Positions 1 to 64,000 of a DNA stretch of 64,000 nt are shown piece after piece. Position 1 is the first letter of the stretch. Each line of letters opens with the position of its first letter. Below the pieces are notes generated by a model. It ran no database searches. It saw only the letters and a program-made list of their open reading frames with translations, and had not been told where the DNA came from. Location of the stretch: assembly GCF_015244705.1 (NCBI RefSeq), contig NZ_JABCQF010000008.1:1-64000 (forward strand). Reading direction: 5' to 3'. A program made the translations under genes and the position numbers. Source of the stretch: Gluconobacter potus (lineage in GTDB: Bacteria; Pseudomonadota; Alphaproteobacteria; Acetobacterales; Acetobacteraceae).

Positions 1-32
1 ATCCGTCAGATCCCCTCGTGCCATCCCCGCTT

Positions 33-134
33 CACCTTATCGCCTTCGTAGAAGCAACCAGTGAATCAGATCTCAGGATGATCGTATAGACCTTTTGTCA
101 ACACGACCTAGACAAGTGGGTCGATGATAAGGTG
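33..134. repeat. Imperfect inverted repeat downstream of the integrase gene
   Basis: CACCTTATC at 33-41 is matched by GATAAGGTG at 126-134. The arms extend to ATCCCC...ACCTTATC if a 5-base bulge in the left arm is allowed. The loop is about 84 bases, too long for a simple terminator. The position just beyond the 3' end of the integrase could mean a recombinase or excisionase binding site, but this is a guess from position only. Confidence 0.3.
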
Positions 135-150
135 GGGATTACGCGATATA

Positions 151-1383
151 TTAACCCGCTTGATGCTCTGTGTGGCATAACCCGCTAGAGGCTCTCTCCC
201 ATTCTTTCATCATCTGCCGCCGCTTTTCGAACAGATCGCCCCGCCGATAAGCGGCTTCTACCTTGTCCCCAATGGCGTGGGCTAAAGCCATTTCGGCAAC
301 CTCACGCGGGTAGTGTGTTTCCTCTGCGGCCCAATCCCTGAATGTCGAGCGTAAGCCGTGGACCGTGACACCTTTTGTCCCTGCCGCATGATGCAAGGCT
401 TTGGATAGCGCCACGTCCGAGAGTGGTTTGCCCGCCTTCTGACCGGGGAATACCAGATCACCATTTTCAGGGTCGCGTAGGGTTGTGACGGCTTCTAAGA
501 TCGCCAGTGCGCTATCGGTAAGGGGAACACGGTGTTCCCTTCCCGCCTTCATACGCTCGGCGGGAATGGTCCAGACCTTCGATTGCAGGTCGATTTCATT
601 CCATGTTGCGGCCCTCACTTCGCCGGAGCGTGTTGCCGTGAGACAGACAAAACGGACTGCCTTGGCTGCGAGTCCATCGGATGCCGCAAGAGAAGCCATT
701 ACCTTGCCGATATCCTTGCGCTCAACCGCCGCATGATGCTCGACCTTCGCCACTTTGCTCGGCGGTGGGAGAATAGCATCCAGATGCCCGCGCCATCGGG
801 CGGCGTTTTCGCCCTCGCACCAGCCATGAGCCTTGGCGTACCCTAAGATACGTTCAACGCGGGACCGAAGCCGTGAGGCTGTTTCTGTCTTGCTATCCCA
901 TATTGGACGTAGGGCGTTCAGCACGTCCTCTGTGGATACCCTGCTCACCGGCCTGTCACCGAAAACTGGGAACACATGCTGCTCGAGAGAACGCCGCCAT
1001 ATCGGTTCGGCCTTCTTGTCTTTCCAACCTGATGCTTGTTCCGTGATGAAGCGCCGGGCGACCTGTTCGAACGTCAGGGTTAACGCCTGTTCCAGCTTAC
1101 GGGCCTTGTCGATTTCCTGTTTGCGGTCGAGTGGGTCTATCTTCTCTGCAAGCAACAAGCGGGCCTCACTGGCGCGTTGCCTCGCTGTCGCAAGAGGAAC
1201 GTCATAGGCAGAACCTAGGCCCATCTCTCTACGCTTGCCGGTTACGGGGCTTGTGAACCGGAATGTCCAGCCGCGTGATGTGGGGGTTGCAATCAGCCAC
1301 AGGCCCCCACCATCGCAAAGGTTGCCAGACTTCCATGTCTCGACCCTGCGAGCCGTCAGTTGATTAGGGGCTAGTCTGCTCAT
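151..1383 (-). CDS. Tyrosine-type site-specific integrase (P4/DUF4102 family)
   Basis: This 410-residue protein has the layout of P4-like island integrases. An N-terminal DUF4102 arm-binding domain spans about residues 1-95, a SAM-like core-binding domain about 100-200, and a C-terminal catalytic domain about 220-400. The catalytic set is visible: R252 (TATRSGE), K279, H342 and R345 (HGLRSTF), H369 (LAH) and nucleophile Y379 (AAYRRGD). The length is normal for the family and the frame is intact, so the enzyme may be active. Such integrases usually insert elements into the 3' end of tRNA genes, and a tRNA-Val remnant lies 2.5 kb upstream. A G-rich repeat lies just before the start codon. The other end of the element is not visible. 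Confidence 0.93.
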   Translation of the reverse strand: MSRLAPNQLTARRVETWKSGNLCDGGGLWLIATPTSRGWTFRFTSPVTGKRREMGLGSAYDVPLATARQRASEARLLLAEKIDPLDRKQEIDKARKLEQALTLTFEQVARRFITEQASGWKDKKAEPIWRRSLEQHVFPVFGDRPVSRVSTEDVLNALRPIWDSKTETASRLRSRVERILGYAKAHGWCEGENAARWRGHLDAILPPPSKVAKVEHHAAVERKDIGKVMASLAASDGLAAKAVRFVCLTATRSGEVRAATWNEIDLQSKVWTIPAERMKAGREHRVPLTDSALAILEAVTTLRDPENGDLVFPGQKAGKPLSDVALSKALHHAAGTKGVTVHGLRSTFRDWAAEETHYPREVAEMALAHAIGDKVEAAYRRGDLFEKRRQMMKEWERASSGLCHTEHQAG

Positions 1384-1666
1384 AGTGCTCTTATACCCGC
1401 CTTTAAACCCCTCTTAAAACATGGGCTCAAGCGGGTCAATCTGACACATTCAGGGATAGGTCCTATAATAATTCCATATTATACAGTTACTTACGGGTTT
1501 TGAGGATACAGTCTGAACCTGTGGTTAGGCGGACATCCCCTCCGCCAGCGCGATTCCAAAGAAAATATGAAATTCAGGTTCTCGGGCAGTTGTCCGTTCA
1601 CCCATTGAATGGGTCTGTCTTATCAGGCTTTCTTCATGGTCGGAGACCGTGTAGAGGCTTGGATCT

Positions 1667-2272
1667 ATGTCAGAAAATCTTGTTCCAGTTTATCTGGCGG
1701 GCGATCTGGTGTTCCGTCCGGAAGCCCTCACCCTTTTCGCACAACTTAAATCGATCTGTGCAGAGTATGGCCTGGATGGCGTTGCGCCCTTTGACGGTCA
1801 GGCCGAGGCGCGCCTCCTGCCGCCTGGTCGCGAAACCATTCTTGCGTTTGTTCGTGCAGATCGTGATCTGATGGATCGCTGTGCTGCCGGTCTGTTTTGT
1901 ATCGACCCGTTCCGCCGTTCCCCGGAGATGGATCCGGGAACGGCTGTAGAAATCGGCTATATGATGGGCCTGGGCAAGCCGATGGAAGCCTACACCGTGG
2001 ACGGGCGTCTTTATTCCGAAAAGGTCGAGGCGTACTGGCGCGATGTCCTGAAACAGGATCTGCGCACGCGGGAGGAAAGTGATGCGCCTTCCTCAGGCAG
2101 CATGGAAGATCCTGACGGCATGCTGGTTCATTCCGAAGGTCTGCTTCAGAATGGAATGGTGGAAGGCTTTATTGGCATGGCCGGTGGCCAGGTTTCCATC
2201 CACCGGCATTTCTTTCAGGCATTCCGGAAGGCGGCTGAGCGCCTTTCCTTGCGGTTGCACACAAGGGTTTAG
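1667..2272 (+). CDS. Nucleoside 2-deoxyribosyltransferase-like protein
   Basis: This 201-residue cytosolic protein resembles the nucleoside 2-deoxyribosyltransferase fold (PF05014). The N-terminal VYLAGDLVF strand-loop matches the usual nucleotide-binding start. The segment PEMDPGTAVEIGYM holds a Glu (residue 95) at the place of the family's catalytic nucleophile. The family moves 2-deoxyribose between bases or hydrolyses nucleotide N-glycosidic bonds. The residues after about 130 are less typical. The gene is separated from the integrase by 283 bases in which I see no other gene. It ends 9 bases before a convergent small gene. The exact substrate cannot be read from the sequence. Confidence 0.75.
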   Translation: MSENLVPVYLAGDLVFRPEALTLFAQLKSICAEYGLDGVAPFDGQAEARLLPPGRETILAFVRADRDLMDRCAAGLFCIDPFRRSPEMDPGTAVEIGYMMGLGKPMEAYTVDGRLYSEKVEAYWRDVLKQDLRTREESDAPSSGSMEDPDGMLVHSEGLLQNGMVEGFIGMAGGQVSIHRHFFQAFRKAAERLSLRLHTRV

Positions 2273-2281
2273 GCGGCTTTA

Positions 2282-2590
2282 TCAGTTTTTCGTATAAATG
2301 CCCTGACGGCAGCGTGGCGCCAGACCACAGACATTGCAGACGACGGTCATGGAAGGATCGTCGTTGAATGAACAGCTTGATGGACGTTCCAGAGCGTACC
2401 CCAGTGACGGAGGTTTTGTCTGGAATGCCGTTACGACCCGCGTCATCCAGTTCTGAAGCTGCTGGGGCAGTTCCTCGTGATGGTGAGCCCACCACAGGAT
2501 GTCATCGGTTGTACGCCCAATCTGCTGTGCAAGCTGGTCAGGAGACCATTGGGTCACTTGCAGAAAATCAGTCAACGTCACACTAGGCAC
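2282..2590 (-). CDS. Small hypothetical protein with an HTH-like N-terminus and a Cys motif
   Basis: The product has 102 residues and begins with GTG, preceded by a GGAAGG ribosome-binding site about 7 bases away. Residues 1-50 look like a short helix-turn-helix (a WSPDQLAQQIGRTTDDILWW helix pair). Residues 70-100 carry three cysteines in C-x2-C-x6-C spacing, which could bind a metal. I do not recognise a named family. A 108-residue frame overlaps it on the same strand, but it lacks a comparable start site. A small transcriptional regulator is possible but unproven. Confidence 0.55.
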   Translation of the reverse strand: MPSVTLTDFLQVTQWSPDQLAQQIGRTTDDILWWAHHHEELPQQLQNWMTRVVTAFQTKPPSLGYALERPSSCSFNDDPSMTVVCNVCGLAPRCRQGIYTKN

Positions 2591-2813
2591 GTTACAGCCT
2601 TCCGAAAGTGTAAAACAGGAACAGATGCGTAAAAGACTTCTGTTTTTTCGTCAATAAATCATTAAACTCTTTTTTTTTCGATAAAACCTGTGGTGTTTTT
2701 GATTTGTTAACGACACGCATTCTTTGATTGCGGTATTTGTCTAATGGTAACGTTTATCCCAAAAATGATCGAGCGAAGTCTATACTTCTGCTTCGGACCG
2801 AATCAGTGGCGGG

Positions 2814-3671
2814 CTATTCTTTGTGTGCGACGAAAGAAGCGGCGGCTTTCTGTTTCAGGAAACGTCGCAAACCGATTTGTCCGACTTTTTCGAGAAGTGG
2901 CGTCGTGATGTGCAGCAGCCACGGCATGATCAGACAGGCATGGGCAAAAATGCCGTCTATCCTGGGTAGGAAGATTTCACGTCCTGCCCCTTTGCTGGTC
3001 CGGATAATCATTCTGGCCACATATTGGGCCGACAGGGGTTGATTGACGAAATTCAGGACAGATCCTCCGTCTTGTGTTTCCTGCTCAAGCATCCGGGTAT
3101 CAACAGCCGCAAGAAAGATTGAGGAAACCCTCAGTGTCCTGGGGCGGAATTCAAGAGCCAGCGAACGGGCAAAGCCTCTGAGACCAAATTTCGTAGCACT
3201 ATATACCGAGCTTCCCTGCAAGGGCATCACACCGGCAATGGAGTTGATGAACATGATATGTCCATTGGGAGATAATGCGGGGAGCAGTTGACTGGTCATG
3301 AGGATTGGTGACGTCAGATTAATGGCCATCTGTTCTTCAAGACTATGCTGCGTGATATCCTTGGTTGCTTCAGGCTGTATTTTCCCTGCGCAATGAATTA
3401 GAAGCCCGATGGGCCGATTTCTGTCCCGGATTGCAGTGCCGACAGACTGAAGATTCGATGGTTCTGTCAAATCACAGAAAACAGCTTCAAATTGCCCTTT
3501 GCTGCTGGAAATCTGTTCTTCCGCCTTGCGGGGCTGGCGCGTTAGCAGAAGGACATCCCACCCCTGCTCCAGCAGGAGTCCTGCGATTTCACACCCAATT
3601 CCACCCGTTCCACCTGTCATGACGGCAAATGAAGGCACTGTTATCCTTTTTCTGGGGGAAAAGGGATTCAT
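2814..3671 (-). CDS. Short-chain dehydrogenase/reductase (SDR)
   Basis: This 285-residue NAD(P)-dependent oxidoreductase has the classical SDR signatures. They are the dinucleotide-binding TGGTGGIG at residues 19-26, the NNAG equivalent HCAG at about 93-96, catalytic S144, and YSATK with Y157 and K161. The C-terminal 50 residues (from about 235) are hydrophobic and basic, longer than minimal SDRs, and similar to lipid-directed or membrane-associated SDRs. The substrate is unknown. The next gene downstream is 223 bases away across an AT-rich gap, and the upstream side is the large non-coding stretch with the tRNA remnant, so it appears to be transcribed alone. Confidence 0.88.
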   Translation of the reverse strand: MNPFSPRKRITVPSFAVMTGGTGGIGCEIAGLLLEQGWDVLLLTRQPRKAEEQISSSKGQFEAVFCDLTEPSNLQSVGTAIRDRNRPIGLLIHCAGKIQPEATKDITQHSLEEQMAINLTSPILMTSQLLPALSPNGHIMFINSIAGVMPLQGSSVYSATKFGLRGFARSLALEFRPRTLRVSSIFLAAVDTRMLEQETQDGGSVLNFVNQPLSAQYVARMIIRTSKGAGREIFLPRIDGIFAHACLIMPWLLHITTPLLEKVGQIGLRRFLKQKAAASFVAHKE

Positions 3672-3862
3672 GTAGTGTGCGGGAAGGTCAGAGTTGAGGG
3701 CGTCAGGAAATGCATGATCAACTTTCTGAAAAAGGCGGTTGCATCTTCATAACGCGATAACTGTATGCGTCCTATGGTTTTCTGGTGTCGTGACAAGGGC
3801 ACGCAAAGCGTGTGCAGGCATTCTTTTCATTTCATGGACGAATGGCGCTTGCAGGACCGTGA

Positions 3863-3915
3863 TGGTGGGCGCGACAGGGATTGAATCTGTGACTGCTACC
3901 GCGTGAGGACGGTGC
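3863..3915 (-). pseudogene. Decayed 3' fragment of tRNA-Val(CAC), candidate att site
   Basis: The 53 bases align without gaps to the 3' part of the intact tRNA-Val gene at 14,471-14,523, with 45 of 53 identical. The first 23 bases (CCA end, acceptor strand, most of the T arm) are identical. Eight changes, nearly all transitions, fall in the rest of the T arm, the variable region and the anticodon arm. The CAC anticodon is kept but the D arm and 5' acceptor strand are absent, so it cannot make a tRNA. It lies in the same orientation as the intact gene, as a tRNA-targeting integrase would leave it. Confidence 0.8.
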
Positions 3916-4382
3916 CGGAATTATATGGCAATAATGTGCCTTATCTCCCCATTCTTCTGACGGGCCCTGATCTGGCAGGCGAAGGTCGCGTCAGCCTATG
4001 CGTGTATGCCAGTGGATGGCCGCTCTCCGGGTAGTTCCGATCGAAGGTGCGCTTTTCTGTGGGTGATCCTGTTGACGTCCAGATGCGTTTGCGTTCCCGT
4101 CCCAACAGTTCAGCACGCTTGCAGACAGAGGTTCAGGCATTCCTGCTGGGGCGCCATCATTGCATTCCGTGTCGTCGTGATCGATTTCTGCGATCTGCTT
4201 TCGATATGGTCTGAACACTCTTCCCTGACTTTTATGCCTTCGGCCGCGAGTATTGCGCTTGCAACAAATCCCTGGCCAAAGGTGAAATCAGGCATAACGG
4301 GAAGGCAGCGTGCCAGTTCACTGAGACATTAGAGGCCATATTGGCGCTCTCATGGACTGCGGCGTGGATGATCCCGATGTCA

Positions 4383-4440
4383 GAAAATGTATCACTCAGG
4401 ACCTAAGAGGTTTCCTCTTAACTCCGGTCTTCTACATTTT
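4383..4440. other. Extended imperfect hairpin upstream of the TonB-dependent receptor
   Basis: TAAGAGG and CCTCTTA form a perfect 7-base stem around a TTT loop at 4,404-4,420. Outside it GACC pairs with GGTC, and AAAATGTA (from 4,384) pairs with TACATTTT near 4,433-4,440. The structure is symmetrical over about 58 bases. It could be a terminator, a regulatory leader or the remains of a small inverted-repeat element. Confidence 0.5.
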
Positions 4441-4699
4441 TAGATTGCGAACCATTTCTCGATAAAAACCAATAAAATCTCGAATTGTTAATATTATTTC
4501 TGTATAAAATTGTTTTATGTCTTTAATTCTCATTAATAACAGAGAAGAAATCAAATGTATATTATTGTAACTTCTATATGGCAGTTATGCAACAGCATTT
4601 TTTGATACTATTAACCATGCTTGTTTTCGGATGGACAAGGTTCCGCATGGAAAACTACTTCTGAGGAGCTTAAAAATATCGTCTGACAGTGAGCCCATT

Positions 4700-7678
4700 A
4701 TGATTCCTTATCGACGCAGGGAACTGCTTTTGTGCGCTTCCATCCTCGCAACAGGGCTGGGAATCTCTGCGAAAGCAGAAGCCCAGACTGCGACCAGTAC
4801 GCATCATCGTGCGTCCTCACACGGTGCGTCTGTTCTTAAAAAGAGCGCGACTAAAACTGCCAGCAAAACTGAAGCCGGACCGTCTGTAACGGCTGCTACA
4901 ACAGCTCCTTCTACCGTGGCAGCGAGGGCACCTGCCCCCGCCTTTACAGCTCAGAACCGTCATAATCGCGCTCTTGACTCCATTGAAACCGGGCGTGCGG
5001 AAACGGTGGTTGTGACGGGATCTGCACTGAGCACCTCCAACAACCAGAACGCCAATCCGGTGCAGATCATAAGCAGCAAGCAGATCGAACAGACAGGAGC
5101 CACCACGCTTGGTGACTATCTGCAACGTCTGCCTTCGATCGGCTCGCAAGGAACGACGAACAGTCAGACCAACGGTACGGATGGTGTCAGTTGCACGGAT
5201 ATTCGTAATCTGGGTTACCAGCGTGTTCTGGTGCTGGTTGATGGCAAGCGTGCTGCCATTAACGGTGAGTCCAGCTGTTTCGACATGAACACCATCAATA
5301 TCCATCAGGTGGCCAGTGTTGAAATCCTGAAGGATGGTGGCTCTGAACTGTATGGTGCCGATGCTGTTTCCGGCGTCATCAACATCAAGCTGAAGCATAA
5401 CCTGAGCGACGGTAACATTACGGTCCGTGGTGGCATCACTGATGTGGGTGACGGCCAGACCGGCATGATCTCCGGCTACAAGGGCTGGAATTTTGATCAT
5501 GGCAAGGGCAATGTTACGGTTTCCGGCTCTTACATGACACAGAGCGGCATCAAGCAGAAAAATCGCTCCTGGGCGACGCCTGTCCAGCAGAATGACTCCT
5601 CCGATGCTTCTGCCCTTACCTATGGCTCAGGTTATCCGACGGCAGGCCGTTTCATCGGTGCGACCAGCGGCAACGACATGATCGCGAACAGCAACGGGAC
5701 GCTAAGTCCATTTACGAGCGCGGATCGCTACAACTACGGCAACGACCAGTCCCTGACGAACTCCCTTCAGGACGCGACGCTGTCATTCGATGCGCATTAT
5801 GACATCAACAGTCATTTTACGCCGTACCTGAACTTCAATTATAGTCACCGTAATTCGTCGACCACGATGGCGCCGGAGCCAGTATCGGGCAGTATCTATC
5901 CGTCCACATTGCCTACAACGCTTTATATTCCGGCAAACGACCCGTACAATACGTCTGGTGAAGACCAGTACATGTACAAGCGCATGGGCGAGTGGGGTGA
6001 CCGCCGCACTGAAACTGCCTCTGATACCTATACTGGCATTGCCGGTGTCAAGGGTGAAATCACCCACGGCTGGAACTACGACCTGTCCTACACCTATGGC
6101 TGGAACCAGGTTTCAAACCAGGTCGAGGGCGTAGGAAATTACACCAAGCTTCTGGAAACATACGGCCTGCGTCAGGTTACGCCAGGTGATTCCAGCAGTG
6201 CGCTTGTCTACGATCCGTCTGTCTGCAATGCATCCGCGGGATGTGTGCTGTCCAACCCGTATGAGAAGCTTTCTTCGGCAGCTGCGGCCTATTCCAACTA
6301 CACCACGCATGAGAACTACTACTACCAGATGCGTGACCTGAACCTGCGTATTAACAACAACCATGTTGTTCACATGCCGTGGGCGAATGGTGGCGATCTC
6401 GGTATCGCGCTGGGTATGGAACACCGTGGCGAACAACTCGCCTATCATCCGGATCCGCTGGTCGAAGCCGGTGAGACGCTGACCAACTCCGCCTCCTACA
6501 CGGGTGGCGGGTTCAACGTCACGGAAGGGTATCTCGAAGGCAAGGCTACGCTGCTGCATAATGCGTTCCTCGCGAAGGATCTGACGATTGACGGTCAGGG
6601 CCGGTATTCGTCCTACAACACGTTCGGCGGCACAAAGAACTGGAAGGTCTCCATCAACTGGGCGCCGATTCAGGACATCCGCTTCCGTGCAACACTTGGC
6701 ACATCCTACCGTCAGCCGAATGTGTATGAACTGTATGGTGGCCAGTCTCTCGGCTATGCATCAGCGACGGATCCCTGTGACTCCGTGCAGGCGGCCACCT
6801 ATGGCGCCAAGGCTGCGACCGTAGCCGCAAACTGTGCCAAGCAGGGCATCAACACGTCCACATTCAGTTCCACCTATTCCGGCCAGACCCCGACCATTTA
6901 TGGTGGTAGCAGCACCCTCAAACCTGAGACGGGTCGGACCTATACCTTTGGTACGGTGATTACCCCGCGCTGGATTCCGGGTCTCTCGGCATCTGTCGAA
7001 TACTGGCACTACACGCTCAAGAACATGATCTCATACCTGCCTACGCAGTACATCATGGATGAGTGCTACACGGGAGCTGATACATCGTATTGCAGTGATA
7101 TCACGCGCAATTCGAGCACGGGTCAGCTCAACTCCGTTTCGGCGTTGTACCAGAATATCGGCGGCCTGAAGACAAGCGGTATCGACTTCGACCTCGATTA
7201 CCGTATCCGCATCACATCTCATGACGTGCTGACGCTGTCCAACAACTTCCAGCAGCTCGTCAGCTATCTTCAGCAGTATGAGCCCGGTGGTTCATGGTAC
7301 AACTATGCCGGACGCATGCTTTATCAATCCGGTTACGGTATGCCGCGTGTCCGTGACTATGCCACGGTTGGCTGGCAGCATGGCGCTATCGGCTTCACCT
7401 ACATGATGAACTATATCGGTGGCATGCGCTGGAACGACGGCACCGAGGATCTGACACGTGCCAACGGCTACGGTCGTACCAGCACCCCGGGGATCTTCTC
7501 CCACGATGTGACGGTAACGTATCGTTGGAACCGCTGGAACTTCCAGGGTGGCGTGAACAATCTCCTCGACAAGAAGCCACCTTTCGTTGCCAGCGCAACG
7601 GATAACAGCGCTTCTGCGCTGTATGGTAGTCTTTATATGGGGCGTTACGTCTTCCTGCAGGCTGGCGTGAATTTCTGA
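4700..7678 (+). CDS. TonB-dependent outer membrane receptor
   Basis: A large outer-membrane beta-barrel receptor that would import a bulky nutrient, such as a siderophore or glycan, using TonB energy. After a basic n-region (YRRRE) comes a hydrophobic signal peptide ending AKAEA-Q, then a low-complexity Ala/Thr linker. The plug domain follows with ETVVVTGSA, a typical TonB-box-like and plug start, and RVLVLVDGKR. The barrel ends in the terminal phenylalanine (QAGVNF) needed for Bam insertion. The frame is open from an ATG at 4,631, but the ATG at 4,700 places the signal peptide correctly, so I prefer it; neither has a strong ribosome-binding site. Length is about 992 residues. The substrate cannot be told. 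A terminator follows directly. Confidence 0.93.
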   Translation: MIPYRRRELLLCASILATGLGISAKAEAQTATSTHHRASSHGASVLKKSATKTASKTEAGPSVTAATTAPSTVAARAPAPAFTAQNRHNRALDSIETGRAETVVVTGSALSTSNNQNANPVQIISSKQIEQTGATTLGDYLQRLPSIGSQGTTNSQTNGTDGVSCTDIRNLGYQRVLVLVDGKRAAINGESSCFDMNTINIHQVASVEILKDGGSELYGADAVSGVINIKLKHNLSDGNITVRGGITDVGDGQTGMISGYKGWNFDHGKGNVTVSGSYMTQSGIKQKNRSWATPVQQNDSSDASALTYGSGYPTAGRFIGATSGNDMIANSNGTLSPFTSADRYNYGNDQSLTNSLQDATLSFDAHYDINSHFTPYLNFNYSHRNSSTTMAPEPVSGSIYPSTLPTTLYIPANDPYNTSGEDQYMYKRMGEWGDRRTETASDTYTGIAGVKGEITHGWNYDLSYTYGWNQVSNQVEGVGNYTKLLETYGLRQVTPGDSSSALVYDPSVCNASAGCVLSNPYEKLSSAAAAYSNYTTHENYYYQMRDLNLRINNNHVVHMPWANGGDLGIALGMEHRGEQLAYHPDPLVEAGETLTNSASYTGGGFNVTEGYLEGKATLLHNAFLAKDLTIDGQGRYSSYNTFGGTKNWKVSINWAPIQDIRFRATLGTSYRQPNVYELYGGQSLGYASATDPCDSVQAATYGAKAATVAANCAKQGINTSTFSSTYSGQTPTIYGGSSTLKPETGRTYTFGTVITPRWIPGLSASVEYWHYTLKNMISYLPTQYIMDECYTGADTSYCSDITRNSSTGQLNSVSALYQNIGGLKTSGIDFDLDYRIRITSHDVLTLSNNFQQLVSYLQQYEPGGSWYNYAGRMLYQSGYGMPRVRDYATVGWQHGAIGFTYMMNYIGGMRWNDGTEDLTRANGYGRTSTPGIFSHDVTVTYRWNRWNFQGGVNNLLDKKPPFVASATDNSASALYGSLYMGRYVFLQAGVNF

Positions 7679-7700
7679 GATCATTTTCTGGCCAGAACAA

Positions 7701-7730
7701 AAAAGGGCAGCTCGTAAGAGCTGCCCTTTT
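7701..7730 (+). terminator. Rho-independent terminator after the TonB-dependent receptor
   Basis: GGGCAGCTC, loop GTAA and GAGCTGCCC form a perfect 9-base stem. It is flanked by AAAA on the left and TTTTTT on the right, so it can work on both strands. It begins 22 bases after the receptor stop codon. Confidence 0.92.
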
Positions 7731-7883
7731 TTAGGCTCCGTTGCCAAAAATTTTTCAGCTTGGCGATTCTTTGGCTGCGACCTGTTTGATGAGTGGAGAT
7801 GGCCGTCATCGGTCTGGCATGGTAGATTTTACCAATTACTGACACTATCGTCGTTGAGGCTGACGTTCAGGAGCGCAGATGAG

Positions 7884-8282
7884 ATGAAGCAGGATGCTGG
7901 CGATATTATTGGTTTCCATCACGTCGCTATAATCGCATCTGATTATCAGCGCTCCCGAGCGTTTTATGTTGATGTGCTGGGCTTCAAGGTCATCGCTGAA
8001 AATTTTCGGGCCGAGCGTAATTCATGGAAGTGCGATCTTCAGGTCGGTGACGCCCAGATTGAGCTCTTTTCTTTTCCGCAGGCTCCCCCTCGGGTTTCGC
8101 GACCAGAAGCCTGCGGACTGCGCCATCTCGCATTCCGTGTTCAGGACATTGTCAGGGTCGTGCAACGTTTAGAGCGGCATGGGATTGTTTCGGAGCCAAT
8201 TCGCACAGACCCCTATACGGGCCGCCTGTTCACATTTTTCGCTGATCCGGATGATCTTCCGCTCGAACTCTACGAAATATGA
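7884..8282 (+). CDS. VOC-family protein (glyoxalase/bleomycin-resistance fold)
   Basis: A single-module vicinal oxygen chelate protein of about 132 residues, similar to GloA2-type lactoylglutathione lyase-like proteins. It starts with GFHHVAIIASD and has the paired beta-alpha-beta-beta-beta halves. Candidate metal ligands are the His of FHHVAI, the Glu of QIELFSF, the His of LRHLAF and the Glu of LPLELYEI at the C-terminus. The frame opens further upstream, but AGGAG lies 10 bases before the ATG at 7,884, which decides this start. The substrate is unknown; a dioxygenase or lyase role is equally possible. Confidence 0.82.
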   Translation: MKQDAGDIIGFHHVAIIASDYQRSRAFYVDVLGFKVIAENFRAERNSWKCDLQVGDAQIELFSFPQAPPRVSRPEACGLRHLAFRVQDIVRVVQRLERHGIVSEPIRTDPYTGRLFTFFADPDDLPLELYEI

Positions 8283-8366
8283 GCGATCCCTGATTGCGGC
8301 GGCCACGGTAAGGCAGCCCTTGGGTTGATCTGGCCCGTGTCGACGCCATGCTTTGAAGCGTGTGAA

Positions 8367-8705
8367 TTAATTATCCAGACTGAAATTTACCGTTGTCTGG
8401 TGATGATGCTCCACCACGGGAACGCCTTTTACGGTCGCTGGGGCATATCGCTGTCGCCGACAGTGATCGAGTGCACTTGCGTTGAATTCAGGGTTTGTAC
8501 TGGAAACCACCTGACAGTTCACCGTATGCCCGGTTTTATCAATATCAAACATCATCTTGACCTGGCCTGTGGCATTTTCCCTGACCAGTTTTTCCGGATA
8601 CACAGGTCCGTTTTTCATAACCTGCGGAGGATTGGATTTCGTTTCTTGGCCGCAGGCTACGCCTGGCGCTGCCAATACAGCTATCAACAATAGAAAATGC
8701 TTCAA
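8367..8705 (-). CDS. Secreted stand-alone TonB C-terminal-domain protein
   Basis: A 112-residue protein with a signal peptide (KHFLLLIAVLAAPGVACG) followed by one TonB C-terminal-like domain. The PVYPEKLVRENATGQVKMMFDID segment and SALDHCRRQRYAPAT fit the TonB family repeat. It lacks the proline-rich spacer of a classical TonB, and the N-terminal segment looks cleavable rather than a stable anchor, so it may be a periplasmic protein rather than an energy transducer. Two cysteines in the mature part could form a disulfide. It lies 0.7 kb from the TonB-dependent receptor, on the opposite strand. Confidence 0.75.
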   Translation of the reverse strand: MKHFLLLIAVLAAPGVACGQETKSNPPQVMKNGPVYPEKLVRENATGQVKMMFDIDKTGHTVNCQVVSSTNPEFNASALDHCRRQRYAPATVKGVPVVEHHHQTTVNFSLDN

Positions 8706-8805
8706 ATTCGCCTCCTGCGCATCGTTCTTTATTCAGGATGATACATTTCCATCGTTTGTGATAGCTATGGTTACAATTTCTGGCTTGAGTAGACGTCATC
8801 CTGTC

Positions 8806-9000
8806 TCAGTGGCGCGTCCATGGCGGAAGAAACCTGCCCAGAGGCCGAATGCGATATTGGTGGACCTTTCCTCGCCGAGAAGGCGGATTCAGCGGGCGCT
8901 TTTCGTCATTCCGGGGATCATTCGCGTCGTATGGTTCTGGATCGCGACGCTCTGAAGGCGGAATGGGCTTCGTGCTGCGCTCATCAACTGGAATGGACAT
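8806..9000 (-). CDS. Small proline-rich hypothetical protein A
   Basis: The product has 64 residues and is polar and proline-rich (KPIPPSERRDPEPY, DANDPRNDEKRPLNPPS), with no predicted helix or membrane segment, so it is probably disordered. The open frame reaches a TTG at 9,060, but that start would lie inside the preceding terminator. AGGAGG with good spacing before the ATG at 9,000 is much better. It is the last of three tiny genes of similar character on this strand. Function unknown. Confidence 0.55.
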   Translation of the reverse strand: MSIPVDERSTKPIPPSERRDPEPYDANDPRNDEKRPLNPPSRRGKVHQYRIRPLGRFLPPWTRH

Positions 9001-9058
9001 GATCTGCCCTCCTGCAAAACGATTCAAGCGTTCTGCAAGCTCGGGGTTCATCTGAGAC

Positions 9059-9083
9059 AAAAAGAAACCCGGCTTGCACCGGG
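9059..9083 (-). terminator. Terminator after small protein B
   Basis: On the minus strand CCCGG-TGCAAG-CCGGG is followed by TTTCTTTTT. The hairpin begins 6 bases after the stop codon of the 49-residue frame. The same T tract follows two neighbouring genes. Confidence 0.75.
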
Positions 9084-9089
9084 CTCCTT

Positions 9090-9239
9090 TCAGTTCATCC
9101 GATTGGGAGGTTCCGGCATGGGTGGAGGATCTTCACCCGGTGGCGGATATGGATTGGGCTTTGGCGGGTCAGGTGGCATTGGTGGCGTGGGATTAGGCAA
9201 CTCACTGGCACTTTGAGGGCAGAGCATCATCATCTCCAT
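9090..9239 (-). CDS. Tiny proline-rich protein B (49 residues)
   Basis: This short frame has about 20 prolines, with runs such as PNPTPPMPPDPPKPNPYPPP, and would be fully disordered. It has several ATG codons in a row; GGAG overlaps the first codons and would suit the ATG at 9,227 best. A good terminator directly follows the stop, which supports a real transcription unit. There is no recognisable family. It could be a periplasmic spacer-like peptide or a non-functional frame. Confidence 0.42.
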   Translation of the reverse strand: MEMMMLCPQSASELPNPTPPMPPDPPKPNPYPPPGEDPPPMPEPPNRMN

Positions 9240-9292
9240 TGCAGGGGTGACAATGCTTCAAAGCTGTTTTGGAACGGCGGTTTGCTCGCAGC

Positions 9293-9312
9293 AAAAAGAA
9301 AGCCGGCCGGCT
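9293..9312 (-). terminator. Terminator after small protein C
   Basis: On the minus strand AGCCGGCCGGCT (AGCC stem, GGCC loop, GGCT) is followed by TTTCTTTTT. It lies 16 bases past the stop codon of the 55-residue frame. Confidence 0.6.
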
Positions 9313-9328
9313 GCCCTGTTTTGGACGC

Positions 9329-9496
9329 TCAAGTCCCTTTCGCGGGATCATAGTCCTTTTCAACCTCCTCATCTTCTTCCGGAGGCTCGTCTATGATCGG
9401 GCTCTTGTCGGGATAGGGATCGAAAGGCTCTCTTTCGCTCGGAGAACCGGGAGCTTTTGTCGGATTGATGGGCGTGTTGCCGGATTGAGCGAACAT
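9329..9496 (-). CDS. Tiny acidic proline-rich protein C (55 residues)
   Basis: The frame starts at an ATG with AGGAGG 7 bases upstream, a strong ribosome-binding site. The product is Pro/Glu/Asp-rich (EPFDPYPDKSPIIDEPPEEDEE) and probably disordered, with no signal peptide. It shares composition and a DPxPYD-like stretch with protein A, and both are followed or preceded by near-identical terminators. A 66-residue frame overlapping it in another register lacks a ribosome-binding site and is rejected. Function unknown. Confidence 0.55.
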   Translation of the reverse strand: MFAQSGNTPINPTKAPGSPSEREPFDPYPDKSPIIDEPPEEDEEVEKDYDPAKGT

Positions 9497-9555
9497 GGTC
9501 GCCTCCTGTTGTCCAGCGATTCAAATCCCTACCCAGTGGCTGGTTCGATATACAC

Positions 9556-9580
9556 AAAAAGAAACCCAATCAGCGTCGGG
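9556..9580 (-). terminator. Terminator after the Rieske oxygenase gene
   Basis: On the minus strand CCCGA-CGCTGA-TTGGG (one G-U pair) is followed by TTTCTTTTT. It lies 4 bases beyond the oxygenase stop codon. Confidence 0.65.
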
Positions 9581-9583
9581 CTG

Positions 9584-10675
9584 TCAGTCAGCCGAACTGG
9601 TACGAAGATGTTCCTCTTCAAGGATCAGTCTTTCGATTCTTCTGCGCACATGAATCGCTTCTGCATCCGTCACGAAGTTGGGCTCATCGCAGGCTCGTGT
9701 CTGATCGAGGCAGGGTTCAATGACATTGAGAACACGTACGTCCTCGGCAATCACCTCCCTGTTCCGGCTGGCATACTGTTCCGAAATGTCTTCGGAACTC
9801 ATGGCAAAATCACGTAGGATGGCGAAATGATAATGCGTGGTTGTATCCGTTTCCGGAGTAATTCCATGAAGGAACGCCAGTTGACCCGTACTGTTCTGCA
9901 CATGCCCCTCTTCGTCACAGGAAACGATTTCAGATCCGGCTGCCACGACCAGTGAAACTCCAAACAGTTCTGCCCGGCTCCTGATCCCCATGGTGCTTCC
10001 AAGCTTGGGAAAGAAGGCGGTCATGGCATCTGGCGTGGGAAAAGCTTTCAGGGGATGGTGAAAACAGAGGCGCGTTGGTTCTTCGATCATCGAACAGGCC
10101 TTTGCCGGACCATCCTCACAGCTCCGAATGCCCAGGCTTGCAGGGTGCGTGAAGCTGATATGCGACTGGTCGAACAGGTTCTCCAGCACGATCTGGGACC
10201 GCGCCTCAACATGGCAGGTGCCTGTTCCGAACAGGAGTTTCTCTGTGCCATGCGAAAAAAGGGAAGCCGTGTCCGGCAGGCGGTTCATGTCTGCGGGTGT
10301 TTCCAGATCCGCCCAGATCCAGACGAACGGTTTCTGTTCGACGACAGGGAAAGACTTCAGATCCATGGCTTTGGGAATATGCTTCTGAAAGGGGAGACTG
10401 ACGCACTGGCCTGATGTCTCAAAAACCGCCCCATGATAGGGGCAGATCAGGTGTTCCCCGTCCTGATGCTCTGCGCATAGTGGCATCTGACGGTGTGGGC
10501 ACAGGGCTTTCAATGCCTGCACGTCCCCGCCTGAAGTCCGCAGCAACAGAATATCCTGCCCAAGCAACCGTCGTCTCAGAGGGCTACTGGTGATCTCCGA
10601 ACTCCAGCCGGCAATGTACCACTGCTGGCACGGATAGGGCTGTGTAACGGCGGAAAATGGATAGACCGGCATCAT
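9584..10675 (-). CDS. Rieske non-heme iron oxygenase, alpha subunit-like (VanA-type)
   Basis: This 363-residue ring-hydroxylating or demethylating oxygenase has an N-terminal Rieske [2Fe-2S] domain. Its ligands are C59/H61 (CPHRQMP) and C78/H81 (CPYHG). The C-terminal catalytic domain contains ENLFDQSHISFTH, in which H172 and H177 fit the mononuclear iron site and D169 the electron bridge. The length and the absence of a beta subunit fit the one-component vanillate/phthalate-type group. Neither a reductase nor a ferredoxin gene is adjacent, so electrons must come from elsewhere. The substrate is unknown. GGGAG lies about 12 bases before the start. It is divergent from a small gene on the plus strand. 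Confidence 0.88.
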   Translation of the reverse strand: MMPVYPFSAVTQPYPCQQWYIAGWSSEITSSPLRRRLLGQDILLLRTSGGDVQALKALCPHRQMPLCAEHQDGEHLICPYHGAVFETSGQCVSLPFQKHIPKAMDLKSFPVVEQKPFVWIWADLETPADMNRLPDTASLFSHGTEKLLFGTGTCHVEARSQIVLENLFDQSHISFTHPASLGIRSCEDGPAKACSMIEEPTRLCFHHPLKAFPTPDAMTAFFPKLGSTMGIRSRAELFGVSLVVAAGSEIVSCDEEGHVQNSTGQLAFLHGITPETDTTTHYHFAILRDFAMSSEDISEQYASRNREVIAEDVRVLNVIEPCLDQTRACDEPNFVTDAEAIHVRRRIERLILEEEHLRTSSAD

Positions 10676-10893
10676 GAGTGGAAACGTCTCCCGAGAATTC
10701 TTCCCGGATACCGGAGCGATATGAATAGAGAGTAAAATCAGGACGTTTTTCCGGTCCTGATTTAAAATTTGAATGGAAGCACTCTACGATCATTCCCCAG
10801 TCACTGACACCTTGAGCAGTAGTAAAGTGTCGCAGGAAAGCTGGACATCCTGTTCCCCAGGTTCCACTCTTTTCACGCAAAGGAGAGCGCAAC

Positions 10894-11082
10894 ATGCGAC
10901 ACGATCATAACGATGATGAAAACGTCATCGACTCGGAAATCCAGGAACTGATGTCCGAGCTGCAGAATGATGCAGAACGTCTGAGCACGGCGACCGAAAA
11001 ATCAGGTGCACCAGATGAGATCAAGCACATGGTTGCGGCGCTGGCCGACAAGATTGATGGGCTGGCTTCACTGGTTCGATAA
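10894..11082 (+). CDS. Small acidic coiled hypothetical protein
   Basis: A 62-residue, mostly helical, acidic protein (heptad-like EIQELMSELQNDAERL) starting with a His/Asp-rich segment. AAAGGAGAG with about 6 bases to the ATG is a clear ribosome-binding site. There is no signal peptide or known domain. The 218 bases between it and the Rieske gene form a divergent promoter region. Function unknown. Confidence 0.65.
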   Translation: MRHDHNDDENVIDSEIQELMSELQNDAERLSTATEKSGAPDEIKHMVAALADKIDGLASLVR

Positions 11083-11141
11083 GGAATGCAGGCTTCCTTC
11101 ACAGCGCTTCGATTGCTTCCCCCTCGGTATCGTGTCGGTAT

Positions 11142-12053
11142 TTATTGTGCCAATGACTGATGCGAACGAATGAAATCGATGAACGCGCGCAGCGGCGGTG
11201 GCAGTTGGCGGCGGCCGGAATAATAAAGCATGGGTCCCGAAAAAGGTGTGGCCCAGTCGTCCAGCACAACCTCAAGCGCGCCGCTGCGGATGTGAGGAGC
11301 CAGCCAGTCTTCAAACAGACAGACGATACCCAGACCTGACAGAGCAGTTTCAACCAGCAGATCGCAGGCCGATCCGGGTTGGACCAGTAAGGGCCCTGGA
11401 GGATCGAGGCGAATAACCTCGCCGTTCTTTTCGAACTCCCACATGGCTGGCGCTCCACCGGCGAAACGAAGACGCAGACAGGCGTCTTCCAGCAACTCGC
11501 TTGGGTGTTGAGGACGTCCCTTCGCAGACAGATAAGATGGTGCGGCCGCAGTAAGAACGCGCTGAGTGGCAGGCCCGATGGGGATCGCGATCATGTCCTG
11601 TTCCAGACGTTCTTCATAACGGATGCCTGCGTCCGCGCCAGAAGCAAGAATATCGACAAAACTGTCCTCTACCGTCACGTCCACGCGGATTTGTGGATGA
11701 GCGATCAGGAAAGGCGACAGAATACCCGGCAGCACAGTCCGGGCGACATTGGCCGGCACGTTGAGGCGCATGGTGCCCGCAGGCTGGTCGGTTTGTGCGT
11801 GGACCGTATCGAGTGCGGCGCTGATCTCGGCCAGAGCTGGTGAAAGCCGTTCGAACAGTCGGGCGCCCGTTTCAGTAAGTGAAATGCTGCGTGTGCTGCG
11901 ATGAAGCAGGCGTGTACCAAGGCGGGTTTCCAGCCGCCGCAGAGCTTCGCTCAGGCCGGATGCCGAAAGACCCGAAACACGCGCCGCCTCCCGGAAACCG
12001 CCTGCCCGCGCAATCGCAACGAAGGCTGAAAGATCATCAAGCTCGAAAGACAT
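11142..12053 (-). CDS. LysR-family transcriptional regulator
   Basis: A 303-residue regulator with an N-terminal winged helix-turn-helix (about residues 3-60; FVAIARAGGFREAARVSGLSASGLSEALRRLETRLG) and a C-terminal periplasmic-binding-protein-like effector domain. It is divergent from an aldo-keto reductase gene across a 97-base gap, the common layout of a LysR protein and its target. I infer that it controls that gene in response to a small ligand. The effector cannot be predicted. Confidence 0.93.
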   Translation of the reverse strand: MSFELDDLSAFVAIARAGGFREAARVSGLSASGLSEALRRLETRLGTRLLHRSTRSISLTETGARLFERLSPALAEISAALDTVHAQTDQPAGTMRLNVPANVARTVLPGILSPFLIAHPQIRVDVTVEDSFVDILASGADAGIRYEERLEQDMIAIPIGPATQRVLTAAAPSYLSAKGRPQHPSELLEDACLRLRFAGGAPAMWEFEKNGEVIRLDPPGPLLVQPGSACDLLVETALSGLGIVCLFEDWLAPHIRSGALEVVLDDWATPFSGPMLYYSGRRQLPPPLRAFIDFIRSHQSLAQ

Positions 12054-12150
12054 TGTGCGATTTTCCGTACGGGCCGTTCAGGATTGAGCAGCTTATCGAT
12101 CATTCGAGCGCCGTCCATGTTTGGTGTGCCCCCTTATCCAGGAGATACCA

Positions 12151-13014
12151 ATGAGCAGTCAGGCCAATGCAGGAACCTTTATACTCGGCGACCGCGTCGT
12201 GAACCGCATGGGGTACGGGGCGATGCAGCTTGCCGGCCCTGGTGTCTTCGGGCCACCGCGGGACCATGAAGCCGCTATTGCTGTACTGCGAGCGGCGGTC
12301 GAAGCCGGCGTCAATCATATCGATACCAGCGATTTTTACGGCCCGCATGTCACGAACCAGATCATCCGGGAGACCCTGCACCCTTATGGCGATGACCTCA
12401 TGATCGTAACCAAGGTCGGCGCGGTGCGTGGCGAGGATGCATCATGGCAGCCAGCCCAGAGCGCGGAAGACCTGACCAGAGCCGTGCATGACAATCTGCG
12501 CAATCTGGGGCTGGACCGGCTTGAGGTGGTCAATCTGCGACTGATGGGGGACATTTTTGCACCCAAAGAAGGCTCGCTGGCGGAGCCGTTTTCGGCACTC
12601 GCTGCGCTGCGTGAACAGGGGCTCATCCGTCATATCGGTCTCAGCAATGCAACGGCTGCCCAGGTCGCTGAAGCGCAGACGATCGCACCAGTGGTCTGCG
12701 TGCAGAACCATTACAACCTCGTCCACAGGAAGGATGATGCGCTGATCGACGCGCTGGCTTCACAGGGCGTGGCCTATGTGCCGTTCTTTCCCCTGGGTGG
12801 GTTCAGCCCCATCCAGTCCGATGTCCTGTCCCGAGTTGCAGCAGATATCGGGGCTACACCGTTACAGGTCGCTCTGGTATGGCTGTTGGCCCGCTCCCCT
12901 AATCTGCTCCTCATCCCGGGAACTTCGAATCTTCTTCACCTGTCGGAAAACCTGGCAGCAGCAGAGCTGGAATTGCCGGACGATGCTCGTGCGCGACTTG
13001 ACGCCATCGCTTAA
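12151..13014 (+). CDS. Aldo/keto reductase
   Basis: This 287-residue NADPH-dependent oxidoreductase has the AKR TIM barrel. D58 and Y63 (HIDTSDFYG) and K88 (IVTKVG) are the catalytic set; the usual active-site His lies in a less typical context (NLRLMGD). The C-terminus holds the cofactor signature IPGTSNLLHLSENLAA. The open frame extends upstream, but AGGAGATACCA precedes the ATG at 12,151. The divergent LysR gene is its probable regulator. Its stop codon shares TTAA with the convergent nhaA stop. Substrates could be carbonyl compounds formed during sugar oxidation, but this is a guess. Confidence 0.92.
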   Translation: MSSQANAGTFILGDRVVNRMGYGAMQLAGPGVFGPPRDHEAAIAVLRAAVEAGVNHIDTSDFYGPHVTNQIIRETLHPYGDDLMIVTKVGAVRGEDASWQPAQSAEDLTRAVHDNLRNLGLDRLEVVNLRLMGDIFAPKEGSLAEPFSALAALREQGLIRHIGLSNATAAQVAEAQTIAPVVCVQNHYNLVHRKDDALIDALASQGVAYVPFFPLGGFSPIQSDVLSRVAADIGATPLQVALVWLLARSPNLLLIPGTSNLLHLSENLAAAELELPDDARARLDAIA

Positions 13015-14252
13015 CGCGGGAAGCCGCCCTCTTCGGATGGCCGGGTTACTGTCTGCGGTATAAAACGCAACCAGAGCCATCCGCTCAGAGCAGACAAGGC
13101 TGAACCGGTGAAGATTCCCATCTTCGCCGGGGTCATAAGATCTGATCCGGAAAATGCCAGATTTGCTACAAACAGGCTGATCGTGAAGCCAATGCCGCAC
13201 AGCAGCGAAAGACCGAACAGCATTCCGGTTGAGGTGCCGGCTGGAAGCATGGCGACCTTCAGCCGGATCGAGAGCAGTGTTGCGCCAAATACCCCGACAG
13301 GCTTGCCAATCATCAGTCCCAGTATGATCCCGAGCGGAACAGCTTCCAGCATCATGTCCGGTTTGATGCCGGCCACTGAAATGCCCACGTTCATGAAACC
13401 AAAAAGCGGCAGGACGATCCAGGTGACGAAGGGCGTGACCGCAGATGAAACCCGATCGAGAGGGGCAGCCCCTCTCGCGTCCCCTGCGGGCAGACACAGA
13501 CCGGTAATGACCCCAGCAAGTGTCGGGTGGAGCCCGGAATCCAGAAGCGTAGTCCAGAGCAGAACGCCGCCCGACCCATAAGCCCAGAGTGTTCTGATCC
13601 CTGCCCTGTTCGCTCCAATCAATGCGGCCGTGACAAGTACAGCCGCGAGTAGTGCAGGCCAGTACAGGGCGCTGCCATAAAACAGGGCGATCACTACAAT
13701 CCCCAGCACGTCATCGAAAATGGCAAGTGCCATCAGCCATGCTCGTCCTCCGGGCGAGACACGCCGTCCCAGAGCAAGGATGATTGGCAAGGTGAAGGCC
13801 GCATCCGTTGCCACAGGAATAGCCCAGCCAGAAGTTGCTTCCGGGTGTCCCCATGTCACCAGCAGATATGTCAGTGCCGGCACCACCATCCCGCCCACTG
13901 CTCCAATCAGTGGCAGAGCGACACGTCGGAGCGACGAGAGATGTCCAGAGACGATTTCCTTTTTGATTTCGAGAATGACCACCAGAAAGAACAGGGTCAT
14001 CAGCCCGTCAGAAACCCATGCGGCGATATTGTCGGGACCCCGCTTTCCAAGAAAGGGAAATTTCAGCGGGAGTGTCGTCAGGGTTCTATAGCCCGCCGCC
14101 CATGGCGAATTGGCCAGAACAAACCCGGCAAGAGACGCAAGCAGGAGAAAGGATGCTCCACCGGCGGAAGATTTCAGGAAGCGTCTGACATGGGCAGTGG
14201 CCGGAACAAAAGGTGCGGTCATTCGCTGTTGTCGAACGGGATAGCCTTCCAC
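13011..14252 (-). CDS. nhaA: Na+/H+ antiporter NhaA
   Basis: A 413-residue inner-membrane antiporter with about 12 transmembrane helices that exchanges sodium for protons in pH and salt homeostasis. Recognisable family stretches are the GGASFLLLASLAGFVLANSPW start, EIKKEIVSGHLSSLRRVALP, and the TDAAFTLPIILALG and LAIFDDVLGI segments with the paired aspartates that bind the ion. The start is a GTG with GGAAAG 5 bases upstream; an ATG 30 bases further in is the alternative. It lies next to the tRNA-Val gene, inside the accessory zone. Confidence 0.95.
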   Translation of the reverse strand: MEGYPVRQQRMTAPFVPATAHVRRFLKSSAGGASFLLLASLAGFVLANSPWAAGYRTLTTLPLKFPFLGKRGPDNIAAWVSDGLMTLFFLVVILEIKKEIVSGHLSSLRRVALPLIGAVGGMVVPALTYLLVTWGHPEATSGWAIPVATDAAFTLPIILALGRRVSPGGRAWLMALAIFDDVLGIVVIALFYGSALYWPALLAAVLVTAALIGANRAGIRTLWAYGSGGVLLWTTLLDSGLHPTLAGVITGLCLPAGDARGAAPLDRVSSAVTPFVTWIVLPLFGFMNVGISVAGIKPDMMLEAVPLGIILGLMIGKPVGVFGATLLSIRLKVAMLPAGTSTGMLFGLSLLCGIGFTISLFVANLAFSGSDLMTPAKMGIFTGSALSALSGWLWLRFIPQTVTRPSEEGGFPR

Positions 14253-14470
14253 ACAAGCTTTCCAAAGAACGAGGTGAAGCGGCTAAGATTGCCGCATATC
14301 CCTATCCGCCAGCACTGGCTCGATACGCCTAACCCAACTCAGGAGATGGCATGGCCCTGCCACGGATGGGAACATTACGACTGGGGTATGAATGGGGTAG
14401 GCTATGCCCAAGCAAACGGGCCAAGCAGTCGTTTATGTAGGGGAAAATGGCTAAAAACAGCCAGTCAGGA
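14253..14470. other. Gap between nhaA and the tRNA-Val 3' end; possible island junction
   Basis: The 218 bases hold no gene I can support. A G-rich motif GGGGT-N6-GGGGTA at 14,383-14,399 resembles the G-rich repeat (GGGGT...GGGTA on the sense strand) just upstream of the integrase start at 1,383. Together with its place at the tRNA 3' end, this suggests remains of an integrase control region. Weak evidence. Confidence 0.35.
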
Positions 14471-14545
14471 TGGTGGGCGCGACAGGGATTGAACCTGTGA
14501 CCCCTGCCGTGTGAAGGCAGTGCTCTACCGCTGAGCTACGCGCCC
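14471..14545 (-). tRNA. tRNA-Val(CAC)
   Basis: The 75-base cloverleaf reads on the minus strand. The acceptor GGGCGCG pairs with CGCGCCC, the D arm is TAGCTCAGCGGTAGAG, and the anticodon stem CTGCC/GGCAG encloses loop TTCACAC with anticodon CAC. The T arm contains GGTTCAATCC, and the CCA end is encoded. It is intact. Its 3' end faces the accessory region, the usual target side of P4-type integrases. Confidence 0.97.
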
Positions 14546-14601
14546 ATCCGTGGGACGGGCTTCTAGCAAGGTGTTGTTTTCCTGACAAGATCTTTTTCAT
14601 G

Positions 14602-14629
14602 GGGAACCGCATTATCCGCTGCGGTTCCC
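14602..14629 (-). terminator. Strong stem-loop after the 628-residue gene
   Basis: GGGAACCGCA and TGCGGTTCCC form a perfect 10-base stem around 8 bases, 13 bases past the stop codon of the minus-strand gene. No long T tract follows, so termination is likely but not certain. Confidence 0.5.
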
Positions 14630-14642
14630 GTGTTTCAGCGGT

Positions 14643-16529
14643 TCAGAAGCCGAACATGTGGTCCAGCGAGAATGCGCCTTTTCCGTTTTCCAGGCCATGA
14701 TAGCCGAAGAGGCGGCAGGTCAGGTCCCGGATCAGGACGTAGCCGCCTTCCCCGGCACGATCGAGGTGCGAGCCTTCAAACAGCTCGTGCGGGCGCACCA
14801 TGAATGACCCGTTGGGCGCAATCCTGACGGTCGTTTGGGCAATCAGGGCACCATTTGCATCATGGAGTAGAAGGACGGTTTCCGAGATATCGGTTCCTTC
14901 GACAGAAGCCGGATGGATCAGGTAGCAGAAGCTACGTAGCGTGTCCTGATCCGTCTTTTGTCCCAGCTTCAGGAAAAGCCGTGTCGTCAGGCCCGGCGGT
15001 GGGCCTGAGTACGATTGCGGCTCGGAGCGCCAGGTCATGAGCGTGTTGAAAATATGGGCACCAAAACTGGTTTCAGCGGCGTGATCGCTCTCGCGGTTCC
15101 GATAGCGCATCAGGGCGTGCAGCCAGCCATCGGCTTCGCCGCCATCGCGGAAATCATAGACCAGATCGGCATGACCTGGTCGATCTATCAGGGTGTGCAG
15201 TGCAAGGGCCGTGTCGTGGTTGCGGGGAAGGTTACCCAGGAAATGCGATCCGACCTTCCCGCCTGTCTCATCAAACAGATCGAGCCTTACGGGAAGGGAC
15301 TGGAGCGCTTCGGACATGGGGTTGGGCTGCAGGAACGTCTCGAACTGCTTCGGATCCAGGATCGGAAACGGCAGCAGGAATCCACGGCCCAGCGACGGCG
15401 CAAACTGACGGATGGCAGGCTCTGGGCGCAGATCGTCCCGCTCCACGTTCAGATGGGCGATGCGGGTGCGGCCGCGCTGCGTGATTTCATAGCGTGGACG
15501 TACGAGATGCCGGCCCGAACGCAGTTCAAGCTGTGCGGGCCAGTGTAATCCGGGAAAAAGCGCGCCAACATCCACGGCCACCGTCTCGAACGGCCCGACA
15601 GCACGGTGGAGCGCATGCGATGTGTCTTCTCCCATCCGGTTAAAGATAATGCCTCCAGCCGGAATGGTGGTCGCGTGGCTGTTCTGTACCCAGACGATCA
15701 GCGTTTCGTCGGGCTCAGGGGCCGGAAGGGTTGCGTAACGCACGGAAGGCCAGGCATTGGCATCATGCGTGACGGAGAGGCTCGGGTCGCCGTTTTTACC
15801 CCAGCTGTCGAGAGCATATTTGACGACGTCATGTCCGCGTGCACCCAGAACATGGATGAAAAGCTGTCCCGTAAATTCCGGCAGATCAAAGCGGCGACGG
15901 ATATCGGCGCTGTCGATCGTGATTCCTGCCCCGGCTTCAGTCACCGGCTGTTCCCACTGGGCCAGGACCTTGCCCGCTCCGTCATAGAGCCGCATCCAGT
16001 AACGCAGGTTCTCCGCCGCATAGCTGGACCAGTAATTGGCCGTCACGATCCGGCAGGAAAACTGCTCTGTCTCGCGGAAGAAGGCGAAGTTGGTCGCAAA
16101 GTTCAGTTTGTCCAGATAGGGACGACCGGCAACCAGCATCTCGTCTGGAAGGCGCGCCGGGGCAAGCGTGTAAAGATCCCGACCGTTCTGAAGCCCCTTC
16201 AGCCGGGTCCGCATCTTGGCGTCTTCAAAAGACAGGGCAAGGATGGCATCCGCTTCGGTCGCGGGCAGGTCCACGAGCGCACGAAGCGTTCCGCCAAAAC
16301 CGTCCGGCTGTCCCACCCGTTCCGTATCATGAACATAGACGCAGGCTGGTTTCAGCCCCGGATAGAGCGCGGCAAGCGTGCGGGCAGCGTCATCCGGATC
16401 GTAGACAGCCAGTGTCCGCCCTGCGAATTCGGCTTCCATCCGGACGAGTGCTTCCGCGGCCAGCGGATGCGCCAGCGCCTTGTACAGAACATTGCCACCC
16501 TGCGGACCAAAGGTGCGGATATCGAGCAT
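14643..16529 (-). CDS. Unrecognised 628-residue protein in operon with an ELM1-like protein
   Basis: A long intact frame without signal peptide or clear membrane segments. It is rich in beta-type stretches, and residues around 190-260 and 350-420 look like repeated sandwich modules. The N-terminal 130 residues (RTFGPQGGNVLYKALAHPLA) look like a separate alpha/beta domain. I do not recognise a family. It starts 12 bases after the ELM1-like gene ends and so is co-transcribed with it, and it lies near glycosyltransferase genes, which hints at a role in surface glycan or polysaccharide handling. The hint is from context only. Confidence 0.8.
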   Translation of the reverse strand: MLDIRTFGPQGGNVLYKALAHPLAAEALVRMEAEFAGRTLAVYDPDDAARTLAALYPGLKPACVYVHDTERVGQPDGFGGTLRALVDLPATEADAILALSFEDAKMRTRLKGLQNGRDLYTLAPARLPDEMLVAGRPYLDKLNFATNFAFFRETEQFSCRIVTANYWSSYAAENLRYWMRLYDGAGKVLAQWEQPVTEAGAGITIDSADIRRRFDLPEFTGQLFIHVLGARGHDVVKYALDSWGKNGDPSLSVTHDANAWPSVRYATLPAPEPDETLIVWVQNSHATTIPAGGIIFNRMGEDTSHALHRAVGPFETVAVDVGALFPGLHWPAQLELRSGRHLVRPRYEITQRGRTRIAHLNVERDDLRPEPAIRQFAPSLGRGFLLPFPILDPKQFETFLQPNPMSEALQSLPVRLDLFDETGGKVGSHFLGNLPRNHDTALALHTLIDRPGHADLVYDFRDGGEADGWLHALMRYRNRESDHAAETSFGAHIFNTLMTWRSEPQSYSGPPPGLTTRLFLKLGQKTDQDTLRSFCYLIHPASVEGTDISETVLLLHDANGALIAQTTVRIAPNGSFMVRPHELFEGSHLDRAGEGGYVLIRDLTCRLFGYHGLENGKGAFSLDHMFGF

Positions 16530-16541
16530 ACAGGGGCCCTT

Positions 16542-17474
16542 TCAGAGCTTCAGACGTCGGCGCATTTCTCTCGCCACGAGGGGGGTATCGTCAAGCGGCA
16601 TGACATCCCACGGAACCTGTGTCGGATCGAACCACTTAACCCGCCCGGCGTCTTCAAGCGTTTTTACAAAGCGTGAAATCCGGCTGGAGCGGCCTGGAAG
16701 CGGAAAAACCAGGACCGGGGCAGAGGTCGCCACGGCTTCGGAAATCATCGAGACACTGTCCGTCGTGACGGCAATCATGTCCGCACAGGCCAGCATACCC
16801 ATATAAGGGTTGTCGTCCCCGCTACCTGTCAGAACGGCAATACCATGAGGCTCTAGCCGTTCGAGAAAAATGGCCACGGCAGCGGGATCGGTCCGGCGGG
16901 AGGGGGTAAGGACGGCCTGCATGGCATTGCGCTTCGTGAAAGTGATGATCCCGTCCGCCATCCGCTCCGCTTCAACCGGTCCCAGCGAGAAACGACCATT
17001 GGCGCCCCCAACCAGAATGGACAGAAGCGGCCGTGCGTCCTGTTTCAGGCGCTCTTCCCATTCGGTCCGTGCCACAGCGAGCTTCTGTGGTGTGACGGGA
17101 TGCAGTGCATTGCGCGAAATCAGGACATTCGGTCCGCTGATGCCATCATGCGTGTTGGCAATCACGAGGTCGAACTTGCTGACCGGCATGCGCGGGTTCT
17201 GGATCTGCACGACCGGCAGTCCCTCGCGCCGGGCAACGGCCCTGCCGATGACGCCCCCTGTTCCGCCGATACAGATGATGAGGCCTGTGTCTTCGGGAAT
17301 CCTGATGGGATCGACCCGGCGCATCGGAGAGGGCCAGTAACGCGCCGGAAAACGCGACCAGAAAGGCTGGATACACACAGGCCGGAAATCCCACTCCAGA
17401 CCAGCCTTTTCAGCCAGTCCCGCCCCCTGTGCCCGCATGCCGGCGAAGTCCTCTGCGATGATGATAGCCTTCAT
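16542..17474 (-). CDS. ELM1/GtrOC1-family protein (DUF1022, glycosyltransferase-like)
   Basis: This product of about 310 residues belongs to the bacterial family named after the plant mitochondrial fission protein ELM1, which has a GT-B-like two-domain fold. The sequence shows ICIGGTGGVIGRAV, LVIANTHDGISGPNV, SILVGGANGRFSLG and AVTTDSVSMISEA, the last typical of a nucleotide-sugar-binding half. The upstream open frame is longer, but a GGAG about 8 bases before the ATG at 17,474 and the family's usual MKAIII-like start decide the call. The biochemical role in bacteria is uncertain. It is divergent from the helicase gene, with 62 bases between. Confidence 0.85.
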   Translation of the reverse strand: MKAIIIAEDFAGMRAQGAGLAEKAGLEWDFRPVCIQPFWSRFPARYWPSPMRRVDPIRIPEDTGLIICIGGTGGVIGRAVARREGLPVVQIQNPRMPVSKFDLVIANTHDGISGPNVLISRNALHPVTPQKLAVARTEWEERLKQDARPLLSILVGGANGRFSLGPVEAERMADGIITFTKRNAMQAVLTPSRRTDPAAVAIFLERLEPHGIAVLTGSGDDNPYMGMLACADMIAVTTDSVSMISEAVATSAPVLVFPLPGRSSRISRFVKTLEDAGRVKWFDPTQVPWDVMPLDDTPLVAREMRRRLKL

Positions 17475-17536
17475 GAGGGAACTCCGCAAAAAAGAAGGTA
17501 TTTCCCGAACTGCGAGAAATTTGGCAAGAAGCGCAC

Positions 17537-18718
17537 ATGACAACGTCCCAGCCGCGCCCTGCCTCGCCGACCGCAACGTCCGCCACTCCTGCTCCCGGGT
17601 TTGAGGAGCTTGGGCTGATTGCGCCCCTGCTGGCAACTCTTGCCCAGGCCGGACACAAACGTCCGAGCCTGATCCAGGCACAGGCCATCCCCCCTCTGCT
17701 GGAGGGCAAGGACGTTCTGGTCGGCTCCCAGACAGGCAGCGGCAAGACCGCCGCTTTCGTGCTGCCCATGCTCCAGAAGCTCGAAGAAGCTGGCCCGGCC
17801 CCCGGCCCCCGTGCGCTTATTCTGGAACCTACGCGCGAGCTTGCTGCCCAGACTGCGGCCGTCTGCCGTCAGCTCGGGCGCAGGCTGTCTCTGAAAACGC
17901 GCGTTATCTGCGGCGGGACGTCCCGGGAGCAGCAGGTCCAGTCCGTCAGCGATGGCGTGGATATCATCGTTGCGACCCATGGCCGTCTTCTGGATCTGGT
18001 CATGCAGGCCGATCTTGTTCTGGAACATCTGACCTATCTGGTTCTGGATGAGGCGGATCGTCTGCTGGATGAGGATTTCTCCGCCAGCATGACGGCGCTG
18101 ACTCCCTATTTTCCGGACCAGCCGCCCCAGACTGTTTTCTGCTCGGCTACACTGCCCGAACCGGTCATGGATCTGGCCAAGCGTGTGACGCGCAATCCCG
18201 TCCGCGTGGAAATCGCGGCGGAATCCTTCACGCCCAAGAATATCCGTCAGCGGGCGATTTTCGTGGAGAAGGACGACAAGCCCGAGACCGTTGCCCGTCT
18301 CCTGAAGCATTTCGAAGGCCGCAGCATCGTTTTCGCGCGGACGAAAAACACGGTGGACGCGCTCGCCAAAACCCTGCGCCGGCATAACCTTCGGGTTGAA
18401 ACCCTGCATGGCGACCGGACGCAGGGTGCCCGCAACAAGGCACTGGATCTGTTCCGTCAGGGGCGTGTTCCCGTGCTGGTCACGACCGATATCGCCTCGC
18501 GTGGTCTCGACATCCCGGATGTGGATCTCGTCATCAACATGGACATGCCCGAAACGCCGGAAGCTTATGTCCATCGTATTGGCCGGACCGCCCGTGCCGG
18601 TCGCAAGGGCGTGGCGTTCTCGCTGATCAATATCGACGAGCGCACGTTCCTGCGCGATGTCGAAAAGCATATCGGCTACCGCGTCCGGATCGCGACGGAA
18701 GACTCGCTGGACCGCTAG
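17537..18718 (+). CDS. DEAD-box ATP-dependent RNA helicase (RhlE-like)
   Basis: A 393-residue core helicase for RNA remodelling in the cytosol. In order it shows a Q motif (RPSLIQAQAIP), motif I SQTGSGKT, Ia PTREL, motif II DEAD (VLDEADRLLDED), motif III SAT, motif V DIASRGLDIPDV and motif VI HRIGRTARAGR. There is a Pro/Thr-rich N-terminal tail of about 25 residues and only a very short C-terminal extension, unlike RhlE or RhlB proteins with long basic tails. The stop codon shares CTAG with the convergent glycosyltransferase gene. Confidence 0.95.
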   Translation: MTTSQPRPASPTATSATPAPGFEELGLIAPLLATLAQAGHKRPSLIQAQAIPPLLEGKDVLVGSQTGSGKTAAFVLPMLQKLEEAGPAPGPRALILEPTRELAAQTAAVCRQLGRRLSLKTRVICGGTSREQQVQSVSDGVDIIVATHGRLLDLVMQADLVLEHLTYLVLDEADRLLDEDFSASMTALTPYFPDQPPQTVFCSATLPEPVMDLAKRVTRNPVRVEIAAESFTPKNIRQRAIFVEKDDKPETVARLLKHFEGRSIVFARTKNTVDALAKTLRRHNLRVETLHGDRTQGARNKALDLFRQGRVPVLVTTDIASRGLDIPDVDLVINMDMPETPEAYVHRIGRTARAGRKGVAFSLINIDERTFLRDVEKHIGYRVRIATEDSLDR

Positions 18719-19791
18719 GACATCTCACGGCTGGCGAGAATATCTCTCGCCAGATTTTCCCATTCCTGCCCGCTATCAACCTGCGGGCGAACGGGTGGAG
18801 GCGCGTCAAGGATATTCTCCAGCGCTCTCGCAATCGCCACCGGTTCCGGCGCGCACAGAACGGCCTGCGCATCGTCCGAAAACTGCTCCACCAGCCCCCC
18901 GACCCGCGTTGCGACGACATAGCGCCCGCTGGCAATCGCCATAGCCCCGACGCCACTCTGGGAGGCCTCACGATAGGGCAGCACCACAATGTCGGCCCAT
19001 GCGATGAGGCGGGGAAGTTCGTCTTCTGCGACCCAGCGGTTCTCGACCCTGACCTGCGCCAGTGTCGCAAGTCGCCCCAATTCCGGGCTTTCAGGTCCCT
19101 GTCCCACAACCCGACATTCGAACTCACGCCTGACATGCGGCAAAGCTTCCGCCAGCAGATCCAGCCCCTTGTAGGGCAACAGACGGCCAAACATCAGGAT
19201 GCGCGGGGCTCCCTCATGGGCGAATGGTGGCGCGGCTGCCTCCCCAATGAACGGTGGGTGAGCCAAGGCGACGACGGGACAGCCTACGGCATCCGGCCCG
19301 GTGGCCAGTCTATCGGCGACATGACGGCTGAATGTGACGATCTGATCGGCCTGACGGATCAGCCGGCGTTGCAGGATCGCCTGAAAAGGATAGCCATCGC
19401 CCGGATGAGGCTGCGCATCGTGGACAATGACCACGATCCGTACGCCAGCCCGACGCAGCACATGCGTCATCAGTAGATCCAGAGGTCCCGGCATCGCACA
19501 GATCGCTATGTCCGGACAGAAGTCTCTCACAATCCGTCCCAGTTGGTGCAGGAGTCCCGGTACCGTCAGCAGGCGTCCGACCAGGCCCTGGATGGAGCTG
19601 TAGGTCGCAACTTTCACGACCGCGTCCGGAGCATTCCGGCTCTGAAGGATTTCCGCCCGGTCTGACAGGCAGAGCAGAACATCCGTATCGGGCAGTCGTC
19701 TCAGCCCATCCGCCAGATCCACGGCAATCCGCGGCCCGGCTCCCCGCCGCCCCCATTGCCACACAAGAATGCGTTCGGCAGGTTTCGTCAC
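18715..19791 (-). CDS. Glycosyltransferase, GT4-like
   Basis: A GT-B glycosyltransferase of about 358 residues. The acceptor half includes ILVWQWGRRGAGPRIAVDLA. The donor-binding half includes ILMFGRLLPYKGLDLLAEAL and, near the C-terminus, IVVLPYREASQSGVGAMAIASGR with the E-x7-E type region. The open frame continues upstream, but a GTG at 19,791 overlaps the stop of the preceding glycosyltransferase by GTGA, so translation is coupled and this start is preferred. It probably adds a sugar to a lipopolysaccharide or exopolysaccharide; the sugar is unknown. Confidence 0.88.
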   Translation of the reverse strand: MTKPAERILVWQWGRRGAGPRIAVDLADGLRRLPDTDVLLCLSDRAEILQSRNAPDAVVKVATYSSIQGLVGRLLTVPGLLHQLGRIVRDFCPDIAICAMPGPLDLLMTHVLRRAGVRIVVIVHDAQPHPGDGYPFQAILQRRLIRQADQIVTFSRHVADRLATGPDAVGCPVVALAHPPFIGEAAAPPFAHEGAPRILMFGRLLPYKGLDLLAEALPHVRREFECRVVGQGPESPELGRLATLAQVRVENRWVAEDELPRLIAWADIVVLPYREASQSGVGAMAIASGRYVVATRVGGLVEQFSDDAQAVLCAPEPVAIARALENILDAPPPVRPQVDSGQEWENLARDILASREMS

Positions 19792-21050
19792 GGCTGGACC
19801 CCAACCGCCAGAGCCGCTTCCCGTAGTGTCGCACCATTCAGGCGCGTGGCGATCCTCTGTCTGGCATTCGCACCAAGGCGGGACCGCAAGTCCGGATCTG
19901 CGGCTGCAGTCCGCAGGGCCGCCACGGCAGCGTCCCTGTCGGGCAGTGCCCATTTTGTATCCGGCATGTCCCAGATCCCGCGTGGATCCCGCGCCGGAAC
20001 CAGCGTGTACGGGACCGGCAGACCGCACGTCCCGTCCAGAAACTCCGTCGTCGCCGACCAGTCCGTTGCAATCACGCACCGCCCCAGCGCCATGGCCTCC
20101 GCCACGACAAGGCCGAACCCTTCACTACGATGGAGGGACAGCACGATATCCGCACAGACCGTCAGGGCAAGCCGGTCCGCGCCGCTGAGCTGCCCGGTCT
20201 CGATCCGGATATTGGGCGCTCCGCCGGTGGCCGCCCGGATCTCCGCCAGGTCGTCAGGATAATGTTCGGTATGGCCGATCTTCATGAGTAGGAGCCGGTC
20301 TGAACGCTCCCCGAAGGCAGCGCGAAACGCCTGGATCGTCTCAATCGGGCTTTTGCGCACCATGCTGGAAGACAGGCTGAACGAAACCAGAACAATCACG
20401 CAGTCTTCCGGTAACCTGAAAGATGCCCGGTCACGGTCTGAGGGTTTCTGTTCCGCAAGGCCCACCGGATGCTCGACGACCCGCACAGGACGCCCCAGCG
20501 TACGAAAAGCCTGAGCGGTAAAATGCGACGGAGCCCAGATTTCATGGACATGACGGCGGGCATGACGCCATGTCTGCGGCACAACCGGCAGTTCCCAGGC
20601 CCAGTATCCGATGACCCGCCGTCCGGTTCTCAGCCAGCGTGGCATGAAAAGCTGTACATAAGGCAGCATCGGCGCATTGACGTGAATTATCAGTGGCGCT
20701 CCCGGCCCCGTCGCGTCCCCTTCAAGAACGCGTCTGTCAACGTCCCATGTTGCGCAGGGAATGTTCATGTCCCGCAGTGCCCGGACCATCAGGCGTGCTC
20801 CCTCGCCCAGTCCCGAACTGCGGCTGAATTCTCCCGCCACGATCATCCCGTGTGCCGGAACAATTCTGTGCGGCCTGAGCGCAGGGGCTGCGAGCGCCGT
20901 GACCCACGCGAAAAACCGCCTTCGGGATCCGGCAGGAAGCCGCTGCCACAATTTGTGAAAAAAGGAGAGAGACTGTTTCATCGTCCGTTCATGTGCCGTC
21001 TGTACCTGGGTCGTGACCATGGACACGAGCCGTAATCCGCGAAAAACCAA
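19788..21050 (-). CDS. Glycosyltransferase, GT4-like
   Basis: The first gene of a two-gene glycosyltransferase operon. The protein (about 400-420 residues) has GEFSRSSGLGEGARLMVRAL near the N-terminus, ADIVLSLHRSEGFGLVVAEAMALG as the donor-binding glutamate motif, and CVIATDWSATTEFL. It fits group 1 transferases. Several starts are possible (21,050, 21,020 or 20,981); none has a strong ribosome-binding site, and residues before KQSLSFFHKLW are probably not part of the fold. The gene is divergent from a deacylase gene across 138 bases. Confidence 0.88.
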   Translation of the reverse strand: MVFRGLRLVSMVTTQVQTAHERTMKQSLSFFHKLWQRLPAGSRRRFFAWVTALAAPALRPHRIVPAHGMIVAGEFSRSSGLGEGARLMVRALRDMNIPCATWDVDRRVLEGDATGPGAPLIIHVNAPMLPYVQLFMPRWLRTGRRVIGYWAWELPVVPQTWRHARRHVHEIWAPSHFTAQAFRTLGRPVRVVEHPVGLAEQKPSDRDRASFRLPEDCVIVLVSFSLSSSMVRKSPIETIQAFRAAFGERSDRLLLMKIGHTEHYPDDLAEIRAATGGAPNIRIETGQLSGADRLALTVCADIVLSLHRSEGFGLVVAEAMALGRCVIATDWSATTEFLDGTCGLPVPYTLVPARDPRGIWDMPDTKWALPDRDAAVAALRTAAADPDLRSRLGANARQRIATRLNGATLREAALAVGVQP

Positions 21051-21188
21051 GCGGAGTACGGAAAAGGGACGCGCCAGACCAACCTCGGCGAAATGTGACT
21101 CTCCTCAGGGCCGGCCGAAGAAAAAGGCAACATTCCCTCTCTGGCGAGCCGTCCCCAACGTGCTTACACTACAACCCATGACCGATCC

Positions 21189-22331
21189 ATGTCCTACGCT
21201 CCCCAGTGCAGGTATGGCTCCGCCGGGCGACCGGACGGGGAGCAGTTGGTCCTGCCCTGTATCGTCGGGTTTCCGGGGACCATGAGTTGCAAGGCGGGAC
21301 AGCGGCACCATCCGCTCCGGATCCGTCAGCCCCGCCTGTCGGAAACGCTGCCGGGGCTCGGCCGTCCGCCCCTGGTCTTCAACGTGGCCCTTCCGCCCCC
21401 CGATCTTTCATCGTGGCTCGCACCTCCTTCGGGCATGCCGGGCGTCTGGGTTTTCGATTCGGGACGTTCCGGGCCGGAGATGGTCATCACGGCCATGGTG
21501 CATGGAAACGAATATGCCGGGGGATGGGCGCTTGAAAATCTCCGCAGGCGTGGTCCTGTCCTGTCCTCGGGACGCCTGACGCTGATCCTGGCCAATCTGG
21601 AGGCGTTCGATCGCTTCGATGCTGCCAATCCGGTCATGTCCCGTCATGTGGACGAGGATCTCAACCGTCTGTGGCATAACACACGCCTGAACAGTCGCGA
21701 GCATTCCAGCGAACTTGAGCGCGCCCGTAAGCTTCAGCCCTATATCGCCCGGGCGGACCTGCTTCTGGATCTGCATTCCACACTCTGGCCATCCGAACCC
21801 CTGTTCATTGCCCCACCCCGTCAGCGATCTGCCGAATTCGCCTGTGCTCTGGCCGGGGGCAAGGAATTGCCGCAGACGGTCCTGACGGATCTCGGGCATC
21901 ATGGCGGATCACGGCTGATCGAGCATGCGCATTTCATGTCGGCGGGCGGTACCGGACGTAGTTGTCTTCTGGAAGCGGGTCCTCACTGGGAGCCTGCCAC
22001 CGTCACGGTCATGGAAAGCGCCATCGCACGCCTGCTGGTGGAGGCCGAGACCATCCATCTTCGTGGACAGGCGACAGAGGAGTCGTGCCCGCCGGAAATG
22101 GCGGTGGTGACGGACAATATCATCGCCCGGAATGCGGATTTCAGTTTCATCAGGCCATGGGAGGGCGGGGTTACAATCCCCAAGGCGGGAACGCCCCTCG
22201 CTCATGACGGACATGATCTGATCTACACACCCTATGACGAGTGTCTGCTGATCATGCCCAATCTTCGCCCCCGCAGGGGGCAGCTTGCGGTTCGTCTGGC
22301 CAGACGAACCGCAGTATTGTTCAGGTCTTAG
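21189..22331 (+). CDS. Succinylglutamate desuccinylase/aspartoacylase-family metallohydrolase
   Basis: A zinc-dependent carboxypeptidase-like hydrolase of the AstE/ASPA family. The metal and substrate signature VHGNEYAGG (H and E) is followed by [19 protein letters not shown] and LLLDLHST (third zinc ligand His). [11 protein letters not shown] is a later family motif, and the C-terminal beta domain includes [12 protein letters not shown]. The family removes acyl groups from amino acids. The true start may be the ATG at 21,282, preceded by GGGGACC, because the first 31 residues look non-native. The stop shares TTAG with the convergent glyA gene. Confidence 0.85.
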
Positions 22332-23632
22332 GCAGAAGCGCGGTCATAGATCGGGAAGCGGCGGCACAGGGCTTTCACTTCCTCATGCACGCGGGCCGTC
22401 ACGGCCTCGGCATTGTCTTCCTCAAGAGCCGCCGTCAGCACTTCGTCGATCATACGACCGACTTCGCGGAACTCGGCTTCCCCGAAACCGCGTGCCGTCG
22501 CCGCCGGGCTGCCCAGACGGATGCCGGAGGTTACGAACGGCTTTTCCGGATCGAACGGAATGGCGTTCTTGTTCGCCGTGATGCCGGCGCGCTCGAGGAT
22601 GGCTTCGGCCAGCTTGCCCGTTACCTTCTTCGGACGCAGATCCACGAGGATCAGATGGCTGTCCGTGCCACCCGTGACGATGTCGAAGCCACGGTTCTGA
22701 AGCTCGTCCGCCAGCGCGCGGGCATTGGCCAGAACGCGCTTCTGATAGGCCTTGAACTCATCCGACAGGGCTTCGCCAAAAGCGACGGCCTTGCCTGCAA
22801 TGACGTGCATGAGCGGACCGCCCTGCAGCCCCGGGAACACGGCGGAGTTCACTTTCTTCGCTAGATCCGGATTGTTCGTCAGGATGATGCCACCACGCGG
22901 GCCACGCAGCGTCTTGTGCGTCGTGGACGTCGTGATGTCGGCCACCGGAACCGGGTTCGGATACAGACCTGCGGCGACCAGACCGGCGAAATGCGCCATG
23001 TCGACCATCAGATACGCACCGACTTCATCGGCGATCTTGCGGAAGCGGGCAAAGTCGATGACGCGCGGGTAAGCCGAGCTGCCAGCCACGATGATCTTCG
23101 GCTTGTGCTCGCGGGCCAGTGCTTCCATCTGGTCATAGTCGATCAGACCATCTTCGGCACGCACACCGTACTGCACGGAGTTGAACCACTTGCCCGAATA
23201 GTTCGGAGCCGCGCCATGCGTCAGATGTCCACCAGCGGCGAGACTCAGGCCCAGAATCGTATCGCCCGGAGCGGCGAGTGCCATGAAAGCCGCCTGGTTG
23301 GCGTTGGCGCCGGAGTGCGGTTGCACATTGGCGAACTCTGCGCCGAACATCTTCTTTAGACGCTCAATGGCGAGGTTCTCGACGCGGTCCACATCCACGC
23401 AACCGCCATAATAGCGCTTGCCCGGAAGGCCTTCCGCATACTTGTTCGTCAGCACTGAACCCTGTGCTTCCATGACGGCAAAGGAGGCCATGTTCTCCGA
23501 AGCGATGAGCTCGATGCCATCCTGCTGGCGCGTCAGCTCCTCGTTCAGGATGGTGGCAACTTCGGCATCAACCTCCTTGAGGGGGGCATGAAAGAAACGA
23601 TTCAGCGTGGACTGGCTGGCGTGTTCCGACAT
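22328..23632 (-). CDS. glyA: Serine hydroxymethyltransferase
   Basis: A full-length (434 residues) cytosolic PLP enzyme that interconverts serine and glycine and supplies one-carbon units to folate, which also feeds purine synthesis encoded 4 kb away. The signature [13 protein letters not shown] contains the PLP-binding lysine; [26 protein letters not shown] and YFGGCVDVD-like elements fit the family. It stands alone, convergent with the preceding deacylase and divergent from an amino acid permease across 92 bases. I looked in that gap for a glycine riboswitch and saw none. Confidence 0.98.
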
Positions 23633-23724
23633 CGTGGTCCATTCTCCAGGGTGAGTTCGGCATGTGACTAGCCCAGATTGCCTGCCTCGGCAAAAACAAT
23701 CCGCCTATCAAACGAGGATCCTTC

Positions 23725-26550
<2,826 letters not shown>

Positions 26551-26554
26551 AGGA

Positions 26555-26881
26555 TCAGGTCCGACGGACGCGTGCGTGGCGGTGTGCCGAGGCAACTGCG
26601 ACACGTGCGTGAGCGACTGCATGCGGACGATAGGCCACGTTACGGACAACCGCGTGTGAACTGTTCCAGGCAACGGCCGTATTATGCGACGTCGTGCGAC
26701 GTGCAAGAGCATGATGGAAAACGACGTGGTGATAGACCGGCGTGGCGGTCAGTGCATCGAAGGTCAGCTTGCTGGCTTCGTAATCGGTGATTGCCGGACG
26801 GGCATAGGCCTTGCCTGCCCCCATGCAGATACCGACGCCCATGATACCCAGAGCAATTCTGCCGACCCAGTTCCGCGCCAT
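26555..26881 (-). CDS. Small secreted His/Ala-rich hypothetical protein
   Basis: A 108-residue protein with a signal peptide (VGRIALGIMGVGICMGAGKAYA-R). The mature part is rich in His, Ala, Val and Arg, with about 15 histidines in runs such as HHVVFHHAL, so metal binding is possible. It is convergent with yraN, 4 bases between stops. It could be a lineage-specific periplasmic protein. No family recognised. Confidence 0.62.
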   Translation of the reverse strand: MARNWVGRIALGIMGVGICMGAGKAYARPAITDYEASKLTFDALTATPVYHHVVFHHALARRTTSHNTAVAWNSSHAVVRNVAYRPHAVAHARVAVASAHRHARVRRT

Positions 26882-27027
26882 TGACGTTTATCCCATCCCG
26901 TTCTGATGGAACCAGCCTATGCGCTGAACTCGGGGTTCGACAACCCCTCTTGGGAAAGTTTCCGAAAAAATCAAGGTCCTGCCACTTTTCGCCGCTTCAT
27001 GGCTGAAATGTGGCAGGAGCAATGCTT

Positions 27028-27051
27028 AAAAAACGCTGAATTCGGCGCTTT
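27028..27051 (-). terminator. Probable terminator at the end of the purine operon
   Basis: On the minus strand AAGCGC-CGAATTCA-GCGTTTTTT forms a 6-base stem with one G-U pair, followed by a T tract, 21 bases past the grxD stop codon. Confidence 0.5.
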
Positions 27052-27071
27052 CCGTTATGACCGTGCCCGAA

Positions 27072-27407
27072 TCAGACGTTGGCGGTCGTGATGCCTTTTT
27101 CGGTCAGCAGAGTCTCGAGCTCACCGCTCTGGTACATGTCGGTCACGATATCGCAGCCACCGACGAACTCGCCCTTGATGTAGAGCTGCGGCACGGTCGG
27201 CCACTGGGAGAAATCCTTGATGCCCTGACGCAGTTCGGCGCTTTCAAGGATGTTGCAGGTCTCGAACGGAACGCCGAGATGCGTGAGGATCTGCACCACA
27301 CGGGCGGAGAAGCCGCACTGCGGGAAGAGCTTGTCACCCTTCATGAACAGCATGACCGGATTGGCGTCGATCAGGTTCTGGATATGCTGGAACACGGTTT
27401 CGGACAT
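27072..27407 (-). CDS. grxD: Monothiol glutaredoxin (Grx4/GrxD)
   Basis: A 111-residue cytosolic CGFS-type glutaredoxin. C31 lies in [27 protein letters not shown] with its conserved lysine, and [20 protein letters not shown], give the glutathione and Fe-S binding surface. The family carries [2Fe-2S] clusters with BolA partners, and a bolA gene lies just upstream in the same operon. It ends the purine operon. It supports Fe-S delivery and iron sensing. Confidence 0.97.
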
Positions 27408-27496
27408 TGGATTTTCCTTGTTTCGGCAGGGCGGACGATGGGTCCGCGCCTGCTGTCTCAGTGCTCGTCTGGAAAAAAGGACGTCAGCCCCGGCTC

Positions 27497-27727
27497 TTAA
27501 GGGGTGAGCGTCTTGAGGGCCATCGCATGCAGTTCAGTGCCCATGCGGGTTCCGAAAGCATCATAGACCAGTTTGTGCTGTCGCACACGAGAAAGGCCAC
27601 GGAAGGCCTCACTCGTGACCGTGCAGGCGTAGTGATCCCCGTCCCCGGCGAGATCTTCGATCTCGATCCGGGCATCGGGAATGGCGGCAAGGATCGTGCG
27701 TTCGATTTCAGAAGCTGCCATAGGCAT
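27497..27727 (-). CDS. bolA: BolA-family protein
   Basis: A 76-residue BolA protein, the usual length, with [24 protein letters not shown] and [18 protein letters not shown], the conserved RxxxH region that ligates an Fe-S cluster with a monothiol glutaredoxin. It starts 5 bases after purL ends, so it is a member of the purine operon. The purL-bolA-grxD order is common in Alphaproteobacteria. It would regulate iron metabolism with GrxD. Confidence 0.95.
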
Positions 27728-27732
27728 GAAAA

Positions 27733-29937
27733 TCAGGCCCCTTCACCCATGAACCGCGGGAAGAATGCGGCATTGATCTCCCGGAGACGCTCGGCACTGA
27801 CGCGGACAGTGCCCGGAAGCTCCAGATTGGAGCCACCCGAACGTCCCAGGCGCATTGCCGGAACGTTGGCCTTCTCCGCCGCCGCGACAAGGGCTGCACC
27901 GTCGGAAGTTGCAATGACGTAGCAGCTTTGGTCCTCACCGAACCAGAATGCATGCGCCGCAACATCCGTCGGCGCGGCTTCAAGCGTGCAGCCAACGCCG
28001 CTCGCCATGACCATTTCCGCCACCGTCACCAGCAGACCACCATCGGCAATGTCATGACAGGCCGCAACCGTGCCCGCAGCAATCTGGCTGCGCACAAAAT
28101 CACCATTGCGACGTTCGACCGCAAGATCGACAACGGGCGGTGCGCCATCTTCACGCTGGCAGATTTCGCGCAGCCACAGCGACTGCCCGAGTTCGCCACG
28201 AATGGCACCAACCAGCACCAGATCATGGGCATCCGGCATGGAAAGCCCGATGGACTTGGACGCGTCCGCCAGTACGCCAAGCGCACCGATCGCCGGTGTC
28301 GGCAGGATGGCCTGTGCTTCACCGGACGGGGAACGCGTCTCGTTATACAGCGAGACGTTGCCGCTCACGACCGGGAAGTCGAGCGCACGGCAGGCATCGC
28401 CCATGCCTTTGATGGCATCGGCAAACTGCGCCATGATTTCCGGACGTTCCGGATTGCCGAAGTTCAGGTTGTCCGTCACGGCCAGCGGAGTTGCGCCCGT
28501 TGCCGTGATGTTGCGCCATGCCTCGGCAACAGCCTGCGCACCGCCTGTCTTCGGATCAGCCTGACAGTAGCGCGGTGTGCAGTCCGTCGTCAGGGCAAGA
28601 CCCAGACGCGTGCCTTCAACGCGCACAACAGCCGCATCGGCCGCACCTGGACGACGCGCCGTGTTGCCACCAACCGAGCCATCATACTGGTTCCAGACCC
28701 AGGCGCGGGACGCCAGATCCGGGCAACCGATCAGCGTCAGAAGCGCCTTCTCGATCCCTTCCGGGTCAGCCGGTGTCTCGATCCGTGCCGGTGCCGTCAG
28801 AGGCACGGTCGGACGGTTGTAGACCGGAGCCTCATCTGCCAGCGGGGCCAGCGGAATGTCAGCCTCGACTTCGCCCTTGTGGCGGATCGTAATGCGGCCC
28901 GTATCGGTCAGTTCACCGATGACGGCGAAGTCCAGCTCCCACTTTGCGAAGATCGCACGGGCAACTTCGGTCCGCTCGGGCTTGAGGACCATGAGCATGC
29001 GCTCCTGGCTCTCGGACAGCATCATTTCGTAAGCCGACATGTTCGGCTCGCGCTGCGGTACGGCATCGAGATTGAGCTCGATGCCCACGCCGCCCTTGCC
29101 TGCCATTTCAACGGCGGAAGACGTCAGACCCGCAGCACCCATATCCTGAATGGCCACGATCGCATCCGTCGCCATCAGTTCGAGGCAGGCCTCGATCAGC
29201 AGCTTCTCGATGAACGGATCGCCAACCTGAACCGTCGGACGCTTGGACGCGGCTTCCTCATCGAACTCCGCTGAGGACATGGTCGCGCCATGAATGCCGT
29301 CACGCCCCGTCTTGGAGCCGACATACACAACCGGATTGCCCACGCCCGCCGCAGCCGACAGGAAGATCTTGTCCTGCTTGGCCACACCCACCGTCATGGC
29401 ATTGACGAGCGGATTGCCGTCATACGCCTTGTGGAAGTTGACCTCGCCACCCACGGTCGGAACACCGACGCAGTTGCCATAACCGCCAACGCCACGGACA
29501 ACACCATCGACGATGCGACGCGTTCCCGCATGTTTCGGATCGCCGAAACGCAGAGCATTGAGGTTTGCAACCGGGCGTGCGCCCATCGTGAACACGTCAC
29601 GCAGGATGCCGCCAACGCCCGTTGCCGCACCCTGATAGGGCTCGATGAAGGACGGGTGGTTGTGGCTCTCCATCTTGAAGACGGCGGCCAGACCCTCACC
29701 GATATCCACGACGCCTGCGTTCTCGCCCGGCCCATGAATGACCCACGGCGCCTTGGTTGGCAGCGTCTTGAGATGGATGCGGGACGATTTGTAGGAGCAG
29801 TGCTCGGACCACATGACGGAGAAAATTCCGAGCTCCGTGAAGCTCGGCGTCCGGCCCATGATCGTGACAAGCTTGTCGTATTCCTCGCCGGTCAGTCCGA
29901 AAGACTGGGCAAGCTGGGCATCAATCGTCACACTCAT
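27733..29937 (-). CDS. purL: Phosphoribosylformylglycinamidine synthase subunit PurL
   Basis: This 734-residue ATP-dependent synthetase subunit, the small PurL that needs PurS and PurQ, makes FGAM in step 4 of purine synthesis. It has [12 protein letters not shown], the ESHNHP loop and [14 protein letters not shown] near the active site. [26 protein letters not shown] lies in the second half. Its start codon overlaps the purQ stop by ATGA. Complete and typical in length. Confidence 0.98.
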
Positions 29938-30635
29938 CCGACAAGAGCCTCCACAAGGCCTTTGAAAAGCGGCACGCCGTCGGTTGCGCCGATTTCGGGG
30001 TCAGTCAGGTTCTCCGGGTGCGGCATCAGGCCACAGACACGGCCATTCTCGCTCAGGATACCGGCGATGGAGCGCGTGCTCCCGTTGGGGTTGGTTGCGC
30101 GTTCATCGTCCGAAACCGCACCATCCGCACCGCAATAGCGGAACGCCACGCGGCCTTCGCCTTCAAGACGCTTCAGCGTTTCGGGCGAGGCCGTGTAGTT
30201 GCCGTCACCATGCGCGAGCGGCGCACGGAACACGTCGCCGCGCGTCCAGCCCTGCGTATAGGGCGAAGACGCGTTCTCGACCTTGAGGTGGCAGTCCTGC
30301 GACAGGAAGCGCAGACCCGCATTACGCAGCAGCGCACCCGGCAGCAGATGGGATTCCGTCAGAATCTGGAAGCCGTTGCAGACGCCCAGCACATGACCGC
30401 CCTTGCCTGCGAACGCCTTGACGTCGCGCATGATCGGCGAATGGGCGGCCATGGCACCACTGCGCAGATAGTCCCCAAAGCTGAAACCGCCCGGCAGCAC
30501 CACGAGGTCCAGATCCCCCAGCGAGGTCTCCCCGTGCCAGATCAGACGCGGCGCCTGCCCTGTGACCAGCTTCAGGGCATGGACCATGTCGCGCTCCCGG
30601 TTCGTGCCGGGAAATACGACGATACCTGCCTTCAT
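29934..30635 (-). CDS. purQ: Phosphoribosylformylglycinamidine synthase subunit PurQ (glutaminase)
   Basis: A class I glutamine amidotransferase subunit of about 233 residues that hands ammonia to PurL. The nucleophile elbow GVCNGFQIL has the catalytic cysteine, and LMPHPENL holds the His and Glu partners. The open frame extends upstream, but the ATG at 30,635 overlaps the stop of the Rap1a-family gene by ATGA and gives the typical [15 protein letters not shown] start. It is coupled to purL downstream by a further ATGA. Confidence 0.98.
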
Positions 30636-31036
30636 TTCTGGTCCTCCGCCGGAGCGGATGCATGGCACGGATAGGTGTCATGCAGGGCACGATAGACGGC
30701 CTTGCCTGCCGGCTCCGTCAGCGCATCGTTATGCGCATGCAGCCAGGCCACGACCAGACCACGCACCTGCGGTGCGGTCTGCTGGGCCGGAACGCAGAAT
30801 GCCACCGGGGCGGACTCATCATGCGCAAAGCTGTCGTACTTCTTGGCCCAGGCCTCGCCGTCCATTAGGCCGGACAGATAGGCGTCGCACATGCCGATGG
30901 ACGACTTGCTGGAGCACATCTGGCCCAGAGCCTTGCCCGAAACCTTGGACACGCGCTGTGCGTGGGCCGGGGCTGCAACGAGAGCCGGCGCGGCCACGAG
31001 GCCGGCCAGCAGGAGCATCGTGGAAAGACGGGTCAT
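30632..31036 (-). CDS. Secreted Rap1a/Tai-family protein inside the purine operon
   Basis: The 134-residue protein has a signal peptide ([19 protein letters not shown]) and a Rap1a-like domain. The [12 protein letters not shown] stretch, [11 protein letters not shown] and ALHDTYPC fit the family, and four cysteines should form disulfides in the periplasm. Family members include immunity proteins of type VI secretion effectors, but many are stand-alone proteins of unknown role. Its ATG overlaps the purS stop and its stop overlaps the purQ start, both by ATGA, so it is tightly coupled to purine genes though it is exported. No toxin partner is adjacent. Confidence 0.82.
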
Positions 31037-31275
31037 CCTGCCACCTCAACGCTGAAATCTTCGATGACTTCATTGGCCAGCAGGGCGCGGGCCATGGCTT
31101 CGCCCTCCGCCAGAGCATCGGCAGCATTGTCGGCCGGAACTTCAAGCTCGACGACGCGGTTGATGCGGACTTCGCCCAGGCCCTTGAAGCCGAGGGTTTC
31201 GAGAGCATGGCCCACGGCCTTGCCCTGCGGATCGAGAACGCCGTCTTTCAGGGAAACAAAAACACGGATTTTCAC
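31033..31275 (-). CDS. purS: Phosphoribosylformylglycinamidine synthase subunit PurS
   Basis: The 80-residue structural subunit that bridges PurL and PurQ. The family's [20 protein letters not shown] and [14 protein letters not shown] strands are clear. It overlaps purC upstream and the Rap1a-family gene downstream, both by ATGA. Length is normal. Confidence 0.97.
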
Positions 31276-32036
31276 TGAACTGCCTCCGGACCCTTGAGGT
31301 CACCATTCCCAGACTCGGGCAGGATCCCGAGACGCTTTGCCACTTCCTGATATGCTTCCTCGACGCGACCCATGTCACGGCGGAAGCGATCCTTGTCCAT
31401 TTTCTCGTTCGTCTTGGAATCCCACAGACGACAGTTATCCGGCGAAATCTCGTCCGCCAGAAGAATGCGCATCTCCTCGCCTTCCCAGATCCGCCCGAAT
31501 TCCAGCTTGAAATCGACGAGCGTGATGCCGACGGCCGTGAACATCCCCATCAGGAAATCGTTCGTCCGGAGCGCCAGCTGGTTCATGTCGTCCATGTCCT
31601 GCGGCGCGGCCCAGTTGAAGGCGGCGATGTGCTCTTCGGAGACCATCGGATCGCCGAGTGCATCGTTCTTGTAATAGTACTCGATGATCGTGCGCGGCAG
31701 GCGCGTCCCCTCGGGGATGCCGAGCCGCTTGGACAGGGAGCCCGCCGCCACGTTCCGCACCACGACTTCAAGCGGAATGATCTCCACTTCGCGGATGAGC
31801 TGCTCGCGCATGTTCAGCCGGCGGATGAAGTGGGTCGGGATGTTGATCTCGTGCAGCTTGAGCATCAGGTATTCGCTGATGCGGTTGTTCAGTACGCCCT
31901 TCCCGGTGATGATGCCGCTCTTTGCGCCGTTTCCGGCAGTGGCATCATCCTTGAAGTACTGAACGAGTGTGCCGGGTTCTGGGCCTTCAAAAAGAACCTT
32001 GGCTTTGCCCTCATAGAGCTGGCGGCGGCGAGCCAT
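31272..32036 (-). CDS. purC: Phosphoribosylaminoimidazole-succinocarboxamide synthase
   Basis: SAICAR synthase adds aspartate in the purine pathway with ATP. It begins [17 protein letters not shown], with [10 protein letters not shown] as the family phosphate-binding loop, [14 protein letters not shown], and [21 protein letters not shown] near the C-terminus. The ATG at 32,036 has AAGGAT six bases ahead and is preferred over one 6 bases upstream. purB is 145 bases upstream with a possible promoter between. Confidence 0.97.
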
Positions 32037-32181
32037 GAGCAATCCTTAGCGTTGCGCCGTCCTGACAGGAAATGCGGACGGCTGGAGCAGCGACGAATTG
32101 TGGTTCCATAGCATTGCGGAACCGGAACTGCGAGTGTGCGGGGCGCAGGAAATCATAGGACGCCTACGCCCCACAGACCTC

Positions 32182-33513
32182 TCAGTCAAAGATACGGGCG
32201 AAAATACGATCCACGGCGCGCAGATGCTGTGCCGGATCGAACGCCTGATCGAGAATGTCCTTGCTGACACGACCGGATACTTCCGGATCGGCCTCAAGGT
32301 TTTCGCGGAAAGTCCTGAAGCCCGGCTTGCCCAGCTTCGTCCATGTTTCCATGGCGTTACGTTGCACGATGCGATAGGCGTCCTCGCGTGAAATGCCCGC
32401 ACGGGCCAGCGTCAGCAGCACTTCGCCGGAATGGACGACGCCACCCAGGCTCTCCATGTTCGCGATCATCTGCTCGGGGTAGACGACCAGCTTTTCCATC
32501 ATCCCGGCCAGACGGATCAGCGCGAAATCCAGACCGATCGTCGCATCAGGGCAGATGTTGCGCTCGACGGCGGAGTGGCTGATGTCCCGCTCATGCCACA
32601 GCGCGACGTTTTCCAGCGCCGGGATGACATGCGAGCGGATCAGGCGCGCCAGACCCGTCAGGTTCTCCGACAGGACAGGGTTGCGCTTGTGCGGCATTGC
32701 CGAACTGCCCTTCTGTCCCTTGTGGAAGAATTCTTCCGCTTCCCGGACTTCCGAACGCTGCAGATGACGGACCTCGACAGCCAGACGCTCAATACCGCTG
32801 GCGATCACGCCGAGCGTGCAGAAGAATGCGGCATGACGGTCACGCGGAATGACCTGCGTGGACACGCTCTCGACAGCCAGACCCAGCTTGTCGGCCACAT
32901 ATTCCTCGATTTCCGGATCGATATGGGCATAGGTGCCGACAGCGCCGGAGATGGCGCAGACCGCGATTTCCTTGCGCGCTTGGATCAGACGGGCGCGGTT
33001 CCGGGCAAATTCAGCGTAGTGTCCGGCGATCTTCAGGCCAAAGCTGGTCGGCTCGGCATGGATCGCGTGGCTGCGGCCGATCGTGACCGTATTGCGGTGC
33101 TCGTAAGCACGGGCCTTCAGCGCGGCGAGAACGCGGTCCAGATCTTCCAGCAGCAGATCGGCGGCCTGCGTCATCTGGACGGACAGGCAGGTGTCCAGCA
33201 CGTCCGAAGACGTCATGCCCAGATGGACGAAACGGCTGTCCGGACCGACTTTTTCCGCAAGCCATGTCAGGAACGCGATGACGTCATGGCGCGTTTCGGC
33301 TTCGATCTCGTCGATGCGGGCCAGATCCGCGTCGGAGAACGCAGCCATGGCAACGTCACCCTTCTCGCGGATGGTCTTTGCTGATTCGGCGGGAATGTCA
33401 CCCCGTTTCGCCATGGCTTCGCAGGCAAGGGCTTCGATCTCGAACCAGATACGAAAACGGTTGGCGGGAGACCAGATGGCAGTCATCTGCGGACGGCTGT
33501 AACGGGGTACCAT
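32182..33513 (-). CDS. purB: Adenylosuccinate lyase
   Basis: A 443-residue enzyme of the fumarase/aspartase superfamily that acts twice in purine synthesis, on SAICAR and adenylosuccinate. The signature loop SSAMPHKRNPVLSENL contains the catalytic serine, and the family's active-site His lies in GRSHAIHAEPTS. It is the most upstream gene in the leftward purine group. The gap to the rightward terC-like gene holds divergent promoters. Confidence 0.98.
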   Translation of the reverse strand: MVPRYSRPQMTAIWSPANRFRIWFEIEALACEAMAKRGDIPAESAKTIREKGDVAMAAFSDADLARIDEIEAETRHDVIAFLTWLAEKVGPDSRFVHLGMTSSDVLDTCLSVQMTQAADLLLEDLDRVLAALKARAYEHRNTVTIGRSHAIHAEPTSFGLKIAGHYAEFARNRARLIQARKEIAVCAISGAVGTYAHIDPEIEEYVADKLGLAVESVSTQVIPRDRHAAFFCTLGVIASGIERLAVEVRHLQRSEVREAEEFFHKGQKGSSAMPHKRNPVLSENLTGLARLIRSHVIPALENVALWHERDISHSAVERNICPDATIGLDFALIRLAGMMEKLVVYPEQMIANMESLGGVVHSGEVLLTLARAGISREDAYRIVQRNAMETWTKLGKPGFRTFRENLEADPEVSGRVSKDILDQAFDPAQHLRAVDRIFARIFD

Positions 33514-33604
33514 GGGAACTCCGGATGCGAGGTGGGGCTTTACGGAGGCTCCTTAGACCAAATACGAAGATATTGCACGGACCCCTTTTCGGAAGAATGA
33601 CACC

Positions 33605-34207
33605 TTGGCCCCTGACTCTCTGCTTCACGCCCTCATCGCCCTCGGCCAGATCACCCTGATCGACATCGCCCTCGCCGGTGACAATGCCGTCGTGATCGGA
33701 ATGGCCGTTCGCAACCTTGAAGGCCGGCAGCGCCGTCTGGCCATCCTGTTCGGAACGGGTTTTGCGGCCATCCTGCGTGTCGGTCTGGCCCTGCTGGCGA
33801 CAACGCTCCTTGCCGTGGTTGGCCTGACGCTTGCGGGTGGCTTTCTGCTTCTGTGGGTCTGCTGGAAGATGTATCGTGAGCTTCGTGGTGGCGAACATCA
33901 CGAGGACGTCGAAGCTGCCCCACCGCGCCTCGGCCCGGCCGTCCTGAGGATCGTGGTGGCCGATCTGTCCATGAGCCTCGATAACGTTCTGGCGGTGGCT
34001 GGCGCTGCTGTCGGGCATCCGTGGATTCTTGTATCGGGGCTTGTGCTCTCGGTCCTGCTAATGGGGCTTGCCGCATCGGTCGTCGCCAATCTTCTGGCCC
34101 GTTACCGCTGGATCGCATGGATCGGTCTGCTGGTGGTGCTGGGTGTCGCAATCGAACTCGTCATCCGGGGTGGCGGAGAGGTCTGGACGCATGTTCTTCC
34201 GAAATAG
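33605..34207 (+). CDS. TerC-family integral membrane protein (YjbE-like)
   Basis: A 200-residue membrane protein of seven or so helices. The pair of acidic motifs IDIALAGDNAVVIGMAV and VVADLSMSLDNVLAVAGA is typical of TerC/YjbE proteins linked to manganese or other metal export. The start is TTG with GGAAG before it. Its end overlaps the next gene by 17 bases. The exact metal is not shown by the sequence. Confidence 0.88.
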   Translation: MAPDSLLHALIALGQITLIDIALAGDNAVVIGMAVRNLEGRQRRLAILFGTGFAAILRVGLALLATTLLAVVGLTLAGGFLLLWVCWKMYRELRGGEHHEDVEAAPPRLGPAVLRIVVADLSMSLDNVLAVAGAAVGHPWILVSGLVLSVLLMGLAASVVANLLARYRWIAWIGLLVVLGVAIELVIRGGGEVWTHVLPK

Positions 34208-36068
34208 CCGAACACTCCTCATGGGGCTTATGACGCTATTCGCCGCGTCATCGGCCCTCGCCGCGCCAGCATCTCCTCCCGTTCGGGAGCGGCTGGCGGA
34301 ATGGCTCATTCTCGTCGGACCGGGCGGAACCGCTTTTCCGGCACAGCGCTACGCTGATTTCCTGGCACAGACGCCCCAGTGGCCGCAGCGGGTCCGGATC
34401 CTCTGGCGTTATCAGAACGCCCTGTCCCAGACCACCGATCCGCAGATCCTGAACGCCCTTTGCCCGCGCTATCCCCTCACGCTTCCGGCGGCGTTCGAGG
34501 CATGCGCCCCTCATCTTCCTGACGCGGCCTCAACGGCACGTCGCCTCTGGCTGTCAGGCAATGCCCTGACTGTCAGCGAAGAACAGATGCTGCTCCAGCG
34601 TTTCGGCCAGAGTTTCACGCCTGCCGATCAGTGGGCCCGTTACGAGGCTTTGGAACTGCGGGGCCAGTTCTCCGTCGCGTCCCGCCAGATCGAGCGTCTT
34701 GCTCCGGAACAACAAGCGCTGGCTCGTGCCCGGCTGGCCGAGCGTCTAGCCTCGCCTGATGCCGATTCCCTGTTCGCATCGCTTTCTGCTGACCTGCAAT
34801 CCGATCCTGCCCTGATCCGCTATCGCCTCAGAGCGCTGCGCCGTGGGGACAGGCTGGACGAGGCGCTCTCGCTATGGAACGCGCAGGGGGCCGCGCTCCA
34901 GCAGGCCAGTCCCTCGCATGACTGGTCATCCGAGCGCATTAGTCTCGCCCGCGCCCTGCTGCTGGCTGGCCGTCCGAAAGAGGCCGCGGATCTCGCAGAC
35001 GACACCACCATGGCGCCTGACACGACGGACCGCCAGGAAGCTGAGCTGCTGAGCGGTATCATCGCGCTGAGGGAGCTTCAGGCCCCTGCCCGCGCGGAAA
35101 AATTCTTCAGGCCCCTTCAGAATGCTACCTCGCTCCAGATGCAGGCCCGTGGCTATTACTGGACAGGCCGCGCCCTGCAGATCGCAGACCGGCAGCAGGA
35201 TGCCGAAGCGGCCTTCCGCAAGGCCGCGTCGTATCCTACGACCTTTCCAGGTCAGCTCGCGCTCGCGGCCCTGACCCAGGACGAAAGTATTCTGGTCTCC
35301 GGAAAATCGTCAGAGGCTTTTGATAGCGCTCTACTTCAGGCGCTCCAGACCCTTCCCATCCCGACTGCCGGAACTCTCAGCCGTACGGATCTGCTCGAAG
35401 CCGCAACGGACCTTGTGCAGGCCGGCGATCCCGATCACGCACGGGAATTCCTCATGATGCTGGGCGTGGTCAATCCTTCGCCCGAGGGGCAGAAAGCCGT
35501 CGCGGACGCTGCGTCCCGGCTGGGCCTGGCCGCACCGGAAGTCTTCGCGTCCTATGCCCTGGCGCGTAAGGGGGTTGCTCTTTACCCGCAGGGCTTCCCC
35601 GATCCCTATCCGTCAGCCTCGACTGTCCCCGACGGGCTGCTGCCCGCCATTATCCGGCAGGAGAGCGGCTTCGACCCCGACGCCATCAGTGGCGCTCATG
35701 CAGTCGGCCTGTTGCAGCTTCTTCCCGCCGCGGCAAAGGATGTGGTGCGCAAGGCGGATCTGGGCTCCGTTAATGTCTCACCCGCAGCCCTGACCGATCC
35801 CCAGACGAATCTCCGGATCGGCAACGCCTATGTCTCACAGCTTCTGGAGCGTTTCGGGAATGTGATTCCCTATGCGCTGGCGGCCTATAATGCCGGCCCG
35901 CACCGGGTTGATCTCTGGCTGAAGGCAGATCCCCCTTCCGAACCTCTCTCCGAAGATGGCGTTCTGGATTGGATCGAACGCCTGCCCTATCGCGAGACAC
36001 GCCTCTATATCGAAAACATTGAGGCCAGCATGATGATCTATCGTGTCAGGAACCTCCATGCCGGATAA
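34191..36068 (+). CDS. Soluble lytic murein transglycosylase (Slt70-like)
   Basis: A periplasmic enzyme of about 625 residues that cleaves peptidoglycan glycan strands. After a signal peptide (LLMGLMTLFAASSALA) a long alpha-helical superhelix rich in Ala and Leu forms the ring, and the C-terminal SLT domain has LLPAIIRQESGFDPDAISGAHAVGLLQLLP, with Glu as the catalytic acid, and ALAAYNAGPHRVDLW. GGAGAGG precedes the ATG at 34,191, inside the terC-like gene. The frame extends upstream without a sound start. cinA-like gene overlaps its end. Confidence 0.93.
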   Translation: MFFRNSRTLLMGLMTLFAASSALAAPASPPVRERLAEWLILVGPGGTAFPAQRYADFLAQTPQWPQRVRILWRYQNALSQTTDPQILNALCPRYPLTLPAAFEACAPHLPDAASTARRLWLSGNALTVSEEQMLLQRFGQSFTPADQWARYEALELRGQFSVASRQIERLAPEQQALARARLAERLASPDADSLFASLSADLQSDPALIRYRLRALRRGDRLDEALSLWNAQGAALQQASPSHDWSSERISLARALLLAGRPKEAADLADDTTMAPDTTDRQEAELLSGIIALRELQAPARAEKFFRPLQNATSLQMQARGYYWTGRALQIADRQQDAEAAFRKAASYPTTFPGQLALAALTQDESILVSGKSSEAFDSALLQALQTLPIPTAGTLSRTDLLEAATDLVQAGDPDHAREFLMMLGVVNPSPEGQKAVADAASRLGLAAPEVFASYALARKGVALYPQGFPDPYPSASTVPDGLLPAIIRQESGFDPDAISGAHAVGLLQLLPAAAKDVVRKADLGSVNVSPAALTDPQTNLRIGNAYVSQLLERFGNVIPYALAAYNAGPHRVDLWLKADPPSEPLSEDGVLDWIERLPYRETRLYIENIEASMMIYRVRNLHAG

Positions 36069-36543
36069 CGCACTCCGCACACTTTCCGAGCACGTGCTTG
36101 AGCATCTTCGCAGGACCGGTTGGAGGCTGGTCACGGTGGAAAGCTGTACGGGCGGTCTGATTGCTGCCGCGCTCAGTGATATTCCCGGATCGTCAGACGT
36201 GCTGGAGGGCGGCTTCGTTACGTATTCCAACGCCCTGAAAATGAGTGCTGTCAGTGTTCCCGAGGCCATTCTGGCTCAATACGGCGCCGTTAGCACCCAG
36301 ACCGCCGAAGCCATGGCCAGAGGCGGTCTTCTGAATACCAGGGATGCGGACCTTGCCATCTCTGTGACGGGGATCGCCGGACCAAGTGGTGGCAGCACAC
36401 TCAAGCCGGTCGGAACCGTCTGCTTTGGGCTGGTTGCCCGAACCGGATCAACCACAAGCGTGCAGTGCCATTTCACGGGAGATCGTGCTGCCATCCGCGC
36501 CCAGTCCGTACACCATGCCCTGCAGATGGTTCTGAACGCCTGA
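36058..36543 (+). CDS. CinA C-terminal-domain protein (nicotinamide-nucleotide amidase-like)
   Basis: A 161-residue protein consisting only of the CinA C-terminal domain. Its VTVESCTGGLIAAALSDIPGSSDVL and GFVTYSNALK segments are the family fingerprint; the family includes PncC, which deamidates NMN. It lacks the N-terminal COG1058 half. The ATG at 36,058 is preceded by AGGAACC and overlaps the upstream transglycosylase stop by 11 bases, so the two are probably co-transcribed. Confidence 0.9.
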   Translation: MPDNALRTLSEHVLEHLRRTGWRLVTVESCTGGLIAAALSDIPGSSDVLEGGFVTYSNALKMSAVSVPEAILAQYGAVSTQTAEAMARGGLLNTRDADLAISVTGIAGPSGGSTLKPVGTVCFGLVARTGSTTSVQCHFTGDRAAIRAQSVHHALQMVLNA

Positions 36544-36545
36544 CA

Positions 36546-36581
36546 CAAAAAAGCGGCTCCCGAATGAACGGAAGCCGCCTT
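36546..36581 (-). terminator. Terminator between the cinA-like gene and a secreted His-rich gene
   Basis: On the minus strand GCGGCT and AGCCGC form the stem around about 14 bases, and TTTTTT follows. It lies 30 bases past the stop of the minus-strand gene and may also serve the plus-strand gene. Confidence 0.75.
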
Positions 36582-36610
36582 TGCCTGAAACCGGAGGTCC
36601 GTTCAGAAAC

Positions 36611-36880
36611 TCAGTTGCCCTGTGTCGGGGCCGGCAGCGTGGAGGCTGCTGCCGGAGCCTGAAGGCTCGGAGCCGTTGGAATGGCCGTCGGTGCAACCGG
36701 CGTCTGGGCCTGCTGAAGAGAGCGGGCGTTCAGGGCATCCGTGGCGGACTCGCTGTCGGCCTTCTGCGTTTGTGCAGTCTTATCGTGGTGCTTGCCGTGA
36801 TGATGATGCTCGGCCATTGCAGGCGAAGCTGCGGCGACCAGAGCGGTCAGGGCAAATGCGCCAAAGGAAATCTTTTTCAT
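36611..36880 (-). CDS. Small secreted protein with a histidine cluster and Ala/Pro/Thr tail
   Basis: An 89-residue protein with a clear signal peptide (KKISFGAFALTALVAAASPAMA). Right after the cleavage site comes EHHHHGKHHDK, a likely metal-binding cluster, followed by a disordered Ala/Pro/Gln/Thr-rich tail. It has its own terminator. No known family; lineage-specific periplasmic protein suggested. Confidence 0.7.
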   Translation of the reverse strand: MKKISFGAFALTALVAAASPAMAEHHHHGKHHDKTAQTQKADSESATDALNARSLQQAQTPVAPTAIPTAPSLQAPAAASTLPAPTQGN

Positions 36881-36966
36881 TTCGTAATCCTTTTCATGTC
36901 ACCATGACGGTGCTTGGGACCTGTAACGGCCCACGCACCGAATGGTTCTGGAAATACTACGAAATT

Positions 36967-37446
36967 TTATGTCCTTTGGGAAAGGCCCGGTGCCGGCGGG
37001 ACCGCTTTCGTCGCCTGAGTGCCGTAAATGTCCCGTGCCCGCTTGATGAAGGCGGAGACCATCAGACGCACGCCCTCATTGAACACGACGCCCATCGCAT
37101 TCTGCAGAAGGCGCGAACGGAACTCGAAATCGACGAAGAAATCGACCAGACAGCCACGCGGATCCGGCGTGAACGTCCAGACATTGTTCAGGTAACGGAA
37201 AGGCCCCTTCTCGTAGCGCACCCGGATACGCGAAGGCCGCTCCAGCGTCACACGGCTGGTGAAGGTCTCGCGGAACGGGCCGAACCCGATCGTCAGATCT
37301 GCCACAAGCTCCTGTTCCGTCTGGGTCCGGATGCTTGCCTTCACACACCAGGGAAGGAACTGCGAATATTTCTCCACATCTGCCACAAGATCGAAAAGCT
37401 GGTCCGGCGTGTAGGCGATCAACCGTTGCTCGGCATGTGTCGGCAT
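36967..37446 (-). CDS. RatA/COQ10-family START-domain protein
   Basis: A 159-residue SRPBCC (START-like) protein. The opening HAEQRLIAYTPDQLFDLVADVEKYSQFLPWC is the family hallmark. E. coli RatA was described as a ribosome-association toxin, while the mitochondrial relative COQ10 binds ubiquinone, so both roles are possible. Its start shares one base with the lipA stop. This is its usual place after lipA in Alphaproteobacteria, which argues for a housekeeping lipid or quinone role. Confidence 0.9.
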   Translation of the reverse strand: MPTHAEQRLIAYTPDQLFDLVADVEKYSQFLPWCVKASIRTQTEQELVADLTIGFGPFRETFTSRVTLERPSRIRVRYEKGPFRYLNNVWTFTPDPRGCLVDFFVDFEFRSRLLQNAMGVVFNEGVRLMVSAFIKRARDIYGTQATKAVPPAPGLSQRT

Positions 37447-38414
37447 CAGAGACTTTCTTTCAGACGGCTGTTCCGCGCAGCCTGAAGCTTCGCGAAATCA
37501 CTGTCCGCATGGTAGGAGGACCGGGTCAGCGGACTGGCACTGACCTGAAGAAATCCTTTTGAACGGGCAGCAGCAGCATAGCCGTCAAACTCGTCGGGGG
37601 TAACAAACTTTTCCACCGCCGCATGTTTCGCGGACGGCTGGAGATACTGTCCAAGCGTCAGGAAATCGACGTCCGCAATCCGGAAATCATCCATAACCTG
37701 GGCTACTTCCATCCGCTCCTCGCCAAGCCCAAGCATCAGGCCGGACTTGGTAAAAATGGAAGGATCGAGTTTCTTTACTCCGTCCAGGAGACGGACGGAC
37801 TGATAGTAACGCGCTCCCGGTCTGATGGTGGGGTAAAGCCGGGGTACGGTCTCGATATTGTGATTGAAAACGTCCGGCCGAGCCGCCACTACGACCTCCA
37901 GCGCGCCATCCTTGCGCAGGAAATCAGGCGTCAGAATCTCGATCGTGGTCTGTGGAGAGGTCTCGCGGATCGCATGAATGACCCGCGCGAAGTGCATCGC
38001 CCCTCCGTCTTCCAGATCGTCACGGTCCACCGAAGTGATGACGACATGCTTGAGCCCAAGCTTCGCCACCGCTTCCCCGACCCGCCGTGGCTCGTCCTCA
38101 TCAAGATGCTTCGGCAGTCCGGTCGTAACATTGCAGAATGCGCAGGCCCGGGTGCAGATCTCGCCCATGATCATCATCGTGGCGTGACGCTGCGACCAGC
38201 ATTCCCCGATATTGGGGCATGCCGCTTCCTCGCAGACCGTCACCAGCCCGGCATCCCGCATGAGCGCGCGGGTCTCGTGATACACGGGATGGTTCGGCGC
38301 CTTGACCCGGATCCAGGACGGCTTGCGCTGGATCGGGTTGTCAGGCCGATGCGCCTTTTCCGGATGACGGAGGGCAGGCGCCGAACGGTGATCGATGGTG
38401 ATGCGCTGGGACAT
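37446..38414 (-). CDS. lipA: Lipoyl synthase (radical SAM)
   Basis: This 322-residue enzyme inserts two sulfur atoms into octanoyl chains to make the lipoyl cofactor of E2 and related domains, some of which are encoded just upstream. The radical SAM C-x3-C-x2-C motif is CTRACAFC. The auxiliary cluster cysteines lie in [12 protein letters not shown], and the essential serine motif RSSYHA is near the C-terminus. It starts 5 bases after lpd ends. Full length. Confidence 0.98.
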
Positions 38415-38419
38415 GGTGC

Positions 38420-39826
38420 TCAGATATGCAGCGGGCCGTCGAAGGCCGCCAGAGTTGCCTCATGCATGGTCTCAGAAATGGTCGGATGCGGGAAGACCGT
38501 CTCGACCAGCTCCGCTTCCGTCAGTTCGCCTGTGCGGGTGATGACGTAGCCCTGGATCATTTCCGTGACTTCCGCGCCGATCATGTGGGCGCCAAGAAGC
38601 TCGCCGCTTGTGGCATCGAACACGGTCTTGACCATGCCGTCCGTCTCACCCATCGCGACGGCCTTGCCGTTGGCAATGAACGGGAAGCGCCCGACCTTGA
38701 CCTTGTGGCCGGCAGCGATGGCCTTCTCTTCGCTAAGCCCGACAGAGGCGATCTGCGGACGTGAATAGGTGCAGCCCGGAATATTCAGCGGATGAAGCGG
38801 CTGCGGCGAACGGCCTGCGATCTTCTCGACGCAGAGGATGCCTTCATGGCTCGCCTTGTGGGCCAGCCACGGAGCCCCCGCGACATCACCGATCGCATAG
38901 ATACCCGGCTCACCGGTGCGGCAGAAGCCGTCCGTGACGATATGGGTTCGCTCGACCTGCACCTTGGTGCCCTCAAGCCCCAGATCCTCGACATTGCCGA
39001 CAATGCCGACCGCACAGATAACGCGATCCACCGTCAGATCGACCTTGCCCGTCGGGCTCTCGATCGTCGTGGAGACTTCGTTCTCACTCTTGTTCAGAGG
39101 GCCGACTTTCGCGCTGGTGATGATCTTCATTCCCTGCTTTTCGAAAGCCTTGCGGGCAGCGGCGCTGATTTCCGGATCTTCGGCAATCAGGATCCGGTCC
39201 GCCACCTCGGCAATCGTGACCTCACTGCCCATGTTCCGGTAAAACGATGCGAACTCGATGCCGATGGCGCCGGAGCCGATGACGAGGAGCCGCTTCGGCA
39301 GTTCCTGCGGCGTCATGGCCTCGCGCGCTCCCCAGATCAGGGTGCCGTCCGTTTCCAGACCAGGAAGCTGACGACCACGCGCACCCGTTGCAAGGATGAC
39401 ATGCGGCGCCTTGATGGTGGCAACCGTAGCCCCGTCCTTGGTGATGGCAACCTGATGCGCCTCGCCCGAACGGCCGGCCAGCTTTGCACGACCATCAAAG
39501 GTCGTGACCTTGGCCTTCTTCAGCAGATGGGCAATGCCGCCACCCATTCGCCGCGCAATGCTGCGTGAACGACCCACGATCTTGGACAGGTCGAACGAGA
39601 TGTTGTCGGCAGAAAGACCGAACGTCCCCAGTTCATGTAGCAGATGGTGGATTTCCGAAGACCGCAGAAGCGCCTTGGTCGGAATGCAGCCCCAGTTGAG
39701 GCATACGCCGCCGAAATGCGTGCTTTCCACGAGCGCCACGCTCATGCCGAGCTGGCTGGCCCGCAGCGCCGCCACATAGCCGCCGGGGCCGCCACCAACA
39801 ACAATCAGATCGAACGTATCGGACAT
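38420..39826 (-). CDS. lpd: Dihydrolipoamide dehydrogenase (E3)
   Basis: A 468-residue FAD flavoenzyme that reoxidises dihydrolipoamide in the pyruvate dehydrogenase complex. FAD-binding [17 protein letters not shown], the redox disulfide [16 protein letters not shown]-binding [12 protein letters not shown] and the C-terminal His-Glu pair in FPHPTISE are all visible. It begins 3 bases after pdhC ends, in the same operon. Confidence 0.97.
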
Positions 39827-39829
39827 GGT

Positions 39830-41059
39830 TCAGACCACCAGAGTGTAAGGGTTCTGCACGATATCGCGCAGTGCATTAAGCCATTCGGCACCAAGCGCGC
39901 CATCGACGGCACGGTGATCGACCGAAAGCGTCGCCGTCATCACGGTTGCAACAGCAATTTCTGATCCACGCACCACGGCCCGCTTCTCACCCGAGGCAAT
40001 CGCCAGGATACCGGCCTGCGGCGGATTGATGATCGCCGCGAACTCGCGCACGCCGAACATGCCCATGTTGGAAATGGAGAACGTCCCGCCCTGGAATTCC
40101 TCGGGCTTGAGCTTTCCGGCACGGGCGCGCTTGGCCAGATCCTTGGCCTCGACGCTGATCTGCCGCAGGGACTTGCGATCGGCGTTGCGGATGATCGGCG
40201 TGATCAGGCCGTCCGGCACCGACACGGCCATCGAGATGTCCACATTCTCGAAATGCAGCGTCTCGGCATCCGTGAACTGCACGTTCACACCCGGTACCTT
40301 CTTCAGCGCCAGTGCAACGGCCTTGATCATCATGTCGTTGACGGAAATCTTGAAGCTGTTTTCCTGAGCGGTGGCATTCAGCTTCGACCGCAGTTCCAGC
40401 AGTGCATCCAGCTCGATATCAACCGAGACATAGAAATGCGGAACCTGCGTCTTGGATTCCGTCAGACGCCGCGCAATGACCTTGCGCATCGTGGAGTTCG
40501 GAACGCGACGGACAGTCTCTTCCGGAGCAGCAACGGGTGTCGCTGACGGAGCTGCTTTCGGCGCAGTCTTCGGAGCTGTCACACCCTTTTCCACATCGCG
40601 CTTGAGAATACGGCCGTTCGGGCCACTTCCCGTCAGCGCATCGAGGGAAATGCCTCGCTCACGTGCCATGCGGCGGGCTAGCGGAGAGACGAAAATCCGT
40701 TCGCCCTTCTCTTCTGGCGCAGCTTTTGCAGGCGCAGTTCCCGTCGATACGGCCGGAACAGCCTCTGCTTTCGGGGCCGCTGGCGCCTGCGTGGAAGAGC
40801 CATCCGGCACAGCCTCACCCTCTTCCACAAGAACTGCGATCGGTGTGTTGACGGGAATGCCCTCGACGCCTTCCTGGATCAGGATGCGGCCAAGAATGCC
40901 CTCGTCCACGGCTTCCACTTCCATGGTCGCCTTGTCGGTCTCGATCTCGGCAATCACGTCGCCAGCGGAGACGGTATCGCCCTCGGCTTTGAGCCAGCGG
41001 GCCAGTTTGCCCTCGGTCATGGTCGGCGACAGCGCCGGCATCAGAATATCGGTAGCCAT
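39830..41059 (-). CDS. pdhC: Pyruvate dehydrogenase E2, dihydrolipoamide acetyltransferase
   Basis: About 409 residues. One N-terminal lipoyl domain carries the lipoylated lysine in [11 protein letters not shown] Pro/Ala linker leads to a peripheral subunit-binding domain (VSPLARRMARERGI) and the catalytic core, with the His-Asp pair in VDHRAVDGA. The frame is open upstream, but the ATG at 41,059 gives the usual [16 protein letters not shown] start. It moves acetyl groups to CoA and forms the core of the complex. Confidence 0.97.
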   Translation of the reverse strand: MATDILMPALSPTMTEGKLARWLKAEGDTVSAGDVIAEIETDKATMEVEAVDEGILGRILIQEGVEGIPVNTPIAVLVEEGEAVPDGSSTQAPAAPKAEAVPAVSTGTAPAKAAPEEKGERIFVSPLARRMARERGISLDALTGSGPNGRILKRDVEKGVTAPKTAPKAAPSATPVAAPEETVRRVPNSTMRKVIARRLTESKTQVPHFYVSVDIELDALLELRSKLNATAQENSFKISVNDMMIKAVALALKKVPGVNVQFTDAETLHFENVDISMAVSVPDGLITPIIRNADRKSLRQISVEAKDLAKRARAGKLKPEEFQGGTFSISNMGMFGVREFAAIINPPQAGILAIASGEKRAVVRGSEIAVATVMTATLSVDHRAVDGALGAEWLNALRDIVQNPYTLVV

Positions 41060-41064
41060 CGTTG

Positions 41065-42432
41065 TCAGTCCCGCAGCTGCTTGCGAACGGCATCCACAAC
41101 CCATTCGGGTTTCGGAAGCGCCAGTTTTTCGAGATTGGCCGCATAGGGCATCGGCAGGTCGAGCCCGCAGACACGTGCCGGCGGAGCATCGAGCCAGTCA
41201 AAGGCCTGCTCGACGGCCACGGTGCAGATTTCCGCACCGATGCCCGCTACCGGCCAGCCTTCCTCAACGGAGACGATCCGGTTCGTCTTCTTCACACTGC
41301 GCACAATCGTCTCAGTGTCCAGCGGACGGATCGAACGCAGGTTGATGACTTCGGCCGAGATGCCTTCATCCGCCAGAATCGCCGCGGCTTCCAGCGCCAC
41401 GCCAACCATGATGGAGAACGCCACCAGCGTCACATCCGTCCCTTCCCGCTCGATCTTCGCGCGACCGATCGGCAGAATGAAATCTTCATCCACCGGGCAC
41501 GGGAATTTCTGGCCGTACAGGATCTCGTTTTCCAGCACGATAACCGGGTTCGGATCACGGATGGCAGCGCGCAGCAGCCCCTTCGCATCAGCTGCCGACC
41601 AGGGAGCCACGACCTTCAGGCCCGGAATATGCGCGTACCAGCTCGCGAAACACTGCGAATGCTGGGCACCTACGCGGGCTGCTGCACCGTTCGGACCGCG
41701 GAACACGATGGGGCAGCCCATCTGACCACCGGACATATACAGCGTCTTGGCGGCTGAATTAATAATATGATCAATGGCCTGAAGCGAGAAGTTCATGGTC
41801 ATGAACTCGACGATCGGCTTCAGACCCGTCAGGGCCGCACCAACCGCCATACCCGTAAAGCCATGCTCGGTGATCGGCGTGTCGATGACGCGCTTTTCGC
41901 CAAACTCTTCCAGCAGACCCTGGCTGATTTTGTAGGCGCCCTGATACTGCGCCACTTCCTCACCAATCAGGAACACGTCCTCGTCACGACGAAGCTCGGC
42001 CGCCATGGCATCACGCAGCGCCTGACGGACGGTGATCTCGCTGGTTTCGCCCCAGTCGCGATCATCCTCGGCCTGTGCCACTTCCGGCGCTTCGGTGATG
42101 GCCGGGTCGGACGGCGTCTCAATGGCAACAGGTGCACCGACTGCCGGATCAGAAGACCGCACGACATCATCGGCCGCAGAGGCGTCCTCGCCTTCCGCCA
42201 GAAGCACCGCGATCGGCGTGTTGACCGCGATGTTCTGCGTGCCCTCTTCCACCAGCGTTTTACCGATCACACCTTCGTCCACGGCTTCGACTTCCATCGT
42301 CGCCTTGTCGGTCTCGATCTCGGCAATCACGTCACCGGCCGCAACGGTATCACCGGCCTTCTTGACCCAGCGGGCCAGCGTACCTTCGGTCATGGTCGGC
42401 GAGAGAGCCGGCATCAGAATCAGAGATGCCAT
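41065..42432 (-). CDS. pdhB: Pyruvate dehydrogenase E1 beta subunit with N-terminal lipoyl domain
   Basis: A 455-residue subunit. Residues 1-80 form an extra lipoyl domain ([10 protein letters not shown]), linked by a Ala/Pro/Ser-rich stretch to the E1 beta part with [22 protein letters not shown] and later [13 protein letters not shown]. The lipoyl-domain fusion on E1 beta is typical for Alphaproteobacteria. It partners with PdhA in decarboxylating pyruvate with thiamine diphosphate. Three bases separate it from pdhA. Confidence 0.97.
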
Positions 42433-42435
42433 GGA

Positions 42436-43440
42436 TCAGGCCTCCACCAGAATATCGGTCCAGAGTTCGGACACGTCCGGCTCCGGGCTTGTCTGCGCAA
42501 ATTCGGTCGCGTCCGCCACGATGGCTTTCACGTCCGTCTCGATGTCCTTGAAGACACTCTCCTCAATGCCGCTGCGCAGCATTTCGGCCTTCAGCGTTTC
42601 GATCGGATCGCGCGTGCGACGCATCTCCTCGACTTCCGCGCGCTGGCGATATTTCGCCGGATCGGACATGGAGTGCCCGCGATAGCGATAGGTTTCCATC
42701 TCCAGCAGGAACGGCCCCTTGCCCGAGCGGCAGTATTCCATGGCTTCCTGCGCGGCTTCATGCACGGCAAAAATGTCCATGCCGTCCACCTTACGGCTGG
42801 CAATGCCCCAGGGTTCGCCATTACGCGACAGATCCTTGGAGGCGGAAGCGCGCTCGATGGACGTGCCCATGCCGTAGCGGTTGTTTTCGATCACATAGAT
42901 GCAAGGCAGCTTGTGCAGGGCAGCGAGATTGAAGCTCTCATAGACCTGCCCCTGTGCCGATGCGCCCTCGCCGAAATACACGATCGAGACCTCGTCCGTG
43001 CCGCGATACTTGTTCGCAAAGGCTAGCCCCGTGCCGAGGGCTACCTGTGCGCCGACGATGCCATGGCCGCCATAGAACTCCTTTTCACGGGAGAACATGT
43101 GCATGGAACCGCCCTTGCCGTGCGAATATCCACCGGAGCGGCCCGTCAGTTCCGCCATAACACCACGCGGCGTCATGCCCGCGACGAGCATCTGCCCATG
43201 GTCGCGATAGGACGTAATGGACTTGTCGCCCTGCTTCATGTTGAGGCCGATCCCGACCACAACGGCTTCCTGGCCGATATACAGATGGCAGAAGCCGCCG
43301 ATCAGACCCATGCCGTAAAGCTGCCCGGCCTTTTCCTCAAAGCGCCGGACAAGAAGCATGTCCCTGTAAGCGCGCTTCATGGTCTCCGGCGAAAGGGCCG
43401 GACCGTTGCTCCGGCCTGAAGCGGACGGTGTCTCGTCCAT
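42436..43440 (-). CDS. pdhA: Pyruvate dehydrogenase E1 alpha subunit
   Basis: About 334 residues. The thiamine-diphosphate-binding motif is GEGASAQGQVYESFNLAALHKLPCIYVIENNRY (GDGA..NN type; here G-E-G), and the regulatory-type loop YRYRGHSMSDPA follows. The ATG at 43,440 has AGGAGACCG before it, which decides the start over the longer open frame. It is the first gene of the pdhA-pdhB-pdhC-lpd-lipA-ratA series. Confidence 0.97.
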   Translation of the reverse strand: MDETPSASGRSNGPALSPETMKRAYRDMLLVRRFEEKAGQLYGMGLIGGFCHLYIGQEAVVVGIGLNMKQGDKSITSYRDHGQMLVAGMTPRGVMAELTGRSGGYSHGKGGSMHMFSREKEFYGGHGIVGAQVALGTGLAFANKYRGTDEVSIVYFGEGASAQGQVYESFNLAALHKLPCIYVIENNRYGMGTSIERASASKDLSRNGEPWGIASRKVDGMDIFAVHEAAQEAMEYCRSGKGPFLLEMETYRYRGHSMSDPAKYRQRAEVEEMRRTRDPIETLKAEMLRSGIEESVFKDIETDVKAIVADATEFAQTSPEPDVSELWTDILVEA

Positions 43441-43555
43441 GACGGTCTCCTGATGGAAATGCACAAAATCCTGCATGCTCTTAGCGGCAGAACCCGCCAA
43501 AAGCCAGACCACGCCCCCGCTTTCGCGGAAGTCCCGGCCTGCTGGATGTGCCGTG

Positions 43556-43586
43556 GAAAAACGGATCAGACCGCCCCGAAGGGCGG
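43556..43586 (-). terminator. Terminator after trpC
   Basis: On the minus strand CCGCCC-TTCG-GGGCGG forms a stable 6-base stem with a UUCG loop, and TTTTT follows about 10 bases later. It lies directly past the trpC stop and separates the trp genes from pdhA. Confidence 0.75.
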
Positions 43587-43593
43587 CCTGGGA

Positions 43594-44520
43594 TCATACG
43601 AAACCGAGCAGACGGCGTGCGGCCACGCCGGGGTCGGGCTCACGCAGCAGGCTCTCGCCCACCAGAACCGCGCTCGCTCCGACCGCCCCGACCTTCATCA
43701 TGTCGTCCTGCGTCCGGATGCCGCTTTCGGAGACGACCAGACGATCCGGCGGCACCAGCGGCGCAAGCTCGATCGTCGTCTGGATGTCGGTCTTCAGTGT
43801 CCGCAGGTTACGGTTGTTGATCCCGATCAGGAACGTATCCAAGGCTAGGGCCCGGTTCAGTTCGGCCTCGTCATGGACTTCCAGCAGGACATCCATGTCC
43901 AGCCCGCGTGCAATCGCGATCAGTTCGGCAGCCTGGGTTTCCGTCAGGATCGCCATGATCAGCAGGATGCAGTCCGCCCCGATCAGGCGGCTCTCATGCA
44001 CCTGCCAGGGGTCCAGAATGAAGTCCTTGCGCAGGATGGGCAGGCTGCATGCTTCGCGTACGGCCCGGATATCGTCCGTGCTGCCATGAAAGCACGAGCC
44101 TTCCGTCAGAACCGAAAGACAGGTGGCGCCGGCAGCCTGGTATTCCTGCGCGATCTCGACCGGATTGTAGTCCGGACGCAGGATACCAGCGGACGGAGAC
44201 GCCTTCTTGATCTCGGCAATCAGCCCGACCTGACGATCGGCCGTGAGATGCTGGAGCGCCTGACCAAAGCCCCGTGTCGGGACTGTGACTTCCCGGGCGC
44301 GTGCCGTGATCTCCTTGAGGGACATGATCTGGGAGCGCTGCTCGATGTCCACGCGGGTGCGGGCGCAGATCCGGGCCAGAACGTCGCTGCGGTCGGCAGC
44401 GGTTTCCGCTTCAGGGTCCTTGATGGGCGGGGTCGTCGTTTCCGGAATTTCCGGGTCCGGGAACTGTTCCGTTCCCTCAGGCGAATATGTCATCGCCGGT
44501 CGATGGTACATGAATGTCAT
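43594..44520 (-). CDS. trpC: Indole-3-glycerol phosphate synthase with N-terminal extension
   Basis: Makes indole-3-glycerol phosphate in tryptophan synthesis. The TIM-barrel core has IAEIKKASPSAGILR (catalytic lysine), LRKDFILDPWQVHESRL, LLEVHDEAELNRAL and INNRNLRTL. The usual start, SDVLARICA, is at residue 45. Before it come 44 acidic and proline-rich residues (PEIPETTTPPIKDPEAE) that I do not know from the family. The start at 44,520 is supported by an ATGA overlap with trpD. A terminator follows. Confidence 0.96.
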   Translation of the reverse strand: MTFMYHRPAMTYSPEGTEQFPDPEIPETTTPPIKDPEAETAADRSDVLARICARTRVDIEQRSQIMSLKEITARAREVTVPTRGFGQALQHLTADRQVGLIAEIKKASPSAGILRPDYNPVEIAQEYQAAGATCLSVLTEGSCFHGSTDDIRAVREACSLPILRKDFILDPWQVHESRLIGADCILLIMAILTETQAAELIAIARGLDMDVLLEVHDEAELNRALALDTFLIGINNRNLRTLKTDIQTTIELAPLVPPDRLVVSESGIRTQDDMMKVGAVGASAVLVGESLLREPDPGVAARRLLGFV

Positions 44521-45608
44521 GATCGTCCTGCGTCTTTGGGGGCAATGGAATGAGCTGACATGCGCGCAGCCTCGAGCGCGGCACGGGCAAGACCCCGGTC
44601 AATGGAGTCTGCCGCCATTCCTACATTGCGACGGAAAGCTGGAACGTCAATCGCTCCGGCCTTCACGATATCGCCGCGCCCTGCCACATGCAGGGCTGCA
44701 GCGGCGTTGAGAAGAACCGTATCCCGGTAGGCGCCACCCGCGCCATCCAGCAGGGCAAGCAATGCAGCCGCATTGGTCTGCGCATCCCCGCCCCGGATGG
44801 CTGAAATCGGTGCGGCAGCCAGTCCGGCCATGTCCGGTTCGATCCCGAATGAAAAAAGGGCATCGTCCTGCCAGGCCGAAACCTGGGAGGGGCCAGCAAG
44901 CGTAAGCTCGTCACTGCCCCCTTCTTCGGTTGAGCCATGGACGACCCAGACTGAAAAACTGCCCAGTGCGCCAAGCGCCCGCGCCACGGGTTCGCACCAG
45001 TTCCTGTCAAACACGCCGATCAGCTGATGGCGGACCTGAGCGGGGTTGCACAGCGGCCCGAGCAGATTGAACAGCGTACGGAAACCCAGTGCCTTGCGGA
45101 CAGGAGCCGCATGCCGCATCGCAGGATGATGCTGGGGGGCTGCCAGAAAGACCAGTCCGTTTTCCCGCAGCCGATGGCCCTGAAGCTCCAGATCATCGGT
45201 CGGCGGAATGCCCAGGACTTCGAGAACATCCGTTGCACCCGTGGCGGATGAGAGTGCGCGGTTGCCATGCTTGGCCACGGGAACGCCAAGTCCCGCCAGC
45301 ACGAAGGCTACGGCTGTGGAGACATTCAGTGTCTTCAGGCCGTCGCCGCCTGTTCCGCACACATCAATCGCCCCGGCTGGCACATCTGGCAGAACCGTCA
45401 TGTGATGACGGACCGCCTGAACGGCTCCGGTCAGTTCGGCAAAGGTTTCGCCACGGAGTTTCAGCGCGGTCAGGAAAGCGGCAAGCTGAACGGGATCGAC
45501 CTCGCCGGCCATGATGGCGTGAAAAGCCGTTTCCGCCTCATGACTGTCGAGTTGCCGTCTCTGGGCAGCCTTGTGCAGAAGGGACGTGAAATCCGCGCTC
45601 ACAGTCAT
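44517..45608 (-). CDS. trpD: Anthranilate phosphoribosyltransferase
   Basis: A 363-residue enzyme that transfers phosphoribose to anthranilate. DVCGTGGDGLKTLNVSTA is the PRPP-binding signature, followed by KHGNRALSSATGATDVLE, and FNLLGPLCNPAQ fits the anthranilate site. It overlaps trpG upstream and trpC downstream by ATGA. Length and order are typical. Confidence 0.98.
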   Translation of the reverse strand: MTVSADFTSLLHKAAQRRQLDSHEAETAFHAIMAGEVDPVQLAAFLTALKLRGETFAELTGAVQAVRHHMTVLPDVPAGAIDVCGTGGDGLKTLNVSTAVAFVLAGLGVPVAKHGNRALSSATGATDVLEVLGIPPTDDLELQGHRLRENGLVFLAAPQHHPAMRHAAPVRKALGFRTLFNLLGPLCNPAQVRHQLIGVFDRNWCEPVARALGALGSFSVWVVHGSTEEGGSDELTLAGPSQVSAWQDDALFSFGIEPDMAGLAAAPISAIRGGDAQTNAAALLALLDGAGGAYRDTVLLNAAAALHVAGRGDIVKAGAIDVPAFRRNVGMAADSIDRGLARAALEAARMSAHSIAPKDAGRS

Positions 45609-46201
45609 GCGGCCTGTGAGGTGAGGACCGGAATACCGGCAATTTTCAGGAAATTGGCCAGCAGTTCGCGTCCTGCAACGGATGCGATGCTTTCGGGATG
45701 GAACTGGACGCCATGCACGGGATAGTCACGGTGACGCACGCCCATGATGACGCCGTCTTCCGTCCGGGCATTGACCACAAGCGTTTCGGGAATGCTGTTC
45801 GGTGCAAGCGTCAGGCTGTGATAGCGCACTACATCCACCGGCTCGGGCAGTCCGGCAAAGACGCCCGTTTCGTCATGATGCACCGCGCTGATCTTGCCAT
45901 GCATCGGCACAGGTGCGCGCACGACTTCTGCCCCGAAGACCTGTCCGATCGCCTGATGGCCAAGGCACACACCGAATACCGGCACCTTCCCCGCGGCAGC
46001 ACGGATCAGATCACAGCAGATCCCGGCCTCGGCCGGGGCACCAGGGCCTGGCGAGATCACGATTGCGGACGGATTGAGCGCCAGGGCCTCCTCGACGCTC
46101 AGCGCGTCATTGCGCCGCACGTCACACTCAACCCCAAGCGCACCCAGATGGTGGACGATGTTGAATGTGAAGCTGTCGTAATTGTCGATGAGAAGGATCA
46201 T
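45605..46201 (-). CDS. trpG: Anthranilate synthase component II (glutamine amidotransferase)
   Basis: The 198-residue glutaminase gives ammonia to TrpE. The catalytic triad is C in FGVCLGHQAIG, and H and E in VQFHPESI. It begins DNYDSFTFNIVHHLG as usual. It lies 58 bases after trpE and overlaps trpD by ATGA. In some bacteria this subunit also serves folate synthesis. Confidence 0.97.
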   Translation of the reverse strand: MILLIDNYDSFTFNIVHHLGALGVECDVRRNDALSVEEALALNPSAIVISPGPGAPAEAGICCDLIRAAAGKVPVFGVCLGHQAIGQVFGAEVVRAPVPMHGKISAVHHDETGVFAGLPEPVDVVRYHSLTLAPNSIPETLVVNARTEDGVIMGVRHRDYPVHGVQFHPESIASVAGRELLANFLKIAGIPVLTSQAA

Positions 46202-46259
46202 GGCAACAGAATGACCCCCGTGTCTGTTTTCGTCAAATACATCGCGCTTCGAGGCTCCG

Positions 46260-47672
46260 TCAGGCTTTCGCGGCAGTTGCTACGGCGATTTCCGCCGCCC
46301 GGAACAGCGCACGGGCCTTTGCCTGCGTCTCGCGGAACTCGGCGTTCGGATCGCTGTCCGCCACGACACCGCAGCCGGCCTGCACATACATGTTTCCACC
46401 CTTGAGAACGGCCATGCGCAGCCCGATGCAGGTGTCCATTTCCCCGTCCGCCCCGAAATACCCGACGCAGCCCGAATAGGGACCGCGCCGCGTCGGTTCC
46501 AGTTCGTCAATGATTTCCATGGCGCGGATCTTGGGGGCGCCCGTCAGGGTCCCGGCCGGGAAAGCTGCGACAAGTGCATCCATCGCCGTTTTGCCGTCCT
46601 TGATGCGGCCGGTCACGGTCGAGGAAATATGCATGACATGGCTGTAGCGCTCGACGACGAATTTCTCCGGAACTTCGACGGTCCCGAGCTGTGAGACGCG
46701 CCCGACATCGTTTCGGCCCAGATCAATCAACATCAGATGCTCGGCCAGTTCCTTGCGGTCAGCCAGAAGCTCCTTTTCCAGCGCGAGATCCTCTTCGCGG
46801 TCCGCTCCGCGCGGGCGTGTGCCCGCCAGCGGACGCACCGTGACTTCGCCGTTGCGCAGCCGTACGAGGATTTCCGGCGAAGATCCGACCAGAGCGTAGT
46901 CCTCAAGCTCCATCACGAACAGGAACGGCGCCGGATTGACGCGGCGCAGGCTGCGATAGAGCGAGAGCGGCGACAGCGGGAATGGGGTCGTGAAGCGCTG
47001 GCTCGGCACGATCTGGAATGCATCGCCCGCAGCGATATAGTCCTGCGCCTTGCGGATGTGATCCTCGAACTGCTGCTGCGTCATGTTCGATGTCGGTGGT
47101 GCCAGTTCCGTGCCGGCCGGCAGCGTCTCGCGCGCATCCCCCAGCGGCGCGGCCAGAGCGGCCCGTGCCTGATCGAGAAGCGCATGCGCCTCCGCATCCG
47201 TCGTCTTGCCCCGCACCGGCACGGCCAGCGTAAGCTCGTCCCGCACGGAATCGAAGACCGCGAACAGGCGCGGACGGATCATGATCCCTTCCGGCAGTTC
47301 CAGATCGTTGACCGGGGCATTCGGCAGGCGCTCCATCTGGCGCACCATGTCGTAACCCAGCACGCCGAACACGCCGCCGATCATCGGCGGCATTCCGGCC
47401 GGAAGCTCCATCTGGCTCTCATCCACGATGGTCTTCAGTGTCTCGAGCGGTACGCCGTCAACGGGCTTGCCGTCCAGCGTCACCTTCCCGTCCCGGCATT
47501 TCCAGACCAGATCCGGCAGAAGCGCGATTACGGAATAACGCCCGCGGGCCGCACCGCCTTCGACGCTTTCGAACAGCAGCCGGTACGGATCGTCCGACAG
47601 TTTCGAAAGACGCAGAAAGGCCGAGACAGGCGTCAGAAGATCGGCGGCCTCAATGCTGTAGACAATGCCCAT
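46260..47672 (-). CDS. trpE: Anthranilate synthase component I
   Basis: The 470-residue chorismate-binding subunit makes anthranilate. GTRPRGADREEDLALEKELLADRKELAEHLMLIDLGRND is the family's catalytic signature, and GVFGVLGYDMVRQME and ALPDLVWK-like elements belong to the N-terminal regulatory half with the tryptophan site. Its start shares one base with the ppiD-like stop (TAATG). There is no leader peptide or attenuator in front, because ppiD ends directly at its start. Confidence 0.97.
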   Translation of the reverse strand: MGIVYSIEAADLLTPVSAFLRLSKLSDDPYRLLFESVEGGAARGRYSVIALLPDLVWKCRDGKVTLDGKPVDGVPLETLKTIVDESQMELPAGMPPMIGGVFGVLGYDMVRQMERLPNAPVNDLELPEGIMIRPRLFAVFDSVRDELTLAVPVRGKTTDAEAHALLDQARAALAAPLGDARETLPAGTELAPPTSNMTQQQFEDHIRKAQDYIAAGDAFQIVPSQRFTTPFPLSPLSLYRSLRRVNPAPFLFVMELEDYALVGSSPEILVRLRNGEVTVRPLAGTRPRGADREEDLALEKELLADRKELAEHLMLIDLGRNDVGRVSQLGTVEVPEKFVVERYSHVMHISSTVTGRIKDGKTAMDALVAAFPAGTLTGAPKIRAMEIIDELEPTRRGPYSGCVGYFGADGEMDTCIGLRMAVLKGGNMYVQAGCGVVADSDPNAEFRETQAKARALFRAAEIAVATAAKA

Positions 47673-49609
47673 TACTGCGCCTCGTTTCCTGCTGCCGGCG
47701 CGGCCGCAGTCACGACCTGATTATAGAGCGCCATGTTGATGTGCGACGGCGGAACCGCCTTTTCCATGGCGGCGTTCAGGGCCACCGGGATGTCGGAACG
47801 CATGGACTGCAGGTATTCGTCCGAAAGCTGGTTGCCCAGGCTTTTCATGTCCTCTGCCGAGGCCGGCTTGTCCGCCGTCACGTTGACCAGCCAGAACGCA
47901 TCCGGTGATTCGAACATGCCGCTCGTTCCCGGCTTGAGACCGAAGACACCGCGCAGGACATTCTGCGGCAGGCTCTGGTCCGGATGAACCCGCGACACGG
48001 CAACGTCCTGACGCAGGGCCGAGGCGTCGGCCTGCCCCTCAACAGCCTTGCGCAGCGTTCCCGCCTTGGCGGCATTGAACAGCGCGGTCGCCCTCAGATC
48101 CGCAGCATGGCGCTTCTGATCCGCCGTCCAGGCCTGCACGACCTGATCGCGCACGGTGTCGAACGGCTTGAGCGTACCCGGGTGCACTTCATCGACGAGC
48201 AGGGAGAACGCCGTGCCGTTCGGACCATTGATGACGGTCGGCTGGGCATTCTTGGACTGGGTGAAGATCTGGTGGATGATCGCCTGGCGCAGCGCCGCGT
48301 CGCCCGGGATGGGGGCAGGCAGACCGTCCTGTGTCAGGCCGTTTGAATCCAGCGTGCCGGATGCGGGAACGGCCCCGAGATCGCTCGGGATCTGCTCCAG
48401 TGTCGAAGATCCGGCAACCGCATCCTGAAACTGCTTCTGGCGGGCCTGAAGCGCCTCCCCGGCTTCCTGGGTCTGGACCTGCGTCTTCAGACCGTCCTTA
48501 GCCTGCTCGAAGGTCGTCTTGTGCGGCGCGGTGATGGCCGTGATGTTGAAGACGACCCAGCCCATGCCGGTCTTTTCCGGTCCGGAGATGCGGTCGGACG
48601 GTGCTGCGAATGCTGCCTTGGCGAGTTCGGGGTTCGGAATGTCGCTCTGACGTACGGACGGCAGGGACACCGCAGCAGCTTCGGGGAATTTCTTCTGGAT
48701 ATCGTCCCAGGACGTTCCGCTCTTCCAGGCCGTTGCAGCCGCATCGGCCTTTGCCTGATCCGTGAAGGTCAGGACCTGAATCGTCCGCGTCTCGGGCATG
48801 TCGAAGGTGCGAGCCTGAAAATCATAGAGACGGTGCAGGACGTCGTCGGGAACCTCGATCGTCTTTGCCACGCTGTCCGGCGTCATGACGACCATTTTCG
48901 CATGACGGTATTCTGTCGTGCGGAACATCTGGGGGTGGTTGTCATAAAAACGGTGAAGCTGGTCATCCGTCGGCGCGGCGGCAACGACACCGCTTGCAAA
49001 CGGGATCTGAACCAGATCGAACACGCGCTGGCTCGCATCAAAAGACAGCATCCGGTCCGTCAGGGAAGACGGCGCGACAACGGACTGCCCCATGCCCTGC
49101 AGAAGTCCGCGTGAAGCGATGTCCTCGCGGATGGCCTGGAGCAGCTTGCCCTCGGACAGTCCGATCCGTGTCAGACGGTCATTGAAGATGCTCCGGTCGA
49201 ACTGTCCGGCGGCATTGTGAAACGCCGGAATGGCAAAGACTTCCTGCCGCACCAGATCATCCGGGACCATCATGCCTGCACGGGCGGCGGCAAGCTGGGT
49301 TTCGTTCTGGATCACAAGGTTTTGAAGCGTCTGCCGTGCGATCTGCTCGACCTCGCCCTTGGGGAGCTTGGACGGGTCGGCAAGCCCGATCCGTCTGGCG
49401 ACTTCGGGAAGCTGCGCCGAGAGCGCGCGGCTGAAATCATCCGGCGTGATGCTGCGATCGCCGACGCGCACGACTTCGTTGGAGCTTGCCGTGCCCATGT
49501 TGGAATACACATCTCCCACGCCCCAGCCGATGAAGGCCAGAAAGATCAGCAGCGCGGCGGCACGGCCGGCCCAGGAGTCAACAAAGAGGTGGCGGAGCGT
49601 GGTAATCAT
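47672..49609 (-). CDS. PpiD/SurA-like peptidyl-prolyl isomerase
   Basis: A membrane-anchored periplasmic chaperone of about 645 residues. One N-terminal helix (AAALLIFLAFIGWGVG) is followed by a SurA-type domain (VRVGDRSITPDDFSRALSAQ) and by a parvulin-like segment around residues 220-330. The frame extends further upstream, but the ATG at 49,609 puts the membrane helix in the usual place. It should assist folding of outer membrane proteins. Placement before trpE and divergent from tpiA is conserved in Alphaproteobacteria. Confidence 0.92.
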   Translation of the reverse strand: MITTLRHLFVDSWAGRAAALLIFLAFIGWGVGDVYSNMGTASSNEVVRVGDRSITPDDFSRALSAQLPEVARRIGLADPSKLPKGEVEQIARQTLQNLVIQNETQLAAARAGMMVPDDLVRQEVFAIPAFHNAAGQFDRSIFNDRLTRIGLSEGKLLQAIREDIASRGLLQGMGQSVVAPSSLTDRMLSFDASQRVFDLVQIPFASGVVAAAPTDDQLHRFYDNHPQMFRTTEYRHAKMVVMTPDSVAKTIEVPDDVLHRLYDFQARTFDMPETRTIQVLTFTDQAKADAAATAWKSGTSWDDIQKKFPEAAAVSLPSVRQSDIPNPELAKAAFAAPSDRISGPEKTGMGWVVFNITAITAPHKTTFEQAKDGLKTQVQTQEAGEALQARQKQFQDAVAGSSTLEQIPSDLGAVPASGTLDSNGLTQDGLPAPIPGDAALRQAIIHQIFTQSKNAQPTVINGPNGTAFSLLVDEVHPGTLKPFDTVRDQVVQAWTADQKRHAADLRATALFNAAKAGTLRKAVEGQADASALRQDVAVSRVHPDQSLPQNVLRGVFGLKPGTSGMFESPDAFWLVNVTADKPASAEDMKSLGNQLSDEYLQSMRSDIPVALNAAMEKAVPPSHINMALYNQVVTAAAPAAGNEAQ

Positions 49610-49809
49610 AGGGTCAGGGCAGATCCGGATGACGGGATGGTGCGGACACAAAAGGCCCGCTAGACTTGCCGCACCATAATGTCGTGAGAACGGCTTGACC
49701 AGAAGCAGACCGGAACGAGTGCGACCTTGCGGCATTCAGCCGGTCGCAAACACTGAGCACACACCGGTAACGCCGCCATTCTTCAGGGCGTCATCATCAA
49801 GGAGGAAGA

Positions 49810-50610
49810 GTGCCCCCATCACCCAGGCTTGTCGTTGGAAACTGGAAGATGCACGGATTGCGGGAGCAGTCCGGCCGTCTGGCCCGTGCCGTCGCCGAGG
49901 GCGCGCAGTCCCTCCCCGATGACGTGCGGCTCGTCCTGTGCCCACCCTTCACCCAGCTCGCCAGCGTGCATGGCATTATCAATGCCGAAGGGCCAGCCAC
50001 GCCGCTGCGTCTTGGCGCGCAGGACTGTCATACGACGTCTTCGGGGCCCCACACCGGGGACATCTCGGCTGAAATGCTGGCCGACCTTGGCGTCCGCTAC
50101 GTCATCCTCGGTCATTCCGAACGGCGTCAGGCCCATGGCGAAACCGATGTCCTGATTCGCCAGAAGGTCGAAGCTGCCGAAGCTGCGGGCCTAATTCCCA
50201 TCGTCTGTATCGGCGAGACGATGCAGGAGCGTCTCGAAGGCCGGACGACCACCGTTCTGGCCACGCAGGTCGAGGGATCGTTGACCGACGGCTTTACCGG
50301 TATCCTGGCTTACGAGCCCGTCTGGGCCATCGGAAGCGGCACGATTCCGCCCATCGACGAGCTCGAGAGAACCCTCTCTCTCCTGCACGGACTGTTGCAG
50401 TCCCGTCTCAAGACGGATGACATTCGCGTGCCGATCCTGTATGGCGGCTCCGTCACACCGGCTCAGGCGCCGACCATTTTTTCCATCGGGTCGCTTGGCG
50501 GGGTGCTGGTTGGCAGTGCCAGTCTGGAAGCAGAGAGCTTCCTGCGCATCGCTGAAGCGGCATCTTTCCGCCTGACGTCCCAACCATTGTCCGGACCCTA
50601 TCGTTCATGA
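49810..50610 (+). CDS. tpiA: Triosephosphate isomerase
   Basis: Interconverts dihydroxyacetone phosphate and glyceraldehyde 3-phosphate. The catalytic residues are K in GNWKM, H in ILGHSERR, and E in AYEPVWAIG. The start is GTG with GGAGGAAGA directly ahead. Length is 266 residues, slightly longer than usual because of the C-terminal tail. The gap to the divergent ppiD-like gene (200 bases) is the promoter region of both. The end overlaps secG by ATGA. Confidence 0.98.
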   Translation: MPPSPRLVVGNWKMHGLREQSGRLARAVAEGAQSLPDDVRLVLCPPFTQLASVHGIINAEGPATPLRLGAQDCHTTSSGPHTGDISAEMLADLGVRYVILGHSERRQAHGETDVLIRQKVEAAEAAGLIPIVCIGETMQERLEGRTTTVLATQVEGSLTDGFTGILAYEPVWAIGSGTIPPIDELERTLSLLHGLLQSRLKTDDIRVPILYGGSVTPAQAPTIFSIGSLGGVLVGSASLEAESFLRIAEAASFRLTSQPLSGPYRS

Positions 50611-50948
50611 CCACTCTTCTGCTTGCTCTCAACCTGCTGGTCACACTGGCGCTGATCGGGGTGATCCTGATCCAGCGCAGCGAAGGCGGCGGCCTCGGAA
50701 TTGGCAGCGGCCAGGGCATGGGCTCCTTCATGAGCGGCCGCGGGACGGCAACGCTGCTGACGCGTGCCACGTCCGTTCTCGCCGGCATCTTCATGCTGCT
50801 GTGTCTGGTGCTGGCCGTCATGAACCGTGGCGCCTCTTCCGGCGTCGGCTCGCATGACATTCTGGCCGAACCGCCTGCCGCGACCCAGACGACCATGACC
50901 CCAACCCCGGCTGCACCCGCCTCTCCGGCTCCCGCACCCGCTCACTGA
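50607..50948 (+). CDS. secG: Protein-export membrane protein SecG
   Basis: A 113-residue SecYEG translocon subunit with two transmembrane helices (LNLLVTLALIGVILI and VLAGIFMLLCLVLAV) and the family segment RSEGGGLGIGSG. The C-terminal tail is Pro/Ala/Thr-rich. It is translationally coupled to tpiA by ATGA and followed by a terminator. Confidence 0.95.
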   Translation: MTTLLLALNLLVTLALIGVILIQRSEGGGLGIGSGQGMGSFMSGRGTATLLTRATSVLAGIFMLLCLVLAVMNRGASSGVGSHDILAEPPAATQTTMTPTPAAPASPAPAPAH

Positions 50949-50960
50949 CCGGGCCTGAAA

Positions 50961-50993
50961 ATCCCCGTTCAAACTTTTTAACGGGGATCTTTC
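50961..50993 (+). terminator. Terminator after secG
   Basis: ATCCCCGTT and AACGGGGAT form a perfect 9-base stem around an 11-base loop, and CTTTCT follows. It separates tpiA-secG from pyrG. Confidence 0.8.
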
Positions 50994-51042
50994 TCACAGA
51001 CGCGTCTCTCCGCTTCCCCTGCCCCATGTCGGCAGTGTATGA

Positions 51043-53500
<2,458 letters not shown>

Positions 53501-53504
<4 letters not shown>

Positions 53505-53977
53505 GTGCCGGATGGTGCCAGAGCCGCCAGAAACAGGCTCAGCACCGCAATAGCCGTCAGCCCTGTGCGAAGCGGCAGATAGCCTGGGGGAAGAGCGCCT
53601 TTCCTCCAGGCTTCCCGTTCCACGAGGAACGTCCCGACAAAGCCGATGATTTCCAGCCCGAAACCGGCGCGGACATGCCCCAGTACACCCACGCATAGCG
53701 ACAGCCATGCCCACAGCGCAGGGCAGACGCCCAGCACGAGACGCTGACGGTCCCGCTCCGATGTCCCGCCAACCGTGATGATGTCCGGCCGCTCCATGGC
53801 CAGTCCCCAGTGCACGGCCCCCAGAAATGACAGGATGCAGGCCCCGTACGCTAGCAGAATGATCTTCAGATGTGGCAGCGGCGCGAACAGTCCGGCCAGA
53901 AAGATCCACCCGCCAAGCGTCATGAAGGGGATCAGTCCGGCAATGCCAAGCACGAAAACGGGAAAAGGAAGGCGCAT
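53501..53977 (-). CDS. Small integral membrane protein, DUF3429-like
   Basis: About 158 residues with four or five hydrophobic helices. It starts with [22 protein letters not shown] and has [17 protein letters not shown], the typical hydrophobic motif of the DUF3429 family. The frame can extend upstream to 54,028, but that would overlap the region before eno; the ATG at 53,977 is preferred. Function unknown. It is inserted between kdsA and eno on the opposite strand. Confidence 0.82.
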
Positions 53978-54007
53978 GTCGTCGTTGACCTCACGGCGTG
54001 ATTTTGA

Positions 54008-55360
<1,353 letters not shown>

Positions 55361-55369
55361 GAGTGCACA

Positions 55370-55405
55370 ACGGCCTCATGTCCTTCGGGAATGGGGCCGT
55401 TTTTT
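55370..55405 (+). terminator. Terminator after eno
   Basis: ACGGCC and GGCCGT form a stem around about 18 bases, followed by TTTTTT. It starts 10 bases past the enolase stop codon. Confidence 0.8.
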
Positions 55406-55501
55406 CAGGTCCGGACATGAAAGATCCCCGCATCATTCATTGTCTGGTCACGATTGACTGATATAAACTGAAGTAGTCCCTCAGAACGGAGTTTTCACGA
55501 C

Positions 55502-55831
55502 GTGACACTGATCCGGCTCATCAAGCGTGGTGTCCGCGCCGTTGCTCCCCCCGCTTTCTTTCTGTCCCTGACGGCCTATTTCGGATGGAACGCCCTTCAT
55601 GGCGCTCATGGTATTCATGCCTATCAGGAACAGATGCAGCTTCAGAAGGATGCCCTTCAGGCCAGGCAGGATGCCGATGACGAACAGAATGTCTGGCGTC
55701 GGCGTGTCGTTGCACTCAAGGAAAAGGCGCTGGACGCCGATATGCTGGACGAGCGTGCCCGTGCCACGATGAACCTGACCCGCAGCGGTGATCTGGTTGT
55801 CCCCTACGGTCCTCACGACAAGCTGTTCTGA
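55502..55831 (+). CDS. ftsB: Septum formation initiator FtsB/DivIC-like
   Basis: A 109-residue single-pass membrane protein with one N-terminal helix (VAPPAFFLSLTAYFGWNALHG) and a coiled coil (QEQMQLQKDALQARQDADDEQ), ending in the family's EKALDADMLDERARATMNL. It is part of the divisome with FtsL and FtsQ. The start is GTG, preceded at some distance by GGAG. Its place downstream of eno is typical of Alphaproteobacteria. Confidence 0.88.
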   Translation: MTLIRLIKRGVRAVAPPAFFLSLTAYFGWNALHGAHGIHAYQEQMQLQKDALQARQDADDEQNVWRRRVVALKEKALDADMLDERARATMNLTRSGDLVVPYGPHDKLF

Positions 55832-55863
55832 GCAGCGGTCAGGAAATCCGGTTCTGCAGACAC

Positions 55864-55893
55864 AAAAAAAAGCGGCCCGAAGGCCGCTTTTTT
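55864..55893. terminator. Bidirectional terminator between ftsB and rpmG
   Basis: AAGCGGCC-CGAA-GGCCGCTT is a perfect 8-base stem flanked by A tracts on the left and T tracts on the right, fitting termination of both convergent genes. Confidence 0.92.
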
Positions 55894-55915
55894 CATGAAG
55901 ACTGTCGAAACAGTC

Positions 55916-56083
55916 TTACTTGATCTTGGCTTCGCGGAACACGACGTGCTTGCGTGCAACCGGATCGTACTTGCGCACTTCCATCTTTCCCGTAGCGGAA
56001 CGGGCATTCTTCTTCGTGACGTAGAAGTAGCCGGTTTCGGCGGACGAAACGAGCCGGATCTGAATAACGTTGCTCTTTCCCAT
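55916..56083 (-). CDS. rpmG: Ribosomal protein bL33
   Basis: A 55-residue ribosomal protein with [26 protein letters not shown], followed by [19 protein letters not shown], the normal bL33 sequence pattern. It lacks the zinc cysteines, as expected for this group. The frame is open upstream but CCGAGGG before the ATG at 56,083 and the family length decide the start. Confidence 0.97.
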
Positions 56084-56301
56084 GATACCCTCGGGCTTTC
56101 GCCATACTGATGCCGCTCGAAGGTGTCGATGCAGCATGTTGATCTTTAGATTGGGCGCACCATGCTGATTTGTGGCCCGCAGGTCAAGGCCTTTGCGCAT
56201 GATTTCGGGGTTTTCCTGCGCTTTCAGGGACTTTCGGCTGCCAGAAATCTCATCAGACCCCCGTGTAAGATCTTCTCTTTCGCTTGTGAGGCAACAGAGG
56301 G

Positions 56302-56316
56302 GAACCTATAAGGAAC
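56302..56316 (+). promoter_or_regulatory. LexA-binding SOS box (GAAC-N7-GAAC)
   Basis: GAAC-CTATAAG-GAAC matches the alphaproteobacterial SOS box (GAAC-N7-GAAC direct repeat) exactly. It lies 73 bases before the lexA start codon, so LexA should repress its own gene. Confidence 0.85.
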
Positions 56317-56388
56317 AAATGCGGGATGCCTCTCATTCTGCACCTTCTTTTTCGACCTGCCTCCGCCGAGGCGCATGGGAGCGCCTGT

Positions 56389-57105
56389 ATGCTGACCCGC
56401 AAGCAGCACCAGCTTTTGCTATATATCGACGACCACCTTCGCCGGACGGGATACTCCCCCTCTTTCGATGAAATGAAGGATGCGCTCGAACTGCGCTCGA
56501 AATCAGGGATTCACCGCCTGATTTCGGCTCTTGAAGAACGCGGCTTTCTGCGTCGTCACCATCATCGTGCCCGTGCGCTCGAAGTGCTGCGTCTGCCACA
56601 CATGGGAACCGAGGCACCGGCCGCTACGGGCACGGGTACCGCGTTCGTCCCGGCTGTTCTCAACCAGGGACAGACGGGTCTTGAGGGTGCGTTCTCAGAA
56701 GCCAGCGTCGCCAATGACCGCCAGACTGTCAGCATCCCGCTCTATGGACGTATTGCAGCCGGTCTTCCGATCGAGGCCATGCAGGATGACAGCGACCGGA
56801 TTGACGTGCCGGTCTCGCTTCTGGGCACCGGCGAGCATTATGCCCTGACGGTTGCGGGTGATTCGATGATCGAGGCGGGCATTCTGGATGGCGATATTGC
56901 CATCATCCGTCGACGCGAAACTGCGGAAAACGGACAGATCATCGTGGCCCTGATCGACGAGCAGGAAGTGACGCTCAAGAAGCTGCGTCGTCGTGGATCG
57001 ATGATTGCGCTGGAAGCGGCCAACAGGGACTACGAAACCCGCATCTTCCCGGCGGAGCGCGTCCACATCCAGGGCCGTCTGGTCGCGCTTTTCCGGCAGT
57101 ATTGA
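56389..57105 (+). CDS. lexA: LexA repressor, SOS response regulator
   Basis: A 238-residue repressor that cleaves itself when RecA is activated by DNA damage. The N-terminal winged helix is [26 protein letters not shown]; the cleavage site reads [10 protein letters not shown] (Ala-Gly). The S24 peptidase domain has the catalytic serine in [11 protein letters not shown] and lysine in EQEVTLKKL. The frame is open upstream to 56,326, but the ATG at 56,389 gives the usual LTRKQHQLL start. An SOS box lies ahead. moaC and moeA, its usual neighbours, are absent. Confidence 0.97.
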
Positions 57106-57151
57106 AAATCGGGGTGACTGCTGACGGCTTCAGGGTCCGTCAAAAACCCTG

Positions 57152-57757
57152 TTATTGCGGCGCAGCGGGTGTGCCGCGTACGACTTTCACGCTGCCATCC
57201 GGCGCAATCAGCGTGCTCGTGCCGTCACCATTCGGAATGACGATGGTCTTGCTTGGATTTTTGTTCAGGAAACGGGTAGCGCTATCGGGGACCGAGGATG
57301 GCAGTGTCGGAATGACATGGCTGCGGTCCCGGCTCACGCCCTGATGGGTGTCGGCGCTTTCGCCGACCGACATGCTTTGCCCCTGCATGAGCTGCTGGCC
57401 GGAAGCGCCCAGAGCGCCCTTGCTACCAATGCCGCCCATGAAATTCTCGTCGAGAGCTGCGCCACCAAAATAGGTTGCCGGGTCTCCGAGGGCATGACTG
57501 AACGTGCTGTCGGGGTTTTCGACGTCCTTGAGGGTCGGAAGAGGCTGTGGGGCACCAGGCCAGATATTGCCGCCTTCAGGAAAAATCGGAGTTTCAGCGT
57601 ATTTTTCGCCACGGGCACGGTGAATATTCTCACTGTCGCCGTGTGGACCATTGGGGTTATCGAGCGCCGTCCACACCATGGTGTCACGGATATATTTGCC
57701 CATGCCTGAACAGCCGCTCAGAGCGAGAGGTAGTGCCAGCAGAGCGGCCTTCCGCAT
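57152..57757 (-). CDS. Hypothetical lipoprotein
   Basis: A 201-residue protein with a lipoprotein signal (RKAALLALPLALSGC, lipobox LSGC), so it is likely anchored in the outer or inner membrane. The mature part is polar and Gly/Pro-rich, with no domain I recognise; its C-terminus has IVIPNGDGTSTLIAPDGSVKVV. It is convergent with lexA, and a possible promoter lies in the 102 bases between it and pgsA. Function unknown. Confidence 0.8.
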   Translation of the reverse strand: MRKAALLALPLALSGCSGMGKYIRDTMVWTALDNPNGPHGDSENIHRARGEKYAETPIFPEGGNIWPGAPQPLPTLKDVENPDSTFSHALGDPATYFGGAALDENFMGGIGSKGALGASGQQLMQGQSMSVGESADTHQGVSRDRSHVIPTLPSSVPDSATRFLNKNPSKTIVIPNGDGTSTLIAPDGSVKVVRGTPAAPQ

Positions 57758-57859
57758 TTCTTACTCCCACAAGGTCAATAAATGACCTTTAGCGGTCCTT
57801 GTAACGGAGCGCCAGATGAAGACAGTCAAAGACATCCACAATTCTACCAGAGCCTGACG

Positions 57860-58462
57860 TCAGAAGCTGATCTTGGATGACTTGCGGGATTGTCCCGCCA
57901 TGATGCGGGCGAGCCCGGCAGTCAGATAACCCCAGCCGCTGATGACGGTCGGAATGACCGAGAACCAGAGAAGAATTCCGCCGATCAGAGTGGCAGGCAG
58001 GAAGGAGAGACCCAGCATTCCTGCTGCCCCGTCTCCACCGATCAGAAACCCGATCGCCACCATCTGGATTCCGGTTTTCCATTTCGCCAGACGGGTGGAG
58101 GGCAGCGTTTCCCGCTGCGAGGCCATGTATTCCCGCAGGCCACTGACCAGGATTTCCCGGACCATGATGATAATCCCGGCATAAAGCGAGAAAACCGGAA
58201 GGTGCGTCAGCCCGGCCAGAGCCAGCAGAAGCGAGCCCACCAGCAGCTTGTCCGCAATCGGATCCATCATCCGGCCCAGCTCCGAAAGCTGGTGCCAGCG
58301 GCGTGCGAGTGCCCCGTCCAGATAGTCCGTGATGCACGCGGCAGTGTAGACCGCGCACGCAATCACGTTTGCAGTCGGCGAATGCACGGAGAGCAGCACG
58401 ACCAGTACAGGAATGGACGCAATACGCAGCAGTGTCAGGATGTTTGGCAGATCTGTCAGCAT
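57860..58462 (-). CDS. pgsA: CDP-diacylglycerol-glycerol-3-phosphate 3-phosphatidyltransferase
   Basis: A 200-residue membrane enzyme that makes phosphatidylglycerophosphate for phosphatidylglycerol. The CDP-alcohol phosphotransferase motif D-G-x2-A-R-x8-G-x3-D-x3-D is complete in YLDGALARR...LGRMMDPIADK. It has four to six helices and opens with LPNILTLLRIASIPVLV. uvrC is upstream in the same direction, an order common in Alphaproteobacteria. Confidence 0.96.
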   Translation of the reverse strand: MLTDLPNILTLLRIASIPVLVVLLSVHSPTANVIACAVYTAACITDYLDGALARRWHQLSELGRMMDPIADKLLVGSLLLALAGLTHLPVFSLYAGIIIMVREILVSGLREYMASQRETLPSTRLAKWKTGIQMVAIGFLIGGDGAAGMLGLSFLPATLIGGILLWFSVIPTVISGWGYLTAGLARIMAGQSRKSSKISF

Positions 58463-58552
58463 CGCAGTCAGTCTAGAACAGTTTCCGTCTCTCCGGTATG
58501 CGCCAATATGCCCGTAAAAGATGTATTTTTCGTGTAAATTCCGACGTGTGGC

Positions 58553-60490
58553 TTAATGGCTGCGATTATCGGCCGATGTCTTCTGGACCCATTCCGGATG
58601 AAAATGCCCGTAGATGGCGGTTGCCGTACTCGAGCTGATCCCCGGCGCGTTTTCAAGTTCCTCAAGGCTCGCCTGCCTGACGGATTTTGCCGAGCCAAAA
58701 TGATTGAGCAGGGCCTTTTTCCGCGCCGCACCGATTCCCGGGACATGATCCAGCTCCGAACTGCGAAGTCCCTTGGAGCGTCCTGCCCGATGCGTCGTGA
58801 TGGCGAATCTGTGCGCCTCGTCTCGCAGCCGTTGCAGGTAATACAGGACCGGATCCCGCGGTGGGAGCTGGAACGGCGGCTTCGTTTCCGTGAAGAACCA
58901 CTCCCGCCCTGCATCACGATCCGGTCCCTTGGCGATGGCGACGATCGGGATACCTGTCACGCCCAGATCAGCCAGAACGGCCCGTACCGCGTTGAACTGT
59001 CCGAGGCCGCCATCAATCAGCAGCAGATCCGGCCAGTCTTCCGGGCGCTCTCCATTTTCAGGGCGATGTCCAAACCGCCGCTCCATGACTTCCCGCATCA
59101 TGCCGAAATCATCGCCTGGCGTGACAGGTCCCTTGATGGCGTATTTGCGATAGGCGCGCTTGTTGAACCCTTCGGGGCCGCCCACGACCATCACGCCATA
59201 AGGCGCCTGCCCCATGATGTGCGAGTTGTCATAGGTCTCGATCCGCTGGGGGATCTCCGGCAGGCCAAACACTTCCGCCACACCTTCGAGCAGTTTGCGC
59301 TGCCCGGTATTCTCCGCCAGCTTCCGCTCCAGCGCCTCACGCGCATTCAGCGCGGCATGCTCGACAACGTCTTTCTTCTCACCCCGTTGAGGTCTCAGGA
59401 TCTCGACCTTCTGTCCCCGGCGGATGCTGAGTGCTTCCTCGACGAGTTTCAGTTCCGGCAGTTCGCAGTTCACGAGAATGGAAGGCGGCGGCGGCTTGTT
59501 GTCATAGAACTGGATCATGAACGCCGACAGCACGTCTGCGGCGGTCTCTTCTTCCGCGTGGGCCGGGTAGAACGCCCGGTTGCCATTATTCCGGCTGCCG
59601 CGAATGAAGAAGACCTGGATGCAACTCTGACCGGCTTCCTGCCAGATGGTCATGATATCCGCATCGTTGATCGAGGTCGGGTTGATCGTGCTCGAACCCT
59701 GAATACTGGCAAAACCCCGGATCCTGTCCCGGATCGACGCGGCCCGCTCGTAGTTCATTTCCTGCGACGCCTGCTCCATCTCGGCCGCCAGACGCTGCTG
59801 CAGTTCCGTGCTGTGCCCGGAGAGGAACTGCCGCGCCTCGCTGACCAGTTCGGCGTAATCAGGCTTGGAGATCCGGTCCACACAGGGGGCCGAGCAGCGC
59901 TTGATCTGGTATAGCAGGCAGGGGCGCGTCCTGCTGTTGAGGACTGCATCCGAGCAGGACCGCAGCAGAAAGCTGCGTTGCACCAGATTCAGCGTCTGAT
60001 TGACCGCCCAGGCATTCGCGAACGGTCCCCAGTAGGTCGCACCCTTGACCGGTTTGCCGCGCTGCTTGGTGATCTGGGGAAACTCATGGCTCTCGGTCAG
60101 CATCAGCCACGGATAGCTCTTGTCGTCGCGCAGCAGGATGTTGAAGCGGGGCTTCATCCGCTTGATGTAGTTGGCTTCCAGAAGCAGTGCGTCCGCTTCC
60201 GTCCGCGTAATGACGATTTCCATCGACACCGTCATCGACACCATACGCCGCAGCCGCTCCGGCAACTGGTTGATGCGGGTATAGGACGACACACGCTTCT
60301 TCAGGCTCAACGCCTTGCCGACATAAAGGACCTCCCCCTTCGCGCTCAGCATGCGATACACGCCGGGGCTGTAGGGGATGGTCTTCAGCGCCTCGCGGAT
60401 GGCCTCTACGCCCTGCTTTTTTTCCGCAGGAACAAGGGGTTCACCCTGATCGGCAGGACGGTCGGAACTGTGCGGAGGAAGGTCGGTCAT
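58553..60490 (-). CDS. uvrC: UvrABC nucleotide excision repair endonuclease subunit C
   Basis: A 645-residue DNA repair nuclease making both incisions around lesions. The GIY-YIG domain is near residues 40-100 ([20 protein letters not shown]). A UVR domain ([19 protein letters not shown]) follows, then the RNase H-like C-terminal nuclease ([21 protein letters not shown]) and a double helix-hairpin-helix at the end ([18 protein letters not shown]). No SOS box of the GAAC type was found in the upstream gap. Confidence 0.97.
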
Positions 60491-60804
60491 TCAGCTTCTT
60501 CAGTCATCCACTGAACCTGTGGAAAAGTCTGTGGGCTGCTCCGTGACAGAATCATGAAAGCCCCGGTTTGCCAGACCTGTCATCAGATTGCCCAATTTTT
60601 AATCATGTTTTGCAAGTCATTGAAAACACTTGCATCTTGCTTTCCGATCTTTCCCGTCAGCTTCGATCTGCGGGACGGAAAGGACTGGGAAGCTCTCGAA
60701 GAACACCTCTCCCGATCATGGTGGACGAACTGGCTCCCTTTTCGCCGCCCATGATCATGTTCTGTTCTATCGGGCGGTCCCGAAAGCGTGTGAAGACCCC
60801 GCTC
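60491..60804. other. Intergenic stretch between uvrC and the dipeptidase; no supported gene
   Basis: The 314 bases contain the uvrC promoter region and the 3' side of the dipeptidase gene. A 7-base stem (TGCAAGT at 60,611-60,617 with ACTTGCA at 60,628-60,634) lies within it. A 66-residue plus-strand frame (60,554-60,754) with several tryptophans near its end has no clear ribosome-binding site, and I do not support it as a gene. Confidence 0.5.
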
Positions 60805-61812
60805 TCAGACCTTCTCTGCAGCCCGCTCGGCCGTCTCCAGAAGGCGCAGCATGTTACCACCCCAGATGGCAGAAATATCAGCGTCGCTGAATCCTGCCGC
60901 CTGGAGCGCGCGGGTCACGTTCGCGGTCTCGGTTGCATCCTTCCAGCCCGGAATACCGCCACCGCCATCGAAATCGGACGAGATGCCCACATGCTCTACC
61001 CCGATCCGATCCGCGATGTACGAGACATGCCGCACCAGATCCTCGACCGTACCGCCACCGCCTTTCTTCAGGAACGATCCCATGGCTGTAACCTGGATCA
61101 GGCCGCCCGTCTCTTTCAGGCGGTCAAGCTGCTCGTCATCCAGATTGCGCGGATGATCGCACAGGGCGCGGGCACAGGAATGGCTGGCGAAAACCGGCGT
61201 GCTCGAGACTTCGGTGGCCTGCATCATGGTCGACTTCGCCGCATGCGACACATCGACCAGAACACCCGAGCGGTTCATCTGCGCGATCGTCTCACGTCCC
61301 AGATCCGACAGTCCGCCATGAAGCGTCTCGTTATCGGCAAGATCCTTGCGCGGAATGGCCGCATCCGCGAGCGCATTATGCCCGTTATGGGTCAGGGTCA
61401 TGTAGCGCACGCCATACCGGCGGGCGAGTTCCGCAATACGTTCCGGACGGCCTCCCAGACCATGCCCGTTCTCGATCGCCGGAATGACGGCGAGGTCGCC
61501 TGCCTTGTAGGCGGCCCGCACATCCGCAGCTGTGTGGCACACACGTGCGCCCTGATCGCCCTGCCGTCCTTCAAGTCCGGCAATCACGTCCAGCATGCCC
61601 TGAACCCGCTCCCAGCCTTCAGCATGTCCTGCTTCGTCACGGGGCCCCTGTGGAATATACGCGGCCAGGCACACGGCCCGCAGGCCGCCCTTGCGAGTCT
61701 TGGGGATATTCACCTGCCGGGGCGTTTCTTCCGCCCAGGCATCCTGCCGGTCCGGCCAGGGAATATCGATATGGGAATCAAGCGTCAGGAGCGTGTCGTG
61801 CAGATTAGTCAT
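60805..61812 (-). CDS. Membrane/renal-type dipeptidase (peptidase M19)
   Basis: A 335-residue zinc dipeptidase of the amidohydrolase superfamily. The first metal ligands are in LTLDSHIDIPW (H-x-D), later ligands in VDVSHAAKSTMMQA and FASHSCARAL, and the C-terminal GISSDFDGGGGIPGW contains the conserved aspartate. Related enzymes cleave dipeptides, including D-amino acid-containing ones. I see no signal peptide, so it is probably cytosolic. It is divergent from xthA; the 81 bases between hold both promoters. Confidence 0.93.
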   Translation of the reverse strand: MTNLHDTLLTLDSHIDIPWPDRQDAWAEETPRQVNIPKTRKGGLRAVCLAAYIPQGPRDEAGHAEGWERVQGMLDVIAGLEGRQGDQGARVCHTAADVRAAYKAGDLAVIPAIENGHGLGGRPERIAELARRYGVRYMTLTHNGHNALADAAIPRKDLADNETLHGGLSDLGRETIAQMNRSGVLVDVSHAAKSTMMQATEVSSTPVFASHSCARALCDHPRNLDDEQLDRLKETGGLIQVTAMGSFLKKGGGGTVEDLVRHVSYIADRIGVEHVGISSDFDGGGGIPGWKDATETANVTRALQAAGFSDADISAIWGGNMLRLLETAERAAEKV

Positions 61813-61893
61813 GGTCCGTTCTAGATCGGACGGGAACGCCTTGTGTGCAAGAGGGTGCTTGTCAAAACGCCCGATCCGGTCGATCCAGTTTGC

Positions 61894-62691
61894 ATGCGTC
61901 TCATCACCTGGAACATCAATTCCCTTCGACTCAGACTGCCTCTGCTGAAGCAGATCGTCGAACAGGAAAACCCGGACATCGTCTGTCTACAGGAAACGAA
62001 AGTCCCGGATACCCTCTTCCCCGCTCAGGCCCTGGCTGAAATTGGGCTGCCCCATCAGGTCTATAAAGGCATGAAGGGCTATAACGGTGTGGCGATCCTG
62101 TCGCGACACGAACTACAGAGCGTAGACGGTACACCAGACTGGTGTACCCGCTCCGACTGCCGGCATGTCGCTGCCAGCATTGCAACACCGGCCGGCCCGA
62201 TCCTGCTGCACGATTTCTACGTGCCAGCTGGCGGGGACATCCCGGATCCTGAAGAAAATGAGAAATTCGCCCACAAGCTGGCCTTTGTGGACGAGGCAAC
62301 CAACTGGTTTACCAGCACACCGCCCGCCCGCAGCATTCTGGTCGGCGATCTCAACATTGCGCCGTTGGAACACGATGTCTGGAGCCACAAACAGCTCCTG
62401 AAGATCGTCAGTCATACGCCACCCGAAATCGAACGTCTCAAGGCGTGGATGGCAACGGGATTTCAGGATGTCATGCGGACGATCACGCCGGAGCCCGAAA
62501 AGCTCTACACATGGTGGTCATACCGCAACAGGGACTGGAAGAAGTCCAACCGTGGACGGCGGCTGGATCATGTCTGGATGACGCCCGATCTGATGCCGGG
62601 CCTGCGTAATGTCCGGGTTCTTCAGGACGTGCGGGACTGGGCCAGCCCCTCCGATCACGTCCCGGTCGTGCTGGATTTCGATCCGGCCTAA
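61894..62691 (+). CDS. xthA: Exodeoxyribonuclease III / AP endonuclease
   Basis: A 265-residue base excision repair nuclease. The catalytic groups are N in WNINSLRLRL, E in CLQETKVPD, D and N in GDLNIAPLEHD, and D and H in SDHVPVVLDF; WWSYRNRDWKKSNRGRRLDHVW is also conserved. The open frame runs upstream, but the ATG at 61,894 gives the family's usual RLITWN start. It is convergent with the response regulator. Confidence 0.96.
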   Translation: MRLITWNINSLRLRLPLLKQIVEQENPDIVCLQETKVPDTLFPAQALAEIGLPHQVYKGMKGYNGVAILSRHELQSVDGTPDWCTRSDCRHVAASIATPAGPILLHDFYVPAGGDIPDPEENEKFAHKLAFVDEATNWFTSTPPARSILVGDLNIAPLEHDVWSHKQLLKIVSHTPPEIERLKAWMATGFQDVMRTITPEPEKLYTWWSYRNRDWKKSNRGRRLDHVWMTPDLMPGLRNVRVLQDVRDWASPSDHVPVVLDFDPA

Positions 62692-62706
62692 CCACCCGTC
62701 ACCCGC

Positions 62707-62730
62707 CCTGTCAGCCTTCAGGCTGACAGG
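62707..62730. other. Perfect 10-base stem-loop spanning the stop of the response-regulator gene
   Basis: CCTGTCAGCC and GGCTGACAGG pair perfectly around a TTCA loop. The loop and right arm contain the minus-strand stop codon (62,718-62,720). There is no T tract. It may act as a shared terminator or an mRNA 3'-end stabiliser of the two convergent genes. Confidence 0.6.
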
Positions 62731-63452
62731 CTGTCGGACCCGATGACACCGCGTCCTTCCGGATCAAGACGATAACCGCCCCCTTCCGTAATCAGCAGCG
62801 ACGTGCGAGCCGGATCGGGTTCTATCTTCTGGCGTAGACGGTAAATATGCGTCTCAAGCGTGTGGGTGGTGACGGCGGCATTGTAGCCCCACACCTCGTT
62901 CAGGAGAACCTGACGGGCCACCGGACGCTGACCTGCGCGGTAAAGATATTTCAGGATCGCCGCTTCCTTTTCCGTCAGGCGGATCCGACGGTTGCGGGCG
63001 GTTTCGACCAGCAGCTTGGCGGACGGACGGAACGCATACGGACCGATCTCGAAGACGGCGTCCTCACTGTTCTCGAAAATCCGCAGCTGGGCGCGCAGAC
63101 GGGCGAGAAGCTCACCGATCCGGAAAGGCTTGGCAACGTAATCGTTGGCACCCGCATCCAGACCGCGCACAACGTCGTGCTCGTCATCGGAGCCGGTCAG
63201 GATGATGATCGGCATGCGAACGCCTTCACGTCGCAGTTCGGCGCAGAAATCGCGCCCGTCACCATCGGGGAGAGTGATATCCAGCAGCATGGCGTCATAA
63301 CGGGCGCCAGGCTTGGCGAGAAGTTCGCGCGCCGCGGCAACGGACGTCGCCTCAACGGCTTCCAGTTCGCCACCGTGCTGAAGCTGCTCCGCCAGAAGAC
63401 GACGCAGCGTATCATCATCGTCAACAACCAGAATGGGGCGTGGACCTGCCAT
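62718..63452 (-). CDS. OmpR/PhoB-family response regulator
   Basis: A 244-residue transcription regulator. The receiver domain has acidic residues in ILVVDDDDTL, phospho-acceptor D58 (MLLDITLPDGDG), T86 and K108 (VAKPF). The C-terminal winged helix includes RLTEKEAAILKYLYRAGQRPVARQVLLNEVWGY and TLETHIYRLRQKIE. No sensor kinase gene is adjacent in the window, so it is an orphan here. Its target genes are unknown. Confidence 0.95.
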   Translation of the reverse strand: MAGPRPILVVDDDDTLRRLLAEQLQHGGELEAVEATSVAAARELLAKPGARYDAMLLDITLPDGDGRDFCAELRREGVRMPIIILTGSDDEHDVVRGLDAGANDYVAKPFRIGELLARLRAQLRIFENSEDAVFEIGPYAFRPSAKLLVETARNRRIRLTEKEAAILKYLYRAGQRPVARQVLLNEVWGYNAAVTTHTLETHIYRLRQKIEPDPARTSLLITEGGGYRLDPEGRGVIGSDSLSA

Positions 63453-63614
63453 AATAACCTGTCTCGTTCTATCGCGACGGAAGAAAAGTCACATCCGCAG
63501 AGATCGGCGTTCGTAACTCGCGCATCCGGACTTACCATTCCCGCTACGGGGGAAGAAAGCAGCATGCTCTCGGGGCAGACTATGGCAAGTACAGCCGCAA
63601 AAGGAAACAGCATT

Positions 63615-64000
63615 ATGGCTAAAGCTATTTTGAAAACCGCTGGAGACCGCGCTTTTCTTCACTTCCAGGGCAAAATCATTCCGGCTTTGACCGGTCGGCG
63701 CGGTCTGTCTCTTGACAAGGTCGAGGGCGATCTGTGCACTCCCGTGGGGGAACTGCCGATCCGGCGTGTCCTCTACCGCGCAGACCGGACGACGCGCCCG
63801 GTCTGCGGTGCAGAATTGCCTGTCGAACCCATCGCTCCCAATGACGGCTGGTGCGACGATCCGGCCCATCCCGATTACAACCGCGCCGTCTCCCTTCCCC
63901 ACCCGGCCTCCTGCGAGACTCTCTGGCGGGAGGACCATGTTTACGATCTCTGTATTGTGATGGGCTGGAACGATGCACCAGCCGAGTCGGGACGGGGCTC
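63615..64000 (+). CDS. L,D-transpeptidase YkuD-family protein, truncated by the window end
   Basis: The visible 128 residues match the N-terminal half of YkuD-type proteins of the Rhizobiales/Acetobacteraceae group. They show KVEGDLCTPVGELPIRRVLYR and GWCDDPAHPDYNRAV, then YDLCIVMGWNDAP, where the catalytic HxxxS...C region would follow beyond the window. Family members cross-link peptidoglycan. Starts at 63,564 (with GGGGGAAG) or 63,615 (with AAAGGA) are possible; the second matches the family length better. No signal peptide is visible. Confidence 0.8.
   Translation, partial: MAKAILKTAGDRAFLHFQGKIIPALTGRRGLSLDKVEGDLCTPVGELPIRRVLYRADRTTRPVCGAELPVEPIAPNDGWCDDPAHPDYNRAVSLPHPASCETLWREDHVYDLCIVMGWNDAPAESGRG

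Follow-up and report, generated by a model that had tools for sequence, protein, structure and literature searches.

The first 64,000 nucleotides of the Gluconobacter potus contig NZ_JABCQF010000008.1, the whole stretch of DNA that was analysed and hereafter called the window, contain three very small genes, A, B and C, between a gene for a Rieske/VanA_C oxygenase and a gene for a TonB_C-domain protein (Table 1). Same-strand frames of 64, 49 and 55 residues had been proposed in a preliminary description made from the sequence, and all three are present, on the minus strand. The two strong AGGAGG sites given in that description were likewise recovered, as CAGGAGG in front of genes C and A; the Shine-Dalgarno region of gene B reads ATGGAGATGATGATG, which leaves its exact start uncertain. 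All three products had been described as rich in proline, aspartate and glutamate, which is true of the acidic and proline-rich C and, for proline, of B, whereas A is basic (14 lysine and arginine residues against 9 aspartate and glutamate residues). Other window neighbours that were searched include LysR, TonB receptor and glyoxalase genes.

Table 1. Genes, leader elements and hairpins at the A-B-C locus, with neighbouring genes; positions are those of the window.
Feature	Position	Strand	Description
Gene A	8806..9000	-	64 aa; ATG at 9000; conserved start MSIP..D and basic end HxYRIRPLGRF..PWT
Gene B	9090..9239	-	ATG at 9239; 45-49 aa according to the start chosen; 20 Pro
Gene C	9329..9496	-	ATG at 9496, stop at 9329; 55 aa; acidic, Pro-rich; core NPTKAPGSPSEREPFDPYPDKSPIIDEPPEE
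Leader of A	9023..9065	-	TCTTTT-N10-GAACC-N16-CTTGAA; aligned upstream regions, genome pattern search
Leader of B	9257..9299	-	TCTTTT-N10-AAACC-N16-TTTGAA; aligned upstream regions, genome pattern search
Leader of C	9520..9562	-	TCTTTT-N10-GAACC-N16-TTTGAA; aligned upstream regions, genome pattern search
Hairpin 5' of T tract	9066..9085	-	AGCCCGGT-GCAA-GCCGGGTT; likely B terminator; z -3.46
Hairpin between C and B	9301..9312	-	weak, 4 pairs; z +0.50
Hairpin at end of Rieske-type gene	9563..9582	-	weak, 7 pairs; z -0.28
Rieske/VanA_C oxygenase gene	9584..10675	-	upstream of C also in genomes G002 and G024
TonB_C-domain protein gene	8367..8705	-	downstream of A; G002 and G003 have related ORFs in the downstream position; relation to the window gene judged by eye
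Tyrosine recombinase gene	151-1383	-	Pfam phage-integrase domains (arm, central, catalytic); G002 also has one on this side of the region

Homologs of C were found in 13 of 26 Gluconobacter genomes, the window's own included (E<=0.01), and in none of the 34 others among the 60 genomes searched. For B, 13 of the 26 gave a match at E<=0.1, although the weakest matches may be due to chance with so proline-rich a query; for A, 7 of the 26 did so, 6 of them at E<=4e-13. The gene order C-B-A is kept in four Gluconobacter genomes (G000, which is the window's own, G024, G002 and G003), and B-A occurs without an adjoining C in G019 and G017. Across the Acetobacteraceae, C-family genes were present in 17 of 397 genomes, belonging to 7 of 102 genera with Gluconobacter counted. 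No stops interrupted the strong matches, and the frames are thus conserved in related genomes, with variation in the length of C: in G024 and G002 it spans 88 codons, 33 more than the 55 codons in the window, and the copy in the G003 trio has 74.

The substitution patterns indicate purifying selection on the reading frames, strong for B and C and weaker for A, with dN/dS ratios of 0.08-0.12 for C (three genomes), 0.04-0.36 for B (five genomes) and 0.33-0.69 for A (four genomes). In the 31 codons of the C core, compared among 11 sequences (ten canonical copies and the window copy, the trio copies of G002, G024 and G003 being left out), pS was 0.756 and pN 0.058. The two alternative frames of B and of C showed no such purifying pattern, so that codon-level selection is frame-specific for these two genes. 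For A, close pairs do not set the true frame apart (G000/G024: 0.69 vs 0.37 in frame +1), whereas distant pairs with G019 gave a dN/dS of 0.33-0.35 compared with at least 0.71 in the other frames; since the close pairs are uninformative, the coding status of A rests on the distant G019 pairs together with its invariant ends.

None of the three proteins matched a known family in Pfam, NCBIfam or PHROGs, and no homology was detected for the pairs compared, A-C and B-C. AlphaFold2 models of A and C, built from shallow alignments (6 and 14 sequences), had almost no predicted secondary structure, with a mean pLDDT of 65.9 for A and 66.5 for C. The open-access literature searched yielded no paper on proline-rich small proteins of Gluconobacter and none on such proteins in connection with prophages and superinfection exclusion. 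Several C orthologs have a tail ending in PDAPENPTN or a near variant; in another genus (g109; loci L076, L079, L080 and L081), core and tail are encoded in separate frames with an ATGA overlap, the two being fused in most Gluconobacter. The window's own genome also has a fourth family member (L115, G000 C7:106000-119000, at about position 6560 of the locus), a B-type paralog of 54 aa whose leader is degenerate, and none of the 12 ORFs around this paralog had phage-locus homologs.

A T tract shared by three sites had been reported in the preliminary description as the tail of look-alike terminators. The repeat itself is real: TTTCTTTTT occurs exactly three times in the 64-kb window on both strands, once 5' of each gene, whereas 40 dinucleotide shuffles held 0.25 copies on average and never more than 2. 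Aligned upstream regions showed that it opens a longer leader element with the consensus TCTTTT-N10/11-RAACY-N16-nTTGAR, which is followed by a Shine-Dalgarno site and by an ATG at a nearly constant distance of 22-29 nt (20-26 nt when counted from the end of the 29-nt register in the 34 leaders that fit it). These 34, from a total of 39 leaders, score at least 8/10 in the register; the five others are L032, L033, L035, L037 and L040, of which L035 and L037 are strict-pattern matches nonetheless but stand further from the ATG. All 34 fitting leaders have AAC and TT.A, and in 28 the TT is followed by G; however, the patterns derive from these same genes and the register was picked by best score on those letters, and the invariant columns are therefore inflated. 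The first base of RAACY is G in most fitting leaders and A or C in some, and the T tract is found in 29 of the 34 (it is absent at L010, L031, L034, L038 and L041).

The terminators are less alike than had been described. Comparison of folding with that of shuffled sequences showed that only the stretch after B folds better than its shuffles, and those after the Rieske-type gene and after C do not (Table 1). The stretch after A gave a z of +0.69, and a scan for terminator patterns listed none there, but the B hairpin was likewise unlisted by that scan. The T tract is also part of the upstream element of each gene and is kept without a hairpin: 7 of 8 canonical C leaders have no stem of at least 5 pairs before it (L006, the eighth, has seven pairs), so that the T tract must in part, if not wholly, be assigned to the gene that follows it. 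No consensus pairs were found by RNAalifold in a run that covered the leaders themselves and located 30 of the 34, four anchors from other genera not being found. Retention of the leader without a preceding hairpin, together with this lack of RNA structure, makes it most likely an ECF-type promoter. As A and B show no detectable homology to C and yet share a leader that is position-selective, the element points to shared regulation, and the presence of one control sequence before all three genes suggests that they are switched on jointly.

Genome-wide pattern searches showed how selective the leader is. In the 3.42 Mb of the window's own genome, the strict pattern matched only the leaders of A, B and C (3 matches; 0 for the reversed control), and it matched in 15 of 26 Gluconobacter genomes, with 5 matches for the reversed control. 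Of 30 strict matches, 21 sit 5' of a proline-rich ORF of 25-125 codons. Another site search of the own genome returned three sites, with the leaders of A and C among them, and hence almost no further ones. The pattern also revealed two genes, L090 and L094, that the protein searches had not listed; because it was derived from the family itself, the independent evidence consists of its exclusiveness and of these two genes. The protein encoded at L090 (G023 C1), found through its leader alone, is B-like in its second half (hhalign probability 87) and weakly C-like in its first (hhalign probability 30). A form of the leader from other genera, searched with up to 2 mismatches, had 9 sites in 345 Acetobacteraceae genomes, of which 8 precede C-family genes and the ninth (G295, 2 mismatches) does not. 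We also observed two recurrent groups of matches in Gluconobacter that have no downstream proline-rich ORF (L091, L093, L098 and L099, L104). Taken together, it is well supported by the comparative data that the frames are coding and that their leaders are under selection.

The leader may be read by an alternative sigma factor of the host, for which an EcfG-type factor is the best candidate. The R. etli EcfG1 promoter is given as GGAAC-N16-CGTT in PMC3892343. The leader agrees with its GAAC -35 core and 16-nt spacing, AAC and TT being present in all 34 fitted of the 39 leaders, with the register chosen on these letters; the -10 CGTT is absent, with TT alone in register, mostly followed by GA. 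The window's own genome encodes NepR, a PhyR_sigma2-plus-receiver protein and two tandem ECF sigma factors at one general-stress-type locus (L123, G000 C4). Canonical EcfG sites show no enrichment here (32 matches vs 42 for the reversed control), and a search near nine sigma-like loci with the loose leader pattern returned no more than two matches, which overlap each other at L128 and score below the family cut-off. Sites almost confined to one gene family would be odd for a general stress sigma factor, and with CGTT lacking, no enrichment of the canonical pattern and few further sites, we regard EcfG as a candidate and not as a result. A sigma-70 promoter was considered and rejected, -10 regions of G. 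oxydans reading nAtnnn (PMC5756330), and our search of the open-access literature for ECF sigma factors in acetic acid bacteria returned no related paper.

Cassettes of this set are spread across the genus; the trio represents one of their arrangements, and some members lie in prophages. B-type genes were found in prophage-like regions at eight loci in seven genomes (G017, G025 with two, G010, G015, G021, G003 and G013), and two IMG/VR contigs carry A, with or without B. In five prophage-like test loci, 13/21, 12/21, 14/20, 5/9 and 12/21 ORFs had homologs in reference phage loci, for which PHROGs confirmed an integrase, a repressor, a replication initiator and a RecE-like exonuclease; eight other test loci had 0 or 1 such ORF, and around the G003 trio 0 of 8 ORFs had homologs in phage loci. 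Within the prophages, B and sometimes A follow the repressor, and in three loci a BstA or RhuM gene separates the repressor from B. Proteins encoded in this interval include BstA (E 1.8e-109), two RhuM proteins that scored as the candidate defence family PDC-S05, a P63C protein and an acyltransferase, and 6 of the 10 slot proteins searched had no Pfam match; in the G015 prophage (L135 4381-6652), a BstA-type gene and one more ORF lie between a cI-like repressor and the B cassette. A separate short B-type gene in G007 (L142 6075-6661) stands beside an integrase-like ORF with no further phage homologs and is perhaps a phage remnant; this ORF accounts for the one match among the eight other test loci. 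C was seen on chromosomes only.

Our best reading is that A, B and C belong to a family of cassettes for disordered microproteins that are probably stress-induced and are shared with prophages. Codon-level conservation, the AlphaFold2 models of A and C and hairpins between units, one of them strong, bear out the tandem array of tiny disordered products given in the preliminary description; its single-gene transcripts are putative. Stated in full, namely that unrelated disordered microprotein cassettes share a common ECF-type promoter under EcfG stress control and that prophages share B and A, this reading has in our estimate a probability of about 0.5. Each cassette would comprise the T tract, an ECF-sigma-type promoter (RAACY-N16-nTTGAR), a short Shine-Dalgarno leader, the frame and sometimes an intrinsic terminator. 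The EcfG-type sigma factor of the host general stress response would read the leader, so that under stress all three proteins would be made together; the B and A copies of prophages, close to abortive-infection genes, would be accessory genes of the moron kind, and a lysogen would therefore gain extra doses. As for protein function, we infer that these fold-less proteins may act by binding a partner via a conserved short motif, for which FDPYPDKSP in C, PNPYPPPGE..PPPMQEPP in B and YRIRPLGRF..PWT in A are candidates. Both the EcfG control and the partner binding are predictions from sequence. The trio itself is a chromosomal cassette set with a shared ECF-like promoter element and is related to the moron-like cargo of Gluconobacter prophages.

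The strongest alternative, which we nevertheless consider unlikely, is that the cassettes are primarily phage accessory genes, that is, morons for defence or superinfection exclusion, with the trio and canonical C being domesticated copies and the leader a lysogeny promoter. The post-repressor position of B and A, with BstA or RhuM intervening in three loci, fits this proposal. In PMC8585504, the region downstream of cI is called a hotspot of mosaic diversity, in which bstA and, in lambda, rexAB are located. Against it, C adjoins the same cluster of glycosyltransferase, NodS-like methyltransferase and PIG-L deacetylase genes in 9 of 10 non-trio loci (L060 being the exception), it was unconfirmed in IMG/VR with a C profile, and a tblastn search of plasmid records with one C ortholog gave no match. 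INPHARED phage records, queried with a single A protein of the phage type, also returned no match, and A, B and C had no match among PADLOC defence families at E<=0.01. The B profile confirmed nothing in IMG/VR either, a weak result because that query is low in complexity.

Still less probable is an origin of the shared leaders as a by-product of cassette copying or recombination at terminators, with no common regulation behind them. Near-identical hairpins flank the prophage cassettes and would help such recombination; however, the 16-nt spacer varies between families while AAC and TT.A, on which the register was chosen, stay constant, and the T tract is kept before most canonical C genes in the absence of a hairpin. 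We give little credence to the idea that the transcripts are small regulatory RNAs or attenuator leader peptides with the frames secondary, as the short units, hairpins and frames rich in proline codons might suggest, given the frame-specific purifying selection on B and C, the leader free of conserved pairing and, for attenuation, the absence of a fixed target, B and A preceding different genes in different genomes. Chance ORFs, for which small size and nothing more would speak, can be dismissed on the intact homologs in several species and the low dN/dS.

Under the reading of stress-induced cassettes shared with prophages, three overlooked tiny frames become protein families that are conserved and for which a single regulator is predicted, and their leader is a sequence signature that located further family members. 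If true, unrelated disordered microproteins have been gathered under one promoter type by a host and its prophages, and an easy genetic test of this is possible in an industrially used genus. A more far-reaching version, which we offer tentatively and hold to be clearly less probable than the reading above, is that in acetic acid bacteria a stress sigma factor of the host controls a near-exclusive regulon of non-homologous, disordered, proline-rich microproteins, and that temperate phages have adopted both promoter and microproteins as lysogeny cargo near abortive-infection genes, linking the expression of phage accessory genes to host stress.

Among known systems, the leaders resemble EcfG promoters in their GAAC core and in the identical spacing to a TT pair, and differ in that the first G of GGAAC is not fixed, nnTTGA replaces CGTT and most carry the extra upstream T tract. 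The cassettes resemble phage morons and lysogenic-conversion genes in being small gene units with a promoter-like leader and, in part, a terminator; in the window, the leader is conserved and a strong hairpin follows B alone. Location inside a phage genome, which is typical of morons, applies to the B and A relatives and not to the window trio, around which no prophage was recognised. Those relatives occupy the slot downstream of cI, as bstA and rexAB do, some of them together with BstA or RhuM, but the proteins here have about 45-64 aa and lack any known domain, the same leader precedes relatives on chromosomes, and a defence role for A, B or C is putative. BstA itself, a BstA-type gene lying between repressor and B in the G015 prophage, is a large protein (its PADLOC profile has 292 positions) to which A and B show no match.
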